DNA from: Mogibacterium sp.
GTDB lineage: Bacteria > Bacillota > Clostridia > Peptostreptococcales > Anaerovoracaceae
NCBI GenBank assembly: GCA_017512365.1
Contig: JAFWGQ010000004.1
Span: 81,691-145,690 of the forward strand
Length of the DNA: 64,000 nt
Direction: 5' to 3'
Positions 1 through 64,000 of the stretch are shown here, one piece after another. Each line of letters begins with the position of its first letter. The stretch's first letter is position 1. Under the pieces are notes generated by a model. The model searched no databases, had not been told where the DNA came from, and saw nothing but the letters and a program-made list of their open reading frames with translations. The translations under genes were made by a program, and so were the position numbers.

Positions 1-263
1 ATGCCCGTCTTATATCCGTTCCTTGTTGCCGCGAGAGCCGAAAGAGCCGTCACCATCGACTTTCCGACTCCGCCCTTTCCGGATACGATGCCGATGACTT
101 TCTTTATGGAGCTGTTCTCGTTGAGAACGGCTTTAGGGATGCCTCCCTCTCTGGACGGGCAGTCGCTCCCGCATGTGCTGCAGTCATGAGTGCAGTCCTC
201 AGGCGCCTGGCCGCCTTCGTGGCCTCCCTGATGCATCATTACGTGCTTGAGATTGTAGATCAT
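1..263 (-). CDS. mrp: Mrp/ApbC/NBP35-family P-loop ATPase, N-terminal part (cut by window edge)
   Basis: Only the first 87 codons are inside the window; the rest lies to the left. The protein starts at ATG 263, seven bases behind a GGAGG site (271-275); an overlapping upstream ATG runs straight into TGA. A cysteine-rich head (four Cys in CTHDCSTCGSDC, about residues 25-36) is followed by the deviant Walker A motif SGKGGVGKS typical of MRP/MinD-type ATPases. Members of this family act as iron-sulfur cluster carriers or scaffolds in the cytoplasm; the Cys-rich N-terminus fits a cluster-binding role, but the C-terminal CxxC that would support it is outside the window. It sits 37 bases downstream of the lipoprotein gene, at the tail of the selenocysteine operon, so co-transcription is likely but not proven. 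Confidence 0.85.
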   Translation of the reverse strand, partial: MIYNLKHVMMHQGGHEGGQAPEDCTHDCSTCGSDCPSREGGIPKAVLNENSSIKKVIGIVSGKGGVGKSMVTALSALAATRNGYKTG

Positions 264-300
264 TTCATTTCCTCCGTGTATATATGTGTTGGTTATTGTC

Positions 301-873
301 TTATTCATCCGCGAGAGCCTTCATCTCGCTTATCATGCCTCCGAAAAGAGCGTCCTGCAGCTTTTCGTTGGTCTGGATGTATGTGGTCCAGCTGCCGTCT
401 TCAGCCTCCGTCGCCTTTACATCCACATAGCTGACATGGCTCCTTTTTTTGAGCCCGGCCAGCCTTGAGAAAAGCTCTTTATAGAATTCGCCGCCTTCTG
501 CGTCCTCTGCAGATGCGTCCTTATGCGTCTTCAGATAATCCTTCCACGTCGCGAGGTACTCCCTGCCGAAGTCATAGCTGGTGATCTTTACGGTCACGAG
601 AGTGTATGCTCCGTCCCCGTCATTTTTGACCTCGCTTCCGAGTATCTTGTAATCGAAGTCCCTCACCTTTGCGAGGAAGGCGTCGAAGTCCTTTCCCGAG
701 TCCTCAGGAAGATCCTCCTTTACCTCAGCAAGGCTGGAGGCCGCGGTCGCAGAAGTCCTCAGCGCGTCAAGCTCATCCTCTACCTGGCTCTTCGCGCCGC
801 CTCCCGAGCAGGCCGCGAGCATCACCGCGAGGATCGCAGCGCATATTGTCATGATCGCAGTTTTCCCTGTCAC
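301..873 (-). CDS. Putative lipoprotein, translationally coupled to selB
   Basis: 190 residues. A short charged start and a hydrophobic stretch end in the lipobox LAAC (Cys about residue 22), so a lipid-anchored surface protein is predicted. The rest is charged and soluble, with no domain I recognise; the middle (KITSYDFGREYLATWKDY) resembles small lipoproteins of unknown function common in gut Clostridia. The start codon is GTG 873, which overlaps the selB stop as GTGA, so its translation is probably coupled to SelB. An internal ATG at 852 behind AGGGAAAA is a possible alternative start that would still keep the lipobox. Why a surface lipoprotein should be coupled to a Sec elongation factor is unclear; the link may be only operon position. 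Function unknown. Confidence 0.75.
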   Translation of the reverse strand: MTGKTAIMTICAAILAVMLAACSGGGAKSQVEDELDALRTSATAASSLAEVKEDLPEDSGKDFDAFLAKVRDFDYKILGSEVKNDGDGAYTLVTVKITSYDFGREYLATWKDYLKTHKDASAEDAEGGEFYKELFSRLAGLKKRSHVSYVDVKATEAEDGSWTTYIQTNEKLQDALFGGMISEMKALADE

Positions 874-2765
874 CTGATGACCTTTCTAGATTCCTTATCG
901 AATATGGTTATGCCCGCCTTGTCCATCGCAGGCAGCAGTTCCGAGGCATACTTTCTGGAAGTGCCGAGCCTGTCCCTGTACTCGGCAAGCGTGAAGCTGC
1001 CTTCGAACGACCTCGCGACCCCGACGGCCTGATCCCAGGCGTCCGACGCGATGTAGTAGGACGGGCTTACCTTGACGATCCTTCCTTCTTCTTCGAGGTC
1101 GTCCTGGATCGCTCTTACTATCCTTCCGTCCCCGGAAAGCGCGAGGATCTCGTCGTTCCTTATCATCTCTATGCCGGCAGCATCGTACTTCGAGGCGATC
1201 TCATCCTTCAGCGCGAGCTGTTCGTCCGTGTATTCGATGGCAAATCCGCTCAGTGCGATCGACTTGCCCCTGTCTTCGATGACTCCGGCATCGAGCATGT
1301 GCTTCACGACGGCCTGGACGAGCCTGCTGTCTTCGGTGAACCAGATCTTCCCGAGCCTGGACATGAGTTCCTGACGCGGGATGCCGTCCGCAAGCGTATT
1401 GTCCCTGTGATAGGCGTCTATCATCTGAGCGATGTCCGATCTCAGTCTCTCGAGTTTTGCATCGCTGACAAGCGTATCATCCGTCAGTCTGACGACTGAG
1501 CCTTCAGCAGACAGTTTCCGGATCAGTTCATCCATCTCGGAGTGGAGAAGTCCCAGCTCATCCGCCAGCTCATGCTGCCTGACGAATCTCCTCTCGCCCG
1601 CCTTGGCGTGTACGATCTCTTCGATGCTGCCGTTTGCGAGTATGTCCATGCCCGCGAGGACCTCCCCGCGGTTCCTCTTGTGCTTTGCCGGCAGCGCGTC
1701 GATTATCTGCCCGCCTCCTATGGTTATGACCGGCGAATAGAACCTTATGATGAACCTGTCGCCCCTTCTTACGGCCGCAGGCTCCTCGAGCCTGAGCTGG
1801 GCATAGCATTCCTCGCCCGCCCCGAGCGCATCCCTGTCAAGGAGTATGACCTTGCAGAGGACCTCATCGGATCCGCAGTAGAAGTGGACCCTGCTGTTGT
1901 TCATCACGACCCTGTCCGACGAGCTGAACACGGAAAGCTTCACGTCCAGCATGTTCGTGACAGTCACCGCACCCGGATATGAGAGCACATCGCCTCTGTC
2001 GATATCGTCCTTTGTCACTCCGGAGAGGTTGATCGCGGTCCTCTGACCCGCGATCGCTGTCTCTGTCTCTTTGCCGTAGGTCTGTATTCCCCTGACCTTT
2101 GCTTTCTTTCCTTCCGGATTTATCACTATATCCTGTCCGGTCTTCACAGTGCCGTCCATCAGCGTGCCGGTTATGACGGTGCCGAAGCCCTGCATCGAGA
2201 ATACTCTGTCGACCGGGAGCCTGAAGAGTTCCTTCTCTTCTCTCCTCTTGTTCTCCCTGTCGCACTTTTCGATTATCGCTTCTTTCAGGACATCGATATT
2301 CTCTCCCGTCGCTGCGCTGACCGGTATCACCGGCTTTCCATCAAGGAATGAGCCTCTGAAGTACTCATCGACTTCCTCGAGCAGCATCTCGAGCCAGTCC
2401 TCCTCTACCATGTCGGTCTTGGTGACTGCGATTATGCCGTCGTCGATGCCGAGCGCCTGCAGTATCTCGAAGTGCTCTCTCGTCTGCGGCATTATGCCCT
2501 CATCGGCGGCAACTACAAAAAGTACGAAGTCTATGCCTCCGATGCCTGCGAGCATGTGCTTGATGAATTTCTCATGTCCCGGCACATCGATGACCCCGAT
2601 GTTGTATCCGGCATCGTTCGGGATATGAGCAAATCCGAGTTCTATCGTGATGCCGCGCTTTTTCTCTTCTTCAAGCCTGTCTGTATCGATCCCGGAAAGA
2701 GCTTTTATGAGCGTGGTCTTTCCGTGGTCTACATGACCGGCCGTACCTATAATGATGTTTTTCAT
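870..2765 (-). CDS. selB: Selenocysteine-specific elongation factor SelB
   Basis: 631 residues with this start, normal for bacterial SelB. It brings Sec-tRNA to in-frame UGA codons by binding GTP, the charged tRNA and the SECIS hairpin of the mRNA. The GTPase motifs are intact: GHVDHGKT (residues 9-16), DVPGHE and TKTD. EF-Tu-like beta domains follow, and the last 250 or so residues carry winged-helix repeats that bind SECIS. A longer frame opens 16 codons upstream, but the family always begins a few residues before GTAGHVDHGKT, so ATG 2765 is chosen although its Shine-Dalgarno site is weak. It starts 13 bases after selA ends and overlaps the next gene by GTGA. A client, the selenoprotein SelD, is encoded in the same window. 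Confidence 0.96.
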   Translation of the reverse strand: MKNIIIGTAGHVDHGKTTLIKALSGIDTDRLEEEKKRGITIELGFAHIPNDAGYNIGVIDVPGHEKFIKHMLAGIGGIDFVLFVVAADEGIMPQTREHFEILQALGIDDGIIAVTKTDMVEEDWLEMLLEEVDEYFRGSFLDGKPVIPVSAATGENIDVLKEAIIEKCDRENKRREEKELFRLPVDRVFSMQGFGTVITGTLMDGTVKTGQDIVINPEGKKAKVRGIQTYGKETETAIAGQRTAINLSGVTKDDIDRGDVLSYPGAVTVTNMLDVKLSVFSSSDRVVMNNSRVHFYCGSDEVLCKVILLDRDALGAGEECYAQLRLEEPAAVRRGDRFIIRFYSPVITIGGGQIIDALPAKHKRNRGEVLAGMDILANGSIEEIVHAKAGERRFVRQHELADELGLLHSEMDELIRKLSAEGSVVRLTDDTLVSDAKLERLRSDIAQMIDAYHRDNTLADGIPRQELMSRLGKIWFTEDSRLVQAVVKHMLDAGVIEDRGKSIALSGFAIEYTDEQLALKDEIASKYDAAGIEMIRNDEILALSGDGRIVRAIQDDLEEEGRIVKVSPSYYIASDAWDQAVGVARSFEGSFTLAEYRDRLGTSRKYASELLPAMDKAGITIFDKESRKVIR

Positions 2766-2778
2766 ATTATTACACTTA

Positions 2779-4236
2779 TCAGATGAATGCGCGGGCGACG
2801 GTATCCAGTTCATTGTCCGCTATCGTCCGTACGCACAGAAGAAGTCTGTCCTCGTTGATGCGCGCGATCACAGGGACATCTGCCTTTCTGAGTTTTCTTT
2901 CCGTCCTGTCAGCCGACTTCATGCCGTCCTTTACGGATACGGCCCAGCCGGGAAGCCTCACCATCGGAGCCGAGCCGCCTCCGATCTGATCCTCTACCGG
3001 GACGATCTCCAGCTTCAGATCAGGCGCGACTCTCGTTATGGCGGTCGCGAGTTCTTCGGCTTTCTGTCTCAGATCATCCGGTGATGTCGAGATCATTCTG
3101 AGTACAGGTATGTCTCTGAGAGCCAGCTTCGGATCCCTGTATTTCATGAGCGTTGCCTCGAGCGCGGCGAAGGTCATCTTGTCGACCCTCATCGCCCTCG
3201 CGAGCGGATGCTTCTTCATGGCCTTGATATATTTCTTTTTGCCCACGATTATGCCGGCCTGAGGTCCGCCGAGCAGCTTGTCTCCCGAAAAGAGCATGAC
3301 GTCTATTCCCGTCGCGAGCGACGCCGGGACGTTAGGCTCTCTGAGGCCGTATTCCGACATGTCCAGCATGAGGCCGTTTCCCATATCGAAGATGACCGGA
3401 AGATCATGCTTTTTGCCTATCTCCACCAGTTCTTCGAGTGAAGCTTCTTCGGTGAATCCGACTATGTCGTAGTTGGACTTGTGGACCTTCATCAGAGCGC
3501 CGGTCTCGAATCTCTCGCCGTGGCGCGGATCCTTGTCGTACCAGTCACCCTCTTCGATATCTTCTTCAGTCATGATGGCGTTTTCATAGTCAGACGCCTT
3601 GGTCTTGTTGCTGGTGCCGACCTCGGTCAGGTAGGCGCCCGACTGCATCATGATGTCAGGGATGCGGAAAGCCCCTCCGATCTCGACCAGCTCTCCTCTT
3701 GAGACTATTATCTCTTTGCCGGCTCCGAGGGTCGCCAGGACTATCATGGTCGCGGCGGCGTTGTTGTTCACCACCATCGCATCCTCCGCGCCCGTGAGCT
3801 CTGCTATGAGATCTCCCACGATGTCATGTCTAGAGCCCCTCTTGCCCTTCGGCACGTTATATTCAAGGTCGGAATAGCCTATGGAAACCCTGCTCACATT
3901 GGTCACGGCATCATCGCACAGCGGCGCTCTTCCGAGATTTGTGTGCAGTATCGTGCCGGTAGCGTTGATCAGCGGGAAGAGCTTGAGTTCCTCATCCTCG
4001 GCCAGCCTTGCGATCGCAGCCTCCGCTACAGCCGAGATCTCAAGAGCGGACGCGTCGAACCTGTCCGCCTCTTTTTCTTTGAGATCCAGTATCGACTGCC
4101 TGAGATCCGCGATGACGGCGCGCACCGCTTCGGTCACGAGCAGGTCTCCCTTCTCTTCTGACAAAACAACAAGAGACTCCTGCCTCATCACTTCATCGAT
4201 CTTAGGGAGTCCTCTCAGCAATTCTTTCTTTTCCAT
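2779..4236 (-). CDS. selA: L-seryl-tRNA(Sec) selenium transferase SelA
   Basis: 485 residues. SelA converts seryl-tRNA(Sec) to selenocysteinyl-tRNA(Sec) with selenophosphate, using PLP. The N-terminal helical tRNA-binding region is followed by a fold-type I PLP domain: the family signature NATGTILHTNLGRAPL is at about residues 91-106, and the PLP lysine is in SGDKLLGGPQAG (Lys about 320). The protein is somewhat longer than E. coli SelA (463), mostly from an insertion around residues 220-250. The start ATG 4236 is preceded by GGAGG with good spacing. The tRNA-Sec gene ends only 23 bases upstream, so tRNA and selA mRNA are probably cut from one transcript. Confidence 0.97.
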   Translation of the reverse strand: MEKKELLRGLPKIDEVMRQESLVVLSEEKGDLLVTEAVRAVIADLRQSILDLKEKEADRFDASALEISAVAEAAIARLAEDEELKLFPLINATGTILHTNLGRAPLCDDAVTNVSRVSIGYSDLEYNVPKGKRGSRHDIVGDLIAELTGAEDAMVVNNNAAATMIVLATLGAGKEIIVSRGELVEIGGAFRIPDIMMQSGAYLTEVGTSNKTKASDYENAIMTEEDIEEGDWYDKDPRHGERFETGALMKVHKSNYDIVGFTEEASLEELVEIGKKHDLPVIFDMGNGLMLDMSEYGLREPNVPASLATGIDVMLFSGDKLLGGPQAGIIVGKKKYIKAMKKHPLARAMRVDKMTFAALEATLMKYRDPKLALRDIPVLRMISTSPDDLRQKAEELATAITRVAPDLKLEIVPVEDQIGGGSAPMVRLPGWAVSVKDGMKSADRTERKLRKADVPVIARINEDRLLLCVRTIADNELDTVARAFI

Positions 4237-4259
4237 GGCATCGACCTCCGTTTACAAAG

Positions 4260-4356
4260 TGGCGGGAGTACGTGGGAATCGAACCCACCCGAGAGGCTCT
4301 TAACCCCTTACAACGGTTTTGAAGACCGCGAGGCACACCAGCACCTGTCTACTCCC
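4260..4356 (-). tRNA. selC: tRNA-Sec (UCA anticodon)
   Basis: A 97-base tRNA gene with encoded CCA (4260-4262) and anticodon TCA at 4320-4322 in the loop CTTCAAA. It has the marks of a selenocysteine tRNA: a 6-bp D stem with a 4-base loop (AGGTGC-TGGT-GTGCCT), a long variable arm (AGGGG/CCTCT stem), a GTGGG/CCCAC T stem and an extended acceptor stem GGGAGTA/TACTCCC. The eighth acceptor position is G opposite G, a small oddity. It is charged with serine by SerRS, then converted by SelA. The 3' end lies directly ahead of selA. Confidence 0.96.
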
Positions 4357-4405
4357 AGGTCGTAGCGTCAGGCACACAAAGAACCGCGCTTGACGCACTT
4401 AGGAG

Positions 4406-4434
4406 ATTTTATCAAAAATGCCATTAAGTATCAA
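4406..4434 (-). promoter_or_regulatory. Promoter of tRNA-Sec/selA/selB operon
   Basis: Read on the minus strand: -35 TTGATA (4429-4434), 17-bp spacer, -10 TAAAAT (4406-4411). The predicted start is near 4399, about 43 bases before the tRNA. It lies between the cysE terminator and the tRNA, so the Sec operon is probably its own unit. Confidence 0.6.
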
Positions 4435-4450
4435 CAATTACATGCACATA

Positions 4451-4479
4451 AAAACAGGCAGCCGGTCAGACTGCCTGTT
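4451..4479 (-). terminator. Rho-independent terminator after cysE
   Basis: On the minus strand ACAGGCAG and CTGCCTGT form an 8-bp stem around a 9-base loop, followed by TTTT. It separates the lar-cysE unit from the selenocysteine operon. Confidence 0.7.
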
Positions 4480-4505
4480 CGCATCGTCAGGTATCACTCT
4501 GTCTG

Positions 4506-5408
4506 CTATATGTACCACTCGATCTTTCCTTCGAGTTCTTCCCTGTTTGTGGAAAGCTCCTGGCCGCACGGCTTTGTGGTGATGGTCTCGCCGTCGTTTA
4601 GGGAGTGGGTAAGCCATACGTTTCCTCCGACCACGCAGCCATCTCCTATGCGCGTATCTCCTCCGAGTATCGTCGCTCCGGCATATATCACCACGTTGTC
4701 TCCGATGTCAGGATGACGCTTAATGCCCTTGACAGGGGTGCCGTCCTCCGAGAGGGCAAAGCTCTTTGCTCCGAGCGTCACATGCTGATACAGCTTTACA
4801 TGATCGCCTATCGTGGTCGTCTCTCCTATTACCACGCCCGTACCGTGGTCGATGAAGAAGTAGCTGCCGATCTTTGCACCGGGGTGTATGTCTATGCCGG
4901 TGTACTGATGCGCCTGCTCGGTCATGACCCGGGGTATCATCGGAACGTCCATTTCGTAAAGCTTGTGGGCTATCCTGTATATCGCTATCGCGTAAAAGGC
5001 CGGATATGTGATGATCACTTCGTCCGTGCTCTTCGCCGCCGGGTCTCCCTCATAGCCCGCCTGTATGTCGGTCTTGAGGATCTCGAGTATGTCAGGCAGA
5101 GAGTTGATCAGCTCATCCGCTTTTTCGGCCGCCTCAAGAGGATCCCTGAACACGAGCTCGAGAGTCTGCACCAGTGCGTCGTAGGCTCTCATCAGCTCAT
5201 ATGTCCTTTTTTCCGTCTCGACGAATCTCGCCCTGGACTTGCCGAAATGATACGGGAACATGGCTCTGAGAAGATAATCGATCGCTTCATCCACCTTTTC
5301 CTTCATTCCGAGCATGTGCCCGTCGTTAGGCCTCGTATCTATCTCGGTCATCCTGACCGCAAGGGATTCGAGATGCCCCGCTCCCGCGCCTTTGTTCTGT
5401 ATCGTCAT
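4506..5408 (-). CDS. cysE: Serine O-acetyltransferase CysE (EpsC-type)
   Basis: 300 residues. It acetylates L-serine with acetyl-CoA to O-acetylserine, the first step of cysteine synthesis. An N-terminal alpha-helical region (about 1-160) precedes a left-handed hexapeptide-repeat domain with the catalytic signatures DIHPGAKIG and IDHGTGVVIGET, then the typical LYQHVTLGAKSF turn and VVIYAGATILGG repeats. The C-terminus is short, as in the EpsC-like form of anaerobes. ATG 5408 follows GGAGGG with seven bases of spacing. It is the last gene of the minus-strand run that starts with larE, although the promoter actually used is unknown. Confidence 0.93.
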   Translation of the reverse strand: MTIQNKGAGAGHLESLAVRMTEIDTRPNDGHMLGMKEKVDEAIDYLLRAMFPYHFGKSRARFVETEKRTYELMRAYDALVQTLELVFRDPLEAAEKADELINSLPDILEILKTDIQAGYEGDPAAKSTDEVIITYPAFYAIAIYRIAHKLYEMDVPMIPRVMTEQAHQYTGIDIHPGAKIGSYFFIDHGTGVVIGETTTIGDHVKLYQHVTLGAKSFALSEDGTPVKGIKRHPDIGDNVVIYAGATILGGDTRIGDGCVVGGNVWLTHSLNDGETITTKPCGQELSTNREELEGKIEWYI

Positions 5409-5428
5409 TTATACCCTCCGGTTGTTTC

Positions 5429-5728
5429 TTACTGGTCCAGTCTTATGCGTCCCGTCTGAAGTCTTTCTTCAGGCTTTGCCTCCGAAAGTGCCTGCCTCAG
5501 AGCCCTGCTCAGCTGGTCGGGACAGGATGTGGGATTAGGCCCGCACGTCGTGCCTTCGAGTCTTTCTATCACATCTTCGGCCTGCATTCCCCTGATCAGT
5601 TTTGAGATGCCGCTCAGGTTGCCGTTGCAGCCGCCGGTGAATGCGACGTCCTCTATGACGTCCCCGTCAAGCTCTATCTCGATCATCACAGAGCATGTGC
5701 CCTGCGGATAGTATGTAAACTTTCTCAC
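5429..5728 (-). CDS. TSCPD-domain protein (TIGR03905 type)
   Basis: 99 residues of a small conserved Clostridia family. The protein shows FTGGCNGNLSGI and the domain-naming TSCPDQLSRAL motif, with conserved cysteines in CGPNPTSC. The same domain occurs at the C-terminus of some class II ribonucleotide reductases, where it is thought to bind metal or act in redox; the role of the free-standing form is not established. The start is GTG 5728, behind TAGGTG that overlaps the stop of the HD gene eight bases upstream, so the two are likely translated together. Confidence 0.85.
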   Translation of the reverse strand: MRKFTYYPQGTCSVMIEIELDGDVIEDVAFTGGCNGNLSGISKLIRGMQAEDVIERLEGTTCGPNPTSCPDQLSRALRQALSEAKPEERLQTGRIRLDQ

Positions 5729-5736
5729 GGCGACAC

Positions 5737-6312
5737 CTACAGTCCGATCTGATCGGCGATCTCAGTCATGGACTCGAGCGCGATGTCGATGAACTCGTCC
5801 CAGGAGATGCCCGTCTTTTCGATGAGGCTCATGTACTGCCTGTTTGCTCCGGCAGCGAATCTGGTCTCCTTGAATCTCTTGTTGACGGATTTGTGCTTTA
5901 CGCTGGCTACCTTCTTGTCCGGGTATATCTGGGCGATGGCCTTTATGAAACCGGACATCGGATCCGCCGCGATCAGGGCATATTCGAGGGTCGTCTCAGG
6001 CTGCTTGCCGCAGGCTGGGTTGTGAGCCATGATTGCGTTTTCCATGACAGGATCGCCGTAGCCCTCTTCCTGAAGGATTTTTGCGGAAGTAGGCCCGTGA
6101 GTCCCGAAGTCGTCTCTCCAAGGAGCCGTCTCCTCATCGAGGTCATGCAGGAGTCCGCAGATGCCCCAGTATTCGACATCGTCCGGGGCGAGCCTCTTCG
6201 CGAGGCCTCTCATGATGGCCTCGACCGCGTAACTGTGAGTGATGTAGTTCTCCCCCTTCACATACTTGTGAAGAAGATCATTTGCCTGTTCTCTTGTAAG
6301 TTTTGCTTCCAT
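5737..6312 (-). CDS. HD-domain (HDIG-type) hydrolase
   Basis: 191 residues. Metal-binding histidines and aspartates of an HD phosphohydrolase are visible: THSYAVEAIMRGLA (about residues 21-34) and the core GLLHDLDEE (about 52-60), followed by a conserved IMAHN (about 93-97). Proteins like this are annotated HDIG-containing hydrolases in Clostridia; their substrate is unknown, possibly nucleotides. It lies between purine nucleoside phosphorylase and the TSCPD protein on the same strand. ATG 6312 has CGGAG about 11 bases upstream. Confidence 0.82.
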   Translation of the reverse strand: MEAKLTREQANDLLHKYVKGENYITHSYAVEAIMRGLAKRLAPDDVEYWGICGLLHDLDEETAPWRDDFGTHGPTSAKILQEEGYGDPVMENAIMAHNPACGKQPETTLEYALIAADPMSGFIKAIAQIYPDKKVASVKHKSVNKRFKETRFAAGANRQYMSLIEKTGISWDEFIDIALESMTEIADQIGL

Positions 6313-6372
6313 TTGTTTTAAGTACTCCGATTTCTTTATATATTTGATTTCAACCGCTATATTCTATATTTT

Positions 6373-7194
6373 CTATATCCCGATTGCAAGGTCGAGGACC
6401 TTCGCGAACGTATCCTTTATCTCTTCGGCGGCCTCCGTCACCTCTTCGCCTGTGACAGCCTGGTCAAGCATTCCCGCCGCCATGTTCGACAGGAACGATA
6501 TCCCGATGATCTCGCGTCCCGCGTGGTTTGCTATTATCGCTTCAGGCACCGTAGACATCCCGACAGCGTCGGCGCCAATGACCCTTGCGAATCTTATCTC
6601 TGCAGGCGTCTCGAAGGACGGCCCGGTGAACATCATGTATACGCCCTCGCAGAGCTCTATTCCCTCAGCCGCCGCTTTCTCCTTCAGGGCGTTCCTGAGC
6701 TCCCTGTTGTATGTGTACGTCATGTCAGGGAACCTCGGTCCGTATTCGTCCAGATTCGGCCCCAACAGCGGGTTGTCTCCGGAGTAATTGATGTGATCGC
6801 TTATGAGCATGAGCTTTCCCTTGCCGAAATCAGTGTTGACGCAGCCGGCGGCGTTTGTGAGTATGAACCTCTTCACGCCGAGCGCCACCATGACCCTGGC
6901 AGGATAAGATGCCTTTTCCATGTCCCGGCTCTCATAGTAGTGGAAACGTCCCGCCATGATGAGGACTTTCTTTCCGAGATATGTGCCGAAGACCATCTGT
7001 CCCCTGTGGTCGGACACCTTGCCCGCCTGCATGTTCGGGATGTCGTCGTAGCTGAATACCACAGGGTCCTCTATCCTGTCGGCGTAATCGTTGAGGCCCG
7101 AGCCGAGTATTATGCCGACATCAGGGTCCTTTATGCCTTTTCCGTTGAGAAATGCTGCAGTCTCACTGATCCTTGAGAGCATGTCCTCTGCCAT
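6373..7194 (-). CDS. punA: Purine nucleoside phosphorylase (class I, trimeric type)
   Basis: 273 residues, the usual length of inosine/guanosine phosphorylase. It splits purine nucleosides with phosphate into free base and ribose-1-phosphate for salvage. Signatures: ILGSGLNDYAD near the N-terminus (phosphate loop), the AGRFHYYES region, LTNAAGC and DHINYSGDNPL, and MSTVPEAIIANHAG around the base-binding site. Start ATG 7194 is preceded by AAAGGAGAAG. It follows larC2 after 62 bases. Its place next to the nickel-pincer genes may be chance, since that cofactor is made from nicotinic acid adenine dinucleotide. Confidence 0.93.
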   Translation of the reverse strand: MAEDMLSRISETAAFLNGKGIKDPDVGIILGSGLNDYADRIEDPVVFSYDDIPNMQAGKVSDHRGQMVFGTYLGKKVLIMAGRFHYYESRDMEKASYPARVMVALGVKRFILTNAAGCVNTDFGKGKLMLISDHINYSGDNPLLGPNLDEYGPRFPDMTYTYNRELRNALKEKAAAEGIELCEGVYMMFTGPSFETPAEIRFARVIGADAVGMSTVPEAIIANHAGREIIGISFLSNMAAGMLDQAVTGEEVTEAAEEIKDTFAKVLDLAIGI

Positions 7195-7256
7195 TTTTTG
7201 CTTCTCCTTTTCTTTCCAGATATAGAATTATCGTTAAGTGTATCGGCCGTTCGGCA

Positions 7257-7700
7257 TCAGTCCCCGATCAGCCCTTCAAGCTCGTTTCTGACATCTGAGA
7301 TGCCCGTCCCGCGCTCTTTTGCTATCCTCGCGAGGTCCTCGTATTCGAACTTATGCCTCTTTGTCCCGTAGCCGCTCACGAACTTGCAGCGCACTTTTCC
7401 GTATGGTGTATCGATGAGCTTCTCTTCCCTTTCCAGTATGTATCTTTCGGATATGATCTCGCGAATCCCTATGGTCGTCGTGTATCTGAAGATGAGTCCG
7501 GCCATGCGCTCCTTTTCGTCTTCCTCATCCGGGAGCATGACCGTCATCATCGTCGCCGGCCTGCCCTTCTTCATCACGACCGGAGTCAGAGTCACGTCCT
7601 TCACTCCTTCTTCCATCAGGCGCTCCGCTGCAAAAGCCAGCTCCTCCGCCGTCATGTCGTCTATATTGCATTCGAATTCACATACTCTGTCTTTCATCAT
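7257..7700 (-). CDS. larC2: Nickel-pincer cofactor cyclometallase LarC, C-terminal part (LarC2)
   Basis: 147 residues matching the C-terminal half of LarC: the FECNIDDMTAEELAFAAERL segment is the classic LarC sequence that follows the N-terminal domain, and MKKGRPATMMTV is the next conserved block. LarC inserts nickel into the pincer nucleotide in a CTP-dependent step. In many bacteria LarC is one chain; in Lactiplantibacillus plantarum larC1 and larC2 are joined by ribosomal frameshifting. Here this frame is open back to a TGA at 7728-7730, upstream of the larC1 stop at 7720-7722, leaving a window in which a +1 shift would fuse them. A start of its own is also possible: AGAGGG lies three bases before ATG 7700 and six before ATG 7697. 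Confidence 0.88.
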   Translation of the reverse strand: MMKDRVCEFECNIDDMTAEELAFAAERLMEEGVKDVTLTPVVMKKGRPATMMTVMLPDEEDEKERMAGLIFRYTTTIGIREIISERYILEREEKLIDTPYGKVRCKFVSGYGTKRHKFEYEDLARIAKERGTGISDVRNELEGLIGD

Positions 7701-7719
7701 GATCCCTCTTATGACCGTA

Positions 7720-8535
7720 TCAGTCTGTCACAAGGTATACAGTCACGCAGTTCGGCCTGTCGAAATCCTTGCGTCCCATCCCGCGTCCGATACTGATGTT
7801 CTGTTTCTCCCCGGTCTCTTTATAAGCCGTGCCGAACTCGGTGCCGAAGTATTTGAGGAGCGCTGCGCCCGTCGGTGTGCAGAGCTCTCCCTGTACTTCC
7901 CCTCCGTACACCGGAAGGCCCGCCAGTATGTTCGCAGTGGCAGGCGCCGGCACAGGAAGCACTCCGTGTGCGCATTTCACAAAGCCCGCACCGACATGGA
8001 TGTCCGAAACGATGACGGCATCCGGAGCGATCTCATCCATCAGCATGCAGACGGCAGCTGCATCGGCGACCGCATCCATGCTTCCGACCTCGTGGAAGTG
8101 CACCTCATGTACGGGCTCATCGTGTGCCGTGCTCTCGGCTTCGGCTATGATCTCGTACACGCCGGTCACATCCTCTTTTATGCTTTCGGGGATCTTCAGG
8201 GAATGGATGATATCCTCGATATCTCCGAGAGTGTGATGTGCGTGGCTGCGGTCGTGGTCATGGACGTGGTCGTGAGTGTGCCCGTGTCCGTGAGCATATG
8301 CCTCTTCGCCGCTCACATCTTCGGTCACCTCCTCTTCACCGTTATATGTCACCGTGACATGCGTGCCACTGACGCCGCACTTCACGCTGTCTTCGGCCTC
8401 ATATCTTATGCCGGGTATGCCTGCAGCGTTCAGCATCGCAAGCGCCTTTTCCCTGTCAGGCATGAGCTCGAGCAGAGCTCCGGTCAGCATGTCGCCGGCG
8501 GCTCCCATGCTGCAGTCGATATACAGTCTCTTCAT
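7720..8535 (-). CDS. larC1: Nickel-pincer cofactor cyclometallase LarC, N-terminal part (LarC1)
   Basis: 271 residues. The start YIDCSMGAAGDMLTGAL is the diagnostic LarC N-terminus. A histidine-rich insert (HGHGHTHDHVHDHDRSHAHH, about residues 82-101) could bind nickel, and HEVHFHEVGSMDAVAD carries further conserved His/Glu residues. The chain ends with GMGRKDFDRPN, exactly where full-length LarC would continue into the NIDDM block found in the next gene. The second part lies in the other frame (needs +1). It follows larB after 23 bases. Confidence 0.92.
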   Translation of the reverse strand: MKRLYIDCSMGAAGDMLTGALLELMPDREKALAMLNAAGIPGIRYEAEDSVKCGVSGTHVTVTYNGEEEVTEDVSGEEAYAHGHGHTHDHVHDHDRSHAHHTLGDIEDIIHSLKIPESIKEDVTGVYEIIAEAESTAHDEPVHEVHFHEVGSMDAVADAAAVCMLMDEIAPDAVIVSDIHVGAGFVKCAHGVLPVPAPATANILAGLPVYGGEVQGELCTPTGAALLKYFGTEFGTAYKETGEKQNISIGRGMGRKDFDRPNCVTVYLVTD

Positions 8536-8558
8536 TTCTGTGATCCCTCTTTAAGTCC

Positions 8559-9338
8559 TCAGTCCCTCTTTTTCATATGGTTGATCTGATGTGCCAGATA
8601 GCCGGCGCCGAATCCGTTGTCTATGTTGACTACGGCCACTCCGCTCGCGCATGAATTGAGCATGGAAAGAAGCGCCGCAAGGCCGTCGAACGCAGCACCG
8701 TATCCGACGCTCGTAGGCACTGCGATGACCGGGCAGTCCGCCATACCGCCGACCACGCTCGCAAGAGCGCCTTCCATGCCGGCGATCGCTATGATCACGC
8801 TGGCCTTCATTATCTCTTCCCTGCTGTCCATCAGCCTGTGTATGCCGGCCACTCCCACATCGTAGAGCCTCACGACCTCGTTGCCGAGGGCTTCGCATGT
8901 GATGGCCGCCTCTTCGGCTACCGGTATATCGCTCGTGCCTCCCGTTGCGATGACGACGCGGCCGAGCCCCGATGGCTCAGGCACATCGCCGGTCACGGCT
9001 ATCCTCGCCTTTTCATGGTAGCTGTACTTCAGGCCGAGGTCGCTGATGCCGGCCTCCACCCCGGCGCTCTTGTCAGCGCTGAGCCTGGTGATGAGTATGC
9101 AGCTCTGTCCGGCGGCCGCCATGGATCGTACGATGCCTTCGATCTGCTCTGCAGTCTTGCTCTCGCCGTATATGACCTCAGCAACGCCCTGGCGCAGCTT
9201 TCTGTGCAGATCGACCTTCGCGTAGCCTATGTCTTCATACGGCTTGAGTCTCAGATGCGTCACGGCATCATCGGCGCTCATCGCACCGCTCTCGACAGCT
9301 TTGAGTATCTCATGTATGTCCATGTCTTTTGTCTTCAT
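8559..9338 (-). CDS. larB: Pyridinium-3,5-biscarboxylic acid mononucleotide synthase LarB
   Basis: 259 residues. LarB carboxylates and hydrolyses nicotinic acid adenine dinucleotide in the first step of nickel-pincer nucleotide synthesis. The C-terminal half is an AIR-carboxylase (PurE)-like domain: GGTSDIPVAEEA, YDVGVAGIHRL, AGMEGALASVVGG and PTSVGYGAAF are the family blocks; NIDNGFGAG closes it. The N-terminal 90 or so residues are the usual LarB helical part. The gene sits 26 bases after larE and 23 before larC1, in the order larE-B-C1-C2. Confidence 0.94.
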   Translation of the reverse strand: MKTKDMDIHEILKAVESGAMSADDAVTHLRLKPYEDIGYAKVDLHRKLRQGVAEVIYGESKTAEQIEGIVRSMAAAGQSCILITRLSADKSAGVEAGISDLGLKYSYHEKARIAVTGDVPEPSGLGRVVIATGGTSDIPVAEEAAITCEALGNEVVRLYDVGVAGIHRLMDSREEIMKASVIIAIAGMEGALASVVGGMADCPVIAVPTSVGYGAAFDGLAALLSMLNSCASGVAVVNIDNGFGAGYLAHQINHMKKRD

Positions 9339-9364
9339 TTTCCGTATCCGTTACTGCTCATGTA

Positions 9365-10108
9365 TCATCTTGGCGCCGGATCGATCCTGACATCTCCGTA
9401 CAGGTCTCCGATCGCCGCCCTAAGCTCTTCGCTCCGCCTCACCGCATCAGCGTGCTGGTCAGCCGCGATCTGGACCAGAGCGTCATTCCCTCTCATCCTT
9501 ACGCGGAAGTCCCTGAAGCCCATATCAAAGAGCCTCGACTCAGCCTCTTCGGTGATCCTCAGTTTTTCAGCTGTGATGCGTTCTCCTGCGCCTATCCTCG
9601 TGGCAAGGCAGGCATAGGCCGGCTTGTCCCAGACATCGAGCCCGAGTTCCCTGGCTCTCAGCCTTATCTCATCCTTGGTGATGCCGCACTCCCGAAGCGG
9701 CGATCTGACGCCCAGCTCTCCGAGAGCCCTGAATCCCGGCCTGTCGGATACATCATCCGAAGCGTTCGTTCCGTCACAGACTGTCTCATATCCGTCAGCT
9801 TTCGCGACCCTGAGTATCTCACCCATTATCAGCTGCTTGCAGTGATAGCATCTGTCAGGAGGATTCGAAGCGACCTTCTCACAGGAGAGCACATCGGCTT
9901 CGATCTCTGTAAGATCCGCTCCCACGGCCTTTGCAAGCCTCCGCGCGTCCTCCCTCTCGAACTCAGGCTGGAACTGCGACTTCACATAGTATGCTTTAAC
10001 ATCAGCTCCGCTTCCGACCGCCTCGGCCAGAAGATACGCCGAATCGACTCCGCCTGAGAAAGCTATGGCGATCTTACTTTTCTTTTCAAAGAAGTCCTTT
10101 GTTCCCAT
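9365..10108 (-). CDS. larE: Sulfur transferase LarE (pincer nucleotide sulfur donor)
   Basis: 247 residues. LarE adenylates the dicarboxylate nucleotide and installs sulfur. It has the PP-loop FSGGVDS (about residues 17-23), the CYHCK motif (about 87-91) and PAYACLATRIGAGE (Cys about 167), a position that may match the sacrificial cysteine of the L. plantarum enzyme, or be part of a cluster site; I cannot align to tell. It is the first gene of the lar run. A TATAAT box ends only eight bases before ATG 10108 and no Shine-Dalgarno site is present, so the message may be leaderless. No larA (lactate racemase) gene is in the window. Confidence 0.92.
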   Translation of the reverse strand: MGTKDFFEKKSKIAIAFSGGVDSAYLLAEAVGSGADVKAYYVKSQFQPEFEREDARRLAKAVGADLTEIEADVLSCEKVASNPPDRCYHCKQLIMGEILRVAKADGYETVCDGTNASDDVSDRPGFRALGELGVRSPLRECGITKDEIRLRARELGLDVWDKPAYACLATRIGAGERITAEKLRITEEAESRLFDMGFRDFRVRMRGNDALVQIAADQHADAVRRSEELRAAIGDLYGDVRIDPAPR

Positions 10109-10116
10109 GAAGAGAT

Positions 10117-10145
10117 ATTATACTTTTTGCATCTTCTTTTCTACA
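10117..10145 (-). promoter_or_regulatory. Promoter of the lar operon, possibly giving a leaderless mRNA
   Basis: Minus strand: perfect -10 TATAAT (10117-10122), 17-bp spacer, weak -35 TGTAGA (10140-10145). Only eight bases separate the -10 from the larE ATG, so the predicted start falls on or one to two bases before the start codon. Confidence 0.5.
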
Positions 10146-10308
10146 GTATGCTCCATTTATGTTTCTATTGCCTCTTCCGGAAGACCGGAATACAAGCGGA
10201 CATCACTTAAAACAGCCTGAAAAAGGAATGTGTCAGTATTGTGAACAAAAACAAAAAATCAAGAACTATTTTGTTTTCTTTTAATACATTAAGATTGCCC
10301 CAAAACTA

Positions 10309-10337
10309 TTGCATTATTGTTTTTGTCGAAGTACAAT
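10309..10337 (+). promoter_or_regulatory. Promoter of the 10.3-10.6 kb RNA gene
   Basis: -35 TTGCAT (10309-10314), 17-bp spacer, -10 TACAAT (10332-10337). A short inverted repeat GTAC-AATGT-GTAC overlaps the -10. No coding frame follows, only the structured RNA. Confidence 0.6.
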
Positions 10338-10343
10338 GTGTAC

Positions 10344-10600
10344 AACAAGAAAGCAAACCAAGAACGGAGGACAGACCAATGGGAACATTTGAGAAAGGGG
10401 CTGTCTCGGTATAGAAGCACTGCAAAGGCTGGCCTGCTTACAGGCACCCGGAGGTGAAGAAATACGGGACACCAGATAAAGATCAGCAGTTAGCTGACCG
10501 GTGACAGCCTCGAAACACACAGACAAAAGCAAATCTTCTATACAACTTAATAAAAGAAGTAACGAGGGACGGGCGCAAGGCCCGTCCCCATTTTGTTATT
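10344..10600 (+). ncRNA. Structured non-coding RNA, about 255 nt, family unassigned (raiA-like candidate)
   Basis: This 548-base gap between larE and asd has no convincing reading frame, but it holds a complete RNA gene on the plus strand: promoter, folded body and terminator. Visible helices include GGACAG/CTGTCT (about 10368-10405), GCCTG-CTTA-CAGGC (10437-10450), CACC-CGGA-GGTG (10447-10458), TCAGC-AGTTA-GCTGA (about 10484-10498) and a hairpin CTTCT/AGAAG before the terminator. GGGGCTGTC near 10397-10405 could instead pair with GACAGCCTC near 10503, so two folds compete or a long closing helix forms. It lacks the marks of RNase P, tmRNA, SRP or common riboswitches, and its ends do not pair as in 6S RNA. 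The size and ornate hairpin set remind me of the raiA-motif RNA of Firmicutes, but I cannot confirm this. Confidence 0.6.
10566..10600 (+). terminator. Terminator of the RNA gene
   Basis: GGGACGGGC and GCCCGTCCC form a 9-bp GC-rich stem with a small GCAAG loop, followed by CATTTTGTTATTTT on the plus strand. On the minus strand no T tract follows, so it serves the plus-strand RNA rather than asd. Confidence 0.75.
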
Positions 10601-10656
10601 TTCATATGTGTCCCGCTTCCGGACGCCTGAACACCGCGCACGGCTTTGCAGACGTT

Positions 10657-11691
10657 TTATTTTATAAGAAGTTCCGCGATCTGGACCGCGTTGGTCGCCG
10701 CGCCCTTGCGCACCTGGTCGCCGCAGCACCAGAGATTGATGCCGTTGTCGTTCACGAGGTCGCGTCTTATCCTTCCGACAAATACGATGTCCTGATTTGA
10801 GGTCAGAAGAGGCATAGGATAGATCTTTTCGTCCGGTTCGTCATAAAGTCTTGCGCCGGGTGCCTCCGAGACCGCCTTCCTCACATCGTCCAGGCTGAGC
10901 CTTTCCTTCGTGATGACGTTTATCGACACCGCGTGCGATCTTTCGACAGGGACTCTTACACACGTGCAGCTCACCCTGAGTTCAGGCTGGTGCATTATCT
11001 TGCGTCCCTCGTTCTGCAGCTTCATCTCTTCTGATGAATAAAGGTTTTCGCCGAAGCCTCCGATCTGAGGGATCACGTTGTACGCGATCTGGTACTGGAA
11101 GACCTTCGGGTCGATGTCCGCTCCGTATGAGTTGCCCTTGCCGCCTTCTTCTCTTGCTTTCAGTATGGCCGCGGACTGATCGTACATCTCCTTCGGGCCG
11201 GCTGCTCCCGCGCCGCTTGTCGCCTGATATGACGAAGCGTAGATCCCTTCTATCTCAGACAGTCTGTTGATGGCATTGATCGCGACCAGTGAGATTATGG
11301 TAGTGCAGTTCGGGTTGCTGATGATGCCGCTGTTCCACTCCACATCCTCAGGATTGATCTCCGGCACCACGAGAGGCACCTCGGGATCGAGCCTGAATGC
11401 GGACGAGTTGTCCACGAAAACGGCTCCGGCTGCCTTGATGTGAGGAGCCATCGCTTCCGCTATGTCGTTTTCGGAAGCGCCGAGCACTATGTCGAGCCCG
11501 TCGAAAGCAGTCTCGCATGTCCTTGCCACTTTTACATCTCCGAACGGTGTCGAAAGGACTTTGCCCTCCGATCTTTCGCTCGCAAGGCATCTGAGTTCGC
11601 CTACAGGGAACTCCCTCTCGCCCAGCACCTTTATCATTTCCTGTCCGACCGCTCCGGTCGCGCCCATCACACCTATGTTATACTTTTTCAT
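10657..11691 (-). CDS. asd: Aspartate-semialdehyde dehydrogenase
   Basis: 344 residues. It reduces aspartyl phosphate to aspartate semialdehyde with NADPH, the branch point to lysine, methionine and threonine. The N-terminal Rossmann motif is VMGATGAVGQEM; the catalytic cysteine is in ISNPNCTTI (Cys about 127), and the TSGAGAAGP and RVPVERSHA segments match the substrate-binding region. It lies 23 bases after lysC and ends the hom-lysC-asd run. Confidence 0.96.
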   Translation of the reverse strand: MKKYNIGVMGATGAVGQEMIKVLGEREFPVGELRCLASERSEGKVLSTPFGDVKVARTCETAFDGLDIVLGASENDIAEAMAPHIKAAGAVFVDNSSAFRLDPEVPLVVPEINPEDVEWNSGIISNPNCTTIISLVAINAINRLSEIEGIYASSYQATSGAGAAGPKEMYDQSAAILKAREEGGKGNSYGADIDPKVFQYQIAYNVIPQIGGFGENLYSSEEMKLQNEGRKIMHQPELRVSCTCVRVPVERSHAVSINVITKERLSLDDVRKAVSEAPGARLYDEPDEKIYPMPLLTSNQDIVFVGRIRRDLVNDNGINLWCCGDQVRKGAATNAVQIAELLIK

Positions 11692-11714
11692 CGTTCTTCC
11701 CTTCTGTCATGTTC

Positions 11715-13040
11715 CTACTTCGCGAAGCTCTCATAGAGCACCCTCACTGCTCTTTCGAAGTCCTCGTTATACACTCCTATCATGATGTTGATCTCGTCAG
11801 CGCCCTGCTCTATCGTCCTGATATTGATCCTGTTGTCTCCAAGCGCCTTGAATATCTTGCCGGAAATGCCCGTCCTGTACGCCATCTGGCGCCCGACTAT
11901 GGCTATCAGGCTGATCCCCTCGGTCAGGTCGCAGCTGTCGATCTCTTCGAATTCCTCAAGCTCGTGCATGAGCTCGTGCTTTCTCGTCTTTATGCTCTCG
12001 CTCGGGAACACCACTGAGAAGCTGTCCACGCCGCTCGGGATCTGCTCCACCGGTATGCCGTAGCGGTCAAAGAGCTCGAGCACCTGTCTCAGGAGTCCGA
12101 TCTTGGCCTCCCCTATCCTGCTCTTATATACGTTTATGATCGAGAAGTTCCTCTTGCCGGCGATACCGGTAATGAACCTTTCGTTCTCCTCTTCGAGCTC
12201 GTCCTCAAAATTCTCCCTGATGATGGTTCCCGGATCCTCAGGATCGTTGGTGTTGCGGATATTGACAGGTATGTCCTTTCGCCTCACCGGGAACACGGTG
12301 TCCTCGTGGAGCACCGAGGCTCCCATGTAGCTGAGTTCCCTCAGTTCGTCATAAGTAACTCTTGCGATCGTCTTCGGGTCCTTTACTATCCTCGGATCGA
12401 CCATGAGTATTCCCGACACGTCCGTCCAGTTCTCGTAAACATCGGCATCAAGATACGCCGCCGCGAGAGCTCCCGTGATGTCAGAGCCGCCTCTCGGGAA
12501 CACGTGGACCTCGCCGTTCGGGAAGGTCCCGTAGAAGCCGGGCGTAACTATATGCCTGTAGATCCCCTTGAGTTCTTTCAGCTTTGCCTCGGATGCTTCG
12601 GCATCGACCCTTCCGTCATATCCGAAGCGGAGCCAGTCCGCAGCGTCAACGAATTCGTACCCGAGGTATTCGGCCATCAGCATCGCGCTGAAGCACTCTC
12701 CCCTCGATACGATGAAGTCGACAGAAGTGTTTTTATCGACCTTCGTGAAAGTCTCGTCTATGACCTTTGCTATGTCCGTACTGAGGCCGCACTCCTTCTG
12801 TATCTCCGTGAACCTGTCCCTGACCATTGTCAGTACAGTGTCATATGCCACTCCATAGCGTATGTGGGCGTGTATGAGATAGAGAAGGTCCGTGATCTTG
12901 TTGTCATCGCTCTTCCTCTTGCCGGGAGCAGACACCACGACCACTTCGCGGGCCCTGTCGTATTCGACTATCTCCTTTACCTTTGCGAACTGCGAACTGT
13001 CAGACAGGCTCGATCCGCCGAATTTCAAAACTTTAAGCAT
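11715..13040 (-). CDS. lysC: Aspartate kinase
   Basis: 441 residues with start ATG 13040. The open frame extends 58 codons upstream, but the family begins with KVLKFGGSSL, which lies at residues 3-12 of the chosen start, and AAGGAAAA precedes that ATG. Kinase blocks: KFGGSS, SAPGKRKSDD, SRGECFSA, FPRGGSDITGA. The last 150 or so residues form two ACT domains (AIVGRQMAYRTGI is part of one), so feedback control by lysine or threonine is expected. It starts 17 bases after hom stops. Confidence 0.95.
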   Translation of the reverse strand: MLKVLKFGGSSLSDSSQFAKVKEIVEYDRAREVVVVSAPGKRKSDDNKITDLLYLIHAHIRYGVAYDTVLTMVRDRFTEIQKECGLSTDIAKVIDETFTKVDKNTSVDFIVSRGECFSAMLMAEYLGYEFVDAADWLRFGYDGRVDAEASEAKLKELKGIYRHIVTPGFYGTFPNGEVHVFPRGGSDITGALAAAYLDADVYENWTDVSGILMVDPRIVKDPKTIARVTYDELRELSYMGASVLHEDTVFPVRRKDIPVNIRNTNDPEDPGTIIRENFEDELEEENERFITGIAGKRNFSIINVYKSRIGEAKIGLLRQVLELFDRYGIPVEQIPSGVDSFSVVFPSESIKTRKHELMHELEEFEEIDSCDLTEGISLIAIVGRQMAYRTGISGKIFKALGDNRINIRTIEQGADEINIMIGVYNEDFERAVRVLYESFAK

Positions 13041-13057
13041 TGGTTTTTCCTTTTCTT

Positions 13058-14221
13058 TTATTCTGCAAGCGCCGCGAAGAACATGTCTTTGCCCTTCTCC
13101 TTGCGGTGATGTCCCATGGCGTGCATGTCTCCGACCTTTATCGGCTTCGAGATGCAGTAGTATATCCCGTCTCTTTCTTCGAATGTGTCGATCAGCGGCT
13201 CGATGTGTTCGCACATCCTGTCGTGCCTGATATAGTACCTTCTGACCGCTTCGCTGTTGTCGGCTCTCAGGCCGGAAGCCGCTGCCGGGATCTCCATCTC
13301 CTTTCCGTCGCGTATATCCAGCACATCCTGTATCACGGACTGTCCCGTCGGATACATGCCTGCGCCCTGTCCGTAGAAGCTCTGTGTGCCGATATTTTCA
13401 GCCGTCAGCGTGATCAGGTTGTTGTTGGTCTTTACATTGGCCTCAAGGGAATCCTTCCCGAACGCCGCGGGCTCGACGCTGACCTCGATCGCATCTCCCT
13501 TCTTCACGGCACTCATCATGAGCCTGCATACCAGGCCTTTCTCCTTAAGGTACGCGATATCGCAGGCCTTGATGGTATCTATGCCATAGCACGGGACTTC
13601 CTCCTCCGTGACAGCGGCATCGAATGCGAGGTTCGTGCTGATCACGGTCTTTCTCAGAGTGTCGGTGCCTTCGATATCCGATGAAGGATCGGCCTCGGCA
13701 TAACCGAGCTCCTGCGCGTTCCTGAGCATATCTCCGAAATCCGCTCCCTTGTCATGCATCGCGTCGAGTATGTAATTGCATGTGCCGTTCACTATGCCCC
13801 TGACCGATGTGATGCTGTCAGCTCTCTTCGTCCTGAGGAGGTTGAACAGCCACGGTATGCCGCCTCCGACAGCCGATGTGAATCTCAGCCTGACTCCGTT
13901 TTTTTCGGCCTCTTCCATAAGCTCCTTATAGCATGCGCTTATGAGATTCTTGTTGGGAGTCACGACGTGCTTGCCGGCCCTGAGACATTTTAGGACATAT
14001 TCTCTTGCAGGCTCGATGCCGCCCATCGACTCGATGACGAGTTCGATCTCGGGATCGCCTGTGATGTCATCGATATCCGCTGTGATGATATCGTTCAGAT
14101 ATTCATAGCCTTCCCTGCCGTGCCTTGCGAGTATCCTCTTTACTTCGATGCCGCCCGCTGTCTTCGCTTCTTCGCAGGCACCGCTCCCAACAGTGCCGAA
14201 TCCCATTATTGCTATCTTCAT
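13058..14221 (-). CDS. hom: Homoserine dehydrogenase
   Basis: 387 residues. It reduces aspartate semialdehyde to homoserine. The N-terminal NAD(P) site is MGFGTVGSG, and the catalytic region carries VNGTCNYIL and AEADPSSDIEGTDTLRK. The C-terminus is shorter than in forms with a full ACT domain (about 430 residues), so if regulatory it is a reduced version. ATG 14221 has AAAGGAAA ahead of it. The gene heads hom-lysC-asd and is divergent from thrC; a 159-bp palindromic repeat starts 24 bases upstream inside the predicted leader. Confidence 0.95.
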   Translation of the reverse strand: MKIAIMGFGTVGSGACEEAKTAGGIEVKRILARHGREGYEYLNDIITADIDDITGDPEIELVIESMGGIEPAREYVLKCLRAGKHVVTPNKNLISACYKELMEEAEKNGVRLRFTSAVGGGIPWLFNLLRTKRADSITSVRGIVNGTCNYILDAMHDKGADFGDMLRNAQELGYAEADPSSDIEGTDTLRKTVISTNLAFDAAVTEEEVPCYGIDTIKACDIAYLKEKGLVCRLMMSAVKKGDAIEVSVEPAAFGKDSLEANVKTNNNLITLTAENIGTQSFYGQGAGMYPTGQSVIQDVLDIRDGKEMEIPAAASGLRADNSEAVRRYYIRHDRMCEHIEPLIDTFEERDGIYYCISKPIKVGDMHAMGHHRKEKGKDMFFAALAE

Positions 14222-14244
14222 TTTCCTTTTTCCTTTTTTCAGTT

Positions 14245-14403
14245 GGCATGCAGTTATATATGCCCGAGCTGGACTCTGCGGCAGCCGGTGCTTAACGATT
14301 GACGAGCGGGATCGTCAGAATTCCGCGAAGTCAGAGTTTAGCACCGCTGCGTTAAGCCGCAGGAGGCGCGAGCCGTGCCCGAGGGCAGATATAACTGCAT
14401 GCC
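14245..14403 (+). repeat. 159-bp palindromic element with 21-bp terminal inverted repeats (MITE-like)
   Basis: The ends match as inverted repeats with one mismatch: GGCATGCAGTTATATATGCCC at 14245-14265 and its complement at 14383-14403. Inside, further nested pairs occur: CTGCGGC/GCCGCAG, GGTGCTTAAC/GTTTAGCACC and GACGA/TCGTC. No open frame is inside and no T tract follows on either strand, so it is neither a gene nor a simple terminator. It fills about half of the 323-base gap between hom and thrC and would be transcribed as the hom leader. Flanking direct repeats were not obvious. Confidence 0.7.
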
Positions 14404-14446
14404 TCTTTGTGCGCGATATAAAAACACTTGTCTTTCAAACGCGATT

Positions 14447-14475
14447 AATGTATCATACAAAAGGCGTTTTTTCAA
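14447..14475 (-). promoter_or_regulatory. Likely promoter of hom-lysC-asd
   Basis: Minus strand: -35 TTGAAA (14470-14475), 17-bp spacer, -10 TACATT (14447-14452). Transcripts would have a leader of about 215-225 bases containing the palindromic element. Confidence 0.5.
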
Positions 14476-14544
14476 CACTTAGCGCCAATTACGGGAAATT
14501 ATAGCACAATAAAGGGCCATCAGAGGAACACAAAAGGAATAATT

Positions 14545-16017
14545 ATGATCGACTATGTAAGCACCAGAAACACGGATATCAGAGTAAGATCGGGCAGGGC
14601 CGTCCTCGACGGACAGGCGTCCGGCGGGGGCCTGTATGTGCCTGAGAAGCTCGATGATATAAAGACAGATTACCACGATGCGATAAAGGGCGGCTTCCGC
14701 GACATGGCAAAGGCCGTGTGGAAGGTCTTCTTCGACGACTACGGCCCGGACAACATAGACAGGCTTGTCGAAAACAGTTACAGAGACAAGTTCTCGGCTC
14801 CGGAGATCACGCCGCTTGTAAAGGTAAAAGCCGCATCGGACGACGCTTACGTTCTCGAGCTTTACCACGGACCTACATCCGCATTCAAGGATGTGGCTCT
14901 CTCCGCCCTTCCCAATCTGCTTTCGGCGGCAAGGGAGATGAACGGCTTCACCGACGACATCATGATACTCACCGCCACATCCGGAGATACCGGCAGCGCA
15001 GCCATCGCCGGCTTTTCTGACGTGCCGGGAACGGGCATCACAGTATTCTACCCTCACGGCGGAGTGTCCGACACACAGAGACTCCAGATGGTCACAGCCG
15101 CGGGAGCCAATGTGACAGCCTGCGCTGTAAGAGGCAACTTCGACGACGCCCAGACCGGAGTCAAGAAGCTCTTCAGGGAGATACCGCGACCGGTCGAAGG
15201 CGTATCGCTTTCGAGCGCCAACTCCATAAATATCGGAAGGCTCGTGCCGCAGATCGTTTACTACTTCTCGGCGTACGCGCAGCTGCTCGAAAAGGGAGCG
15301 ATAAAGGACGGTGACAAGGTTGATTTCGTGGTGCCTACCGGCAACTTCGGAGACATCATGGCCGGTTACTTCGCTCTTAAGATGGGCCTTCCTGTCGGCA
15401 GGCTCATATGCGCGTCGAACAAAAATGATGTGCTGACAGAGTTCCTGCAGACAGGGCATTATGACAGGAAGCGCGAGTTCTACAAGACGACATCGCCTTC
15501 CATGGACATACTCGTTTCGAGCAATCTCGAGAGGCTTCTCTACTATGTCTGCGGACCTGAGCATACACTCTCTTACATGAAACAGCTCGAGGAAAGCGGC
15601 GAATACAGCATCACCTCCTCAGAGCTCGATGAGATAAAAAGTATATTCGAGGGAGTCTGCGCTGACGATGACGAGGGGGCCGCGGCCATAAAGAGCGTGT
15701 TCGAAAGGGATCATTACCTCATGGACACCCATACATCCATCGCCTGGGCCTGCATGGAAAAGGCCGGCAGACCGGACGCTGCTGCGACTGTCGTTCTGTC
15801 GACAGCTTCGCCGTACAAGTTCTCTGCCGCAGTGCTCGATGCTCTTGGAGAGAAACTCACAGGCTCGGATGAAGGCAACATGAGCAAGGTCAGAGAGCTC
15901 ACGGGCGCTGCTTTACCTGCAGGTCTTGCGGGCATTTTCAAAAAGCCTGTTATCCACAACGATGTCATCGACATCGCGGACATGAAGCCGTACGTTATTG
16001 AAAAATGCACCAAATGA
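14545..16017 (+). CDS. thrC: Threonine synthase
   Basis: 490 residues, the long type I threonine synthase. It converts O-phosphohomoserine to threonine with PLP. The N-terminus YVSTRNTDIRV is typical, the PLP lysine is in YHGPTSAFKDVAL (Lys about 117), and TATSGDTGSAA and PTGNFGDIMAGY bind phosphate and cofactor. AAAGGAATAATT precedes ATG 14545. It is followed after 12 bases by the HTH-ACT protein. No threonine T-box leader was recognised. Confidence 0.96.
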   Translation: MIDYVSTRNTDIRVRSGRAVLDGQASGGGLYVPEKLDDIKTDYHDAIKGGFRDMAKAVWKVFFDDYGPDNIDRLVENSYRDKFSAPEITPLVKVKAASDDAYVLELYHGPTSAFKDVALSALPNLLSAAREMNGFTDDIMILTATSGDTGSAAIAGFSDVPGTGITVFYPHGGVSDTQRLQMVTAAGANVTACAVRGNFDDAQTGVKKLFREIPRPVEGVSLSSANSINIGRLVPQIVYYFSAYAQLLEKGAIKDGDKVDFVVPTGNFGDIMAGYFALKMGLPVGRLICASNKNDVLTEFLQTGHYDRKREFYKTTSPSMDILVSSNLERLLYYVCGPEHTLSYMKQLEESGEYSITSSELDEIKSIFEGVCADDDEGAAAIKSVFERDHYLMDTHTSIAWACMEKAGRPDAAATVVLSTASPYKFSAAVLDALGEKLTGSDEGNMSKVRELTGAALPAGLAGIFKKPVIHNDVIDIADMKPYVIEKCTK

Positions 16018-16029
16018 AGGTAGAATCAC

Positions 16030-16467
16030 ATGGAAGGCAAATACCTGATCGTAGACAAGGCACTTCTGCCGTCATATTGTGAGAAGGTCTCCCTCGCCAA
16101 AGAACTGCTGGATGAGGGCAAGGCCGCCGATGTAAGCGAAGCCGTCAGGATGGTCGGCATATCCCGCAGTACTTTCTATAAGTACAGGGACATGGTGAGA
16201 GACATAAGCACAGTCTCGATGGGCCGCCACGCCATCATCTCCATGATGATGAGGCACAGCGTCGGTACCCTTTCTTCTGTACTGAGCATCATCTCGCGCT
16301 ACGGATTCAGTGTATGGACCATAACCCAGAATCCTCCCGTAGACTCCAGGGCCAACGTGGTCATCACGCTTGAGCTTGGAGAGGATCCTAAAAAGCTTGA
16401 CCAGATGCTTAGAGAAATAACAGACGCGCCGGGACTGTCCAGAGTGCAGCTTCTCGGCATGGATTAG
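16030..16467 (+). CDS. HTH-ACT domain protein, UPF0735 (PheB-like)
   Basis: 145 residues. The N-terminal third holds a helix-turn-helix (VSEAVRMVGISRSTFYKYRD, about residues 36-55), the rest a small-molecule-binding ACT domain (SSVLSIISRYGFSVWTITQN). Such proteins are found next to threonine or phenylalanine genes in Bacillota and are thought to regulate them by sensing an amino acid; direct evidence is thin. It sits between thrC and a LysR regulator with spacings of 12 and 8 bases. Confidence 0.88.
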   Translation: MEGKYLIVDKALLPSYCEKVSLAKELLDEGKAADVSEAVRMVGISRSTFYKYRDMVRDISTVSMGRHAIISMMMRHSVGTLSSVLSIISRYGFSVWTITQNPPVDSRANVVITLELGEDPKKLDQMLREITDAPGLSRVQLLGMD

Positions 16468-16475
16468 GAGGATCA

Positions 16476-17366
16476 ATGGATTTCAAACAGATAGAGGCTT
16501 TTGTAAATGTGGTAAGGTACAAGAGTTTCAGCAAGGCCGCTGACGCGACCTTTTTCACGCAGCCCACCATCAGCACCCACATCAGAAATCTCGAAAAGGA
16601 AATGGGCGTCAGACTTCTCGACAGAAAGAGAAGGGTCGTTGAAATGACTCCGCAGGGCGCCAAGTTCTATAAATACGCCGTCGAGATGATAAATGCCAGG
16701 GCCCAGGCCTTTGAGGCGCTGAGCGAGATGGATGAGAACATCGGCGGTATCCTGGAGATCCAGACCTCATCCATCCCGGGCGTCACCTTCCTTCCTGATC
16801 TTCTTGCAGGTTTCAGGAGCGAACATCCGGGCATACAGTACTACGTGTCGATGTCCGACACCCAGACCGTCGTGGACAATATTTCCGACCGCATAGGCGA
16901 GATCGGTTTCACAGGCGAAGATGTCTCGAGCGGATCGATAGAATGCGTGAAAGTCGCGACGGACAGCTCGGTCATGATAGCTCCGGCGTCATTCAGCGTA
17001 AAAGGCAGCATAAGCCTTTCAGACGCCATCTCATATCCTTTCATCTGGAGGGAGACCGGGTCGGCCACAAGGAAGACCTTCGAAGCGGCAGCTCTCGCGT
17101 GCGGATTCGAAAAGGATGAGTTCGAGGTCGCAGCGCTCGTCGACGACATGGACGCGATAATCCGCTCTGTAGAAGCAGGACTCGGTGTATCGATAATATC
17201 CGAAAAGATAGCGTCCACCCTGGGCGGCAGAGTCAGTGTCGTGGACATAAAGGACTTCAACGAGGACCGGAGCTTCTACATGATAAAGCTCAAGAGCATC
17301 TCGCTTTCTCCTGCCGCGGAGGCATTCTCGCAGTACGTAAAAGAAAAACTGGATCGGGATCAATAG
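16476..17366 (+). CDS. LysR-family transcription regulator
   Basis: 296 residues. The N-terminal winged HTH (MDFKQIEAFVNVVRYKSFSK, then ATFFTQPTISTHIRNLEKEMG) is canonical, followed by the periplasmic-binding-protein-like effector domain from about residue 88. The N-terminus resembles a LysR group that NCBI families link to selenium metabolism, and selD starts about 1.8 kb away on the other strand; this link is suggestive only. GGAGGATCA lies before ATG 16476. It may equally regulate the thr genes it is joined to. Confidence 0.9.
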   Translation: MDFKQIEAFVNVVRYKSFSKAADATFFTQPTISTHIRNLEKEMGVRLLDRKRRVVEMTPQGAKFYKYAVEMINARAQAFEALSEMDENIGGILEIQTSSIPGVTFLPDLLAGFRSEHPGIQYYVSMSDTQTVVDNISDRIGEIGFTGEDVSSGSIECVKVATDSSVMIAPASFSVKGSISLSDAISYPFIWRETGSATRKTFEAAALACGFEKDEFEVAALVDDMDAIIRSVEAGLGVSIISEKIASTLGGRVSVVDIKDFNEDRSFYMIKLKSISLSPAAEAFSQYVKEKLDRDQ

Positions 17367-17409
17367 GCCCCGATCCGGTCGATCAGATCTCATATCCGCA
17401 GCTTTCGTC

Positions 17410-17955
17410 TCACAGACTGAAGCTGTTTTTTATTTCACCTGTTTCGAGATCCTTCCAGAGGAAGGTTCCGTCCTCAAACAGCATGTATCCGTGCCACGAC
17501 TCCTCTTTCGGTATTGACACCGAGCCCGGGTTCATGTACATGAAGCTGCCGTGGTCCTCGCAGGCAGGCACATGGGTATGTCCGTAAAGCAGGATGTCGC
17601 CCTCGTGCAGCGCCGGCGGATTCCCGGTGTTGAATACATGGCCGTGCGTCGCGAATATCATGCGGCCTCCGAGATCGACGAAGGCATTGTCCGCTTCTAT
17701 CGAAAAATCGAGCATCATCCGGTCCACGTCCGCCTCGCAGTTGCCGCGGACGCACAAAATATCGCCCTTGTACGCGTTCAGGAGCTCTGCGGTCTTCTTC
17801 GTATCGTAATCTTTCGGCAGATCGTTTCTCGGTCCGTGATAGAGCAGATCTCCGAGCAGGAGCAGCCGGTCCGCCCCTTCCTTCTCAAATGCTTCCAGCA
17901 GCCTTGCGCACCAGTGCGCCGAGCCGTGTATGTCAGATGCGATCATGTACTTCAT
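17410..17955 (-). CDS. YfcE-like metallophosphoesterase
   Basis: 181 residues. The calcineurin-like signatures are complete: ASDIHGS (residues 5-11), LLGDLLYHGPRND, VRGNCEADVD, FATHGHVFN and LLYGHTHVP, with dimetal-binding Asp/His/Asn residues. The best-known relative, E. coli YfcE, hydrolyses phosphodiesters; the real substrate is unknown. A start 20 codons upstream is possible, but ATG 17955 has GAGGAAC ahead of it and the conserved core begins at once. It begins 11 bases after selD stops, so the two are probably one operon. Confidence 0.9.
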   Translation of the reverse strand: MKYMIASDIHGSAHWCARLLEAFEKEGADRLLLLGDLLYHGPRNDLPKDYDTKKTAELLNAYKGDILCVRGNCEADVDRMMLDFSIEADNAFVDLGGRMIFATHGHVFNTGNPPALHEGDILLYGHTHVPACEDHGSFMYMNPGSVSIPKEESWHGYMLFEDGTFLWKDLETGEIKNSFSL

Positions 17956-17966
17956 GCTGTCGTTCC

Positions 17967-19181
17967 TCAGTCGTGTATCTCTATGGTGAATCTCCCCTTT
18001 TTCGGCTTGAAGCATCCTATGACGGCTGTCTCGCAGCCCTTTTCTCCGAGCTGTTCGGTCAGCCTCGGCAGTTCTCCTTCCTTTACCGCGATCAGCAGGC
18101 CTCCCGACGACTGAGGATCGTAGAGGCAGTCTGTCAGAGCCATCGTATCAGGATCGCGTACAGGATCCTTCGACAGGAATTCCATTACTTCGCTTCCAGT
18201 GTACTCTCTGTTGCGGTATGCTCCGGCGGGTATGATACCCATCTTTGCCATCTCCAGCGCTTTAGGGAAGACCGGCACCTTGTGGCTGTACAGCTCGAGC
18301 GTGACTCCTCCGGCCCTCGCCATCTCGGCAGCATGACCGATCAGCCCGAACCCGGTGATGTCCGTGCATCCGTCCACTTTCACTCCCTGCATCGCCTCCC
18401 AGGCGTATCTGTTGAGGAATGCCATGGCCGCCTCGATCTCGTCGTTCTCCTCTTTTGTGAGAAGATCCACCTTGGCTGCTGTCGTGAGTATGCCCGTTCC
18501 GATCTTTTTGGTGATCACGAGCATGTCTCCGGCTTCGGCGCTGTTGCTGAGTATATCATCAGGATGAGCGAATCCCGTGACGGAAAGCCCGTACTTGGGC
18601 TCGACGTCATCTATGCTGTGACCTCCCACTATCGTGGCTCCCGCCTCGCAGACCTTGTCGTTTCCGCCCTCGAGTATGCCCTTTACGGCATCGAGAGGAA
18701 GTGTCGGGTTAGGGAAAGTGAGCAGGTTCATCGCAAGCTTGGGCTGGCCGCCCATCGCGAACACGTCGCTCAGAGCGTTGGCTGCCGCGATCTGCCCGAA
18801 CATGTACGGATCATCAACGATCGGCGGGAAGAAGTCAACTGTATTGATGAGAGCGATGTCGTCAGTGACCCTGAAGACGCAGGCGTCATCGCTGCTCTCG
18901 AATCCGACCATTATGCGCGGATCGCTTATCTTAGGCAGGCCGGATAAAATGTCAGACAGGACTCCCGGTCCTATTTTGGCGCCTCATCCGCCCGCGCTCG
19001 TCATCCTTGTCAGCAGCACGTTGCCGTTCTCGTCGATGAAATCCGCCTGCGCTCCGGGACCGCCGCACGATGAGGCGGCCTGCGGGCCACTGCTCTCAGC
19101 ATTTTTCTTTGGAGGCTCGATATGGCACGCGAGCTTTTCTTTCGCTTCTTTCAGTTTTTTTTCATCTATCTCGTTATTCAT
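17967..19181 (-). CDS. selD: Selenide, water dikinase SelD, a selenoprotein with in-frame UGA
   Basis: 404 residues if TGA 18984-18986 is read as selenocysteine (residue 66). SelD makes selenophosphate from selenide and ATP for SelA. Without readthrough the frame splits into a 65-residue piece ending TSAGG and a piece beginning inside the family core. Joined, it reads SAGG-U-GAKIGPGVLSDIL, the known SelD active-site motif with Sec where others have Cys; the core continues with VGFESSDDACVF, VDFFPPIVDDPY and ANALSDVFAMGG. ATG 19181 has AAGGAT as ribosome site. The 64 residues before the motif are about 45 more than usual and include Cys at 19 and 39. A SECIS-like hairpin lies just after the UGA. 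Automated gene calls would truncate this gene. Confidence 0.93.
18956..18974 (-). promoter_or_regulatory. Bacterial SECIS-like hairpin of selD
   Basis: Starting ten bases after the Sec UGA, ATAGGAC and GTCCTGT form a 7-bp stem (one U-G pair) with the five-base loop CGGGA. The loop begins 17 bases after the UGA and has G at its second position, in line with published bacterial SECIS rules. SelB in this window would bind it. Confidence 0.75.
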
Positions 19182-19337
19182 AATATCCTTAACTTCCCTT
19201 CTTTCGGAATCATTCTATCATATCGATGCTACATTATCAGCAATTTCTCCCTGCACAGCTCCCCGCAGCGGTTCCGCTCAGATTTGACAGTATTGTATGG
19301 ATAACTTTTTTTAATACAATATATGGTGCTTTTTCTA

Positions 19338-19366
19338 TTGTTATGATCTTCCTCCATCAGTATAAT
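19338..19366 (+). promoter_or_regulatory. Promoter of the NCS2 permease
   Basis: -35 TTGTTA (19338-19343), 17-bp spacer, perfect -10 TATAAT (19361-19366). About 40 bases upstream lies an 8-bp inverted repeat, TATTGTAT...ATACAATA, a possible operator between this promoter and divergent selD. Confidence 0.6.
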
Positions 19367-19387
19367 ATCCACAATGATTTTGAAGAG

Positions 19388-19410
19388 GCCCGGTATGTCC
19401 GGGCATTTTT
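19388..19410 (+). terminator. Leader hairpin resembling a terminator, upstream of permease
   Basis: GCCCGG-TATGT-CCGGGC followed by ATTTTTG lies inside the roughly 55-base leader, 16 bases before the ATG and next to the Shine-Dalgarno site. It could attenuate transcription or simply tune translation. No riboswitch aptamer was recognised before it. Confidence 0.5.
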
Positions 19411-19426
19411 GAGAAAGAAGGTAAAC

Positions 19427-20758
19427 ATGGCAAAACAGCGACAGATCATTCAGATCCAGGAGAAGGTGCCTCTGGCTAAAGGGATACCTCTCTCCATCCA
19501 GCACACATTCGCAATGTTCAGCGCTTCGGTACTCGTACCGTACATTCTCGGGATAAGTCCTTCCATAGCCCTACTTATGAACGGCATCGGAACACTTATC
19601 TTTATTTTTGTCACCAAAGGCAAGGCTCCGGCCTACCTCGGCTCGTCATTCGCGTTCATCTCGCCGGCTCTTCTGGTAATATCCCAGCCGGGTCTCGGCT
19701 ACAGATACGCTCTGGGCGGATTCGTGGTCACCGGACTTCTGATGTGCTGTGTCGCGCTGCTGATAAAATTCGTCGGCACCAGCTGGATTGATGCCGTCCT
19801 GCCGCCTGCCGCGATGGGGCCTGTAGTAGCCCTGATCGGACTTGAGCTCGCCGGGAGCGCGGCCCAGACAGCGGGCATACTCGATGATACCGGCGCCATG
19901 GCGCATGACCTCGATCCGAAAGTAGTCATCGTCTTCCTCGTAACGCTGCTGCTCGCGGTGTTCGGAGGAGTTCTCTACAGGGGCTTCGCCAGCGCTATCG
20001 CCATTCTGATATCTATCATCGCAGGTTATGTTCTGGCTCTCGTGTTCGGGCTCGTCGACTTCTCGTCGCTGTCGTCCGCAAGCGTATTCGAGCTTCCGGC
20101 GTTCCAGTCTCCTAAGTTCAACATCCAGGCCATACTCATCATAATCCCGGCCACGCTGGTAGTCGTATCCGAGCACATCGGACATCAGGTCGTGACATCC
20201 GAGGTAGTCGGCAAGGATCTTCTGAAGGATCCGGGACTCCACAGGTCGATGTTCGCCGACGGCTTCTCGACGGCCCTCTCAGGCTTCTGCGGCTCATGCC
20301 CTACCACGACATACGGCGAGAACATCGGCGTAATGGCCATCACAAAGGTATACAGCGTATGGGTCATCGGCGGAGCTGCGGTCTTCTCGATCTGCCTCTC
20401 CTTCATCGGCAAGGCTTCCGCCCTCATCCAGACCATCCCGGGACCTGTAATGGGCGGCGTGAGCTTCCTTCTCTACGGAATGATCGGAGCATCCGGCATA
20501 CGCCTGATGGTCGACTCCAGGATCGACTACTCCAAGGCGCGCAACCTCGCTCTTACATCGGTAGTATTCGTTGTAGGTCTTTCGGGCATCGCAATCAACC
20601 TTGGCGATGTGCAGCTCAAGGGAATGAGCCTCGCAGCCGTTGTCGGCATGCTGCTCGGACTCGTAATGTACCTGCTCGACAAGTACAGACTCACCAACGA
20701 ATACGAGGATTCAGACAACAACGATGAGGTGCTGAAGAGCTTCTCCTCTTCCAGATAA
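19427..20758 (+). CDS. NCS2-family uracil/xanthine permease
   Basis: 443 residues with about 12-14 membrane segments. It is a proton-coupled nucleobase importer of the UraA/PyrP/PbuX superfamily. The conserved EHIGHQ and the long signature GSCPTTTYGENIGVMA favour the uracil branch, and the GGVSFLLYGMIGASGIR block fits; substrate choice cannot be settled by eye. The open frame extends upstream to 19226, but ATG 19427 has AGAAGG before it and starts the family-like sequence; the extension covers the promoter and leader. Divergent from selD. Confidence 0.9.
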   Translation: MAKQRQIIQIQEKVPLAKGIPLSIQHTFAMFSASVLVPYILGISPSIALLMNGIGTLIFIFVTKGKAPAYLGSSFAFISPALLVISQPGLGYRYALGGFVVTGLLMCCVALLIKFVGTSWIDAVLPPAAMGPVVALIGLELAGSAAQTAGILDDTGAMAHDLDPKVVIVFLVTLLLAVFGGVLYRGFASAIAILISIIAGYVLALVFGLVDFSSLSSASVFELPAFQSPKFNIQAILIIIPATLVVVSEHIGHQVVTSEVVGKDLLKDPGLHRSMFADGFSTALSGFCGSCPTTTYGENIGVMAITKVYSVWVIGGAAVFSICLSFIGKASALIQTIPGPVMGGVSFLLYGMIGASGIRLMVDSRIDYSKARNLALTSVVFVVGLSGIAINLGDVQLKGMSLAAVVGMLLGLVMYLLDKYRLTNEYEDSDNNDEVLKSFSSSR

Positions 20759-20776
20759 AGAATTGCAAAACTGCAG

Positions 20777-20816
20777 GTGAGCGCTTGGGTTCTTCTCAAA
20801 GTGCTCACTTTTTTTC
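20777..20816 (+). terminator. Terminator after permease
   Basis: GTGAGCGCTT pairs imperfectly with AAAGTGCTCAC, followed by seven T residues and TTTC. It separates the permease from butyrate kinase. Confidence 0.75.
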
Positions 20817-20874
20817 ATTTCATTATGTTAGAATTTATAGGTAAACAAAAAATCAAAAGCGGAGGTAAACAGAA

Positions 20875-22020
20875 ATGGGAAAAGAAAGGATACTCGTCAT
20901 GAACCTCGGCTCGACTTCGAGCAAGATCGCGGTATATGACGATGAAAAGGAATTATTCAACGACACTCTGCGCCACAGCACCGAAGAGCTCGCGCCGTTC
21001 GGAGACGTGGTGGAGCAGTTCGGTTTCAGAAAGGAAAAGATATTCGAGTCTCTTGAGAGGAACGGCGTATCGGTCGATTCACTGACCGCCGCAGTTTCGA
21101 GGGGCGGCAATATCATCGCCTGCCCTCACGGAGCTATAAGTATCGATCAGGCCATGATCGACTATCTGACAAGGCCTGAGGACCTGGCAAAGCATCCGTC
21201 GATCATCGGAAGCATGATAGCGTTCGATCTCCATAAGGAGAAAGGCATCCCTGTATGCATCTACGATGCCATCGGCACCGATGAGAAGATCCCTCTCTGC
21301 AGGGTCAGCGGCGTGCCTGAGCTCCCGCACTTCACTGTCGGCCACACACTCAACACAAGAGCCATGGCGATCAGGTGCGCAGAAGAAAAGCTCGGAAAGA
21401 AGTTCGATGAATGCACGTTCATCGTGGCCCACCTCGGAGGAGGAAGCTCGATCAGGCTGTATAAGGACGGGATCAACATCGACAGCGTGAATGACGACGA
21501 GGGCAACTTCACGCCTGAGAGAGGCGGCGGAGTGAGCAGCAAAGGTCTTGTGGATCTCTGCTACAGCGGCAAGTACTCTCACAAAGAGGCCATGAAGCTC
21601 TTCCATGGCAAGGGAGGTCTCATCGCCCATCTCGGGACCGCTGACGCGCTCGAGGTCGAGAAGATGATCGACGGCGGCGACGGCTACGCGAAGATCGTGT
21701 ATGAAGCCATGTGCCTCAACGTTGCCAAGGATATCGCAAAACTCGCCGCCACCGTATGCGGAAAGGTGGACCGTATCATCCTGACAGGAGGCATCTCCTA
21801 CTCGAAATACGTTTCGGATTACATCACGGAACATGTAGGCTTCATCTGCCCTGTCGAGGTCATGCCGGGCGAATACGAGATGGAAGCGCTGGCAGCGGGA
21901 TGTCTGAGGGTCCTCAGAGGCGAAGAGAAGCTCCAGGATTTCGGAGAGATCGCGGCGGCGGCAAAAGACCGCATCCGCATATATCCGGGCGTCGAACCGT
22001 ATACTGCGCCTGAATACTAA
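20875..22020 (+). CDS. buk: Butyrate kinase
   Basis: 381 residues, a little longer than the usual 355. It converts butyryl phosphate and ADP to butyrate and ATP, the energy-yielding end of butyrate fermentation. ASKHA-fold motifs: NLGSTSSKIAVYD (N-terminal phosphate site), VGHTLNTRA, VAHLGGGSS and ILTGGISYS. Branched-chain acyl kinases look similar, so the acyl chain is not certain. The usual partner gene ptb is not next to it; the upstream gene is separated by a terminator. GGAGG lies before ATG 20875. Confidence 0.93.
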   Translation: MGKERILVMNLGSTSSKIAVYDDEKELFNDTLRHSTEELAPFGDVVEQFGFRKEKIFESLERNGVSVDSLTAAVSRGGNIIACPHGAISIDQAMIDYLTRPEDLAKHPSIIGSMIAFDLHKEKGIPVCIYDAIGTDEKIPLCRVSGVPELPHFTVGHTLNTRAMAIRCAEEKLGKKFDECTFIVAHLGGGSSIRLYKDGINIDSVNDDEGNFTPERGGGVSSKGLVDLCYSGKYSHKEAMKLFHGKGGLIAHLGTADALEVEKMIDGGDGYAKIVYEAMCLNVAKDIAKLAATVCGKVDRIILTGGISYSKYVSDYITEHVGFICPVEVMPGEYEMEALAAGCLRVLRGEEKLQDFGEIAAAAKDRIRIYPGVEPYTAPEY

Positions 22021-22051
22021 ACAATCACATGTAAGTCATGCATAAGAGTAA

Positions 22052-22085
22052 AACCTGCCGATGTCATATAACGGCAGGTTTTTTA
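22052..22085 (+). terminator. Terminator after butyrate kinase
   Basis: AACCTGCCG/CGGCAGGTT make a 9-bp stem with an 11-base loop followed by TTTTAAG. The reverse strand is also T-rich after the stem, so it may serve the convergent surface-protein gene too. Confidence 0.8.
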
Positions 22086-22120
22086 AGTCCTTAACTTCTG
22101 ATCAATGACCCGGTATCATA

Positions 22121-25100
22121 TCATCTTTCTCTTATGCGTTTTCCGACGATCATCATGATGCCCGCTGCAGAAAGAACGGCAAACATCACCCACAGCCCGA
22201 GCCGGCCTTCGTCGCCCGTTTTCGCAGAATGATTCCTGTCATTTTCTGATCTGTTGCTGTCATTCCTTTTATTCTGTCTATATGAATTGATTATTGTATA
22301 GCCTGTGACTGCATCTCCTGCTACTGTTTTTTCATATCCTGCAGCATCTGTGATCTCTTCCACCGTATAGTTCACTGTATTCCCTGAGTTCATCTCAGGC
22401 AGCTCATCCCATATATAGACCCACGAGTTATCATCGCTGAGAGTTACAGGCTCACCGTATTTTTCTCCATCTGCCAGAAGCTGCACTTCAATGGATTTCG
22501 GTCTTGAACCTGCCGAATCGTGATCATCCTTCCATACCTTCGAAACAGTCAGGCTTGTCTTGCCCGGAGTGTAGTAGTTTTTTACTTCAAAGCTTTTTTC
22601 ATCGATTATCGTTGAATACTCAGGGACTGCATCTTCCGTAACTGTATACAGGATCTCTTCATCTGATTCATATTTTGGCAGGTCATCAAATGAATACGCC
22701 CACTCTTCTGATTCGGATATGATCCTGCTGTCTATTTCCGTACCATTGGCATGCAGTCTGATCGTAACGTTCTCAGGCCTTTTGCCGTCTTTATTATCGT
22801 TGTCATCCCAGGTTTTCTTTCCTTTTATCGTGACTGTTTCAGGTTCTGTTTTTTTATAGTCATTCGTTATTTCCAGATATGAGACGCTGCCGTTGATGAC
22901 ATCGACCGCTGCATCTTTTGGATCGGCATGTTCTGTGCCGTCATCTCCGGCCTTATAAGCAGCAGTAAGAGCAGAGCCGGTGACCTGAGCACCGTTTTCT
23001 TCTACATAGTATTCACCGGGTACAAGATCATCAAATGCCATCACCCCGTCTTTCATGTCATCATATGTAAAACTGCACTCCGCTTTCCATATGCCAAGGA
23101 CCCTGCGATACAAAGTGTACGTGATATCTTGCTGCTTTGCCGTACTCACGACTTCTTTGTCACCGCTCCATTCTTTGCGGACTATCAGAGAAGCCTTCAT
23201 TTTGTTAGTGACGGTCACTCCTCCGAACTCTGCAGCTGTTGTTGTCTGATAAGCATCATTGAAAGCTCCGCTTTCGATCCAGTCTGATGCCCTGGCAGGA
23301 TTGCCGCCCTGCTTCAATTCTTTGACTGTATATGAGACTTCCTGTCCGCCCTTCCACTTGCGCAGACCGGTGATTTTGCCTTTCCAGGAAGATGCGGTGC
23401 TTCCGCCGGTCAGCACCGTGTAACCGGCCAGCTTGCCGTCTTCTCCAAACGCTCCGACAGTTACGCTGCCGGGACGGATGGTTCCGCTGTTGCCGTTGTC
23501 CTCCCATTTCTTGGTCACATTCATTTCTGTTGTGAATAACTGTACGACCGGTCTGTCGTAGTCTTCCCTGATATTTGGAGTGTCATCGTACGTAAAGGTG
23601 ACATACGCCTTGTCATTCCGGTTTGACCAGAAGCCTTTTTCCCCCGCACTAGTCGGGCCGGTTCCGTCATCACCGGTCGCAGGATATCCATTCGCTTTGT
23701 AATCGGCATACGCCTGCCCGGTCGGTTCGATGCGCATCGTCGCTTCTATTCTGTAATCCGGGTTCAGGCAGTATGTTGGATCGCTGAACGTGACCAGTAT
23801 ATTATTCCCGGTCCTCGTAAGCAGTGCGGTAACACTCTTTCCCTGATCTGGAAACGTACAGCTTACCTCGTTCGCGTCTGCCGCTGCATTGCTCTTTGCG
23901 ATCAGTTGATTTGTGCTTATCTTCATGAGCCGCAGGCGCAGCTCGGTCAGCTCGTTGCCGTCCTTGTCCGTGACAAATTCCACGCGGGAATTCAGTGTAT
24001 CGTGGATCTTCAGGTCTAAAACATTAGAGACGGAGACGATCGACTTTTCGATAGTACTAAAGCAGTCATTCAATGCGTCTTCCGATGGCGCCCGATAATT
24101 TCTTTTGCTCTCCGCATTGACCGCGTCCGAGACCGCCTTCAGATTATTCAGGGTTTCATACATTGTCCCTTCGTACTGAGGTCCGACTGCGATCGTATGG
24201 AACTGGTTGACACTTATGCCCTGCGCCATTAACACAGCATAATACAGACAGACCTTGACATTGTTGTTTTCGTAACGGCCGTTTCCGCCGGCTCCGTATA
24301 CTTTTCCGTTTCTGTAGACTGTATACCTTGTCGGCGCGCCATCGGAAAGGAAGATCACGACTGTCGGTGCTTCGGCACGCGCTTTTTCCAGCTGCCTTGC
24401 CGCTACGAACAGACCATGAGTATAATTTGTCCCATGAAGATCATCATTTGCGACGGCCGATGTCGTAAAGCCGTTTTTTGCTGTATCCGCACTGGAGGTC
24501 CAGTCCACCCAGACTTTTGCATCCTGATAGGTCTGGTCATAATAATATGAGTCAAATGAAACGATGCTGTACCTGGGGTCCAGTTCGGGGTGTCTGCTGA
24601 TATGATCCACCAGCGTATTCTTTGCATTGACCAGATGGTAAATCCGGCTTTGGGGGCTGGTGGGATCTACGGCAGTCTCATCGGTCATTCTATTGCGCAT
24701 GGAACTGGACGTGTCCACGACAAACAGAACATCCACCGGCTCCCTGCCGGTATCGTTAACGTCCTGCACTGTCAGCGTCAGGTCGTAAGTACCATCCTTC
24801 CGGTACGTGACATACTTATGCTTTGTACATATGTCGTGTATATCGTCATCGTCATCTTCCGGCTGGTACGGCTCGTCCAGTCGGTTCGTGATCACAAAGC
24901 CGTTACCGGTTTCTTCGATCCCGGGAGTATAACCGGGAAGCTCTTCCTCTTCCACAGTAACCCCGGTCCTGTTTTCGTCTGTATCCTGCTCCGGAAGACC
25001 GGTAAATGTATGCTCCCATCCTTCAGAAGCTTTCAGATCATATTCTGCAAGCACTTCGTCGCTTCCCGTCTTCGGCTTTACCCTTACAGTAACTTCCGAG

Positions 25101-25429
25101 GAGCGGAAGCCGTATGCATCATCATCATCATCCCAGTCTATCTTCACATGGATATCGGTGCTGTTCTTTTCTGCACCGGTGTTATCACCGCCCGCATCTT
25201 TTTCTGCACGGTCACCTGAAGCGGAAGTTCCTTTGTCTTTGAATATCTCAGTTCCGTTAGCGGGATCAGAAGCAGGCTGCTCTTCATTTGCGAGTACCAC
25301 AGCGGGCAATGGTACTGCCAGCATCATGCTGATCATCATTATCAGAGCCATTCGTGCCATTTTTATCCATTTCCGCCGGCTTCTGTTCCGTCTTCCTTTT
25401 CTCTTGTTGTTCATACGGATAAAACTCAT
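22121..25429 (-). CDS. Cell-wall-anchored VWA/Cna-B pilin-like adhesin
   Basis: 1102 residues. A basic start, a hydrophobic signal (ALIMMISMMLAVPLPAVVLA) and a C-terminal hydrophobic stretch with basic tail (GLWVMFAVLSA...GKRIRER) mark a surface protein. Domains: a Cna-B-like repeat (about 90-200), a von Willebrand A domain with MIDAS start DTSSSMRNR (about 240-460), then at least three Cna-B repeats (WEDNGNSG, TWDDNDNKDG, VWKDDHDSAG). Domain order resembles tip pilins that bind host matrix. The sorting signal reads SAKTGDE, not LPxTG, so anchoring depends on a sortase tolerant of that form. ATG 25429 is chosen because GAGGGG stands six bases before it. Codon use looks more AT-rich than its neighbours. 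Confidence 0.85.
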   Translation of the reverse strand: MSFIRMNNKRKGRRNRSRRKWIKMARMALIMMISMMLAVPLPAVVLANEEQPASDPANGTEIFKDKGTSASGDRAEKDAGGDNTGAEKNSTDIHVKIDWDDDDDAYGFRSSEVTVRVKPKTGSDEVLAEYDLKASEGWEHTFTGLPEQDTDENRTGVTVEEEELPGYTPGIEETGNGFVITNRLDEPYQPEDDDDDIHDICTKHKYVTYRKDGTYDLTLTVQDVNDTGREPVDVLFVVDTSSSMRNRMTDETAVDPTSPQSRIYHLVNAKNTLVDHISRHPELDPRYSIVSFDSYYYDQTYQDAKVWVDWTSSADTAKNGFTTSAVANDDLHGTNYTHGLFVAARQLEKARAEAPTVVIFLSDGAPTRYTVYRNGKVYGAGGNGRYENNNVKVCLYYAVLMAQGISVNQFHTIAVGPQYEGTMYETLNNLKAVSDAVNAESKRNYRAPSEDALNDCFSTIEKSIVSVSNVLDLKIHDTLNSRVEFVTDKDGNELTELRLRLMKISTNQLIAKSNAAADANEVSCTFPDQGKSVTALLTRTGNNILVTFSDPTYCLNPDYRIEATMRIEPTGQAYADYKANGYPATGDDGTGPTSAGEKGFWSNRNDKAYVTFTYDDTPNIREDYDRPVVQLFTTEMNVTKKWEDNGNSGTIRPGSVTVGAFGEDGKLAGYTVLTGGSTASSWKGKITGLRKWKGGQEVSYTVKELKQGGNPARASDWIESGAFNDAYQTTTAAEFGGVTVTNKMKASLIVRKEWSGDKEVVSTAKQQDITYTLYRRVLGIWKAECSFTYDDMKDGVMAFDDLVPGEYYVEENGAQVTGSALTAAYKAGDDGTEHADPKDAAVDVINGSVSYLEITNDYKKTEPETVTIKGKKTWDDNDNKDGKRPENVTIRLHANGTEIDSRIISESEEWAYSFDDLPKYESDEEILYTVTEDAVPEYSTIIDEKSFEVKNYYTPGKTSLTVSKVWKDDHDSAGSRPKSIEVQLLADGEKYGEPVTLSDDNSWVYIWDELPEMNSGNTVNYTVEEITDAAGYEKTVAGDAVTGYTIINSYRQNKRNDSNRSENDRNHSAKTGDEGRLGLWVMFAVLSAAGIMMIVGKRIRER

Positions 25430-25548
25430 CTCACACCCCTCGTTGTATAGCGACACCGTGAGAATGCTCTATAATTGCAACTTCTCTATAACCAACTATA
25501 GCTGTTTTGTAACGGTTTGTAAATGCCGTTTCCTTTCAAACCCATAAA

Positions 25549-25587
25549 ACACAAGCCTGTCATTCCGACCGGCTTGTGTTTTTTTGT
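25549..25587 (-). terminator. Bidirectional-looking terminator after aminotransferase
   Basis: ACACAAGCC/GGCTTGTGT form a 9-bp stem; T runs occur on both sides, so it can stop minus-strand transcripts from the aminotransferase. Confidence 0.7.
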
Positions 25588-25611
25588 TCAGTCTTTTAAG
25601 GCTTGTTTGTA

Positions 25612-26799
25612 TTATTTATATTTAGCTCCGAGTCTCTTGAAGGCTTCTTCCGACCTGAGGATCATCTTGTGCGATCCGCAGAACGAAGCTCTTACCCAGC
25701 CGGGGCTTGCGAACGAAGATCCCGGCACGATGAGTATGCCCTCTTCCTTGGCGGCCTGCACGAATTCCTTTTCGTCAGGCACAGGTGACTTGAACCAGAG
25801 ATAGAAAGCTCCCTGTGGCACGATGGCCTCGAATCCGGCCTCTGTCACAATCCTGTAGAGGTCCTTGGCGTTTCTGTAGTAGAAGCTGAGATCGATGGTC
25901 GAGTGGAGCGACCTTTCGACTATGAGCTCCGCGATCGTCGAAGCGTTGTTGGCTCCGAGCACTCTCTGAGCGATCTCGAGGGCGTGGGCAAGCTCGTCGG
26001 CTCCGTCCGCGCATTTCGGAACAGCCGCGTAACCGATTCGCACTCCCGGCATCGAAAGAGACTTCGACCACGAATAAGCGATGATCGTGTCGGCATAGAT
26101 CTCAGGCAGGAATTCCACCTTCTTGTCTACGTATACGAGTTCTCTGTAAGGTTCGTCGGAAATGATATAGATAGGATGACCGTATTCCTTCTCTGCCTCT
26201 CTCAGTACTTCTGCGACTGCTTCGAGAGACTCTCTTGAATAGATAGCTCCGGTCGGGTTGTTAGGATTGTTTATGATGATGGCTTTTACGCCCGGTTCGA
26301 GGATCTCTTTGAGCTTCTTTGCGTCAGGCTCGAAACCTCCTGCGTAGTTAGGCGGGACTACCAGCGTGTCTGCAAAGAAGTTTTTTGCCCAGTTGGCGTA
26401 TTCTACAAAGTACGGTGCGAACGCCACGACCTTGTCTCCCGGATCGAGTATGCACTTCATGATGATGTTGATGGCATAGCCCGCGCCGGCCGTCATGATG
26501 ATGTTCTCCATCTTGAAGTAATCGCCGAATCTCTCGTTGAGATTGTCTGCTACAGCCTGACGCGTCGATTCAAAGCCGGCGTTGGACGGATACGAATAGA
26601 CCAGATGAGGGTCCACTTTCGAATTGATATAGTCCAGAGCCTTATATACTTCGACAGGCGGATGCGGTGACGGATTGCCGACGCTGTAGTCGTATACGTT
26701 CTCAGCTCCGCGCTCCTTGGCCATTCTCTTACCTTCCTCAAACATTGCTCTGATAGCCGAGCTTCCCGCGAGGAAAGGTTCCATGCTTTTTGATAACAT
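25612..26799 (-). CDS. Class I/II PLP aminotransferase (aspartate aminotransferase-like)
   Basis: 395 residues. Fold-type I motifs are clear: YDYSVGNPSPHPP near the N-terminus, NNPNNPTGAIYS (about 184-195), ISDEPYRELVY and the PLP-lysine site SWSKSLSMPGVRIGY (Lys about 242). The family includes aspartate, alanine and aromatic aminotransferases; the exact substrate is not clear from sequence. An AGGAGGTAAAAG site precedes ATG 26799. It is a single-gene unit. Confidence 0.92.
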   Translation of the reverse strand: MLSKSMEPFLAGSSAIRAMFEEGKRMAKERGAENVYDYSVGNPSPHPPVEVYKALDYINSKVDPHLVYSYPSNAGFESTRQAVADNLNERFGDYFKMENIIMTAGAGYAINIIMKCILDPGDKVVAFAPYFVEYANWAKNFFADTLVVPPNYAGGFEPDAKKLKEILEPGVKAIIINNPNNPTGAIYSRESLEAVAEVLREAEKEYGHPIYIISDEPYRELVYVDKKVEFLPEIYADTIIAYSWSKSLSMPGVRIGYAAVPKCADGADELAHALEIAQRVLGANNASTIAELIVERSLHSTIDLSFYYRNAKDLYRIVTEAGFEAIVPQGAFYLWFKSPVPDEKEFVQAAKEEGILIVPGSSFASPGWVRASFCGSHKMILRSEEAFKRLGAKYK

Positions 26800-26948
26800 T
26801 CTTTTACCTCCTGAAGTAAAAAAATCATAAAAAAAGGTTTTGAGTGATAACGTTCTCTCAAGTCGGGAATATATACCCCCTTTTGAGATGATTGTATCAC
26901 ATTCAGCCTTGCATTATCTCGCTTTTTCGCCGATAATTATCACAGCGA

Positions 26949-26976
26949 TTGTATGCTTTTAGTACAAGAGTAAAAT
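26949..26976 (+). promoter_or_regulatory. Promoter of DUF1015-LRR operon
   Basis: -35 TTGTAT (26949-26954), 16-bp spacer, -10 TAAAAT (26971-26976); about 40 bases of leader follow, ending in GGAGG. Confidence 0.5.
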
Positions 26977-27023
26977 AACGTTATAAGCAGGTTTTATCTT
27001 CTTACTTTTACGGAGGAATTAAA

Positions 27024-28334
27024 ATGTCAACATACGACTGGGAAAAATTCGGATTCCATATTCCGGAGATCATGCTTCCAAAGGAAGGCACAGACTATTT
27101 CAAGTGGGCTGTAGTCGCATGCGACCAGTTCACTTCCGAGCCGGAATACTGGGAAAAAGTCGAAGAGATCGTCGGTGACGCGCCGTCGACTCTGAGACTC
27201 ATGCTCCCTGAGCTTTATCTCGACAAGCCGGGCGAGGCCGAGAGGATCAAAGACGTACGCGCAACCATGGACAAGTACCTCGCAGACGGCACTCTGCGCA
27301 AGATGGAGCCGGGCTGCATGCTCGTTCAGAGAACAGCCGAGGGGCGTACGCGTCTTGGACTTGTGATCGCGACGGATCTTGAGGCTTACGACTTCAGCAA
27401 GGGCTCGAATTCGCTCACGAGAGCTACTGAGGGAACAGTAGTCGAGCGCATACCGCCTCGTCTGAGGATCAGAGGAGACGCTCCTATCGAGATGCCTCAC
27501 ATCCTCATCCTTATAGATGATCCTGACAAGACGGTCATCGAGCCTCTCGTCGATCAGCAGAGAGAAGTCATCTACGATACTGATCTCATGATGGACGGCG
27601 GCCACATCACAGGTTCCTTTATCAGAGAGAAAGATCTCGAGGGCGCAAAGGAAGCACTTTCGAAGCTTTACGACAAGGCCGAAGAGAAGTACGGCGCCGG
27701 ACATGTCATCTTCCAGGCAATGGGTGACGGCAACCACTCGCTTGCTACCGCCAAGACCGCATGGGAGAACATCAAAAAGACACTCTCTCCTGAAGAGATC
27801 AAAAACCATCCTGCAAGATACGCTCTCTGCGAGATCGAGAACATCCACGATGAGGGCATCGTATTCGAACCGATCCACAGAGTCATCTTCGCAAGCAAGG
27901 GCCAGACCGGGATGCAGCTCGTTGAAAAGGTCGTCGATCTGCTCGGCAAGGCCAACGGCAAGGCATATCTGGCTGAGGAAGGCGCTGCTGTGCCTGCAGG
28001 TGCGTTCGGCATACCTTATGTAACAGGCGCGGGCAGAGGTCTGATCATAGTCGAGGATCCGTCAAACAAGCTCGAGGTCGGCTGCCTCCAGCACGTGCTC
28101 GACATCATGGTCATGGAAGACAAGGATTGCGACATCGACTACATCCACGGCACAGCCGCGGTCGAGAAGCTCTCCGCAAGAGACGGCAATGCAGGCTTCT
28201 TCCTTCCTCCTATGGACAAGTTCATGCTCTTCCCTGCCGTGGCGGCGGACGGAGCGCTCCCGAGGAAGACATTCTCGATGGGAGAAGCTAACGAGAAAAG
28301 ATACTATATTGAATCAAGGTATATCGCAAAATAA
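27024..28334 (+). CDS. DUF1015-family protein
   Basis: 436 residues, full length for this widespread family of unknown function. Recognisable blocks include WAVVACDQFTSEP near the N-terminus, MGDGNHSLATAK (about 233-244) and VADGALPRKTFSMGEA near the end. A distant relation to ADP-dependent serine kinase (SerK-like) proteins has been proposed; I do not assign an activity. GGAGGAATTAAA precedes the ATG. Its stop overlaps the start of the LRR gene (TAATG), so the two are co-translated. Confidence 0.9.
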   Translation: MSTYDWEKFGFHIPEIMLPKEGTDYFKWAVVACDQFTSEPEYWEKVEEIVGDAPSTLRLMLPELYLDKPGEAERIKDVRATMDKYLADGTLRKMEPGCMLVQRTAEGRTRLGLVIATDLEAYDFSKGSNSLTRATEGTVVERIPPRLRIRGDAPIEMPHILILIDDPDKTVIEPLVDQQREVIYDTDLMMDGGHITGSFIREKDLEGAKEALSKLYDKAEEKYGAGHVIFQAMGDGNHSLATAKTAWENIKKTLSPEEIKNHPARYALCEIENIHDEGIVFEPIHRVIFASKGQTGMQLVEKVVDLLGKANGKAYLAEEGAAVPAGAFGIPYVTGAGRGLIIVEDPSNKLEVGCLQHVLDIMVMEDKDCDIDYIHGTAAVEKLSARDGNAGFFLPPMDKFMLFPAVAADGALPRKTFSMGEANEKRYYIESRYIAK

Positions 28335-29935
28335 TGGATCAGCTTTCTGGACTCAACATTTCCAACGGCATACTCAGGGAATATACCGGGCAGGCCAGTG
28401 ACATAATAATACCGGAAAAAGTGAAGGGCATATCAAGTGCTGTTTTCAAGGACTATCATGCCCTTCGCTCCATTATGCTGCCTGCCGGTCTTGAGGAGAT
28501 AGATTCGCGCTGCTTTGAGGGATGTACCGGTCTCAAGACCGTAATGTTCCCGGCCAGTCTGTCCAGGATCGGCAAGTACGCATTCGCCGGATGCAGCAGT
28601 CTGGTCTTTTTCAGGATGCCCGCAGGTCTCAGCGTCATCGGTTCATATGCCTTCAGGGACTGTATATCACTTTCATCAATAGAGCTGCCTGAAGGCGTAG
28701 AAGAGATAGGCGTCGGCGCATTCATGGGATGCAGCGGACTCAGGACCATCCGGATCACGGGCAGACATACTACCATCAAGTCCGCATTCGGTACTCATCC
28801 GTTTGTGGGATGCGACAAACTGAAGATCTACACTCCTTCGGGAAGCGAGGCCGAGAGATTCGGACTCGACAACGGCATCCCTGTCATAAACATACACGCT
28901 GCGCAAAAAGACACAATGCCGGAGATTGAGAAGTCTGCAAAGACTTCGCATGTCAGCTCCGGGGCGGGCGAGAAGGCCGCGTTCACTTTCGCCGATACTC
29001 ACCCTGCTGCTCCTGCTGCTTCTTCTCCTGCTCCTTCTGCAGCTGCAATTCCTGCAGCTGTTGCTGAAAAGCATGATACGGAGCCTGAGGATCACGATGC
29101 CGAAAAGAACCAGCAGATATATGATGAAGCAGTTTCCCTTTACAACAGCGGCACAGAAAGCGGCATGCAGAAGGCCATAGAAATGATGCGCAGCATCGGA
29201 TCCTTCAGCGACGCGCGGCACAAAGCCAGAGAATTCGCCAAAGATCTGAAGAGGCAGCAAAAGGAATCCGCCAGAAGTCTGAAGGAACAGCAGAAGGAAT
29301 CCGCCAGAAATCTGAAAATGAAGCAGAAGGAATCCGCCAGAAGTCTGAAGGAACAACAGAAGGAGTCCAGAAAGGAAGAAGCCGAAAAAGAAAGGCTGGC
29401 GCGAAAAAAAGCTGCCGGGCAGGAAAAGACCGCAAAGCCCGGACGTTCTGTCAGTCTAAAGGCCGCAGTGATCGTGCTGGCGCTGGTGCTGGCGGCCGGA
29501 GCCGGAGCAGCGGGAATATATTACGCAAAGACTCACCCCCTCTCCTCCGGGGACAGCAAAACAAGCAATACAAGCAATACGACAGATGACTACACTCTCA
29601 CTCTGGAAGATTATATAAATAGCAACGATGCCGCAAAGAAACAGCTGATACAGTCTGTCGAAGATACTGACGTGATCATATCCGTTTCGAAGAACACACT
29701 TATCTACACCTACGACCTCAGCTCTTCCAACAGCGTAACGCCTGAACTGGCACAGAGTGAAGAACTGAAGGAATCTCTCGGTGAAACACTCGATTCCAGC
29801 GATGAGAAGTTCACGGAATTATGCACGGGCCTCGAAAAAGACACCGGCATAAGCGGTGTCTCTGTAGAAGTCATATTCAGATATGGGGATGAGGAGCTGC
29901 TCACAAGAACATACACCTCTGAGGGCCGGCAGTAA
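28334..29935 (+). CDS. BspA-type LRR protein with hendecad coiled coil and membrane anchor
   Basis: 533 residues. Residues 30-175 are BspA-like leucine-rich repeats (for example IDSRCFEGCTGLKTVMFPASL and the next unit). An Ala/Pro-rich linker follows, then an 11-residue repeat, KESARSLKEQQ, about four times (residues 308-350), predicting a coiled coil. A single membrane helix (VIVLALVLAAGAGAAGIYY, about 378-396) leads to an outside C-terminal domain of 130 residues like the DUF4854 family. There is no signal peptide, so the LRR part is probably cytoplasmic, which is unusual for BspA repeats. Its start overlaps the DUF1015 stop. Confidence 0.82.
   Translation: MDQLSGLNISNGILREYTGQASDIIIPEKVKGISSAVFKDYHALRSIMLPAGLEEIDSRCFEGCTGLKTVMFPASLSRIGKYAFAGCSSLVFFRMPAGLSVIGSYAFRDCISLSSIELPEGVEEIGVGAFMGCSGLRTIRITGRHTTIKSAFGTHPFVGCDKLKIYTPSGSEAERFGLDNGIPVINIHAAQKDTMPEIEKSAKTSHVSSGAGEKAAFTFADTHPAAPAASSPAPSAAAIPAAVAEKHDTEPEDHDAEKNQQIYDEAVSLYNSGTESGMQKAIEMMRSIGSFSDARHKAREFAKDLKRQQKESARSLKEQQKESARNLKMKQKESARSLKEQQKESRKEEAEKERLARKKAAGQEKTAKPGRSVSLKAAVIVLALVLAAGAGAAGIYYAKTHPLSSGDSKTSNTSNTTDDYTLTLEDYINSNDAAKKQLIQSVEDTDVIISVSKNTLIYTYDLSSSNSVTPELAQSEELKESLGETLDSSDEKFTELCTGLEKDTGISGVSVEVIFRYGDEELLTRTYTSEGRQ
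29254..29371 (+). repeat. Coding tandem repeat, 33-bp unit
   Basis: About 3.5 units of AAGGAATCCGCCAGAAGTCT plus 13 bases, one unit slightly diverged. It encodes the KESARSLKEQQ hendecads of the LRR protein. Confidence 0.85.
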
Positions 29936-29950
29936 GCCAGCCCTTTTTTA
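29923..29950 (+). terminator. Terminator overlapping the LRR gene stop
   Basis: GGGCcGGC-AGTAA-GCCaGCCC then six T residues. The stem includes the last codons and the stop of the LRR gene. Confidence 0.65.
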
Positions 29951-32614
29951 TTGCTCTTCGTCATCCACACTTACAGCGCCGGTCTTGAAAATGATCTTTG
30001 ACTGACCTGTCGAGCCGGAGACCCTGCCGCCATAGAACACATCCACACGGTCCGCGGCACACAGCATATTGAACTTCTTTACCATTTCCGTGATTCCGCT
30101 TCCTTCAAGCGCTCCGACAAAGGCCTGTATGCCCTCCCTGTTGAATCTGCTCATGCCGTTCGCAAGCTGCCATGCTCCGACCTCGGCCTGAGCCGCACCG
30201 TCTGCAAGCTGATTCACTCCGGTCAGAAGATCTTTCGTTCCGTCGCTGAGCTTAGCAGTGCCGTCTGCAAGCTGCCCTGCACCGCCCTTCAGCTGGCCGG
30301 CGCCATCTCTGACAGCGCTCGCGCCTTTTGATAATTCGACCGTCCCGGCCTTCAGCTGATCAAGTCCTTCGCTGAGCCTGGCGGCTCCGTCATCGATCGC
30401 AGCAGCGCCGTCATCAAGTTCTGAAGCAGCCTGTGCCATTGTGGCTGTTCCTTCCTTGAACTGGTCTGTTCCATCCTTAAGCTCTCCTGCATAATAATCG
30501 ACAGTCAGAGCACCTTCCCTGATCGCTTTTCCGCCTTCATCAAGAGCTTCCGTGCCTTCCTTGAGCTCGCCGACTCCTGTATCCAGCTTTGCTGCGCCAG
30601 CATCGATCTCTGCAACACCGTCATCTATCGCGTGTGCGAGGACAGCCATCACTCCCGTCGATATGAGCATCGCAGTCGCGGTCGCGTCTGCTGCCTCAGC
30701 CTGTTTCTTAACTGTCCCGGCTGTGCTGTTTGCCCTGTCTGCCTTATCCGCTATATCACTGACAGAACTCTTTCCTGAAGATTCCTTCTTTCCTGCGGCT
30801 GACAGCGACCCTTTAAGAGCATCCAGGTTGCTGCTGACCTCATCAGCGCTTGACGAGGCTGAATCGACACTGTCCACATAAGACTCCACTCCGGCAAGAT
30901 ACGAATCAAGTCCGTTCAGTTCGGAGATCGCGCTGTCGATCAGAGCCCTTTTGCCTTCATCTTTGACGAGTCCTCTTGCAGCCTGGAGCTGACCGCGGTA
31001 TGAAGAGATAGCGCTTCTGTATCCGGATGCGCCACCGCTTATTCCCGTTCCCTCCGCCGAGAGGCCGTTGAGTATGCTGTTCATCTCATCAGCTGCGTCT
31101 ACAGCAGAATCTGCACCTCTTTCTGCAGTTCCGATCTTCGATCTGACGCTCTGGTCTCCGGCAAGATCATGTATATCGTCAGCTACTTCCTGAGTCTGAC
31201 CTTTGAGCTTTTTTGCGTTCTTTTCGAGCAGGAGAGTCTCTGCCTTCATCACAGCCGATTCCGCAAGCACCGCATCTGCAGCAACATGGAGCAGACCCGA
31301 CGCAGAAGACAGTTTTCCTGTACCGTCCCTGAGCGCTATGGTGCCATCCCTGAGGGTACCGACGCCGTCATCCAGAACAGACAGCTGTTTGCTGAATTCT
31401 ATCGTTCCTTCTCCCAGCACAGAGGTCCCGTCCTTCAGACTTGTTGCTCCTTCATTCAGTAATCCTGCGTTCTCATCAAGAGTCTCTGCGCCTTTCCTGA
31501 ATTCGCCAGTCCCGGAATGCAGCTGACTGCTGCCTTCTGAAAGCTCCTTCGCTCCGTCCGCGAGCTGTCCGGCGCCTTCATCAAGAGTGTCGGTGCCTTT
31601 TTTGAGTTCATCAGTCCCGTCATACAGCTGCGCACTGCCTTTATACAGATCCGATGCTCCTTTTTTGAGAGTTTTCAATGCTCCCGCAAGCGTGCCGGAT
31701 CCGTCCCTTAGCTGCTCAGTTCCGTCTGCGAGCTGTGTAACGCCGCTCGCGAGACTGCTGCTTCCGCTCACCAGCTGGTTTGCGGCTGACGAAAGCTGCG
31801 ACAGACCTGCTTCAAGCTGATCCATCATTCCGGCGGCGTCATCGACCATTCCTTCTATGCCGCTCTCAGCCAGCATCCCCGTTGTTGCGATGCTGTATGT
31901 ACCATCTATCCTGAACGAATCTGTATCGGCTTTGATCACGATATTTTCAGGTATCGCGAGAGAATCGTCTTTTATGCCGAGATTCTCTTTCATTCCTGGC
32001 AGTGCATAACCCATGCATACTGTAGAATCACCGTTGTGCAGGACCTTTCCGTTCTCCACGCTGATATTGCTGAAATGCTCGTTGCTGAGCATAAGGCCGC
32101 TCGCCACCATGTACGGATGTGTCATGACGCCGTCGCCGACGCTGACCGTGCTGCTTATATCATAGTCAAAGTGTATCTCGACCTTGCCAGACTTTCCGGC
32201 TATCTTATCTGCAGAGACCTTTTTGCCGTTGAGATAATACGATATGCTCATCTCGATCGGCAGGGCTCTGTCCGATGTCCCCTGATACCTTATGCTGTTG
32301 CCTTTGGCATCCCATACGAGATTCGCTCCGTCTCTTTTGAATTTCTCCGATCCGGATATGTTTTCTATATCGCTCAGATACGATACGTCTTCGATCTTTT
32401 CTTCGCCGTAGCTGTGCAGCAGCTCGTCTACCAGCACCTTTTCGGTAGATCCATCTGCAGACTTGATGACATATACAGTCTCTTCCTTGTCTATTTTTTC
32501 GAGGGTCGTCTCAGCGTATGAAGGGACACACAAAGACATTCCCGCCGTGGTGAATACCAGCACGAACGAGAGTGCGAGAGCGATCGTTCTTTTTGTAATG
32601 TCTGTTCCTGTCAT
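29948..32614 (-). CDS. Secreted glycine-rich heptad-repeat protein (YhgE/Pip-like)
   Basis: 888 residues. A signal peptide ends near PSYA-ETT. From about residue 250 to 850 the chain is mostly 7-residue units of the form LxxGxxx (LADGTEQLRDGSGTLAG and so on) broken by a 200-residue helical part; this is the pattern of YhgE/Pip and related RND-associated proteins, predicted to form long coiled coils. The usual C-terminal membrane segments of YhgE are absent, although one hydrophobic stretch (AMLISTGVMAVLAHAI) lies in the middle. It follows the MMPL gene by 87 bases with its own TATAAT box, and probably assists that exporter at the envelope. Function inferred from pattern and position only. Confidence 0.8.
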   Translation of the reverse strand: MTGTDITKRTIALALSFVLVFTTAGMSLCVPSYAETTLEKIDKEETVYVIKSADGSTEKVLVDELLHSYGEEKIEDVSYLSDIENISGSEKFKRDGANLVWDAKGNSIRYQGTSDRALPIEMSISYYLNGKKVSADKIAGKSGKVEIHFDYDISSTVSVGDGVMTHPYMVASGLMLSNEHFSNISVENGKVLHNGDSTVCMGYALPGMKENLGIKDDSLAIPENIVIKADTDSFRIDGTYSIATTGMLAESGIEGMVDDAAGMMDQLEAGLSQLSSAANQLVSGSSSLASGVTQLADGTEQLRDGSGTLAGALKTLKKGASDLYKGSAQLYDGTDELKKGTDTLDEGAGQLADGAKELSEGSSQLHSGTGEFRKGAETLDENAGLLNEGATSLKDGTSVLGEGTIEFSKQLSVLDDGVGTLRDGTIALRDGTGKLSSASGLLHVAADAVLAESAVMKAETLLLEKNAKKLKGQTQEVADDIHDLAGDQSVRSKIGTAERGADSAVDAADEMNSILNGLSAEGTGISGGASGYRSAISSYRGQLQAARGLVKDEGKRALIDSAISELNGLDSYLAGVESYVDSVDSASSSADEVSSNLDALKGSLSAAGKKESSGKSSVSDIADKADRANSTAGTVKKQAEAADATATAMLISTGVMAVLAHAIDDGVAEIDAGAAKLDTGVGELKEGTEALDEGGKAIREGALTVDYYAGELKDGTDQFKEGTATMAQAASELDDGAAAIDDGAARLSEGLDQLKAGTVELSKGASAVRDGAGQLKGGAGQLADGTAKLSDGTKDLLTGVNQLADGAAQAEVGAWQLANGMSRFNREGIQAFVGALEGSGITEMVKKFNMLCAADRVDVFYGGRVSGSTGQSKIIFKTGAVSVDDEEQ

Positions 32615-32659
32615 GCGCTTTACTGAAACGGGCCTTATATCTGCCCATATACGGTATAT

Positions 32660-32684
32660 ATTATATCACAAAAACCACATGTGG
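32660..32684 (-). promoter_or_regulatory. Promoter/operator before the heptad-repeat gene
   Basis: Minus strand -10 TATAAT at 32660-32665; the -35 is poor (TATACC) but a perfect palindrome CCACATGTGG (32675-32684) lies in the spacer, where a regulator could bind. Confidence 0.45.
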
Positions 32685-32701
32685 TATAGAAGCGGGTTGT
32701 A

Positions 32702-34780
32702 TTAAATAGCGTTCTTTTTTTCGCTTTTTTCAGATGGTCTGAGGCTGAACGAGCCCATGATGAACCTGTCGGACAGCATCAGGAATCCCGGGAGCACGAA
32801 CAGCACCATAAAGAGCGAACAGATCGTTCCCCTTCCGAGCAGCAGTCCCACCTGAGCTATGATCCTCTGTGTCGAGAACAGCGACAGGAGAAACCCCATC
32901 ACGGCTACCGCAGTCGCAGATGTCATTATGGATACAGCCGTATCCGATATCGTCTGAACGATGCACTCCTTCGGTTCCATTCCGGATGTCTTGCGGTTCT
33001 CCCTGTATCTCTGTGTGAACAGGATCGCATAATCGACAGTGGCTCCAAGCTGGACCGAGCTTACTATCAGATACGCTATATAGAACAGCGGGGACCCCGT
33101 GATCAGGGAGATGCTCATGTTCACCCAGATCGCCGTCTCTATGGTCAGTACTAGTATCACCGGGAGCAGAAGGTTCTTCATGGTCAGCAGCAGCACGATG
33201 AACACCGAAAGTATGGCAACGGTATTTACCCTGAGCATGTCGGAAGTGACCACATTCTTCAGGTCATATACGTTGACGCCCTGGCCGGCCATGTAATACC
33301 CGTCCGGATAGTACTTGTCCGCAGTGTCATATACCTTCTTTACAAAGTCAAAGGTCTCTTTGCTTTCCACCGGAAGGTCGACAGATATCAGTATCCTGTC
33401 GTAATTATCGGATCTGAGCTGTGTTGTCAGGCTTTCCGGAAGCATTTCGAACGGAATGGATTCTCCTATTACTCCGACCGGTGAAGTCACCGACAACACC
33501 TCAGGAAAGTCCTTGAGTTCTCTGATCAGAGCATGCTCCTCGGATACCTTTCCCGTCGGCACCATCATCACATAGGAGTCATTATAGCCGAATATCTCTG
33601 TAATGCTTTTGGAATCCCTGCCGACCCGCGTATCAGTTCCGTATATCTGCGATGCACCGTAGAGATAGCTGTTTCTTGTGCTGCCGATGAAAGAAGGTAT
33701 CACGATCAGTACGAACACTATCATCAGCGGGACGGTAACTCTTGTGACAAAGCTTCCGAATCTGCGGAAAGACGGCATGAAGTTCCTGTGTTCTGTCCTC
33801 ACCAGCCATTTATATGTTTCGAGTATGAGACCAGGCATGAACACGAGCGAAGTGATCAGACTGATCGCAACGCCCTTCGACAGCGCGAGTCCGAGATCCG
33901 CGCCGAGAAGGAACCTCATCGTCGCAAGTGCAATGAAGCCTATGACCGTTGTAAGACCGCTCGACAGTATCGACGAGGTGGAAAGCACCAGCGCATCCTT
34001 CATGGCTTCTTCAGGCTCGGCGTCCTGACTGCATTCTCTGAACCGGTGTATGAGGAACACTGAATAGTCAAGCGAGACAGCCATCTGCAGAATGATGCCG
34101 GCCGAATTTGTAACAAACGATATCTTGCCGAACACCAGGTTCGTTCCGGCGTTGATCACTACCGCTATACCCAGGCCGATCATGACTATGGCAGGCTCGA
34201 TCCATGACGTGGTCGTAATGGCAAGGATAAAGATCAGGAAGAGGATGGATATCACAGTTATGAGAGCCACTTCTTTTTCCGTATTGAGCGTAGCCACCAC
34301 AGTCAGAACTGCAGTACCGGAAAACATATTGTCCTCGCCTATCAGATCATATATCGCAGGGACGGTCCTGAGCTGCTTTGCTTCATCTATCGTGACGATG
34401 AACATAGCGTTTCCGTCCTTGTAATATGTATTTCTTATACTTTCCGGGAACATATCCAGAGGCATGTCAAGCGGGATCATGCTGTCGAGCCAGTTCACTG
34501 CAAGCACGCCGTCTGTTTCTTCAAGTTTCCTCTTATACTCCAGCGCTTCTTTTCTGTCCACGTCCCTCACGACGACAAAGGCATTCGGCACATTTCCTCC
34601 GAACTCCTCTGCCATCACTTCAAGAGAGGTCGTCGACGGCGAATCCTGCGGCAGATAATGGAGTATATCATAGTCAACATACACCCTTGTCGCGAGAAAT
34701 GCGCAGATGACGGCAGCGGCAATAAATGCCAGCATCACCGCTTTTCTGTATTTGATCACTTCGCTGTAGAATCGTTCCAT
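32702..34780 (-). CDS. MMPL/RND-superfamily lipid exporter
   Basis: 692 residues in two similar halves, each with one N-terminal helix, an outside domain and a block of about five helices (about 170-330 and 520-680). Both halves keep the Asp-Tyr proton-relay pair known from mycobacterial MmpL3: SLDYSVFLIHRFRE (Asp 238, Tyr 239) and TVDYAILFTQRYRE (Asp 583, Tyr 584). MmpL relatives move lipids such as mycolate esters and lipopeptides out of the inner leaflet. Here it is translated directly after an ACP, a condensation enzyme and acyl-activating enzymes, so it most likely exports the product of this cluster. Confidence 0.92.
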   Translation of the reverse strand: MERFYSEVIKYRKAVMLAFIAAAVICAFLATRVYVDYDILHYLPQDSPSTTSLEVMAEEFGGNVPNAFVVVRDVDRKEALEYKRKLEETDGVLAVNWLDSMIPLDMPLDMFPESIRNTYYKDGNAMFIVTIDEAKQLRTVPAIYDLIGEDNMFSGTAVLTVVATLNTEKEVALITVISILFLIFILAITTTSWIEPAIVMIGLGIAVVINAGTNLVFGKISFVTNSAGIILQMAVSLDYSVFLIHRFRECSQDAEPEEAMKDALVLSTSSILSSGLTTVIGFIALATMRFLLGADLGLALSKGVAISLITSLVFMPGLILETYKWLVRTEHRNFMPSFRRFGSFVTRVTVPLMIVFVLIVIPSFIGSTRNSYLYGASQIYGTDTRVGRDSKSITEIFGYNDSYVMMVPTGKVSEEHALIRELKDFPEVLSVTSPVGVIGESIPFEMLPESLTTQLRSDNYDRILISVDLPVESKETFDFVKKVYDTADKYYPDGYYMAGQGVNVYDLKNVVTSDMLRVNTVAILSVFIVLLLTMKNLLLPVILVLTIETAIWVNMSISLITGSPLFYIAYLIVSSVQLGATVDYAILFTQRYRENRKTSGMEPKECIVQTISDTAVSIMTSATAVAVMGFLLSLFSTQRIIAQVGLLLGRGTICSLFMVLFVLPGFLMLSDRFIMGSFSLRPSEKSEKKNAI

Positions 34781-34803
34781 TCCGTTCCCTGTTCAGCACT
34801 GCG

Positions 34804-35022
34804 CTAACGGCGTGCGCTGATATATTCAACTATATCGCTCACCGTGACAAACTTCATCAGATCTTCGTCCGGGACTTCGATGTCAAAAGCTTCCTCGAAA
34901 TCCCCGACCATGGATACCACATCAAGAGATGTCAGTTCAAGATCATCGACGAGCAATGATTCCGGCCTGATCTCCTCAGCCGGCGAATATTTTCTGATTA
35001 TCTCTTCTACCTGTTCAAACAT
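34804..35022 (-). CDS. Acyl carrier protein of the GH3/condensation cluster
   Basis: 72 residues, full ACP length. The phosphopantetheine attachment serine is Ser 32 in DLELTSLDVVSM; the usual DSLD is TSLD, a variant seen in specialised carriers. The acidic helix II and the end IVEYISARR are typical. It is not part of a fatty-acid-synthesis operon; it starts two bases after the condensation gene and ends 23 before the MMPL gene, so it probably carries the acyl or aminoacyl intermediate of this pathway. Confidence 0.92.
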   Translation of the reverse strand: MFEQVEEIIRKYSPAEEIRPESLLVDDLELTSLDVVSMVGDFEEAFDIEVPDEDLMKFVTVSDIVEYISARR

Positions 35023-35024
35023 CG

Positions 35025-36257
35025 TTACTCCCCCATCGCTCTGATTATGATATCTTCAAAACTGCAGCTGTCGTTCCTGATCCCTTCGGCCAGGATGTCC
35101 GGTATCTGTCTGATCATCTCAGCAGCCGCTTTATCAGGATATTTCACATTGTGTTCGAGCTGCAGCGTCAGTCTCTCGCTTCCCGTATCCGTGATGGACA
35201 GGGTCATTACGTTTCCGACTTCGGCGCAAGGATACCACATCGCCCTTGCTGACGGATCCGAAGATATCTTTGCAGTCTGATAGCTGAGCCACAGATCGTA
35301 CGGAGCCTCTCCGAACGGGTACACGCCTGCCGCCGACTTGTGGTATCTGTATCCGCCGACGAGTTTCTCTCCCATCCTGCCGATGTTCTCCGCAAAGGAT
35401 GCATCTTTATCGCATTCAAGCAAAAGCGGGATAGTAGTGGCAAACAGACCGGCAGTATTCTTCTCTCTTATCCCGGCGCGGTTCATCACCACTGATCCGA
35501 CAAAGAAATCGTCCCTGCCAAGCTTTCTGCTCATCCAGGCGGCGACGGCTGTCACAAACAGGCTGTATACCGAAACGTTATGTAACGCTGCATAGGCCTT
35601 TATCTCATCGCTCAGCCCCTCTGACATTTCAGCAGTCGCCCAGTGTTTTGCCGGGCGCAGCGGTCTCCCGGGAGAAAGATATGTCTTTTCAGGCAGACGT
35701 TTTTTCTGCTCCTCAAAGAATTCCCTTCCTCTGGCAAATCTTTTGCTTTCCCTGAATCTCTTCTCGCTTTCCGTGAATTCTTCATACCTGAAGGCTTCCG
35801 GATGTCCGCCGTTGACGATGCTCAGGAACTGATCCGCCAGGAGCATGCAGGTCCAGCCATCGGATATTATGTGATGTATCCTTACAAGCGCTCCGTAGGC
35901 ATCCGGCATCTGGACGATCTGCATCTCGACCAGCTCTTGATCCTCTCCCATGCGGAACGGCTTCTGGGCCCACTTCCCGCCCTTTTTGTCCAGTTCCCTG
36001 AGATCCCTGAATTTTACCACCTTGAATTCCCGCGGTTCAAATCCAGCGATAAACTGAGCAGGCTGCCCGTTTTCGTCAGTCACCACGCGGGTCCTCAGGA
36101 CATCGTTGATGCGCAGCACTTCATTGGCAGCGTGCTGAAGCTTTTCGATATCGCACGTTCCCTTTACGATCAGGCTCCCTCCGAGCACACACGCCCTTCC
36201 AAAGCCCGCCTCCTGAGCTTTATATAAATAGTATTGCGGTCCTGTCAGTCCTGTCAT
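35025..36257 (-). CDS. Stand-alone NRPS-type condensation-domain enzyme
   Basis: 410 residues, a single condensation domain without adenylation or carrier parts. The catalytic HHxxxDG motif is intact: HHIISDGW at residues 128-135. The end ILAEGIRNDSCSFEDIIIRAMGE is normal. Such free C-domains join an ACP-bound acyl group to an amine or hydroxyl acceptor, as in mycobacterial Pap acyltransferases and lipopeptide systems. The open frame extends 22 codons further, but ATG 36257, with a GGGGG site upstream, starts the domain. It follows GH3 gene 2 by 25 bases and precedes the ACP by two. Confidence 0.88.
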   Translation of the reverse strand: MTGLTGPQYYLYKAQEAGFGRACVLGGSLIVKGTCDIEKLQHAANEVLRINDVLRTRVVTDENGQPAQFIAGFEPREFKVVKFRDLRELDKKGGKWAQKPFRMGEDQELVEMQIVQMPDAYGALVRIHHIISDGWTCMLLADQFLSIVNGGHPEAFRYEEFTESEKRFRESKRFARGREFFEEQKKRLPEKTYLSPGRPLRPAKHWATAEMSEGLSDEIKAYAALHNVSVYSLFVTAVAAWMSRKLGRDDFFVGSVVMNRAGIREKNTAGLFATTIPLLLECDKDASFAENIGRMGEKLVGGYRYHKSAAGVYPFGEAPYDLWLSYQTAKISSDPSARAMWYPCAEVGNVMTLSITDTGSERLTLQLEHNVKYPDKAAAEMIRQIPDILAEGIRNDSCSFEDIIIRAMGE

Positions 36258-36282
36258 TCTCTGTATACCCCCATTCCCCCTT

Positions 36283-38019
36283 TTATTGATCTGATGCGAT
36301 GATATGCGAGCTGAAATACTCATGGACGTCCTGTGTATCGATGACTCGCAGGGCCTTCAGCTGGTTCGGAGATGTTCCGCCTGCTATCTGCATATCTCTG
36401 TATTTTCTGAAGGTCCCCTGTCCGACCCTGTAGATCACAGCCTTATCGACCACTCCGTTTTCTCTGAAATAGGCGTAGTCCCATCCGTATTTACGCAGGG
36501 CGGCGTCGAACACCTCTGAATAAACGCCGCAGTCTTCAGCCAGACCGGTGTCATCCGCTGCACTCATCTCCATGAAAAGCTCTATCCTGGGCTTGTTGTG
36601 GCCGGCGTCAGCATAGATGCAGTGATCGGCGATATGTATGCCGATATGTTTTTCAAGGTCGTTCACAGCCGCTGCAAGCTGTGCTCCGGTAAGGTGCACC
36701 GAACACATATTGGTGATTTTGTCTGCGCGATATGCAAATTCCAGATAAGGTATCTGTCCCTCGAATCCCGTCACCCTTACAACGTCGCGTATCTGGTAAC
36801 GGTACAGACCCGCCTTGCTTGTCAGGATGATCTCGTAAAGCTTGCCTTCCTCAAGTTCATGCATGAACAGAGGCCTGTCCGACTCTTCCTCTACCGGAAT
36901 GAATTCGAAGAAGCCAGCGTCAGGGAACAGAAGGACGCTTTCGTCCTCGAGTCCCATTACATTTCCGAAAAAGCATTCTGAAGAAGCATACTGCAGATTA
37001 CAGAAGGAAACACCGTCATCACACATCGAGCGCATAGTATCGGAAAAAGGCTTGAAATCCTCGACCCCGATCGCAGCCACGACAGACAGATCCTTCCATA
37101 TCCGGCTGAGCAGGTTGCCCCCTTCAGGATCAGCAAAGATCTCTCTCAGTTCAGCGGCCCGCTCAGGGTCAGGACTGATATCCCTTTCGATTATGCTGCG
37201 TACGCGGTCTGAGATATCCACTGAAGGATCTACAGTCCCCGTTTCTATGTCATGTATGAGCATATCCTGCTTTTCAATAATGAATGCAACGATGTCGGTG
37301 AGGCCGGTCATATAAACGCTGCCGAGGCATGTCAGATACCGGTCCTTAAGAGCGTACATAGCCCTGACATATCTGTTATCCCTGATCTCGCTGCTTCCTA
37401 TGATCGCCCCCGGCTGATTGACCAGCGCCGGGATAAACGGTTTTATCCCGTTCGCCGAGAACCTTGATATCATGCCGGACTTCATACCGCCTCCGACATT
37501 TTCCTCACCCATTTCCGTGGTGATGAAACTCTTGCCATATCTCCTGTTCAGGCCTCTCCGCCTCATAGCTTCGTACATATCGTCTGCAGTCATGATGAGC
37601 GCCTTGAAATACGGCATGTATGAACGGAGGACCTGCGGCATCAGCTTTTTTTCGCTTATCGTACCTGTAGTCGTGGCAAAGAACAGAACCTTCTCTCCGG
37701 TGATCAGTCCCTGCTCGCCGTTATCGATCATCCGTCTGATATACGGCTTGTAATCCTCATACGTCGAAAGCGGCACCGCCTTCTGGTATTCAAGCGGCGT
37801 TTTTATATCCGAAAATCCGTACTTTCTGCCAAGTTCTGTATTTCGGCTCCTGCGGAGTATCCCTTTGAGAGTCCGTTCGCTTATGCGCTGCCCCCTCGGT
37901 CCTGCTGCGATATAATATTTCCTGCACAGCTTTCCGAGGATATGTCCCGACCAGAGAACAGCCGCGTTGAATGCAGCTTCCGCAGGTTTGTATGTTGTTT
38001 TTCTCAGCCTTTTTTTCAT
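36283..38019 (-). CDS. GH3-family acyl-adenylating enzyme (copy 2)
   Basis: 578 residues of the GH3 family, first known from plants as enzymes that adenylate hormones such as indole acetate or jasmonate and join them to amino acids; bacterial members are hardly studied. ATP/AMP motifs are present: ATTTGTISEKK (motif I, about 131-141), YASSECFFG (motif II) and YRYQIRDVVRVTGF (motif III). A basic start before the domain is normal. It overlaps the AMP-ligase gene by four bases (ATGA). Its sequence differs greatly from copy 1, so it is not a recent duplicate. Confidence 0.9.
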   Translation of the reverse strand: MKKRLRKTTYKPAEAAFNAAVLWSGHILGKLCRKYYIAAGPRGQRISERTLKGILRRSRNTELGRKYGFSDIKTPLEYQKAVPLSTYEDYKPYIRRMIDNGEQGLITGEKVLFFATTTGTISEKKLMPQVLRSYMPYFKALIMTADDMYEAMRRRGLNRRYGKSFITTEMGEENVGGGMKSGMISRFSANGIKPFIPALVNQPGAIIGSSEIRDNRYVRAMYALKDRYLTCLGSVYMTGLTDIVAFIIEKQDMLIHDIETGTVDPSVDISDRVRSIIERDISPDPERAAELREIFADPEGGNLLSRIWKDLSVVAAIGVEDFKPFSDTMRSMCDDGVSFCNLQYASSECFFGNVMGLEDESVLLFPDAGFFEFIPVEEESDRPLFMHELEEGKLYEIILTSKAGLYRYQIRDVVRVTGFEGQIPYLEFAYRADKITNMCSVHLTGAQLAAAVNDLEKHIGIHIADHCIYADAGHNKPRIELFMEMSAADDTGLAEDCGVYSEVFDAALRKYGWDYAYFRENGVVDKAVIYRVGQGTFRKYRDMQIAGGTSPNQLKALRVIDTQDVHEYFSSHIIASDQ

Positions 38020-39680
38020 CGCTTGCTTTCACTTTCCTGTTTATTCAGCAGATACCTCTTGATCTTCATCGTAGTGGTCTTGTCGAACGGGATATCTCTG
38101 ACTTTGATCCTTGCAATGTTCCTGCTCTTCGGAACACTGCTGTTGAACTTCCTTATATCGCCGTCTATCCTGTCACGAGCATCAGGGAACCTTTTCTCAT
38201 CCATGTAGAATTCTGCCGTGATCTTTTTATCTTCCTCGTATACAGCCACATCTTCGACATATTCGATCCTCGAGAGTTTCTGCTCGAGCTCCTCCGGAGA
38301 AATATTTTCTCCATTCGCGAGGATTATCAGATTCTTTTTGCGGCCGGTGATATACAGAAACCCGTCTTCATCCAGCCTGCCGTAGTCGCCTGTCCTGAAC
38401 CACTCACCGTCGAACGCTTCAGCAGTAGCCTCCGGATCCTTGTAATAACCCAGCATCACGTTCGAGCCCGAAACGAGTATCTCGCCGATGCCTTTCTCAT
38501 CCGGCTCATCGATCCTCACACGGTTGCACGGCAGCGGCTTTCCGACACTTCCGTACCTGTGGTCATGGTTGCGGTTTACCGCCACAACAGGCGAACACTC
38601 GGTGATACCGTAGCCGCACAGCACCTCTATGCCCAGATCGCGCAGTCCTTTTTCGACCTCTTCGTCAAGATGAGCGCCTCCGCAGATTATGAGCTCAAGC
38701 TCTCCTCCGAAATTGTCATGCACGCTTCTGAAGATGCTCCTTCGCATGTCTATCCCGATCTTCATGAGAGCTCTGCTCAGGGCAAGGCCCCTTCTGAGCC
38801 TGTCTTCCTGCCCGCTGCTTCTGGCAGTGTTCCATATGCCTTTGTACAGCATCTCTGCCATCATCGGAACGGCAGCCACGTTCTGAGGATGATTGGTCTG
38901 AAAGTCCTTTACGATATGCCTGAGATTGCCGCTTATGTGAAGGTCCTTTATGTACAGGAATGCCGCCAGCATGGCGGACGCCCACGAGAAGGTGTGATGG
39001 AGAGGCAGCAGAAGCTGTGCGTGGTCTGCCTGTGCGCACATACAGGTAGCCACCACATCGCTGGTGATATTGCCGTGCGACAGCATGACTCCCTTCATTT
39101 TGCCCGATGTGCCCGATGTATAGACAATGCTTGCCGGAGTGTCCCTGTCTATTCTTTCCCCGGCCTCGCTGAAAGCTCTGTTCCCGTCATCTATGAGTTC
39201 TCTTCCCTCGTCCGCATATTCGTATACTTTCGAAAGCGGATAGTATGATATGTCGGAGTACCTGCCGCCGAGGCTCTTCAGATGGTCGATGACCGGTACG
39301 CTCCCGTCGGAATAAAAAACGGCCGAACATTCACTGTGCTCCGCAAGCTCAGCGATATCCTGAAGAGGGAGTGCTCTGTCAAAAGGTACCGCCACATTTC
39401 CGCTGCACGTAACAGCAAGAAAGCTGAGGACCCATTCAGTGGAGTTCTCACCTATGATAGCTAAATGGGCGGCTTCATGCCCCTGTGACAGAAGGAATGT
39501 CCCCAGCTGCTCGGTCAGGCTGCTGCATTCACCGAAAGTTACAGGTATATCATTATGACGGCCTCTGTAAAACACAGTAACATCGCGGCCCTTTTCTCTG
39601 CCGTTGTCCGTCAGTTCTCTGATCGTCCATAATTCAGGAATATCGTAATAAGGATATGGAGCATTCCTTACGCGTTTCAT
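38016..39680 (-). CDS. AMP-dependent acyl-CoA synthetase / acyl-ACP ligase
   Basis: 554 residues of the ANL superfamily. Motifs: IVYTSGTSGKMKGVMLSHGN (P-loop, about 188-207), GYGITECSPVV, WFRTGDYGRLDEDGFLYITGR and the C-terminal catalytic lysine in TTTMKIKRY. It resembles long-chain acyl-CoA synthetases and the fatty-acyl-AMP ligases that load ACPs. With an ACP three genes later and no CoA-using partner in the operon, loading of the ACP is likely. Spacing: 41 bases after GH3 copy 1; ATGA overlap with copy 2. Confidence 0.9.
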   Translation of the reverse strand: MKRVRNAPYPYYDIPELWTIRELTDNGREKGRDVTVFYRGRHNDIPVTFGECSSLTEQLGTFLLSQGHEAAHLAIIGENSTEWVLSFLAVTCSGNVAVPFDRALPLQDIAELAEHSECSAVFYSDGSVPVIDHLKSLGGRYSDISYYPLSKVYEYADEGRELIDDGNRAFSEAGERIDRDTPASIVYTSGTSGKMKGVMLSHGNITSDVVATCMCAQADHAQLLLPLHHTFSWASAMLAAFLYIKDLHISGNLRHIVKDFQTNHPQNVAAVPMMAEMLYKGIWNTARSSGQEDRLRRGLALSRALMKIGIDMRRSIFRSVHDNFGGELELIICGGAHLDEEVEKGLRDLGIEVLCGYGITECSPVVAVNRNHDHRYGSVGKPLPCNRVRIDEPDEKGIGEILVSGSNVMLGYYKDPEATAEAFDGEWFRTGDYGRLDEDGFLYITGRKKNLIILANGENISPEELEQKLSRIEYVEDVAVYEEDKKITAEFYMDEKRFPDARDRIDGDIRKFNSSVPKSRNIARIKVRDIPFDKTTTMKIKRYLLNKQESESKR

Positions 39681-39721
39681 TCTGCTAAATATTCATCCTC
39701 TTCTGTTTATTTATACTGCTG

Positions 39722-41416
39722 TTATTCTTCAATGATCCTGGCCTGGAAAAACTGTTTTTTTTCAGCTGTATCCAGTATCCTTACAGGTTTTACCGTGGAC
39801 TCAGGCGTCCCGTTTTTTACCTTCATGTCAGCCCATGCCTTCTGTGTGCCGCACTCAAGATTCCTGATCTGTATCTTTCCGACAGCATCCATATTGTAAA
39901 AGTAGTCATATCTAGGATTGACGGCCTTCAGTATCTCATGCGCATTGTCCGCATACCCGCTGAGGTCCTTGCCCTCTTTGTTCTCGAGCAGCAGCTCGTA
40001 ATAATACGGATGTTCCTCGAGCCTGCTGACTACGGCCCAGTCTGTCACTGTGCACCCGCTTGCCTTGCCTATCTCCTTTACAACAGCGGCCATATGCTCC
40101 TCAGTCGTCTTTTCACCGCAGATATTCAGCAGCTGTCCCTTCCTGTATGAAAACTGTATGTACGGACAGTCATTCAAATGCCCGACGACTTTTATCACAT
40201 CGCCGCATCTGTATCTGTACAGCCCCGACTGGTTGGTAATCACGATCTCATATTCCCTTCCTTCTTCGAGTTCATCGATCTCAAGCATCCTGTCTTCGGA
40301 TCCGCCGTCTTCGTTCTGGGGGATGAACTCATAATAACAGCTGTCGACAAGCATCAGCTGAGCCGCAGTATCGAGCTCATCGACAGCAGCAAAGAGGCCC
40401 TCGCTTGCGCCGTATATCGAATAATCGAAAGGGACTCCGTCCGCATACCTGCGCACCTTCTTTGAGAACGGAGTGAATGTTGATGTCCCTATACCGCAGA
40501 TGACCGACATGTTCGGCCACAGGCGTTGTATCAGAGTGCTGTCAAAGCCCTTTTCGAATTCCGTTCTCAGCTCAGCCGCCCTCTCAGGGTTTGGCTTAAG
40601 AACGCTCTTCAGCCTATCCATCGCTTCCGGAGTGGCCTTGGCGAGTTCACTGATACTGCCCTCTTCTATATCCTTCACTATGACCGGCCAGTTTTTTTCA
40701 AGAAAGTCGAATATACTGGATATCTCTCTGAAAAACACACTGAACATATAAATAATGTCTCTGTCTTCCAGAGCGAATCTTGAGATTATGTATTTGGTTT
40801 CGATCTCCTGGTCAGTCAAACGATTTTTGAGCGGATCGCTAAGTATATACGGATAAATGAAGCCAAGCTGTCTGGCAGCTACATCGGCTATATTGCTGCA
40901 TATCGTTCCGTCCGGAAGGATATCGTTAAATGCCGGGCACGTAAACATGCCTCTCGCAGCTTTTAGCCCTCTACCGCGGTATTTCCGGCTGTAACGGTCC
41001 GCCAGTGCGAGCATCCTCGTTACCGTATACCTGGTATAGATATCCACCTCAGGCTGTGTCAGAGGAACGAATTTCCTTTTTCCTACGCTGCCTGAACTCT
41101 GTGCATATCCCACAAGAGGAAGTGAGGTCAGAAGGTTCTCTTCGCCTCCGTCCACCATCCTGACTATATACTCTTCGTAGTCGGAAAATTCCGAAACGGG
41201 TACCATACGTCTGAAGTCTTCGATGGTCTTTATCTCGTCAAAGTGGTATCTGCGTCCATATTCACTGTTTTTATTGACCTCAAGTATCCTGAAGAGCAGC
41301 TTCCTATTCTTCTCTCCCGCATCAACGGTGTTCCTGTGCATCATTTTCAGGTCATGATACCCTTTTTTTATCATCCCCTTTATTATGATCCTGGTAAGTA
41401 TATCTCTTTTTTCCAT
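39722..41416 (-). CDS. GH3-family acyl-adenylating enzyme (copy 1)
   Basis: 564 residues. The GH3 motifs are YAQSSGSVGKRKFVP (motif I, about 109-123), YGASEGLFA (motif II) and YRYRCGDVIKVVG (motif III). The C-terminal subdomain, which picks the amino-acid acceptor in plant GH3 enzymes, is complete. It begins 32 bases after the secreted hydrolase gene stops, with AAGGG before the ATG, so it belongs to the same transcript. Two different GH3 enzymes in one operon suggest two activation or ligation steps, or two acceptors. Confidence 0.9.
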   Translation of the reverse strand: MEKRDILTRIIIKGMIKKGYHDLKMMHRNTVDAGEKNRKLLFRILEVNKNSEYGRRYHFDEIKTIEDFRRMVPVSEFSDYEEYIVRMVDGGEENLLTSLPLVGYAQSSGSVGKRKFVPLTQPEVDIYTRYTVTRMLALADRYSRKYRGRGLKAARGMFTCPAFNDILPDGTICSNIADVAARQLGFIYPYILSDPLKNRLTDQEIETKYIISRFALEDRDIIYMFSVFFREISSIFDFLEKNWPVIVKDIEEGSISELAKATPEAMDRLKSVLKPNPERAAELRTEFEKGFDSTLIQRLWPNMSVICGIGTSTFTPFSKKVRRYADGVPFDYSIYGASEGLFAAVDELDTAAQLMLVDSCYYEFIPQNEDGGSEDRMLEIDELEEGREYEIVITNQSGLYRYRCGDVIKVVGHLNDCPYIQFSYRKGQLLNICGEKTTEEHMAAVVKEIGKASGCTVTDWAVVSRLEEHPYYYELLLENKEGKDLSGYADNAHEILKAVNPRYDYFYNMDAVGKIQIRNLECGTQKAWADMKVKNGTPESTVKPVRILDTAEKKQFFQARIIEE

Positions 41417-41448
41417 TCTCTGTCCCTTCTGTTAATTATCTTCGTTTA

Positions 41449-44169
41449 TCATTTGACTGTGACCTTCATTTTTTTGGACCATGACGATACATATGCCGTC
41501 GATCCGCTGCTCCTCACGTTTCGTACTCTTATATAATATGTGCTGCCTTTTTTCAGTCCCTTGAGTCTGTACGACCTCCTGGTCTTCTTAAGGGTTACTG
41601 TCTTAGCATTTTTGAAATTCCTGTATTTACTGTACTGCAGCTGTATACCGCTGATTTTTTTGAGCTTCTTTGCCGGCAGCTTTTTCCAGCTGACAGTAAA
41701 GTTCCTCCTGCCGCTCTTCGCTTTCACGCTATCCGCGGCCGGGACGGTCTTGCTGTATACCGTCGTTGTTTTTGCAGCTGCAGAGCCGGCCGTGCTGTTC
41801 TTTGTCGCAGGTGCTGTTTTGCCAGCCGTGTCATTCGATCCGGCGGAGCTTCCCTTTTCTTTTCTGCTCAGCGTATACACAGCGCTTGTCAGGTCGTATT
41901 TGCCGTCTCTGTATTCGGCTGCAGGCATATCGATCGTAAGAGTCTCTCCCCTCTTCGCATCAAGTCCTTTCCAGCTGCCGCTGTCATCGCCTGTGACAGC
42001 ACGTTTGACGCTGCCGTCTGTAATGGAGTAATCATCCACTTCGAGGCTGACTGCCGCGTCTTTGCTGAACTGTATGTTCACCTTGCACGGCCGGTCGATC
42101 TGCAGTCTGAGCCAGTTGCCGCTGTCAGATGTAGTCATGCCTGTCCATTCGTCGTTTCTAGATGTGATCCCGCTTTCCGTGAACGAAGCGATCTGTCTTC
42201 CGCCGCTGTCGGTAACGGTCCCGCTGACGGATACCCCTTCCGGCTGACTGATCAGCACTCTTCTGTAGCCCGTGTTCTGCGCTTCTGTGCCCTTGCTGAA
42301 ATCGGCATAATACGGAGAAGCCTCTCTGTACCAGCTGTAAACGGACATGTACATGTGCATGGATGCATATCTTGAGAAATTCCCCAAAAACGTCGCCATC
42401 TGGCAGAACTGCTCGTTGTCGAACTTCAGAGGCTCGATCTTACTGCTCTGCAGACTGTTTCCGAATATCAGACTTGCGAGGAACCACGCCACAGGTTCTC
42501 TGCTTTCTTCGGAAGTCAGCTTCTTTATGGTCTCTTCGTCCTTGCCCGCTGCTGTAAGAGCTTCTTTCATGCAGTCCGCATACAATACCCCCGTCAGTTT
42601 TTTGAGGTACTTCAAAAGAATACTTCTCTCGGAACCGCTGAGCGATATGTTGAGCCTGTATGCTTTTTCAGAATCATCGCCGCCCTTTGTGAAATACGTA
42701 TCCCTGATATATTCATATGCGGTAAAGCGTTTGTATTCATTCCTGATGCTGCCGTCCTCATCCTCCATCTCCGAAGCAAGGCGGTTGAAGCTCTCCTCGA
42801 TGAGTTTGTTGAGCTCCGCGCTGTTCCCGCTTATGCTCTTGTCAACAAGGAACGTTGTATACATGCAAAGCACCAGAGACATCGATTTCTTCGTGCCCGT
42901 CATCGCATTTATCATGATCTCGATGTTGCGGTAATTGATGCCGTCTTCAAAGAAGAATCCCACGAGATCCATCATCGGCTGCTGATAAACGTTATAAAAG
43001 CCCTTTCTGCTGTCGCCGTCTCCTTCCTGTGCGCATACCCTTTTGATGGTGTCCTCTAATGCACTCATGTAAACGGCCTGATCCCTCGGAATATATGAAT
43101 CCGGATCAGGGACCATGACAAGTTCACCGCTTTTGAGGGCTTCCGTGTCAGGCTTCATCGGCATGAAATCATCCGGATCTTCCTCTCTTACATATGCCTC
43201 ATATATCCAGGCATAGTCTTTTTTCATGAGATCGAGTACTCTGGCCTTGACCTCTTCATAGTCTTCCGACTCACGGTCTCTGATACCGTAGTCCGTTCCG
43301 TACCTGTCGAATTCATCAGACGTCGGCAAAATCGAAAGTATATCCGCGCCGTCAAATACATTGTGTATGTTGGCGTACATATCGTTCTTCGGATCCGAAT
43401 ACACGGACGCCGCTCTCATAGGAGAGAAATTATAGCAATACAGATCAGCCGGTTTGAAAGTCGGATTGCATACTACATACGCCGGATATCTGAGCAGTTC
43501 GGCAGCAAAGAGATTGCATACGCCTCCGCCTCCGCTGTATCCGGTCGTCCATACCTTGAGATCGCCCTTTATACCGTGATCCTGTATATACTTCCTTACA
43601 AAGGCGACTACCTTATCCTTGCACGCATCATAGCCGGCATGATCGCCCTTGTCACTGCCGCTGTTACTGAGTATGAGACTTCTTTCAAACTCCTTGCCGA
43701 AGGTGCCGCTCCTCGGGATCACGGCAAGCAGGGTATAGGTCTTTCCTCTGTCCGTGATGCTTTTGCGGGCGCATGCGACCGCCGATGATTCAAGAGATGC
43801 TTCCCCTTTGTAATCATCGTTGACCTCAAAATCCGTAAAACCGTTGTCAGTCAGCAATTCTCTGAGATTGCGGCTCTGTGTCTCAAGGGTCGATCGTCTT
43901 GTCTGGTAGGTGGAGTTGCATACGAAAAATGACAGTGCAGCAAGGCTGCTGTTGTACTGCATGGAATCGCCTCTGAAAAAATCGTCGCTGTAATAGACGA
44001 CATCCGGCGTGTTGTACACGTGGTACGCCATTTCCTTCACAGCTGCAGTATCGCCGCTTTCTATCGCCGCATAAGACTGCGCCGGAAATGACAGCGCCGT
44101 CGGGACAACAAGAGCCGCGCTCAGTACTGCTGCAGTTACACGTCTTAATACCCTGGATCCTGATCTCAT
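41449..44169 (-). CDS. Secreted lipase-like hydrolase with fibronectin-III tail
   Basis: 906 residues. Signal peptide with cut near SYAA. Around residues 185-200 the nucleophile elbow WTTGYSGGGGVCNLFA (GxSxG) indicates an alpha/beta hydrolase, as in lipase class 3-like proteins. A long helical middle has no known domain; a jelly-roll-like part (about 620-770) and a fibronectin-III domain (about 815-906, WKKLPAKKLKKISGIQLQYS) end the protein. No sortase or lipid anchor. ATG 44169 is chosen because AGGAG stands seven bases before it. It is directly upstream of the GH3 operon, so it may cut or modify the exported product. Confidence 0.8.
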   Translation of the reverse strand: MRSGSRVLRRVTAAVLSAALVVPTALSFPAQSYAAIESGDTAAVKEMAYHVYNTPDVVYYSDDFFRGDSMQYNSSLAALSFFVCNSTYQTRRSTLETQSRNLRELLTDNGFTDFEVNDDYKGEASLESSAVACARKSITDRGKTYTLLAVIPRSGTFGKEFERSLILSNSGSDKGDHAGYDACKDKVVAFVRKYIQDHGIKGDLKVWTTGYSGGGGVCNLFAAELLRYPAYVVCNPTFKPADLYCYNFSPMRAASVYSDPKNDMYANIHNVFDGADILSILPTSDEFDRYGTDYGIRDRESEDYEEVKARVLDLMKKDYAWIYEAYVREEDPDDFMPMKPDTEALKSGELVMVPDPDSYIPRDQAVYMSALEDTIKRVCAQEGDGDSRKGFYNVYQQPMMDLVGFFFEDGINYRNIEIMINAMTGTKKSMSLVLCMYTTFLVDKSISGNSAELNKLIEESFNRLASEMEDEDGSIRNEYKRFTAYEYIRDTYFTKGGDDSEKAYRLNISLSGSERSILLKYLKKLTGVLYADCMKEALTAAGKDEETIKKLTSEESREPVAWFLASLIFGNSLQSSKIEPLKFDNEQFCQMATFLGNFSRYASMHMYMSVYSWYREASPYYADFSKGTEAQNTGYRRVLISQPEGVSVSGTVTDSGGRQIASFTESGITSRNDEWTGMTTSDSGNWLRLQIDRPCKVNIQFSKDAAVSLEVDDYSITDGSVKRAVTGDDSGSWKGLDAKRGETLTIDMPAAEYRDGKYDLTSAVYTLSRKEKGSSAGSNDTAGKTAPATKNSTAGSAAAKTTTVYSKTVPAADSVKAKSGRRNFTVSWKKLPAKKLKKISGIQLQYSKYRNFKNAKTVTLKKTRRSYRLKGLKKGSTYYIRVRNVRSSGSTAYVSSWSKKMKVTVK

Positions 44170-44231
44170 TTCATTTCTCCTATGCATCTGCCGCACCGGC
44201 AGATATATTCCGAGCATAGCAACTCATTGTC

Positions 44232-44237
44232 ATTGTA
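44232..44237 (-). promoter_or_regulatory. Likely promoter of the hydrolase-GH3-MMPL operon
   Basis: Extended -10 TGATACAAT on the minus strand (TACAAT 44232-44237), with a weak -35 about 17 bases upstream. It is followed in the leader by the small hairpin GCCGGTGCGGC. Confidence 0.4.
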
Positions 44238-44314
44238 TCACTTTTCGTATCGATAATACATTGTTGCATTTTAATTGTTTTCTTTATTTATTATTTTTTT
44301 AGATACAAGACTCC

Positions 44315-44352
44315 AAATAAAAACCAGGGTGTGTCCAAACTGGACTGCACCC
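44315..44352 (-). terminator. Terminator after the beta-helix lipoprotein gene
   Basis: GGGTGCAGTCCA/TGGACACACCC stem (minus strand) with two small mismatches, followed by TGGTTTTTATTT. Confidence 0.65.
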
Positions 44353-44366
44353 CGGCGCATATTTTA

Positions 44367-45797
44367 TTATTCAGGTTTTGCAGGCGGTTCTCCGCCTTTT
44401 CCCGGACCGCCTTCCGGAGGTGTTCCTCCTGGGCCTCCCTGCCCTCCGTCCGGAGGAGCCTGGCCGTCTCCCGGCTTGCCTCCAGAGCCGCCTGAGCTCT
44501 CCGTCTTTATCTCAAAGGCTTCTCCGTCAGAAGCGGAACCAGCCTCATATTCCTTGCCGTCCACGTAGAGTTTGTGTCCGTTCAGATCTATAGCCGAACC
44601 CTTGCCGACATTGAGTTCAGATACATATGAGTCGGCTGTGAGCTTCCATGTGCTGCCTTCCTCTATCCCGACATAGACGTCGCCAGTCTGTCCTTCAGGA
44701 TTTACCGCTCCTGTGAACTCCGAGCTGTCTTTCAGATACAGGTTGAGAGCAGACAGCTCGTCAACAAGGATGTTCCCGTCGATAGTCTGCTTTGATGCTG
44801 TCAGTTCGACTTTTCCGCCATTCGAGCCTTCACTGCCCCAGCCCGCAGCCGCAGCCCGGAGAAATACTCCGTCACCGTCCTCGTTCGTGATGGTATTGTC
44901 CGTCAGCGAGATCTTTGTCGCAGTATTGTTCACGAAGAACACGTCTCCGTTCCTGTTCGTGATCGTGCTGCCGCTTGCTGTGAACGACGAAGTCCCCTCG
45001 TCAGCGTCTCCCGACATCGACTGATAGATCATGACCGCCTGATAGTGATCGGACTTGTCGCTGTTCTTCTTTTTGTTGTCTGCGACCATGGTGACATCTT
45101 TGAGCGTAACCGAGTTTTTGCCTTCGACTACCACGCCCTGCGACGCTGTCGATTCCATGTACGCATCGCTCACGCTTATGTCGGCCGTCGAATATATCAC
45201 AGGCGAACCTGTGCCTGTCGTTTTGTAATATCCTTTCGTCACGTTCACGGTTCCGCCGCCCCTGTCGGATCTTATGGCAGCCGATGACCTTCCGGAAGTA
45301 TTGATCGTCAGATTGTCTGCATTTGTCGTGCCTCCTCCCGTTGTCATCAGACCTCCGGAGCAGTCTCCCTGCGTCTCTATGACCGAATCCGAGATATCGA
45401 CCGTCGTCCCTTCTCCGTATGAGAACACGGCATTGGCGTGTTTGCCGCCGGTCTCGATAAGAGAATCCTTTATCGTAAGAGTGCCCTTTTCCGTTGCGAA
45501 TACCGCTGAATTCTCACCGTAGAAGTCCGCTTCATCGCCGTCAGCATCGCCCGTCTTTGTCACCCCTGCGTTGGAATACTCCTTTGTCTCCCCGCTGACC
45601 TCTATCGCATGCTCCCCGTCCTGATCGTTCGAGATCTCCTCGCTGACAGTGATGTCTTCCTTTGAAAGATACTTCACCTCAGCTGCATCTGAAGAAGTAT
45701 CAGCCGTGTCCTGAGATCTGCAGCCGCTCATGCAGATGATGAGCGTGGCGGCGCATGCAGCCGCCATCAGTTTTTTAAAAGTTTTTCCGTTTTTCAT
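44367..45797 (-). CDS. Beta-helix lipoprotein with Gly/Pro-rich tail
   Basis: 476 residues. Lipobox MSGC (Cys about 26) makes it a lipoprotein. Residues 90-400 show short repeating strands rich in Ser/Thr/Gly/Asn (DSLIETGG, DSVIETQGD, ADNLTINTSG, and so on) that predict a right-handed beta-helix, like pectate-lyase-fold or adhesin proteins. The end (about 430-476) is a Gly/Pro-rich low-complexity tail. No catalytic residues were recognised, so adhesion or cell-wall binding is as likely as enzyme activity. It stands alone between two terminator regions. Confidence 0.75.
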   Translation of the reverse strand: MKNGKTFKKLMAAACAATLIICMSGCRSQDTADTSSDAAEVKYLSKEDITVSEEISNDQDGEHAIEVSGETKEYSNAGVTKTGDADGDEADFYGENSAVFATEKGTLTIKDSLIETGGKHANAVFSYGEGTTVDISDSVIETQGDCSGGLMTTGGGTTNADNLTINTSGRSSAAIRSDRGGGTVNVTKGYYKTTGTGSPVIYSTADISVSDAYMESTASQGVVVEGKNSVTLKDVTMVADNKKKNSDKSDHYQAVMIYQSMSGDADEGTSSFTASGSTITNRNGDVFFVNNTATKISLTDNTITNEDGDGVFLRAAAAGWGSEGSNGGKVELTASKQTIDGNILVDELSALNLYLKDSSEFTGAVNPEGQTGDVYVGIEEGSTWKLTADSYVSELNVGKGSAIDLNGHKLYVDGKEYEAGSASDGEAFEIKTESSGGSGGKPGDGQAPPDGGQGGPGGTPPEGGPGKGGEPPAKPE

Positions 45798-45908
45798 GCT
45801 GTCCTCCTTTTGTCAGTCATAGTATAGGTCCCGAAGCTAAAACCAACTTAAAAAGAGGAAGCGGTCAGCGGCCGCCTCCTCTGTGCAGGATCGCGCCTGC
45901 AGCACAAA

Positions 45909-47501
45909 TTATCTGACAGTGAATTTTTTGTTGACAAGCGTCTTCGTCATGACTTTATCTGTCGCGATGACCTTGTAGCGGTAAGTTCCTCTGGATAGTT
46001 TTCTGAACTTGATCTTCGAATCGAGCCTGAGTACATTGTATGACTTCGATTTCGGAGATTCAGACGCTGAGTATTTCACCTTGCCGGATCCGTCGACGAC
46101 TTTTACGCTTACCTTGGTGATGAGCCTGTCCGAAGACACCCTGCCCCAGATGAAGAAGCGGGATCCTTTTTTTATCGACTTCGGGTAGTTATATAAACTG
46201 ATCTTCATTCTGGACTTCGCCACTACACTGAACTTACAGTTGATCAGCGTCTTTGAGACCGAACCGGCCTTTGCCTTGACGACATACCTGTACTTGCCGG
46301 CTTTGAGCTTTCCGAATTTCATCTTCGGATCGAGCTTCCTTAGATTGAAAGACTTGCTTTCCGGCTTTGCGGATGCGGACAGCTTTGTCTTGCCCGATGA
46401 ATCGATGACCGATATCCTGACACTGCTGATATTCGTATTCGATTTTATCTTTCCTTTTATAAAGAACGAGTCTCCGATATTGATGCTTGACGGCTGGTTT
46501 TCTCCGCTTATGTCAAGAGTCGGTGCGTCCTTTGCTATCACCGTGAACGGCGAATTGACGAATGTCACGGATCTCTTCTCATCGGACGCTTTTATCCTGT
46601 ATTTATAAGTTCCCGGGGAGAGTGTTCCGAACTTGAAATAGCGGTCCAGATCAGAGAGATCATAGCACCAGTCGTTCGGCGCGGCGGATTTCGAGATCAC
46701 TTTTTTCCCGGACGAATCAATAATGGCCACCTCTACCTTCCTGATCCTGTAGTTCGAGTTGACATGGCCCTCCACAGGGTATCCGTTGCCCTCCCTGATC
46801 TCCGTCGGTATGGTCTCGTCATTGATGGAAAGCGTCGATGCAGTGCTGACGCTGTCTGCCGAAGCCGCGGCCAGAGGCTTTCCGGAGGCCGGAGCCTTGG
46901 CGCCCTTGGCGATCCCGACTTCCTTTATGTACCAGTACTGCGTGCACTGCTTCGGATTTTTCATGGACGAATCCGACCACTTGAGTATGCCGCTGTTCCA
47001 CGACCCGACGTTATACGCCGAGTCCATGACATACGGCACGCCTTTTCTCACATCGACAAGCAACACGCCGTGCATGCCGAATCTGGAGGAATTGGTCCCC
47101 CATACAACGACGCCTTCCGGATGCTGCTTGATGAGTTTTTCAAACTGTTTTATCCTGGTCGCATCGTCATTTCCGCTGAACAGGCCCATGCCGATCTTGT
47201 ACTGCAGGCCGTCCGCTTCAAACTTGAAATTATGAAGAAGCAGGCCGAGCACAGTCGCAGGACTTCTCAGCGTCTTGTTCGTTATGCTGCTCCACTTTTT
47301 GGATCCTCTGAGTATAGATGCGCGCCTTATCATGACCTTGCTCGCGGTCAGGATGCAGTCGCCGCTTTTATAGTCGTTTTGCGGCGTATAGCAGACATCC
47401 TTTGCATCGAGCTTCGGATTGGCGGCAGCCATCACAGTCGCCGGCATGGCAGTGATGACAAGGATCATCACCAGCAGCATCGTCACGAGACGTTTTCTCA
47501 T
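45909..47501 (-). CDS. Secreted papain-like-fold protein with three Ig-like repeats
   Basis: 530 residues. After the signal peptide (to about VMAAA) a domain of 170 residues has a possible Cys-His-Asp set of a C39-like cysteine peptidase: Cys in KSGDCILTASKVM, His in RFGMHGVLLVDV and Asp in YVMDSAYN. Three copies of a 75-residue repeat follow, each with a core like VSVIDSSGK...KFGKLKAGTYRYKVKA...NxxFTV; these look like beta-sandwich domains. No anchor is visible. The peptidase call rests on three residues in order, so it is tentative. It is a single gene with a long structured leader. Confidence 0.72.
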   Translation of the reverse strand: MRKRLVTMLLVMILVITAMPATVMAAANPKLDAKDVCYTPQNDYKSGDCILTASKVMIRRASILRGSKKWSSITNKTLRSPATVLGLLLHNFKFEADGLQYKIGMGLFSGNDDATRIKQFEKLIKQHPEGVVVWGTNSSRFGMHGVLLVDVRKGVPYVMDSAYNVGSWNSGILKWSDSSMKNPKQCTQYWYIKEVGIAKGAKAPASGKPLAAASADSVSTASTLSINDETIPTEIREGNGYPVEGHVNSNYRIRKVEVAIIDSSGKKVISKSAAPNDWCYDLSDLDRYFKFGTLSPGTYKYRIKASDEKRSVTFVNSPFTVIAKDAPTLDISGENQPSSINIGDSFFIKGKIKSNTNISSVRISVIDSSGKTKLSASAKPESKSFNLRKLDPKMKFGKLKAGKYRYVVKAKAGSVSKTLINCKFSVVAKSRMKISLYNYPKSIKKGSRFFIWGRVSSDRLITKVSVKVVDGSGKVKYSASESPKSKSYNVLRLDSKIKFRKLSRGTYRYKVIATDKVMTKTLVNKKFTVR

Positions 47502-47519
47502 AATTCTGTACCTTTTTTC

Positions 47520-47625
47520 TGTTTAACCTGTCCGGCTGTCTTCCCGCTTGCGGGGACAGCAAATTCCGAAGGACGGAGTCCCTCGCACGATACAGAATAC
47601 TCCGGCCTTCCGGCAACGTAAACGA
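47520..47625 (-). promoter_or_regulatory. Structured leader of the papain-like protein gene
   Basis: In the 228-base gap upstream of the gene, the minus strand can form CTGTC-CCCGC-AA-GCGGG-AA-GACAG (47535-47558), GGAC-TCC-GTCC and CCGGAAGGCCGG hairpins, ending about 20 bases before the ATG. There is no reading frame. It could be a regulatory RNA, but matches no riboswitch I know. Confidence 0.35.
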
Positions 47626-47670
47626 AGCTGAATATTTGTTATGTCCTGTCTTTATATTTTTTAAGACAGA

Positions 47671-47695
47671 TAAAAGCGCGGACCGGAGTCCGCGC
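47671..47695 (-). terminator. Terminator after putP
   Basis: GCGCGGAC-TCCG-GTCCGCGC followed by TTTTATC on the minus strand, 35 bases after the putP stop. Confidence 0.8.
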
Positions 47696-47729
47696 CGGGT
47701 GCATGATATTTTCGTCTGTGATCTTCAGA

Positions 47730-49244
47730 TCAGTCTGCCAGAGCATCGCGCTCTCTCGACTTGTCGAATACAGCCCTTTCCTTGTCAAGAGTCGGTGTGA
47801 CCTTGGCAACGATGAATCCTACGAGCATGCCGCAGATGAATCCAGGCAGCAGTTCGTATACGCCTGTCGAAGCGGAAAGTCCGCCGAAGAGCCAGCCGAG
47901 GTCGACCACGAATCCGGCAATGATACCGGCGATAGCTCCCTTATAGTTGAACTCTCTCCAGAAGAGCGACAGGATGATGACCGGTCCGAACGATGCGCCG
48001 AACGCGCCCCATGCGTTCTCTACCAGGTTCATGATAGCCTGGGCTCCCGCTCCCTTAGAGGAAGCGATCAGATAAGCGATGAGAGCGATGACAACTACTA
48101 CGATACGTCCTACCATTACGGCTTCCTTCTCTGTTACGTCCTTCTTGAACTGCGCATACAGGTCAGATGTGAACGAGCTGGAAGCTACGAGCAGCTGAGA
48201 GTCCGCGGTCGATACCGATGCGGCGATGATAGCTGCGAGCAGCAGTCCCGAGAGTGCCGGCGGGAAGAACTTCCTTGCCATCGTGATGAAGACGAGTTTC
48301 TGCAGTCCCTGAGGGAGCAGCTCGTCAGCAACGAGCATCCTGCCCATGTAAGCGATGAGGCATGCACATCCGAGGGAGATCAGCACCCATACGATAGCGA
48401 TAGTCGAAGACTTCTTTATCTCGGACGGCTTCTCGATCGACATGAACCTTACGATGATGTGAGGCATTCCGAAGTATCCGAGTCCCCATGCAAGGCCTGT
48501 CAGGATATCAGGCAGGCTCGCGCTCCAGAGGCCGGAACCGAAGTCGCATACTACTGTGGCGCCGTTGGCGTCCGTGTACTCATATACCTTGCTGAGAAGC
48601 GAGGTGTCGAGCGGCGTCTTCATAAGGATGACTGCGATAGGAACCGCCATTAGAGCGATCATCATCAGCATGCCCTGGAAGAAGTCCGTCCAGCATACAG
48701 CCGTGAAGCCTCCGAAGATCGTATAGAAGACGATCAGCAAAGCAAAGATGACCATCGCCAGTGTTGTCGAGATCCCAGGGAACAGTGTTCCGAATACTGT
48801 AGTGCCGGCAACGAATGCGGATGCTACATAGATGGTGTATGCAAACAGGAAGATAAGAGCGCAGATGACCTGCAGCGTCTTGCTGTCCGCATCGAATCTG
48901 TTCGCGAGGAACTGAGGGATAGTGATAGAATCGTTGGCTTCCTCTGAGAATACTCTGAGCCTTCTCGCGCAGAGGATCCAGTTTGCAGCAGTACCGAGAG
49001 CAAGTCCGATACCGATCCACATCTGTCCGAATCCGAATGCGAGGATCGATCCAGGAAGTCCCATCAGCAGCCAGGCAGACATGTCTGATGCCTGTGCCGA
49101 AAGAGCCGTTACCCAAGGGCCCATGGCACGCCCGCCGAGGAAGTAGTCCTCCTGGCTTCTCTGCTTGTCCTTGATATAGAAGTAGATTACTACTCCCATA
49201 AGAGCGACAAAGTACAGAATAAAGGTAATGATTTCAGAATTCAT
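47730..49244 (-). CDS. putP: Sodium/proline symporter PutP
   Basis: 504 residues with about 13 membrane segments, a sodium:solute symporter. The SDMSAWLLMGLPG motif of helix 2 (sodium and proline site), GGFTAVCWTDFFQG and STADSQLLVASSSF are the typical PutP blocks. It takes up proline, used by many anaerobic Clostridia as an electron acceptor in Stickland metabolism; no proline reductase gene is in view. It is flanked by a clear promoter and terminator and is a single-gene unit. Confidence 0.94.
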   Translation of the reverse strand: MNSEIITFILYFVALMGVVIYFYIKDKQRSQEDYFLGGRAMGPWVTALSAQASDMSAWLLMGLPGSILAFGFGQMWIGIGLALGTAANWILCARRLRVFSEEANDSITIPQFLANRFDADSKTLQVICALIFLFAYTIYVASAFVAGTTVFGTLFPGISTTLAMVIFALLIVFYTIFGGFTAVCWTDFFQGMLMMIALMAVPIAVILMKTPLDTSLLSKVYEYTDANGATVVCDFGSGLWSASLPDILTGLAWGLGYFGMPHIIVRFMSIEKPSEIKKSSTIAIVWVLISLGCACLIAYMGRMLVADELLPQGLQKLVFITMARKFFPPALSGLLLAAIIAASVSTADSQLLVASSSFTSDLYAQFKKDVTEKEAVMVGRIVVVVIALIAYLIASSKGAGAQAIMNLVENAWGAFGASFGPVIILSLFWREFNYKGAIAGIIAGFVVDLGWLFGGLSASTGVYELLPGFICGMLVGFIVAKVTPTLDKERAVFDKSRERDALAD

Positions 49245-49318
49245 AAATACTCCTTTTCCATCGCTGTTCTTTCATTATTCAAAAAATTATAATAAAGCGA
49301 TTATCAATATATGTATAT

Positions 49319-49347
49319 ATTATGGCCTTTTTGGGTATATAAGTCAA
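49319..49347 (-). promoter_or_regulatory. Promoter of putP
   Basis: Minus strand: -35 TTGACT (49342-49347), 17-bp spacer, -10 CATAAT (49319-49324), in a very AT-rich stretch. Confidence 0.6.
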
Positions 49348-49555
49348 ACTTATCCTGATATTAAGTTCACATATATAAGACGTTTTTAGAGCTGATTTTA
49401 TGCTTTAATCCGATAAAACTCCAGCAATTTCAAGGGATATGCCGTTTTAAGAAATTCTAAAAGGACAAATTTATTGTTATTTATTTGTCAGAAATTTGCC
49501 CTTATTGATCATAACAGCTTCAATAATAATGCGTCCTGATGTATATTTACACGTC
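49348..49555. other. AT-rich gap without gene
   Basis: Part of the 398-base gap between putP and the giant protein gene. Apart from the putP promoter and the giant-gene terminator I see only AT-rich sequence with scattered short inverted repeats (ACAAATTTATTG...) and no frame or RNA. Confidence 0.6.
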
Positions 49556-49587
49556 AAACGGGAGCAGCCGTTACGGCCGCTCCCGTT
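49556..49587 (-). terminator. Terminator-like hairpin after giant surface protein gene
   Basis: ACGGGAGC.GGCCG-TAA-CGGCTGCTCCCGT makes a strong stem of about 13 pairs 55 bases after the stop; the T tract is short (TTTGACG). Confidence 0.65.
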
Positions 49588-49642
49588 CCACTTCAGCAAA
49601 TATGCTGTTCTGTTGATGCAGTCTTGTCAGCTGTTGTCACAG

Positions 49643-52600
49643 TCAGTTAACTGTCACCGTTACGGCCTTCCAGAGACCGTTTACAGTCTGTACATAGACC
49701 TTGCAGTATCCACTTCCGACTCCGTATACGGTGCCGTTAGCGTTGACCTTTGCTACTGCAGTGTTGGAAGAAATATACCTCAGAAGCGGCGAATGCCCGC
49801 TGTCTATGAGTGTCTTCTTCTTGTTGTACTTTGTGATGGTAGCCTTTATTGTGGCCTTTTCACCCTTTTTGAGCGTCATGGAACTGGTCTTGACCTTCAG
49901 AGCTTTTGCGTTGGTCAGCTTGCCGGATACGTTGCCGGCGATCATGTGTGCGCTCTCGCTCTGGCAGATGACCTTACCGTTCTTCAGTGCCTTCACATAG
50001 AACTTGTAGGATGTTCCCTTCTTGAGCTTGCTCTTGATGTAGGTGAGCTTTCCGCCCTTTACTGTAGCTGCCTTCTTGAATTTATACTTTTTCTTTCCTG
50101 TATCGCACTTAGCGAAGTATACGACATAGCTGTCTGCATCTGTCACGCTGTTCCAGGTAAGTTTTGCCTTTGAATTGCCCTGTGACGTTGCCTGCATGAC
50201 CAGTACGCGCTCAGCATCATATACAGTCAGCTTACCGTTGCTGAAAGTGATGTCGTAATTGTTCGCCTTCACTCCGCCCGGTGTGATCGCGTACGTACCC
50301 GGCTTGCCGTTCTTAGCGTAGCTGTAGCTGTAAGTGAGCTTGCCGCTGAGAGCATTCTCTGCGTTGTCTCCGGCGACAAATCCGCTGTATCTTACGCCAG
50401 CAGCAGATGGTTCTGCTCCATAGCTGATCGAATTGTCGTTGGCTGTAACGCTCAGCTTTGCTTTGCTGATGCTCCACTTATACGATGCAGTAGGGACAGA
50501 CTTATCTAAGCTGTAGTTTCCTGCATCCTTTCCGGAAAGTCCGGTAACAGTTGCGGTATAATCGCCCGCATCTCTGGCCGAAGCGCCGCTGACATCGACA
50601 GTGACCTGGTCTCCTTCCTTAAGATTGCTTACCGAAGCAGTAACGCCGTGCGTCTTGCCGTCGTAGCCATAAGATCCGGCAGCGTTCCATGTGAAGGATG
50701 CGACGTTGTCAGGAGCGATGCTGACCGTCAGTGTCTCAGGAGCAAGATCTTTGTGGTTCGCATCACCGACGACTCTGTAGGTGATCTCATAATCACCAGC
50801 ATCCTTCTGATACAGGACGCTGTCGTCTGTGGAGTACTTGCCGTCTTCTCCCTTGAACTCGAGAGTGCCTCCGAGAACAGTCGTCTCTTTGATCAGCTTC
50901 TGTACTGACCCGTTGTAGACAAGACCCTTTTCAGGCACGATCTCAGCGCTGGCGTCAGCCTTGCCGACACTGAAGTCTGCATACGCTTCGCCGCCCTCAT
51001 AGTTGCCTGTTTCGCTTACGGTCGCTCTGAGGACATAGTCTCCGGCGCCGATATTCCTGGCGTCATGTTTGTGGAACGGTTTGTAGCGGTCATCGTCTTT
51101 GGCCCTGTAATCGAATTTGACATCGGCAGTCTCCGGTGCGCCCTCAAGCTGCGGCGTCTCAGGTTCATCACCATACGTCCAGCTTCCGATCGACATTTCC
51201 GGATCTATCGGCTTCTTTGCGATGGTGATCGCGTACCTGTCCGGATCTGTTTCCGGAAGAGTCGGATCTGCTACCAGCTCTCTCGGCTCAGTATCTCCAT
51301 AATTCGAAGTCTCCGGATAGTCAACGATATACCATACATTGTAGTCGTCTGCATCAGTGCCCGTCGGTATGACTGTCGTAAATGGTCCTGCCTCGCTTTT
51401 ACTGTACTTTACAGTACCGTTCCACGACTCACCTATTATTATCAGGTACTGTGCTTTACCGTTATACACAAGGCCCTTTCTGGCGACCGGCATGATAGTC
51501 GGCTTGTCCGGAACCTTCTTTGAAATAACGAAGTCACAGGATGCTGTGCCGCCATTATAGTTTGCGGTCTCCGCGATCGTTGCAGTGACCGTATATTCGC
51601 CAGCAGCCGTAGGTGCATTGCTGCTCTTATACGTTTTGCCGGCAACAGTCTTTCCGGTATAAGAGAACGATTCCCCGCCCTCGCCGGTATTTCCTGTTAC
51701 GACAGGAGTTTTGGCATCATCGCCATAGGTCCATCCGCCTTTGTCAATCGAGACAGTCGGATTGATATCCGCCTTTGTGATCCTGGCATCGAAACGCTTA
51801 GGCGCGGATGTGATATTGTTATCCGAACGTGTTACCACCCATACATAGTACGGTCCTGCATCTGTCGCTTTAGGCCATCCTTCGCTGAAGCTGGTGTATT
51901 TCGCAAAGATCGGGACTAAGCGCGACTCTGTGACAGTGAACAGCACATCGTCAGGATCGATCTCTGATGGCCAAGCCTCAGTATCGATCAGCTTATGCTC
52001 ATTCCCGTCATATACTGCCGTTTGAGCAACGAAGTGCAGATCATCAGGATCTAGCGCTCCGGCTTTTCTCACTCTGAACGCAGTCGGCTCAGTCGTGAAT
52101 CCAAAGTAATTTGTGTTTTCATTCGCCCTTGCCCTGACAGCGTAGCGGCCGGCATCAAGCTTCTCCAGTGTATCTCCGGAGATCGGTTTGAAGTCTTCAT
52201 CTGCAAGGCTGGATACAGGCTGCAGTGCGCCTAGAGCTGCGATATCGTAAGCAACCACATTCGGGTTGATAGTGATCGAACTCACAAGCTTCGGAGCGTT
52301 TTTGCTCGGCTTGTAATTGCCGTACGTCCAGCCTTCTATCGAAACGGACGCATCGACGTTTGCCTTGCTGATAACGAATTTATCGATGACTGTCTGCTCA
52401 ACGTAATTTGCCGTCGCTCCCACAGTTGCAATGACTTTGTAGTCTCCGGCATCCTCAGGCTTATTCACCTTATAATAGTTGCCGTCATCGCCTTTTTTCT
52501 TATAGTTGAACTCAACAGCTCCGTCTTCCAGATTTCCTTCAACTACCGGCTCGCTCGGCTCATCACCGTAAGCCCAGTCAGCGATCGTGACACTGAGGTC

Positions 52601-55600
52601 AGGACGCTGTGCCTTCGAGATGGTGAACCTTGCCGGTGCTGTGTAGGACAGCTTGTAATTCTTCGTCGCGCCCAGAGATGCGATCACAGCATAAGAGCCT
52701 GACTCCTCCGGAACGACCGGCGAATAGCTGTCGATATCCGGATCTTCTCCCTCGGCTGCAGCAGCATAGAGGAATGTCACCTCGCCGTCATAGTCAACAG
52801 GCACAGTACTCTTTACGAGTTTCGGTGTCTTAGGATCATTGCCGTATGTCCAGCTGCTGTCTATAGTAACTTGAGCGCCAGCTATCGCAGCTTTTTCGAT
52901 CCTGACCGTAAAGTCTCCGTGGAGCAGCGAACTCGAAGGATTGTAGGAGTTGTAGTTGTTTCCTCCATTGACCCTGTACCATATATCGTATTGCCCCGCT
53001 TCTGTCGCAGTAGGGATCTCCTTGCTCCATGCGGAGAGAGGATTGGTCTTGAACTCGACAGACATCCCATCAGGGAGCTTCGGTTCATATGGATTCTCTC
53101 CACCGATACTGCCTATGAGGGCCCATTCAACAGGCTTGCCGTCATCACCGATCGTATAGACAAGTCCTGTTCTCGGCTCGACTTCGACCTCAAGATCAGC
53201 CTTTTTGATAGTAACGTTTATGCTCTGAGGCTCAGTGTCTCTGCCCTTGAACTCTCCAGTGCCTTCCACGTAATACCATACAGTATAATCTCCGGCATTA
53301 TTTCCTGTTATGCCTCTGATTCCAGCTACATACGACTTTCCATCGAGGCTGTACTTCATTGTGCCGGTGCCTCTGGCATCACCTGTTGTTATCAGGATCT
53401 GATCCTCACCTGTATAAGTGAGATCCTTTGCACCAGGTGCACCAGGCGCTCCATAGATCGTGAAGCTGGAAGGAGCTGTTACCTTCTGATTGTAATTATC
53501 CGAGCTGCCAATGGTCGCAACGACTTCATAATCGCCCGGCTCTGTCGGCACTTCTTCAACGAGAGTCTTATCATCTGCTCCCTCCTTTTTATAGGAGTAT
53601 GTGACTTCCGCATTTTCAGGATTATTGGACACCGAAGGCGTGCTCGGAGTCTCTCCTTCTCTCCAGTCGTCTATACTGACATTTGAATCGAAGTCAGCTT
53701 TAGCGATCTCGACAGTAAAGTCCGGTCCTATCAGGTGAATAATAACAGAATCGATGGAATTATAGTTTTTACCGCCGTTTACTCTGTAGCGGACTCTGTA
53801 TGATCCCGCATCTGTACCCGTAGGAACATCAGTGCTGTAATCCGTCAGGGAATTGACGCTGTACTCGATAGTCACTCCTGTAGGGAGCTCAGGATCATAC
53901 GGGCTCTTTCCGTTGACCTTGTCTATGAGATCCCATTCTTCAGGCTTACCGTCTTCACGCAGTGTATATACAAGACCCTTTCTCGGTGTAACTGTGATAT
54001 CAAGATCTGCTTTGCCGACGGTCAGTTTGACCGGATCAGTAGTATCTCCTTCGTAGAGAGTCGTCGGTTTGACTATCGCTCTTATCGCATAGTCTCCGGC
54101 TTCCAGCTCTGAAAAATCTTTAAGCAGTATATCATGGTAATCACTGTCTCTGAGATTGTCCATGGTTATGCCATCGCCGAGGATCGCGCACTGATACCAG
54201 TAATCGTTGTCTCCGATTCCTTCAGGCAGATTTTTGAGCACAGGCTCGTTGAACCTTGCTTTATACTGGAGATAATTCCATCCTTCAATGCTTACATAAG
54301 GATCGATTTCGCCTTTAGCGACCACGAAATCTTCAGAAACTACTTCTTTACCGGCATAGTCCTGAGTCGCAGCAACACTCGCTATCACTCTGTATGTGCC
54401 TGGCTCAACAGGTTCGGATTCCGAATAACTACCATCGACATTCTTTTTCTCATATTTGAATGTGACTTCACCCTTTTCTAAATTACCTTCGACTACCGGC
54501 TCGTTTGGTTCCTCGCCGTATGTCCAGCCTTCCACTGATACGCTGAGATCCGTGAGAGGCGCCTTAGCTACAGTGAACTTTTTTGCTTCCGTAACTGTAT
54601 CCTTATAATTGTCCGAACCAGCCAGGATGCCCTTCACAGCGTAATCACCAGCCTGCTCAGGAACAGCCTCGGTCCAGCTGTCCTCATCGATGTCTCCTTC
54701 ATCATCGACATCAGCATAGTACCATGTCACGTCGCCGTCATAGTCAGCAGGCAGACCACCCTCTGCGACATTCGGAGCATTATGTTTCTTGCTATATTGC
54801 CCGTAGGTCCAAGGAGTGATTTCAACTTCCGGTTCACCGAGTTCTGCCTGTGCTATCGTGACAGTGAGATCCCCGTGGAACAGCGAACTCGAAGGATTGT
54901 AGGAGTTGTAGTTGTTTCCTCCATTGACCCTGTACCATATATCGTATGACCCCGCCTCTGTCGCGGTAGGGATCTCCTTGCTCCATGATGAGAGAGGATT
55001 GGTCTTGTACTCGACAGACATACCCTCAGGGAGCTTCGGTTCATATGGATTATCGCCATTGATACTGCCTATGAGCGCCCATTCAACAGGCTTGCCGTTG
55101 CGGAGCGTATAGACGAGTCCCTCGCGCGGCTCGACCTTCACTTCAAAGTCAGCCTTGCCGATGTTGAGGACCGTATCATCCTCATCAGCCAGATAATTGT
55201 CTGTCTGCGACACTTTGACTCTGAGGGTGTTTCTTCCGGCAGGGATAACGTTAGCCTGCTCAGGACTGGTGATCTGAACGAAGTCCTCGCCGTCTCTGGT
55301 CTTGTACCAATATGTGGTCTGCATACCGGACTCATCCAGGCCCTTGCCGCTAAGCTTAGGCCAGTTCGAAGGTCCGCCGTAAGTCCAGCCCTCGACAGCA
55401 GCTTCCAGATCGCGCTCGGCTCTTTCGATCGTGAAGTTTACAACGTTCGATTCGCCTCTGTCGTAATTGTCGGTTCCTTCAACTATCGCTACTGCAGAAT
55501 AGCTTCCTGCCTTTTCAGGAGCTTTATCCCATGCCTCATATTTTTCTCCATCATTGGCTGTGCCGCCATAGTAGACTTCAGGGACCACTCCCTCAACGCT

Positions 55601-58600
55601 GCAGGTCAGCACCGGTGCAGGTGCATCCTCTCCGTAAGACCATTTCTCATCCAGCGAAAGAGTGACCTGGGTGCCGGTAGCCTTGGTGATGCTGAACCTT
55701 GCATATTTTGTCGTCTCGCTGTAGTTCGCTGATTCAGCTACAGTCGCATCGACTTCATAATAACCAACATCTGATGGGATCCCGTCCAGTTTTTCATAAA
55801 CGAATGAACCACCACTCGGAGTCAGCCTGTAGTAAGTCCATGTTACATCAGACTTCTCAGGATTCCTTGTAAGTGTCGGGATCTTTGCCTCTTCTCCATA
55901 GACCCAGCTGTCTGCTATGATCTGAGTATCCAGCGCGACCTTTGTGATCCTGAATTCCTTGACATCCTCAGGATCAGGCGCGTAATTGCTGTTGCTGAGC
56001 TTTGTTACCTCTGCAGTATATGTGCCTGCGTTTACAGCAGCATCTACCTGCTTGCCATCCTTATATATGGTATAGCCATCCTCAGGAACCACGCAGGTGT
56101 CAACAGAATAGACCTGGCTGGCTGTTACACTGGCTGTCGGCTTATGTGCATCTCCATCGTACGGGAATCCATCCCCTTCCCACTCGATGTCTACAGTCTT
56201 CGGACTGATGGTGAACGCAGCGTATCTGCCGTCAGCAATACGATAGTTGCTGTTATTGAGCGTTGCGGTAGCTATATATACAAGCTCGAGCCATGAAGTC
56301 GGGACATCCCTTCTCTGGCCGCTGACCTCAACGATACCCGGGACTTCAGTATCACCATCCATGGCAACTGCCGAAGGGGCCTGCTCGCGGCTGTTATATT
56401 TAAGAACGCGCTCGCCCCATTCTATCGATACAGGCTTTGCGCCGATGCTTACAGGTACAGATTCCGGACCATATGGGTAATAGTTGTCTGTAGGTACTAT
56501 TCTGAACCACACGGTACCCTCGCCTGCAGCGGTCCCTTCAGGGATGTCAGTGCCGTAGCCTTCATCCTCGCTGAGGCTGTACTGCATCTGTCCTATCTCA
56601 GGATCTACAGCGCCGGCCTGAAGCACTTCGTGCTTTGAACCATCGTAAACAAGATCATCGACAGCTTTCGGCGCAGTGAAGTCATCCTCAGTGATCGTCG
56701 CCTTGTCGATCGTCACATTGATCTCGCCCGATGTGATCATGTGCTCCGTATTCGGGGTATCATCTGTGAAGACGGCCCATACGACCTTATATTCGCCGGC
56801 GTTAACCCCTGATGGCACTTTTTCCTTGACCCATCCGCCACCATTCAGGGAATAATACATACTGCCGGTATCGGTGGATCCCGGAGCAACGAGTTCCTGC
56901 TCGTCTCCGTTGTATACCAGGCCGCTTTTGGCTACCGGCGCGTTCACGCCCGGCGGTGTGATGGTGACCTCAACACTGTCTTCCTCAGATTCAGTATAGC
57001 TGTCCTCATATTCTTCTTTCGGAACAGCTTTGAATCTTACAGTATACTTATCCGGTTCGAGTCCACTAGGTATCTCGTCATCAAAAGCTTCACCTTCCAG
57101 AGCATACACCATCTCGCAGTTCTCGCTTGCCTTTCCGGCAGTTACAAGCCCGCTGCTCTTTTTGTCATATACTCTGTTGATCGCTGCAGGAGCCTCGACG
57201 ACCGCAGCTTTTGCCCTGGATATCTTAAACGTCGAACCCTCAGTAAACTTTATTTCATAGTTGCCATTGGCTGCGAGAGTTCCTTGATTTATATAATAGT
57301 CGCCTACCTTCTCTCCCGAATTTCTTGACAGACTGCCGCTGAGCACCTTCGCCTTGGTGTCGCCCTTTACGAAGCCTTCAGCCTTATATGTCAGTTCAGG
57401 ATCCGCCTCACCGAAAGCCTTGCCCTGACCGCTGTCTGCCGTAACGGACAGATCTTTCTTTGTGATCTGGAAAGACTGTGTGAGCGATCCGAGCTTATCG
57501 TCTTTATCGTTTGTGAGGTAGAAGGTCACTCTGTAGCTGCCCGCTTTTTTAGGAGCTTCAGAAAGCGCCTTGCTTGTATCCGCATCGACATACTCCGGAC
57601 CGAAGTTCGAGATCATCGAATCGGACGGGATGATAAGTCCATCCGGAAGCGGCTTGCGGTCATCTGTAGTGATCTTGGATTCATCATATGCCGTACCGTC
57701 ATACTCCTTGTCAGGAGTCGCAAGCGTCAGATGTATAGTCTTTTGATTATACTCACATTCCGGGTCTTTGCAGTTTACATATAACTCATTGTTTCCGCCG
57801 TTATATGCATTCCAGTCGTGCACATGGACAACCTTCTGCCAGACAGCATAAAGCGCGACATCCTCGCTGGTTCTGAAGGAGTCATCCTTATCGTAGTATG
57901 TCGCTTCGGTCGCATTCTTGTCTGTGGACCAGCCGATGAACTCATATCCGGACCTCGTGAACTGGTTGGCATCGAGGGTAGAATACTTATTCTTTTTGAC
58001 CATCTGCGGATCCATCGTGCCTGATGCATCCACGCTGTTCTTGTGGAAAGTAACAGTGCACTGCTCGCTTCCGGATATCACCGAGAACGTTGTGCCATCC
58101 TCAAACTCGGAGCCGCTCAGATCCAGATAGTAATTATATCCGGCGCGGTCTGACTGCCTGAGCGCCTGCTTTATAGTGCAGCTCTTTGCATTGTCTGAAA
58201 CAGCGATGCTGTTCTCTGAATAGATCCTTTCGACCGAAACGAGCCCGGCGTGCCAAGGGCTTGCAGCATACTGATCTGCACCCAGAACTGTCTCGTAGTC
58301 CTCCGCTCCGTCCTTGGCGACCAGCTTTATCTCGCCGCCGGTCTTGTTATAGATGTACATGTTGACATTGCTCTGGGCAGTGGCCTTGGCTCCATTCAGG
58401 GCGAGCCTTGCCTTCCCAGCGCCGTTTTTTGCAGGCGCTGCTTCACCTGCCGCCGGCGTCTCTTCGCCTGCCGCCGGTGTCTCGTCACCTGCCGCCGGTG
58501 TCTCGTCACCTGCGGTTGGCGTCTCGTCACCTGCCGTAGGTGTCTCATCACCTGCCGTTGGCGTCTCTGCGCCTGTCACCGGCGTCTCTTCATCTGCGTT

Positions 58601-58783
58601 CGGCGTTTCCTCGCCTGCTGCAGGTGTCTCTTCGCCTGCCGGTGTCTCTTCGCCTGCTGCCGGTGTCTGTCCGCCTGTAACAGGTGTATCTCCACCCGTC
58701 GCAAATGCTACGAAACTCATCTGGCTCATCACCATGAGTACCGACAGGAGCAAAACTATGAACCGTTTACCTCTGTTCTTCAT
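49643..58783 (-). CDS. Giant secreted MBG/Ig-like repeat surface protein
   Basis: 3046 residues. After a signal peptide (IVLLLSVLMVMSQMSFVAFA) come 7-residue repeats TPTAGDE (about residues 28-115), an InlB/Flg_new-like repeat ending WSTDKNATEATYY...ALYAVWQ (about 260-320), then about 25 repeats of roughly 80-100 residues, mostly of the MBG type (YxGxxPxxPxxxxxPExxxVTYxYxxx...AGxYxVxAT), and at the end a fibronectin-III-like segment and a Big_2-type domain (SSNTAVAKVNANGTVYGVGSG). No LPxTG, SLH or lipid anchor, so it is released or held without covalent link. ATG 58783 has AAAGGAATG upstream. A role in adhesion is a guess. A TATAAT box (58874-58879) may serve as -10. Confidence 0.85.
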   Translation of the reverse strand: MKNRGKRFIVLLLSVLMVMSQMSFVAFATGGDTPVTGGQTPAAGEETPAGEETPAAGEETPNADEETPVTGAETPTAGDETPTAGDETPTAGDETPAAGDETPAAGEETPAAGEAAPAKNGAGKARLALNGAKATAQSNVNMYIYNKTGGEIKLVAKDGAEDYETVLGADQYAASPWHAGLVSVERIYSENSIAVSDNAKSCTIKQALRQSDRAGYNYYLDLSGSEFEDGTTFSVISGSEQCTVTFHKNSVDASGTMDPQMVKKNKYSTLDANQFTRSGYEFIGWSTDKNATEATYYDKDDSFRTSEDVALYAVWQKVVHVHDWNAYNGGNNELYVNCKDPECEYNQKTIHLTLATPDKEYDGTAYDESKITTDDRKPLPDGLIIPSDSMISNFGPEYVDADTSKALSEAPKKAGSYRVTFYLTNDKDDKLGSLTQSFQITKKDLSVTADSGQGKAFGEADPELTYKAEGFVKGDTKAKVLSGSLSRNSGEKVGDYYINQGTLAANGNYEIKFTEGSTFKISRAKAAVVEAPAAINRVYDKKSSGLVTAGKASENCEMVYALEGEAFDDEIPSGLEPDKYTVRFKAVPKEEYEDSYTESEEDSVEVTITPPGVNAPVAKSGLVYNGDEQELVAPGSTDTGSMYYSLNGGGWVKEKVPSGVNAGEYKVVWAVFTDDTPNTEHMITSGEINVTIDKATITEDDFTAPKAVDDLVYDGSKHEVLQAGAVDPEIGQMQYSLSEDEGYGTDIPEGTAAGEGTVWFRIVPTDNYYPYGPESVPVSIGAKPVSIEWGERVLKYNSREQAPSAVAMDGDTEVPGIVEVSGQRRDVPTSWLELVYIATATLNNSNYRIADGRYAAFTISPKTVDIEWEGDGFPYDGDAHKPTASVTASQVYSVDTCVVPEDGYTIYKDGKQVDAAVNAGTYTAEVTKLSNSNYAPDPEDVKEFRITKVALDTQIIADSWVYGEEAKIPTLTRNPEKSDVTWTYYRLTPSGGSFVYEKLDGIPSDVGYYEVDATVAESANYSETTKYARFSITKATGTQVTLSLDEKWSYGEDAPAPVLTCSVEGVVPEVYYGGTANDGEKYEAWDKAPEKAGSYSAVAIVEGTDNYDRGESNVVNFTIERAERDLEAAVEGWTYGGPSNWPKLSGKGLDESGMQTTYWYKTRDGEDFVQITSPEQANVIPAGRNTLRVKVSQTDNYLADEDDTVLNIGKADFEVKVEPREGLVYTLRNGKPVEWALIGSINGDNPYEPKLPEGMSVEYKTNPLSSWSKEIPTATEAGSYDIWYRVNGGNNYNSYNPSSSLFHGDLTVTIAQAELGEPEVEITPWTYGQYSKKHNAPNVAEGGLPADYDGDVTWYYADVDDEGDIDEDSWTEAVPEQAGDYAVKGILAGSDNYKDTVTEAKKFTVAKAPLTDLSVSVEGWTYGEEPNEPVVEGNLEKGEVTFKYEKKNVDGSYSESEPVEPGTYRVIASVAATQDYAGKEVVSEDFVVAKGEIDPYVSIEGWNYLQYKARFNEPVLKNLPEGIGDNDYWYQCAILGDGITMDNLRDSDYHDILLKDFSELEAGDYAIRAIVKPTTLYEGDTTDPVKLTVGKADLDITVTPRKGLVYTLREDGKPEEWDLIDKVNGKSPYDPELPTGVTIEYSVNSLTDYSTDVPTGTDAGSYRVRYRVNGGKNYNSIDSVIIHLIGPDFTVEIAKADFDSNVSIDDWREGETPSTPSVSNNPENAEVTYSYKKEGADDKTLVEEVPTEPGDYEVVATIGSSDNYNQKVTAPSSFTIYGAPGAPGAKDLTYTGEDQILITTGDARGTGTMKYSLDGKSYVAGIRGITGNNAGDYTVWYYVEGTGEFKGRDTEPQSINVTIKKADLEVEVEPRTGLVYTIGDDGKPVEWALIGSIGGENPYEPKLPDGMSVEFKTNPLSAWSKEIPTATEAGQYDIWYRVNGGNNYNSYNPSSSLLHGDFTVRIEKAAIAGAQVTIDSSWTYGNDPKTPKLVKSTVPVDYDGEVTFLYAAAAEGEDPDIDSYSPVVPEESGSYAVIASLGATKNYKLSYTAPARFTISKAQRPDLSVTIADWAYGDEPSEPVVEGNLEDGAVEFNYKKKGDDGNYYKVNKPEDAGDYKVIATVGATANYVEQTVIDKFVISKANVDASVSIEGWTYGNYKPSKNAPKLVSSITINPNVVAYDIAALGALQPVSSLADEDFKPISGDTLEKLDAGRYAVRARANENTNYFGFTTEPTAFRVRKAGALDPDDLHFVAQTAVYDGNEHKLIDTEAWPSEIDPDDVLFTVTESRLVPIFAKYTSFSEGWPKATDAGPYYVWVVTRSDNNITSAPKRFDARITKADINPTVSIDKGGWTYGDDAKTPVVTGNTGEGGESFSYTGKTVAGKTYKSSNAPTAAGEYTVTATIAETANYNGGTASCDFVISKKVPDKPTIMPVARKGLVYNGKAQYLIIIGESWNGTVKYSKSEAGPFTTVIPTGTDADDYNVWYIVDYPETSNYGDTEPRELVADPTLPETDPDRYAITIAKKPIDPEMSIGSWTYGDEPETPQLEGAPETADVKFDYRAKDDDRYKPFHKHDARNIGAGDYVLRATVSETGNYEGGEAYADFSVGKADASAEIVPEKGLVYNGSVQKLIKETTVLGGTLEFKGEDGKYSTDDSVLYQKDAGDYEITYRVVGDANHKDLAPETLTVSIAPDNVASFTWNAAGSYGYDGKTHGVTASVSNLKEGDQVTVDVSGASARDAGDYTATVTGLSGKDAGNYSLDKSVPTASYKWSISKAKLSVTANDNSISYGAEPSAAGVRYSGFVAGDNAENALSGKLTYSYSYAKNGKPGTYAITPGGVKANNYDITFSNGKLTVYDAERVLVMQATSQGNSKAKLTWNSVTDADSYVVYFAKCDTGKKKYKFKKAATVKGGKLTYIKSKLKKGTSYKFYVKALKNGKVICQSESAHMIAGNVSGKLTNAKALKVKTSSMTLKKGEKATIKATITKYNKKKTLIDSGHSPLLRYISSNTAVAKVNANGTVYGVGSGYCKVYVQTVNGLWKAVTVTVN
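52915..53141. repeat. Recent internal duplication, copy A
   Basis: This 227-base part of the giant gene matches copy B (54871-55097) at an exact offset of 1956 bases, without gaps and with few base changes. Other MBG units are far less alike, so the pair reflects recent duplication or gene conversion. Confidence 0.8.
54871..55097. repeat. Recent internal duplication, copy B
   Basis: Partner of 52915-53141. Both encode the PYEPKLPxGMSVE(Y/F)KTNPL region of two MBG-like units; a third, more diverged relative lies near 53700-53970. Confidence 0.8.
58440..58705. repeat. 21-bp coding repeats of TPxAGDE type
   Basis: About a dozen imperfect 21-bp units (GTCTCGTCACCTGCCGCCG and variants on the plus strand) encode the Thr/Pro/Ala/Gly/Glu repeats behind the signal peptide. 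Unit number is likely to vary between strains. Confidence 0.85.
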
Positions 58784-59040
58784 AACGCATTCCTTTCTTG
58801 AATGTTCCCGGTGTACCCCTTTTGTCGGAGCGGATGATACCGGCATACGGGATACACATATTTATACACATCTATTATATGACATCCGGCCCTGCAAACA
58901 CAAAGAAAATTTAACTTTGTCATCAAAAATTGTATCCGTTGAACTATGCTGAATATTAAAATGCCTTATGATTTGATTTTTGGCAGTACTGTAAATAGTA
59001 GAATATGGTGATTTAAACTGTTTGATGGGGAGGTGTATCC

Positions 59041-59796
59041 ATACATTTCAGGCACGAAAGTAAAAAGCCATTCCTTCTGAGGCTCATAGCGATCGAAGAG
59101 ATCATCGGTGTGATACTGGCGTCCTATGTGATAGTCCTGATGTCCCACCGCAATGTTGTCGTGCGCAATTCAAAGGAGGTCTGGGGCATCATTACGGAGA
59201 GCATTTACGACCGCGTGGACGAGCCTGTGCACACCGTGCTCACAGATCACCTGGAAAGCATAGAAGAGGAAAAGTATGAATTCGTGTGGACCACCGAGGC
59301 TGTAAACTACAGGAAGGGACCCGGCAAATCTTACAAGTCCGCCGGCAAACTCGAAAAAGACAAGTTCATCAAAGTGACGGGCGTCACCTACGGAGGATGG
59401 GACCGCATATCCATAGACGGGAAGGATTACTATATCCCGGGCGGCAAAACGTCTTCGGCCGTCCCTGAAGACCTTCCTATCTGGGACGGCGAAAAGGGAG
59501 AATACCAGAAGTACGCCCTTTCTCTTCTGGCCGATTACGGCTGGGATGACTCCGAGCTTGTGCCTCTTATATATCTGTGGGACAGGGAATCCAGATGGAG
59601 TCCTACCGCTCATAACAGCAGCAGCGGCGCCCACGGGATACCGCAGTCTCTGCCTGCATCAAAAATGGCCTCCGAAGGAGATGACTATTACTACAATCCG
59701 GAGACCCAGATAAGATGGGGGCTGGGTTATATTTACAACAGATACGGATCGCCGAGCAACGCCTGGGCCCACTCCCAGTCGACCGGCTGGTACTGA
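59041..59796 (+). CDS. Membrane-anchored SH3 / lytic-transglycosylase-like protein
   Basis: 251 residues if it starts at ATA 59041. A short cytoplasmic head, one membrane helix (IIGVILASYVIVLM, about 21-34), an SH3b domain (WTTEAVNYRKGPGKSYKSA, about 82-140) and a C-terminal lysozyme-like domain with the catalytic Glu in YLWDRESRWSPTAHN and GAHGIPQ, as in transglycosylase-type cell-wall hydrolases. No ATG, GTG or TTG stands in frame between the upstream TGA (59023) and GTG 59110, and that GTG would cut the membrane helix in half. GGGGAGG (59027-59033) stands seven bases before ATA, so a rare AUA start, or an error in the sequence, is suggested. It converges on yitT with two bases between. Confidence 0.78.
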   Translation: MHFRHESKKPFLLRLIAIEEIIGVILASYVIVLMSHRNVVVRNSKEVWGIITESIYDRVDEPVHTVLTDHLESIEEEKYEFVWTTEAVNYRKGPGKSYKSAGKLEKDKFIKVTGVTYGGWDRISIDGKDYYIPGGKTSSAVPEDLPIWDGEKGEYQKYALSLLADYGWDDSELVPLIYLWDRESRWSPTAHNSSSGAHGIPQSLPASKMASEGDDYYYNPETQIRWGLGYIYNRYGSPSNAWAHSQSTGWY

Positions 59797-59798
59797 TG

Positions 59799-60692
59799 TC
59801 AGACGTTGTCGACTTCCGTGATGTCCGAGAAGCGCTTTCCCCACACGGTCGTTACCGGCATTATGGTCGCGAACGCCTGCGGATCTGTCTCTGCCACGAA
59901 CTTCTTTATCTTCATACTCTCGGCAGGCGTGCATATGATCGTGAGCGTCCTTCTTTCCACCTTTGAATGCTCTCCTCTTGAGATATGCGAAGTGACCGCC
60001 CTGTCAACGACAGTCATCACGTACTCCGTGATGGCTTCTTCTTTTTCCCTGCCGCTGGCGATTATGTCGAACTGGACGAACTTGCCGCTGTATCCTACCG
60101 TGATCAGGGATATGACCTTTGCAGCGACCACCGCATTGATTATCGCGTACATCGCTACGTTGGTATCGAAGACAAACGCCGAGATGATGATTATAGTTAC
60201 ATCCATCGCCATCTGAATGTCTCCGGTATGCAGGTGATTGAGCAGTCTGAAGTGTATGACCCTCGCTATCGTGTCCGTACCGCCCGATGAATATCCGCCG
60301 ATATACCCCACTCCCGTCGCGATACCGTAGAACACGCCGATCAGCAGCGAGGCGAGGAAGGGATCGGGCGAGTCGAGGAATTCATAGTCGATATGCTCGA
60401 ATATGAAGAGCATTATCGGATAAGCGAATCCCAGCGCTATTATGCGCTTCACCTCGGCTTTCCCCATCGCCATGTACGCGATGATGATGACCACCATCGA
60501 CAGAGCGTAATAGATCAGCGAATAGCTGAGATGGGGGAAAAAGTGCGTGATAAGACGGCAGATGCCAGGCATGCCCCCGGAGGTCATGCCGTTCGGTATC
60601 ATGACGAATATCTGGACCGACGATCCGAAGAACGCCGAAGTCAGCACTATCAGCGCTTCTCTTATGAACTTTCCGGCCTTTGTTTTACTCAT
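59799..60692 (-). CDS. YitT-family membrane protein (DUF161/DUF2179)
   Basis: 297 residues. Five or six membrane helices (about 10-215) with the signatures NGMTSGGMPGICRLI and GGYSSGGTDTIARV, then a cytoplasmic DUF2179 domain (about 220-290, IICTPAESMKIKKFVAETDPQAF). Family members are common in Bacillota; transport or stress roles have been proposed but not shown. Its start overlaps the APC permease stop by eight bases, so the two are co-translated. Confidence 0.9.
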   Translation of the reverse strand: MSKTKAGKFIREALIVLTSAFFGSSVQIFVMIPNGMTSGGMPGICRLITHFFPHLSYSLIYYALSMVVIIIAYMAMGKAEVKRIIALGFAYPIMLFIFEHIDYEFLDSPDPFLASLLIGVFYGIATGVGYIGGYSSGGTDTIARVIHFRLLNHLHTGDIQMAMDVTIIIISAFVFDTNVAMYAIINAVVAAKVISLITVGYSGKFVQFDIIASGREKEEAITEYVMTVVDRAVTSHISRGEHSKVERRTLTIICTPAESMKIKKFVAETDPQAFATIMPVTTVWGKRFSDITEVDNV

Positions 60693-62709
60693 CTTCCTTC
60701 TTCTCTTCTGTAAGGCTGAGGAACTTTTCTATGTTCTCTTCCAGTCCGACGACCCACAGGTCGTCCCCCTCTTCTATAAGTGTATCCGCATCAGGCATCA
60801 TGAAGGTCTTTCCGAGGGACTGCAGACCTATCACCATGCACTGCGTGTAGTCCGTGATGCCCGAGTACTTGAGCGGCTTGTTGCAGTACGGCGCGTCGGC
60901 AGTCACCTTTACGGTGCGGCAGATCAGAGGCACCTGGGCCTCGGTGGATCCCATTCCCATGAAATCCTTGAGGTTGCCGAGCGTATACTTGTTTCCGATG
61001 TACTGTCCGTCCCTGAACTTCAGTATGGACTTCTCGACGCCTACCGCGAATACGCGGTCGCCCTTATATACCCTGGTCTTCCCGTTAGGCAGGAAGAGCA
61101 TCTCGGTGCCGTGTTCTATCTTTATGATGAATATGTTCTGGCTCTTGCCCCAGCCGAGCTCCATCAGCGTTTTGCCCGAATAGTCGGCCTCCTTAGGCAC
61201 GACGAAGGACAGATACCTGTAGTCGTCCTCGAAGAACTCCGAGTAGTCCGGCAGCTCCACATCGTCCTGGGCAGCCATCATGCTGGCGAAAAGGAACGAC
61301 GCCCTCTTCAGCTTCGAGTACTGTCTGCGCTGGCGGTAGTCGAGTATGAACAGCACGAGTCCGATGAACATCCATCCTCCGAACATCGCCGTCGCGAACC
61401 AGCCCATGTGGACCGGCTGGCCCGGTATGAGAAGCAGCGCCAGAAGAAGCGTCATGCATATCCCCGCGAACCACGCCGTCTTCTCTCCTCCAGGTATGCT
61501 GTACGGACGGTTCAGAGACGGTTCGCTGTGCCTGAGCTTGATCAGGCTGTACGCCGTGATCATCCAGCTCGTGACATAGCCGGCCGCCGAGAACGTAGTC
61601 AGCGATCCGATCAGTCCGCTTCCGAGGAAAGGCCCCGCGACCGACGCGATCAGGCATACCTTGAGAGCGTTGATCGGGGTCCTGTATACAGGGTGCTGTT
61701 TTGCGAGCACGTCCGGCACTATACTGACCCTTGCCATCGCCATAAGTATCTGCGACGACGCCATCATGAATCCGTTCCATGTCGTGATGAGGCCGCATAT
61801 CGCTCCGATGAGGATGAATAGATACAGTCCCATGCCTACCGGCCCGCCGTACACATCGCGGAACAGGAGAGCCGCGGCCGGACTGTCGAACTTTATGAAT
61901 TCCTTCCACGGCATGGCGCCTCCGAGAGTGATGAGAAGGAGCGCATAAAAGACGCACGAGAGAACTACTGTCAGCACGACCGTCTTTCCTACCGACTTCA
62001 CGTCTCCCCCTGCGCTTTCTATCCCCTGCGGGATGGTCTCAAAGCCCGCGAGAAAGAAAGGCGCCGACGCGAGTATCACCATGGCTCCTCCGATAAAGGA
62101 CCTGTGAGCGCCCTTTCCGATGTTCTCGTATACCGGCTCGAAGTTGGCGCTGTCGAATCTCATCGCCGCGAATATCATGGCCAGTATGCCCGCTCCGACA
62201 AGCACGAAGCAGAGTACCTTCTGCATGGTCGCCGAAGATGTAACGCCCTTCCTGTTTATCAGGAAAAGCACCACGGAGATGACTATCCCCACTATGATGT
62301 GGCCGAGGTATACGTCCGCCCCAGCAAGAGTATACAGCGGCGCTCCGGCCTTGAGGATCGGGAAGATAATGCTGAGTATGTCCACTACATAAATGGCCTC
62401 CCACGGTATGATCGTGACGAAGGCTCCGAAGGCGGCCCACCCCGATATGAAGGCCACGTTGTCGCCGAAAGCCCTGAAGGCATAGGCCATCCCTCCGCCG
62501 GATACCGGAAGCATCGAGCACAGCTCGCAGTAGCAGAGCGCGACAGGTATCATGATTATGAGCGCAAGCAAATAGCCGACAGCCGCAGGAAGCGGTCCGC
62601 CGCTTCCCGCCATCCAGCTGTTGATAGATACGGCCCAGCCTACTCCGACTATGGCGCCGAATCCGATAGCAAAGAAATCTATCGCGCTTACGCCCTTCTT
62701 TTCGTTCAA
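60685..62709 (-). CDS. APC-superfamily amino-acid permease with RCK-C (TrkA-C) regulatory part
   Basis: 674 residues. Twelve membrane helices (about 10-450) of the APC type, with GFGAIVGVGWAV near the start, then about 200 cytoplasmic residues with TrkA-C/RCK-like sheets (DFRGK... no; MLFLPNGKTRVYKGDRVFAVG and MMPDADTLIEEGDDLWVVG are the two best). Such tails sense nucleotides or ligands in KtrA/TrkA. The substrate is unknown. The longest frame starts at TTG 62754; TTG 62709 has AAAGGA nine bases before it and gives NEKKGVSAIDFFAIG as normal family start, so it is preferred. Confidence 0.85.
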   Translation of the reverse strand: MNEKKGVSAIDFFAIGFGAIVGVGWAVSINSWMAGSGGPLPAAVGYLLALIIMIPVALCYCELCSMLPVSGGGMAYAFRAFGDNVAFISGWAAFGAFVTIIPWEAIYVVDILSIIFPILKAGAPLYTLAGADVYLGHIIVGIVISVVLFLINRKGVTSSATMQKVLCFVLVGAGILAMIFAAMRFDSANFEPVYENIGKGAHRSFIGGAMVILASAPFFLAGFETIPQGIESAGGDVKSVGKTVVLTVVLSCVFYALLLITLGGAMPWKEFIKFDSPAAALLFRDVYGGPVGMGLYLFILIGAICGLITTWNGFMMASSQILMAMARVSIVPDVLAKQHPVYRTPINALKVCLIASVAGPFLGSGLIGSLTTFSAAGYVTSWMITAYSLIKLRHSEPSLNRPYSIPGGEKTAWFAGICMTLLLALLLIPGQPVHMGWFATAMFGGWMFIGLVLFILDYRQRRQYSKLKRASFLFASMMAAQDDVELPDYSEFFEDDYRYLSFVVPKEADYSGKTLMELGWGKSQNIFIIKIEHGTEMLFLPNGKTRVYKGDRVFAVGVEKSILKFRDGQYIGNKYTLGNLKDFMGMGSTEAQVPLICRTVKVTADAPYCNKPLKYSGITDYTQCMVIGLQSLGKTFMMPDADTLIEEGDDLWVVGLEENIEKFLSLTEEKKEDE

Positions 62710-62848
62710 TTCTATGCGTCCTTTCCCCCTGAAATCTACCAGATACTTATACAATAATCTTATACCGCCTTCAATCGGTATCGGTATTCCACTATAAAAA
62801 AAACATGAAAAAAGCCCTCATATTTTCATTCACATATATATCCATAAA

Positions 62849-62877
62849 TTGAAATGGCTATTTATAAATGGTAAAAT
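62849..62877 (+). promoter_or_regulatory. Promoter of nitroreductase gene
   Basis: -35 TTGAAA (62849-62854), 17-bp spacer, -10 TAAAAT (62872-62877); AAGAGG lies before ATG 62923. Confidence 0.6.
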
Positions 62878-62922
62878 CCAATAGTACGGATAAATCCTTT
62901 CAACTGATCAAGAGGTAAACAG

Positions 62923-63729
62923 ATGCAATACTATGAAAACATCGTAAAGAAAAGAAACTCATGCAGGGGATTCTCGACCAAAAAGGTCCCGGATGAAGTG
63001 ATCGCCGATGTCAGAGCCTACTACGACAACGACGAGAGCGTCCTCGTGGAAGGAATCAGGACGGAACTGAAATTCTACGGTTCAGACATACATGAGCTGC
63101 TGAAACAGCACGTCGGTTACAACGGCATCTGCATCAAGGCCCCGGGATATTTTGTGCTTTATTCGGATAAGGCCGGTCACTTCCTTGAGAATGCCGGCTA
63201 TATCGCCCAGGGCATCACGCTCAAGATGACCGAACACGGGCTCGCTTTATGCTGGATGACTATAAATGATGCGGCTGCGGTAAAGAAAGCCCTCGGCGAG
63301 GATAACGGCATGGAAGTCGCCTGCGTAGTGGCATTCGGCTATCGCGACCCTAAGAATGACGAAAAGAAGGCTCCGAAGCTTACCATAGACGAGCTGTGCC
63401 TCGGCAAGGACTACAGGACCGATATCGATGTCAGCCACTTCGACCATGAACTCGAGGACAGCCTCAGGGCCGCAGCTCACTCTCAGTCTTTCCTTAATCT
63501 CCAGCCGTACAGACTGCTGGTCGACAACAACAACGTCTGTCTCGTCGGACTTCCGAGCGAGATGACGAACGAGTACGACACATATCTCAATTACGGCATC
63601 GTGATGTTCAACTTCTACGCGGTCATGTGGTCGCTAAGGCCGTCCGCTCCGAGGTGGAGCTTCGATCCGCCTGAAACGGACCTCAGGCTCCCTGAGGACG
63701 TGAAATATGTCGCGAAGATCAGATTCTAG
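62923..63729 (+). CDS. Nitroreductase-family protein
   Basis: 268 residues. The start ENIVKKRNSCRGFSTKKVPDEVI is the FMN-binding nitroreductase N-terminus (KRxSxRxF); a second phosphate-binding part is KAPKLTIDELC. The family reduces nitro compounds, quinones or flavins with NAD(P)H; the substrate is unknown. It has a clear promoter and terminator and stands alone. Confidence 0.9.
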   Translation: MQYYENIVKKRNSCRGFSTKKVPDEVIADVRAYYDNDESVLVEGIRTELKFYGSDIHELLKQHVGYNGICIKAPGYFVLYSDKAGHFLENAGYIAQGITLKMTEHGLALCWMTINDAAAVKKALGEDNGMEVACVVAFGYRDPKNDEKKAPKLTIDELCLGKDYRTDIDVSHFDHELEDSLRAAAHSQSFLNLQPYRLLVDNNNVCLVGLPSEMTNEYDTYLNYGIVMFNFYAVMWSLRPSAPRWSFDPPETDLRLPEDVKYVAKIRF

Positions 63730-63799
63730 AAAAGAAGCATGACACATAATAAGAGCAGTCCCGCGGACCAATGTCATTAAGTTAATGACAGAAAACACG

Positions 63800-63838
63800 A
63801 ACTGGGAATTGCACAATTTGCGACTCCCAGTTTTTCTT
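63800..63838 (+). terminator. Terminator after nitroreductase
   Basis: AACTGGGA/TCCCAGTT form an 8-bp stem with AATTGCACAATTTGCG loop that can extend, followed by TTTTTC. Confidence 0.8.
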
Positions 63839-63839
63839 T

Positions 63840-64000
63840 ATCTAAAAAGAACGTATACTGAGGAGCAACGAACGAATTTGTCGAGTGGATCCATGTCATC
63901 TTCAAAAGCGGCGCACTTTAAACCCACCCAATCCTGAACCCACCCCAGGATGTGCGCCATTTTATATTTCATATGTGTTGCATAAATCTCAACTATGCTA
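63840..64000. other. Right-edge region without gene
   Basis: No frame I trust. It holds a compact hairpin at 63910-63958 (GGCGCAC/GTGCGCC with inner ATCCTG/CAGGAT and two AACCCACCC copies), followed by TTTTATATTTC. It could be a small-RNA terminator or an edge of a repeat element continuing beyond the window. Confidence 0.4.

Follow-up and report, generated by a model that had tools for sequence, protein, structure and literature searches.

A Mogibacterium gene set combining GH3 proteins, a free-standing condensation enzyme and an MMPL exporter, a candidate pathway for an exported fatty-acyl amide

Two described bacterial systems come closest to the locus presented here. In the first, OaaA, OaaACP and OaaC have been reconstituted in vitro, and a free-standing condensation (C) enzyme couples the fatty acid carried by the ACP to a free amine (PMC13142362). 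Gut Clostridia are known to use such a ligase-ACP-C trio to make fatty acid amides (FAA) with action on host receptors. In the second, OlsH, a bacterial GH3 protein, uses free fatty acid to make N-acyl ornithine and, as stated in PMC12493201, requires neither ACP nor CoA. In Singulisphaera it belongs to a three-gene operon, together with OlsI, an alpha/beta-hydrolase acyltransferase, and a methyltransferase (PMC12493201). A preliminary description of our locus called the bacterial use of GH3 proteins almost unstudied; because OlsH makes N-acyl ornithine (PMC12493201), this statement is out of date. It also held that no described system has this gene set. In the open-licence literature, we indeed found no paper with a title or abstract describing the combination; however, the two nearest systems, Oaa (PMC13142362) and OlsH (PMC12493201), were not named there. 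Each part of the gene set is of a known kind, and the new element is a GH3 protein tied to a carrier-dependent C enzyme.

The window analysed here is a stretch of 64,000 nucleotides on a contig of 145,690 bases in a 2.46-Mb assembly. The organism is a relative of rumen bacteria. Both coordinates and gaps confirm the earlier reading of seven genes on the minus strand with spacings from -4 to 41 bases, see Table 1. From the lipase-like gene to the MMPL gene the gaps are 32, 41, -4, 25, 2 and 23 bases, the negative value being a 4-base overlap between the gene of the AMP-forming acyl ligase (AAL) and that of the second GH3 protein (GH3b). These values use 36257 as the start of C; the longest ORF of C (35025-36323) opens inside GH3b, while the orthologues point to 36257. 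All three GH3 domains (N, middle and C) of both GH3 proteins and the AMP-binding, Condensation, PP-binding and MMPL domains match Pfam above the curated cut-offs, and the two GH3 proteins, AMP ligase, C enzyme, ACP and exporter named earlier are all found. The title of the preliminary description omits the first gene, whose lipase-like product is predicted to be secreted and has an Fn3 domain.

Table 1. Position and main properties of the genes of the locus, numbered from the first nucleotide of the window.
Gene product	Position	Strand	Length	Properties
Secreted lipase-like protein	41449..44169	-	906 aa	signal peptide by eye; GYSGGGG nucleophile-elbow-like motif; C-terminal Fn3
GH3a, acyl-acid amido synthetase family	39722..41416	-	564 aa	PF03321 216.6, GH3_M 86, GH3_C 35.9 bits
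AAL, AMP-forming acyl ligase	38016..39680	-	554 aa	PF00501 198.9 bits
GH3b, second GH3	36283..38019	-	578 aa	PF03321 180.2, GH3_M 80.3, GH3_C 55.6 bits
C, free-standing NRPS-type condensation enzyme	35025..36257 (likely start)	-	410 aa	PF00668 145.5 bits (cut-off 30.6)
ACP	34804..35022	-	72 aa	PF00550 42.2 bits; attachment Ser in LTSLD by eye
MMPL/RND exporter	32702..34780	-	692 aa	PF03176 164.2 bits (cut-off 20.5); Asp-Tyr in both halves
XXXLXXG heptad-repeat secreted protein, possible exporter partner	29948..32614	-		TIGR03057 134.8 bits; 87 bases downstream of exporter

The spacing suggests that the seven genes could be read as one transcript. A consensus promoter scan returned 13 sites, compared with 16.1 in shuffled sequences, and provides no promoter evidence. 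The XXXLXXG-repeat protein may also be part of the gene set. Twelve other loci of the genus contain a whole or partial exporter, and in seven of these a homologue of this protein follows it (L216, L217, L218, L220, L224, L225 and L226). It does not follow the exporter in L215, L219, L221, L222 and L223; a contig end is near in four of these (L215, L219, L222 and L223).

In all 12 pairs of orthologues compared, the third codon positions vary more than the first and second. As dS is undefined in seven of these pairs and saturated in the other five, the codon-position pattern alone was used. It points to purifying selection, and with several genes recurring together in the genus the gene set appears to be more than chance. 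The listed contamination of the assembly (6.94%) was ruled out as the source of the locus, since the neighbours in the window are syntenic with genome G635 of the same genus, i.e., this is no stray contig. The order SSF symporter, T9-like gene, lipase-like gene, GH3a, exporter and XXXLXXG gene is repeated in G635; the gene labelled R476 is found at another position there than in the window.

Both GH3 proteins are best read as predicted ATP-dependent amide ligases of the GH3 family. Almost the full length of their joint profile aligns with plant GH3 structures (best E=1.9e-76). GH3a contains the stretches SSGSVGKRK, YGASEG and YRYRCGD and GH3b the stretches TTGTISEKK, YASSEC and YRYQIRD, which we take to be the three nucleotide motifs; GH3b has Thr in the first of them where its relatives have Ser. 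GH3a is 65% identical to the GH3 protein of L101. Orthologues of GH3b exist in two of the 47 genus genomes only, G655 and G640 (584 and 573 bits; the next match has 285). In a tree of 63 out of 103 rows, from which the rows of 36 named loci were dropped, GH3a and GH3b belong to separate clades and GH3b forms a clade of its own with its two orthologues, as obtained with a quick method that gave long-branch warnings, also for GH3b. That GH3a and GH3b represent a standard GH3 pair is not supported, as the second GH3 proteins of the pairs in other bacteria fall in other clades of this quick tree with its long-branch warnings.

The protein of the first gene is weakly recognised by profiles, with 31.5 bits for fn3 and only E=0.059 for Lipase_3. 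However, L240:6678-9317, a paralogue, scores 29.3 with Lipase_3 and so exceeds the cut-off of 22, and the protein is therefore named lipase-like. A fixed partner of 460-530 aa downstream of GH3a in its relatives was also considered and dropped, as three ORFs of this kind were assigned to TrmO, GDSL lipase and no family.

The locus resembles the OlsH/OlsI operon as described, in that a bacterial GH3 amide synthetase is linked to an alpha/beta-hydrolase-type gene. It could then encode a membrane aminolipid route, in which an N-acyl amino acid formed by a GH3 protein receives a second acyl chain from the hydrolase-like protein and the resulting lipid is moved within the envelope by the MMPL protein. 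OlsH and OlsI provide a precedent that a GH3 and an alpha/beta-hydrolase can make such a lipid (PMC12493201), and a lipase-like gene is near GH3 in five of the ten genus GH3 loci (window, L215, L220/L101, L238 and L240). However, no lipase-like gene was found near GH3 in the other five (L239, L241, L242, L243 and L244), and in the GH3 loci of named genomes (the best 80 of 280) it is present in one (L101) and absent from 79. Its signal peptide, seen by eye, would place the lipase-like protein outside the cell, where an acyl donor is unlikely. Further, GH3a and GH3b score 86.5 and 72.5 bits with the OlsH model NF052613, far under the equivalog cut-off of 620, and this route would give no role to AAL, ACP and C. 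We find the aminolipid route improbable.

The three genes AAL, ACP and C are instead what relates the locus to Oaa. In both, a free-standing AMP-forming ligase, an ACP and a C enzyme are encoded in one small Bacillota cluster, and the Oaa cluster as described has, like this one, no acceptor carrier. Such free-standing genes are found together in the window, L249 and L256, as well as in L215, where AAL is split. The presence of the same three free-standing activities makes it conceivable that the locus is a fatty-acid-amide cluster of the Oaa type proper, to which GH3 and MMPL genes were added. An alpha/beta-hydrolase gene moreover precedes C in one sampled FAA cluster (L207).

The relationship between the C enzymes was studied by profiles and trees. 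When nine long rows are left out, a quick tree groups C with the FAA C domains (support 97), and when one FAA row is left out as well, a careful tree does so too (99/98); both groupings are flagged as a possible long-branch artefact. In the 53-row tree, the window clade and the FAA clade are each supported by 100/100 but are separate, with no resolved link between them. With E values up to 1 allowed, the profile of the window clade finds 47 other distinct chain sequences and misses the OaaC structure 12KH, while the FAA-type C of L208, from the class, matches 12KH at 1.8e-107. The idea that C is OaaC itself is therefore not supported.

The HHIISDGW motif of C, reported earlier, is present. The motif reads HHIISDG in the window and HHIISDA in the four orthologues, and D-A is also common among the compared NRPS C rows. 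FAA C domains (n=127) are described with a (D/H)HxxxDS-type motif, whose last place is S in 42%, A in 36% and G in 17% (PMC13142362).

The clusters also differ in other respects. The gene order is AAL-C-ACP here and C-ACP-A in the Oaa cluster as described, to which the window adds two GH3 genes, a secreted lipase-like protein and an MMPL exporter. Neither a GH3 nor an MMPL homologue was found in five FAA-type loci (L207-L211, stretches of 13-20 kb), which were chosen from short-ORF matches among ten regions. In a tree, AAL forms its own clade beside the FAA ligases and generic ligases. Altogether, an Oaa-type cluster with added genes is the least probable of the explanations considered here.

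AAL has orthologues with 66-68% identity in G635, G662 and G655 (seven genomes searched), and it is also found beside C in L256. Its best solved relatives are acyl-CoA ligases, and AAL may feed CoA instead of ACP. Mycobacterial lipid factories consist of a FAAL, a carrier, a Pap-type transferase and an MmpL exporter. The preliminary description likened the gene set to a miniature version of these. The likeness holds for the general division of labour, i.e., activation, carrier, acyl transfer and MMPL export, but it does not extend to the enzymes. C scores higher with NRPS C domains than with Pap, and since it reaches only 25.5 bits with the PapA5 model, where the cut-off is 396, a Pap-type enzyme is not supported. 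Among the 23 solved-structure (PDB) matches of AAL at E up to 1e-20, no FAAL-named molecule was found. We also know of no GH3 proteins in the mycobacterial factories.

The exporter has, as reported earlier, an Asp-Tyr pair in both halves, at residues 238-239 and 583-584. It is 75% identical to the exporter of the G655 operon and is below the cut-offs of NCBIfam subfamilies (149 compared with 874.7, and 147.7 compared with 351.9).

In the family, 10 of 349 genomes pass E=1e-45 in a search with C, and those with a C of the window clade are the same five that were found among the 47 genomes of the genus, i.e., the window's own, G655, G640, G635 and G653. A gap in score, about 730 against 201 bits, divides these from the other five, whose matches are in frames of about 1470 aa. 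The search with C beyond the family covered 391 genomes sampled from the class and 269 from the phylum. Seven genomes of the phylum sample pass the search; the six others score at most 171 bits, with one match in a 716-aa frame (G932).

Within the genus, the composition of the locus varies. The order is lipase-GH3a-AAL-GH3b-C-ACP-MMPL in the window, while G655 (L215) has the lipase gene, two ACP-like remnants, a split AAL, GH3b, C, MMPL and ACP. The G655 operon looks damaged, with AAL split by a frameshift into two ORFs, a stop near the N-terminus of GH3b and the two remnants, unless assembly errors explain these defects. In G640 (L238) lipase-GH3b-C is followed by a gene for a RarA/MgsA-type ATPase, as judged by eye; the best AAL match in this genome, which is 77% complete, has only 35% identity. 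G635 (L249) and G653 (L256) contain AAL-C-ACP alone, directly adjacent and without GH3b. AAL-ACP is found in G662 (L250), a genome where C was not matched in the genus search.

Two sets of neighbours recur in these genomes. In four of the five C-bearing genomes (window, L215, L249 and L256), AAL, C and ACP are clustered. GH3b separates AAL from C in the window, and both GH3b and MMPL are interposed in the L215 trio. GH3b is located immediately upstream of C in three of the five (window, L215 and L238), each time with a lipase-like gene nearby. MMPL is present in two of the five C clusters, and GH3a in that of the window only. Conservation limited to single genes, named in the preliminary description as a refutation, is not what is seen, since AAL-C-ACP and lipase-GH3b-C recur. 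A scattered GH3 pair had been counted there against the proposal, and to a degree the pair is scattered, as GH3a and GH3b are together in the window only, among the loci read.

There is no fixed seven-gene system, as the modules occur in other combinations in the genus. A separate block in G635, lipase-GH3a-MMPL-XXXLXXG with neighbours at most 35 bases apart, lacks the AAL-GH3b-C-ACP cassette, and L240 of G640 consists of lipase-GH3a-lipase. In the window, this cassette stands between GH3a and MMPL, and the window therefore looks like a union of two units.

The strongest rival explanation is that no joint pathway exists. Two or three independent acyl-conjugation modules (lipase and GH3a, lipase and GH3b, AAL-C-ACP) would then lie beside one broad lipid exporter and each make its own product. 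Modules that occur alone or re-paired in the genus (L220/L101, L238, L240, L249, L250 and L256) fit this explanation, as do the presence of GH3a beside the cassette in the window only, the separate clades of GH3a and GH3b, and the close MMPL copies in other contexts (L216-L219 and L221). However, GH3b is directly upstream of C in all three genomes that have GH3b and is flanked by AAL and C in two of these, an arrangement that is unlikely if the functions were unrelated. The overlap of AAL and GH3b in the window also speaks against it. We give independent modules a limited, though real, chance of being the correct explanation.

Outside the genus, the full set was not found in the regions covered. 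The scan of the whole collection of named genomes used GH3a as query and covers the best 80 of 280 confirmed stretches, many on short contigs; an operon without GH3a could escape such a scan, and records close to the window's genome may be omitted. None of these 80 GH3 loci contains the seven-gene set, and as the set is modular in the genus, a conserved seven-gene operon is rejected. Of the best 80 of 280 stretches, two (L101, and L104 from Ruminococcaceae) have an MMPL gene, one (L101) a lipase-like gene, none an ACP and one (L150, Spirochaetaceae) a C-type match at up to 8 kb from GH3. A profile search identified NRPS C domains also in L154 and L159, which are Monoglobus pairs near NRPS genes. 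No C, ACP or MMPL of the window type was found beside GH3 in ten regions of eight family genomes (L011-L020), nor in 20 class regions (L081-L100). Three of the class regions, L087, L088 and L089, have NRPS-type A/C matches. In one of them (L088, from the Monoglobus-type genome G162), a fusion protein of AMP-binding, carrier and Condensation domains is encoded beside two GH3 genes, with an ABC exporter nearby, which indicates that a like set of activities came together elsewhere.

A second GH3 is present in 20 of the 80 loci (best 80 of 280), and pairs are associated with ABC exporters. Such exporters are found at 18 of 20 paired and 9 of 60 unpaired loci (Fisher p=1.9e-9; best 80 of 280), a comparison in which flank lengths differ and related species are counted separately. 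The counts are 19/20 and 8/60 once L179 (a 1083-aa ORF) is not regarded as a pair and L134 is. Among loci flanked by 5 kb or more on each side, the exporters are found at 12 of 14 paired and 5 of 26 unpaired loci (p=1e-4). Like the window, these pairs in Acetobacterium, Lachnospiraceae, Eggerthellaceae and Bifidobacterium have two different GH3 proteins beside an exporter. They differ in that the exporter is of the ABC type and not MMPL, in that no C or ACP match is found within 8 kb, and in the clades of their second GH3.

We suggest, with a probability of about 0.5, that the locus encodes a composite pathway whose product is an exported fatty-acyl amide, either an N-acyl amine or a lipoamino acid. 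What is seen directly is the gene content, the families, the motifs, the codon pattern and the recurrence of AAL-C-ACP and lipase-GH3b-C; we infer every reaction, the order of the reactions, the substrates and the direction of transport. Of the pathway in the preliminary description, the activation, carrier, condensation, GH3 amide ligases and export persist as the best reading, though the set is not one conserved seven-gene system.

In the proposed pathway, (i) the secreted lipase-like protein may set fatty acids free outside the cell, (ii) AAL would convert a free fatty acid to acyl-AMP and load it on ACP, and (iii) C would transfer the acyl group from ACP to an amine or amino acid that diffuses freely. 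A free acceptor is proposed because the operon has neither a second carrier nor a recognised amino-acid-loading module; alternatively, the acceptor may be carried by a component from outside the operon. In this respect, the AAL-ACP-C trio resembles the division of labour described for Oaa with its free amine acceptors. GH3b would (iv) act as an ATP-dependent amide ligase with one of two tasks, the attachment of a further amino acid at the carboxyl of the C product or the synthesis of a related N-acyl amino acid from free fatty acid; GH3a could have the same role with another substrate. Finally, (v) the MMPL exporter, perhaps together with the XXXLXXG protein, would move the product outward.

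A more specific form of this pathway, which we regard as doubtful, is that the carrier-dependent C and the carrier-free GH3b act in series. A fatty acyl group, an amine or amino acid and a second amino acid would then be joined to an exported lipo-dipeptide or lipoamide. If true, this would be the first pathway, among those found, in which a GH3 protein extends the product of an NRPS-like enzyme.

Three genomes, all from the same genus, show the tie between GH3 and C, and the genes of one of them appear damaged. It combines two kinds of amide-making enzymes that are described only apart in the papers found. The variants in the genus, with or without GH3b, GH3a and MMPL, lend themselves to a comparison of the step that each gene adds. 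The gene set also gives a concrete place to ask for the function of the many GH3 genes in gut and rumen Bacillota.

Two different GH3 genes recur together with ABC exporters in Acetobacterium, Lachnospiraceae, Eggerthellaceae and Bifidobacterium among the best 80 of the 280 GH3 stretches (L101-L180), as exemplified by L138, L132 and L160, and locus L138 of Acetobacterium carries a RimK-type ATP-grasp ligase gene in addition to the pair. A Monoglobus-type genome (L088:1318-11153) has an AMP-binding, carrier and Condensation fusion protein adjoining two GH3s, and an ABC exporter is found close by. Within the taxonomic class, five loci (L207-L211) hold clusters of C, ACP and A of the fatty-acid-amide type, and the one upstream gene tested among them is an alpha/beta hydrolase (L207:8728-9687).

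In the operon copy of the same-genus genome G655, two degenerate ACP-like copies are located between the lipase-like gene and the acyl ligase (L215:8223-8906), while the intact ACP is separate from these and lies 3' of the exporter.

MMPL genes are also seen elsewhere. In a Ruminococcaceae record (L104:9995-16771), an MMPL gene and an ORF of 872 aa come after a GH3a-type gene; a Pfam search gave no family for this ORF. The window's own genome, G000, contains two further MMPL homologue pieces, listed below with the gene following that for the XXXLXXG heptad-repeat protein. The two pieces are perhaps a single gene split by the assembly.

MMPL homologue pieces in G000 and the window gene past the XXXLXXG gene
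Feature	Location	Placement	Identity to the window's exporter
MMPL homologue piece	G000:C30:14-1285	contig end	61%
MMPL homologue piece	G000:C32:87183-88028	contig end	58%
BspA-type leucine-rich-repeat protein with DUF4854	window:28334-29935	opposite strand, immediately beyond the XXXLXXG gene
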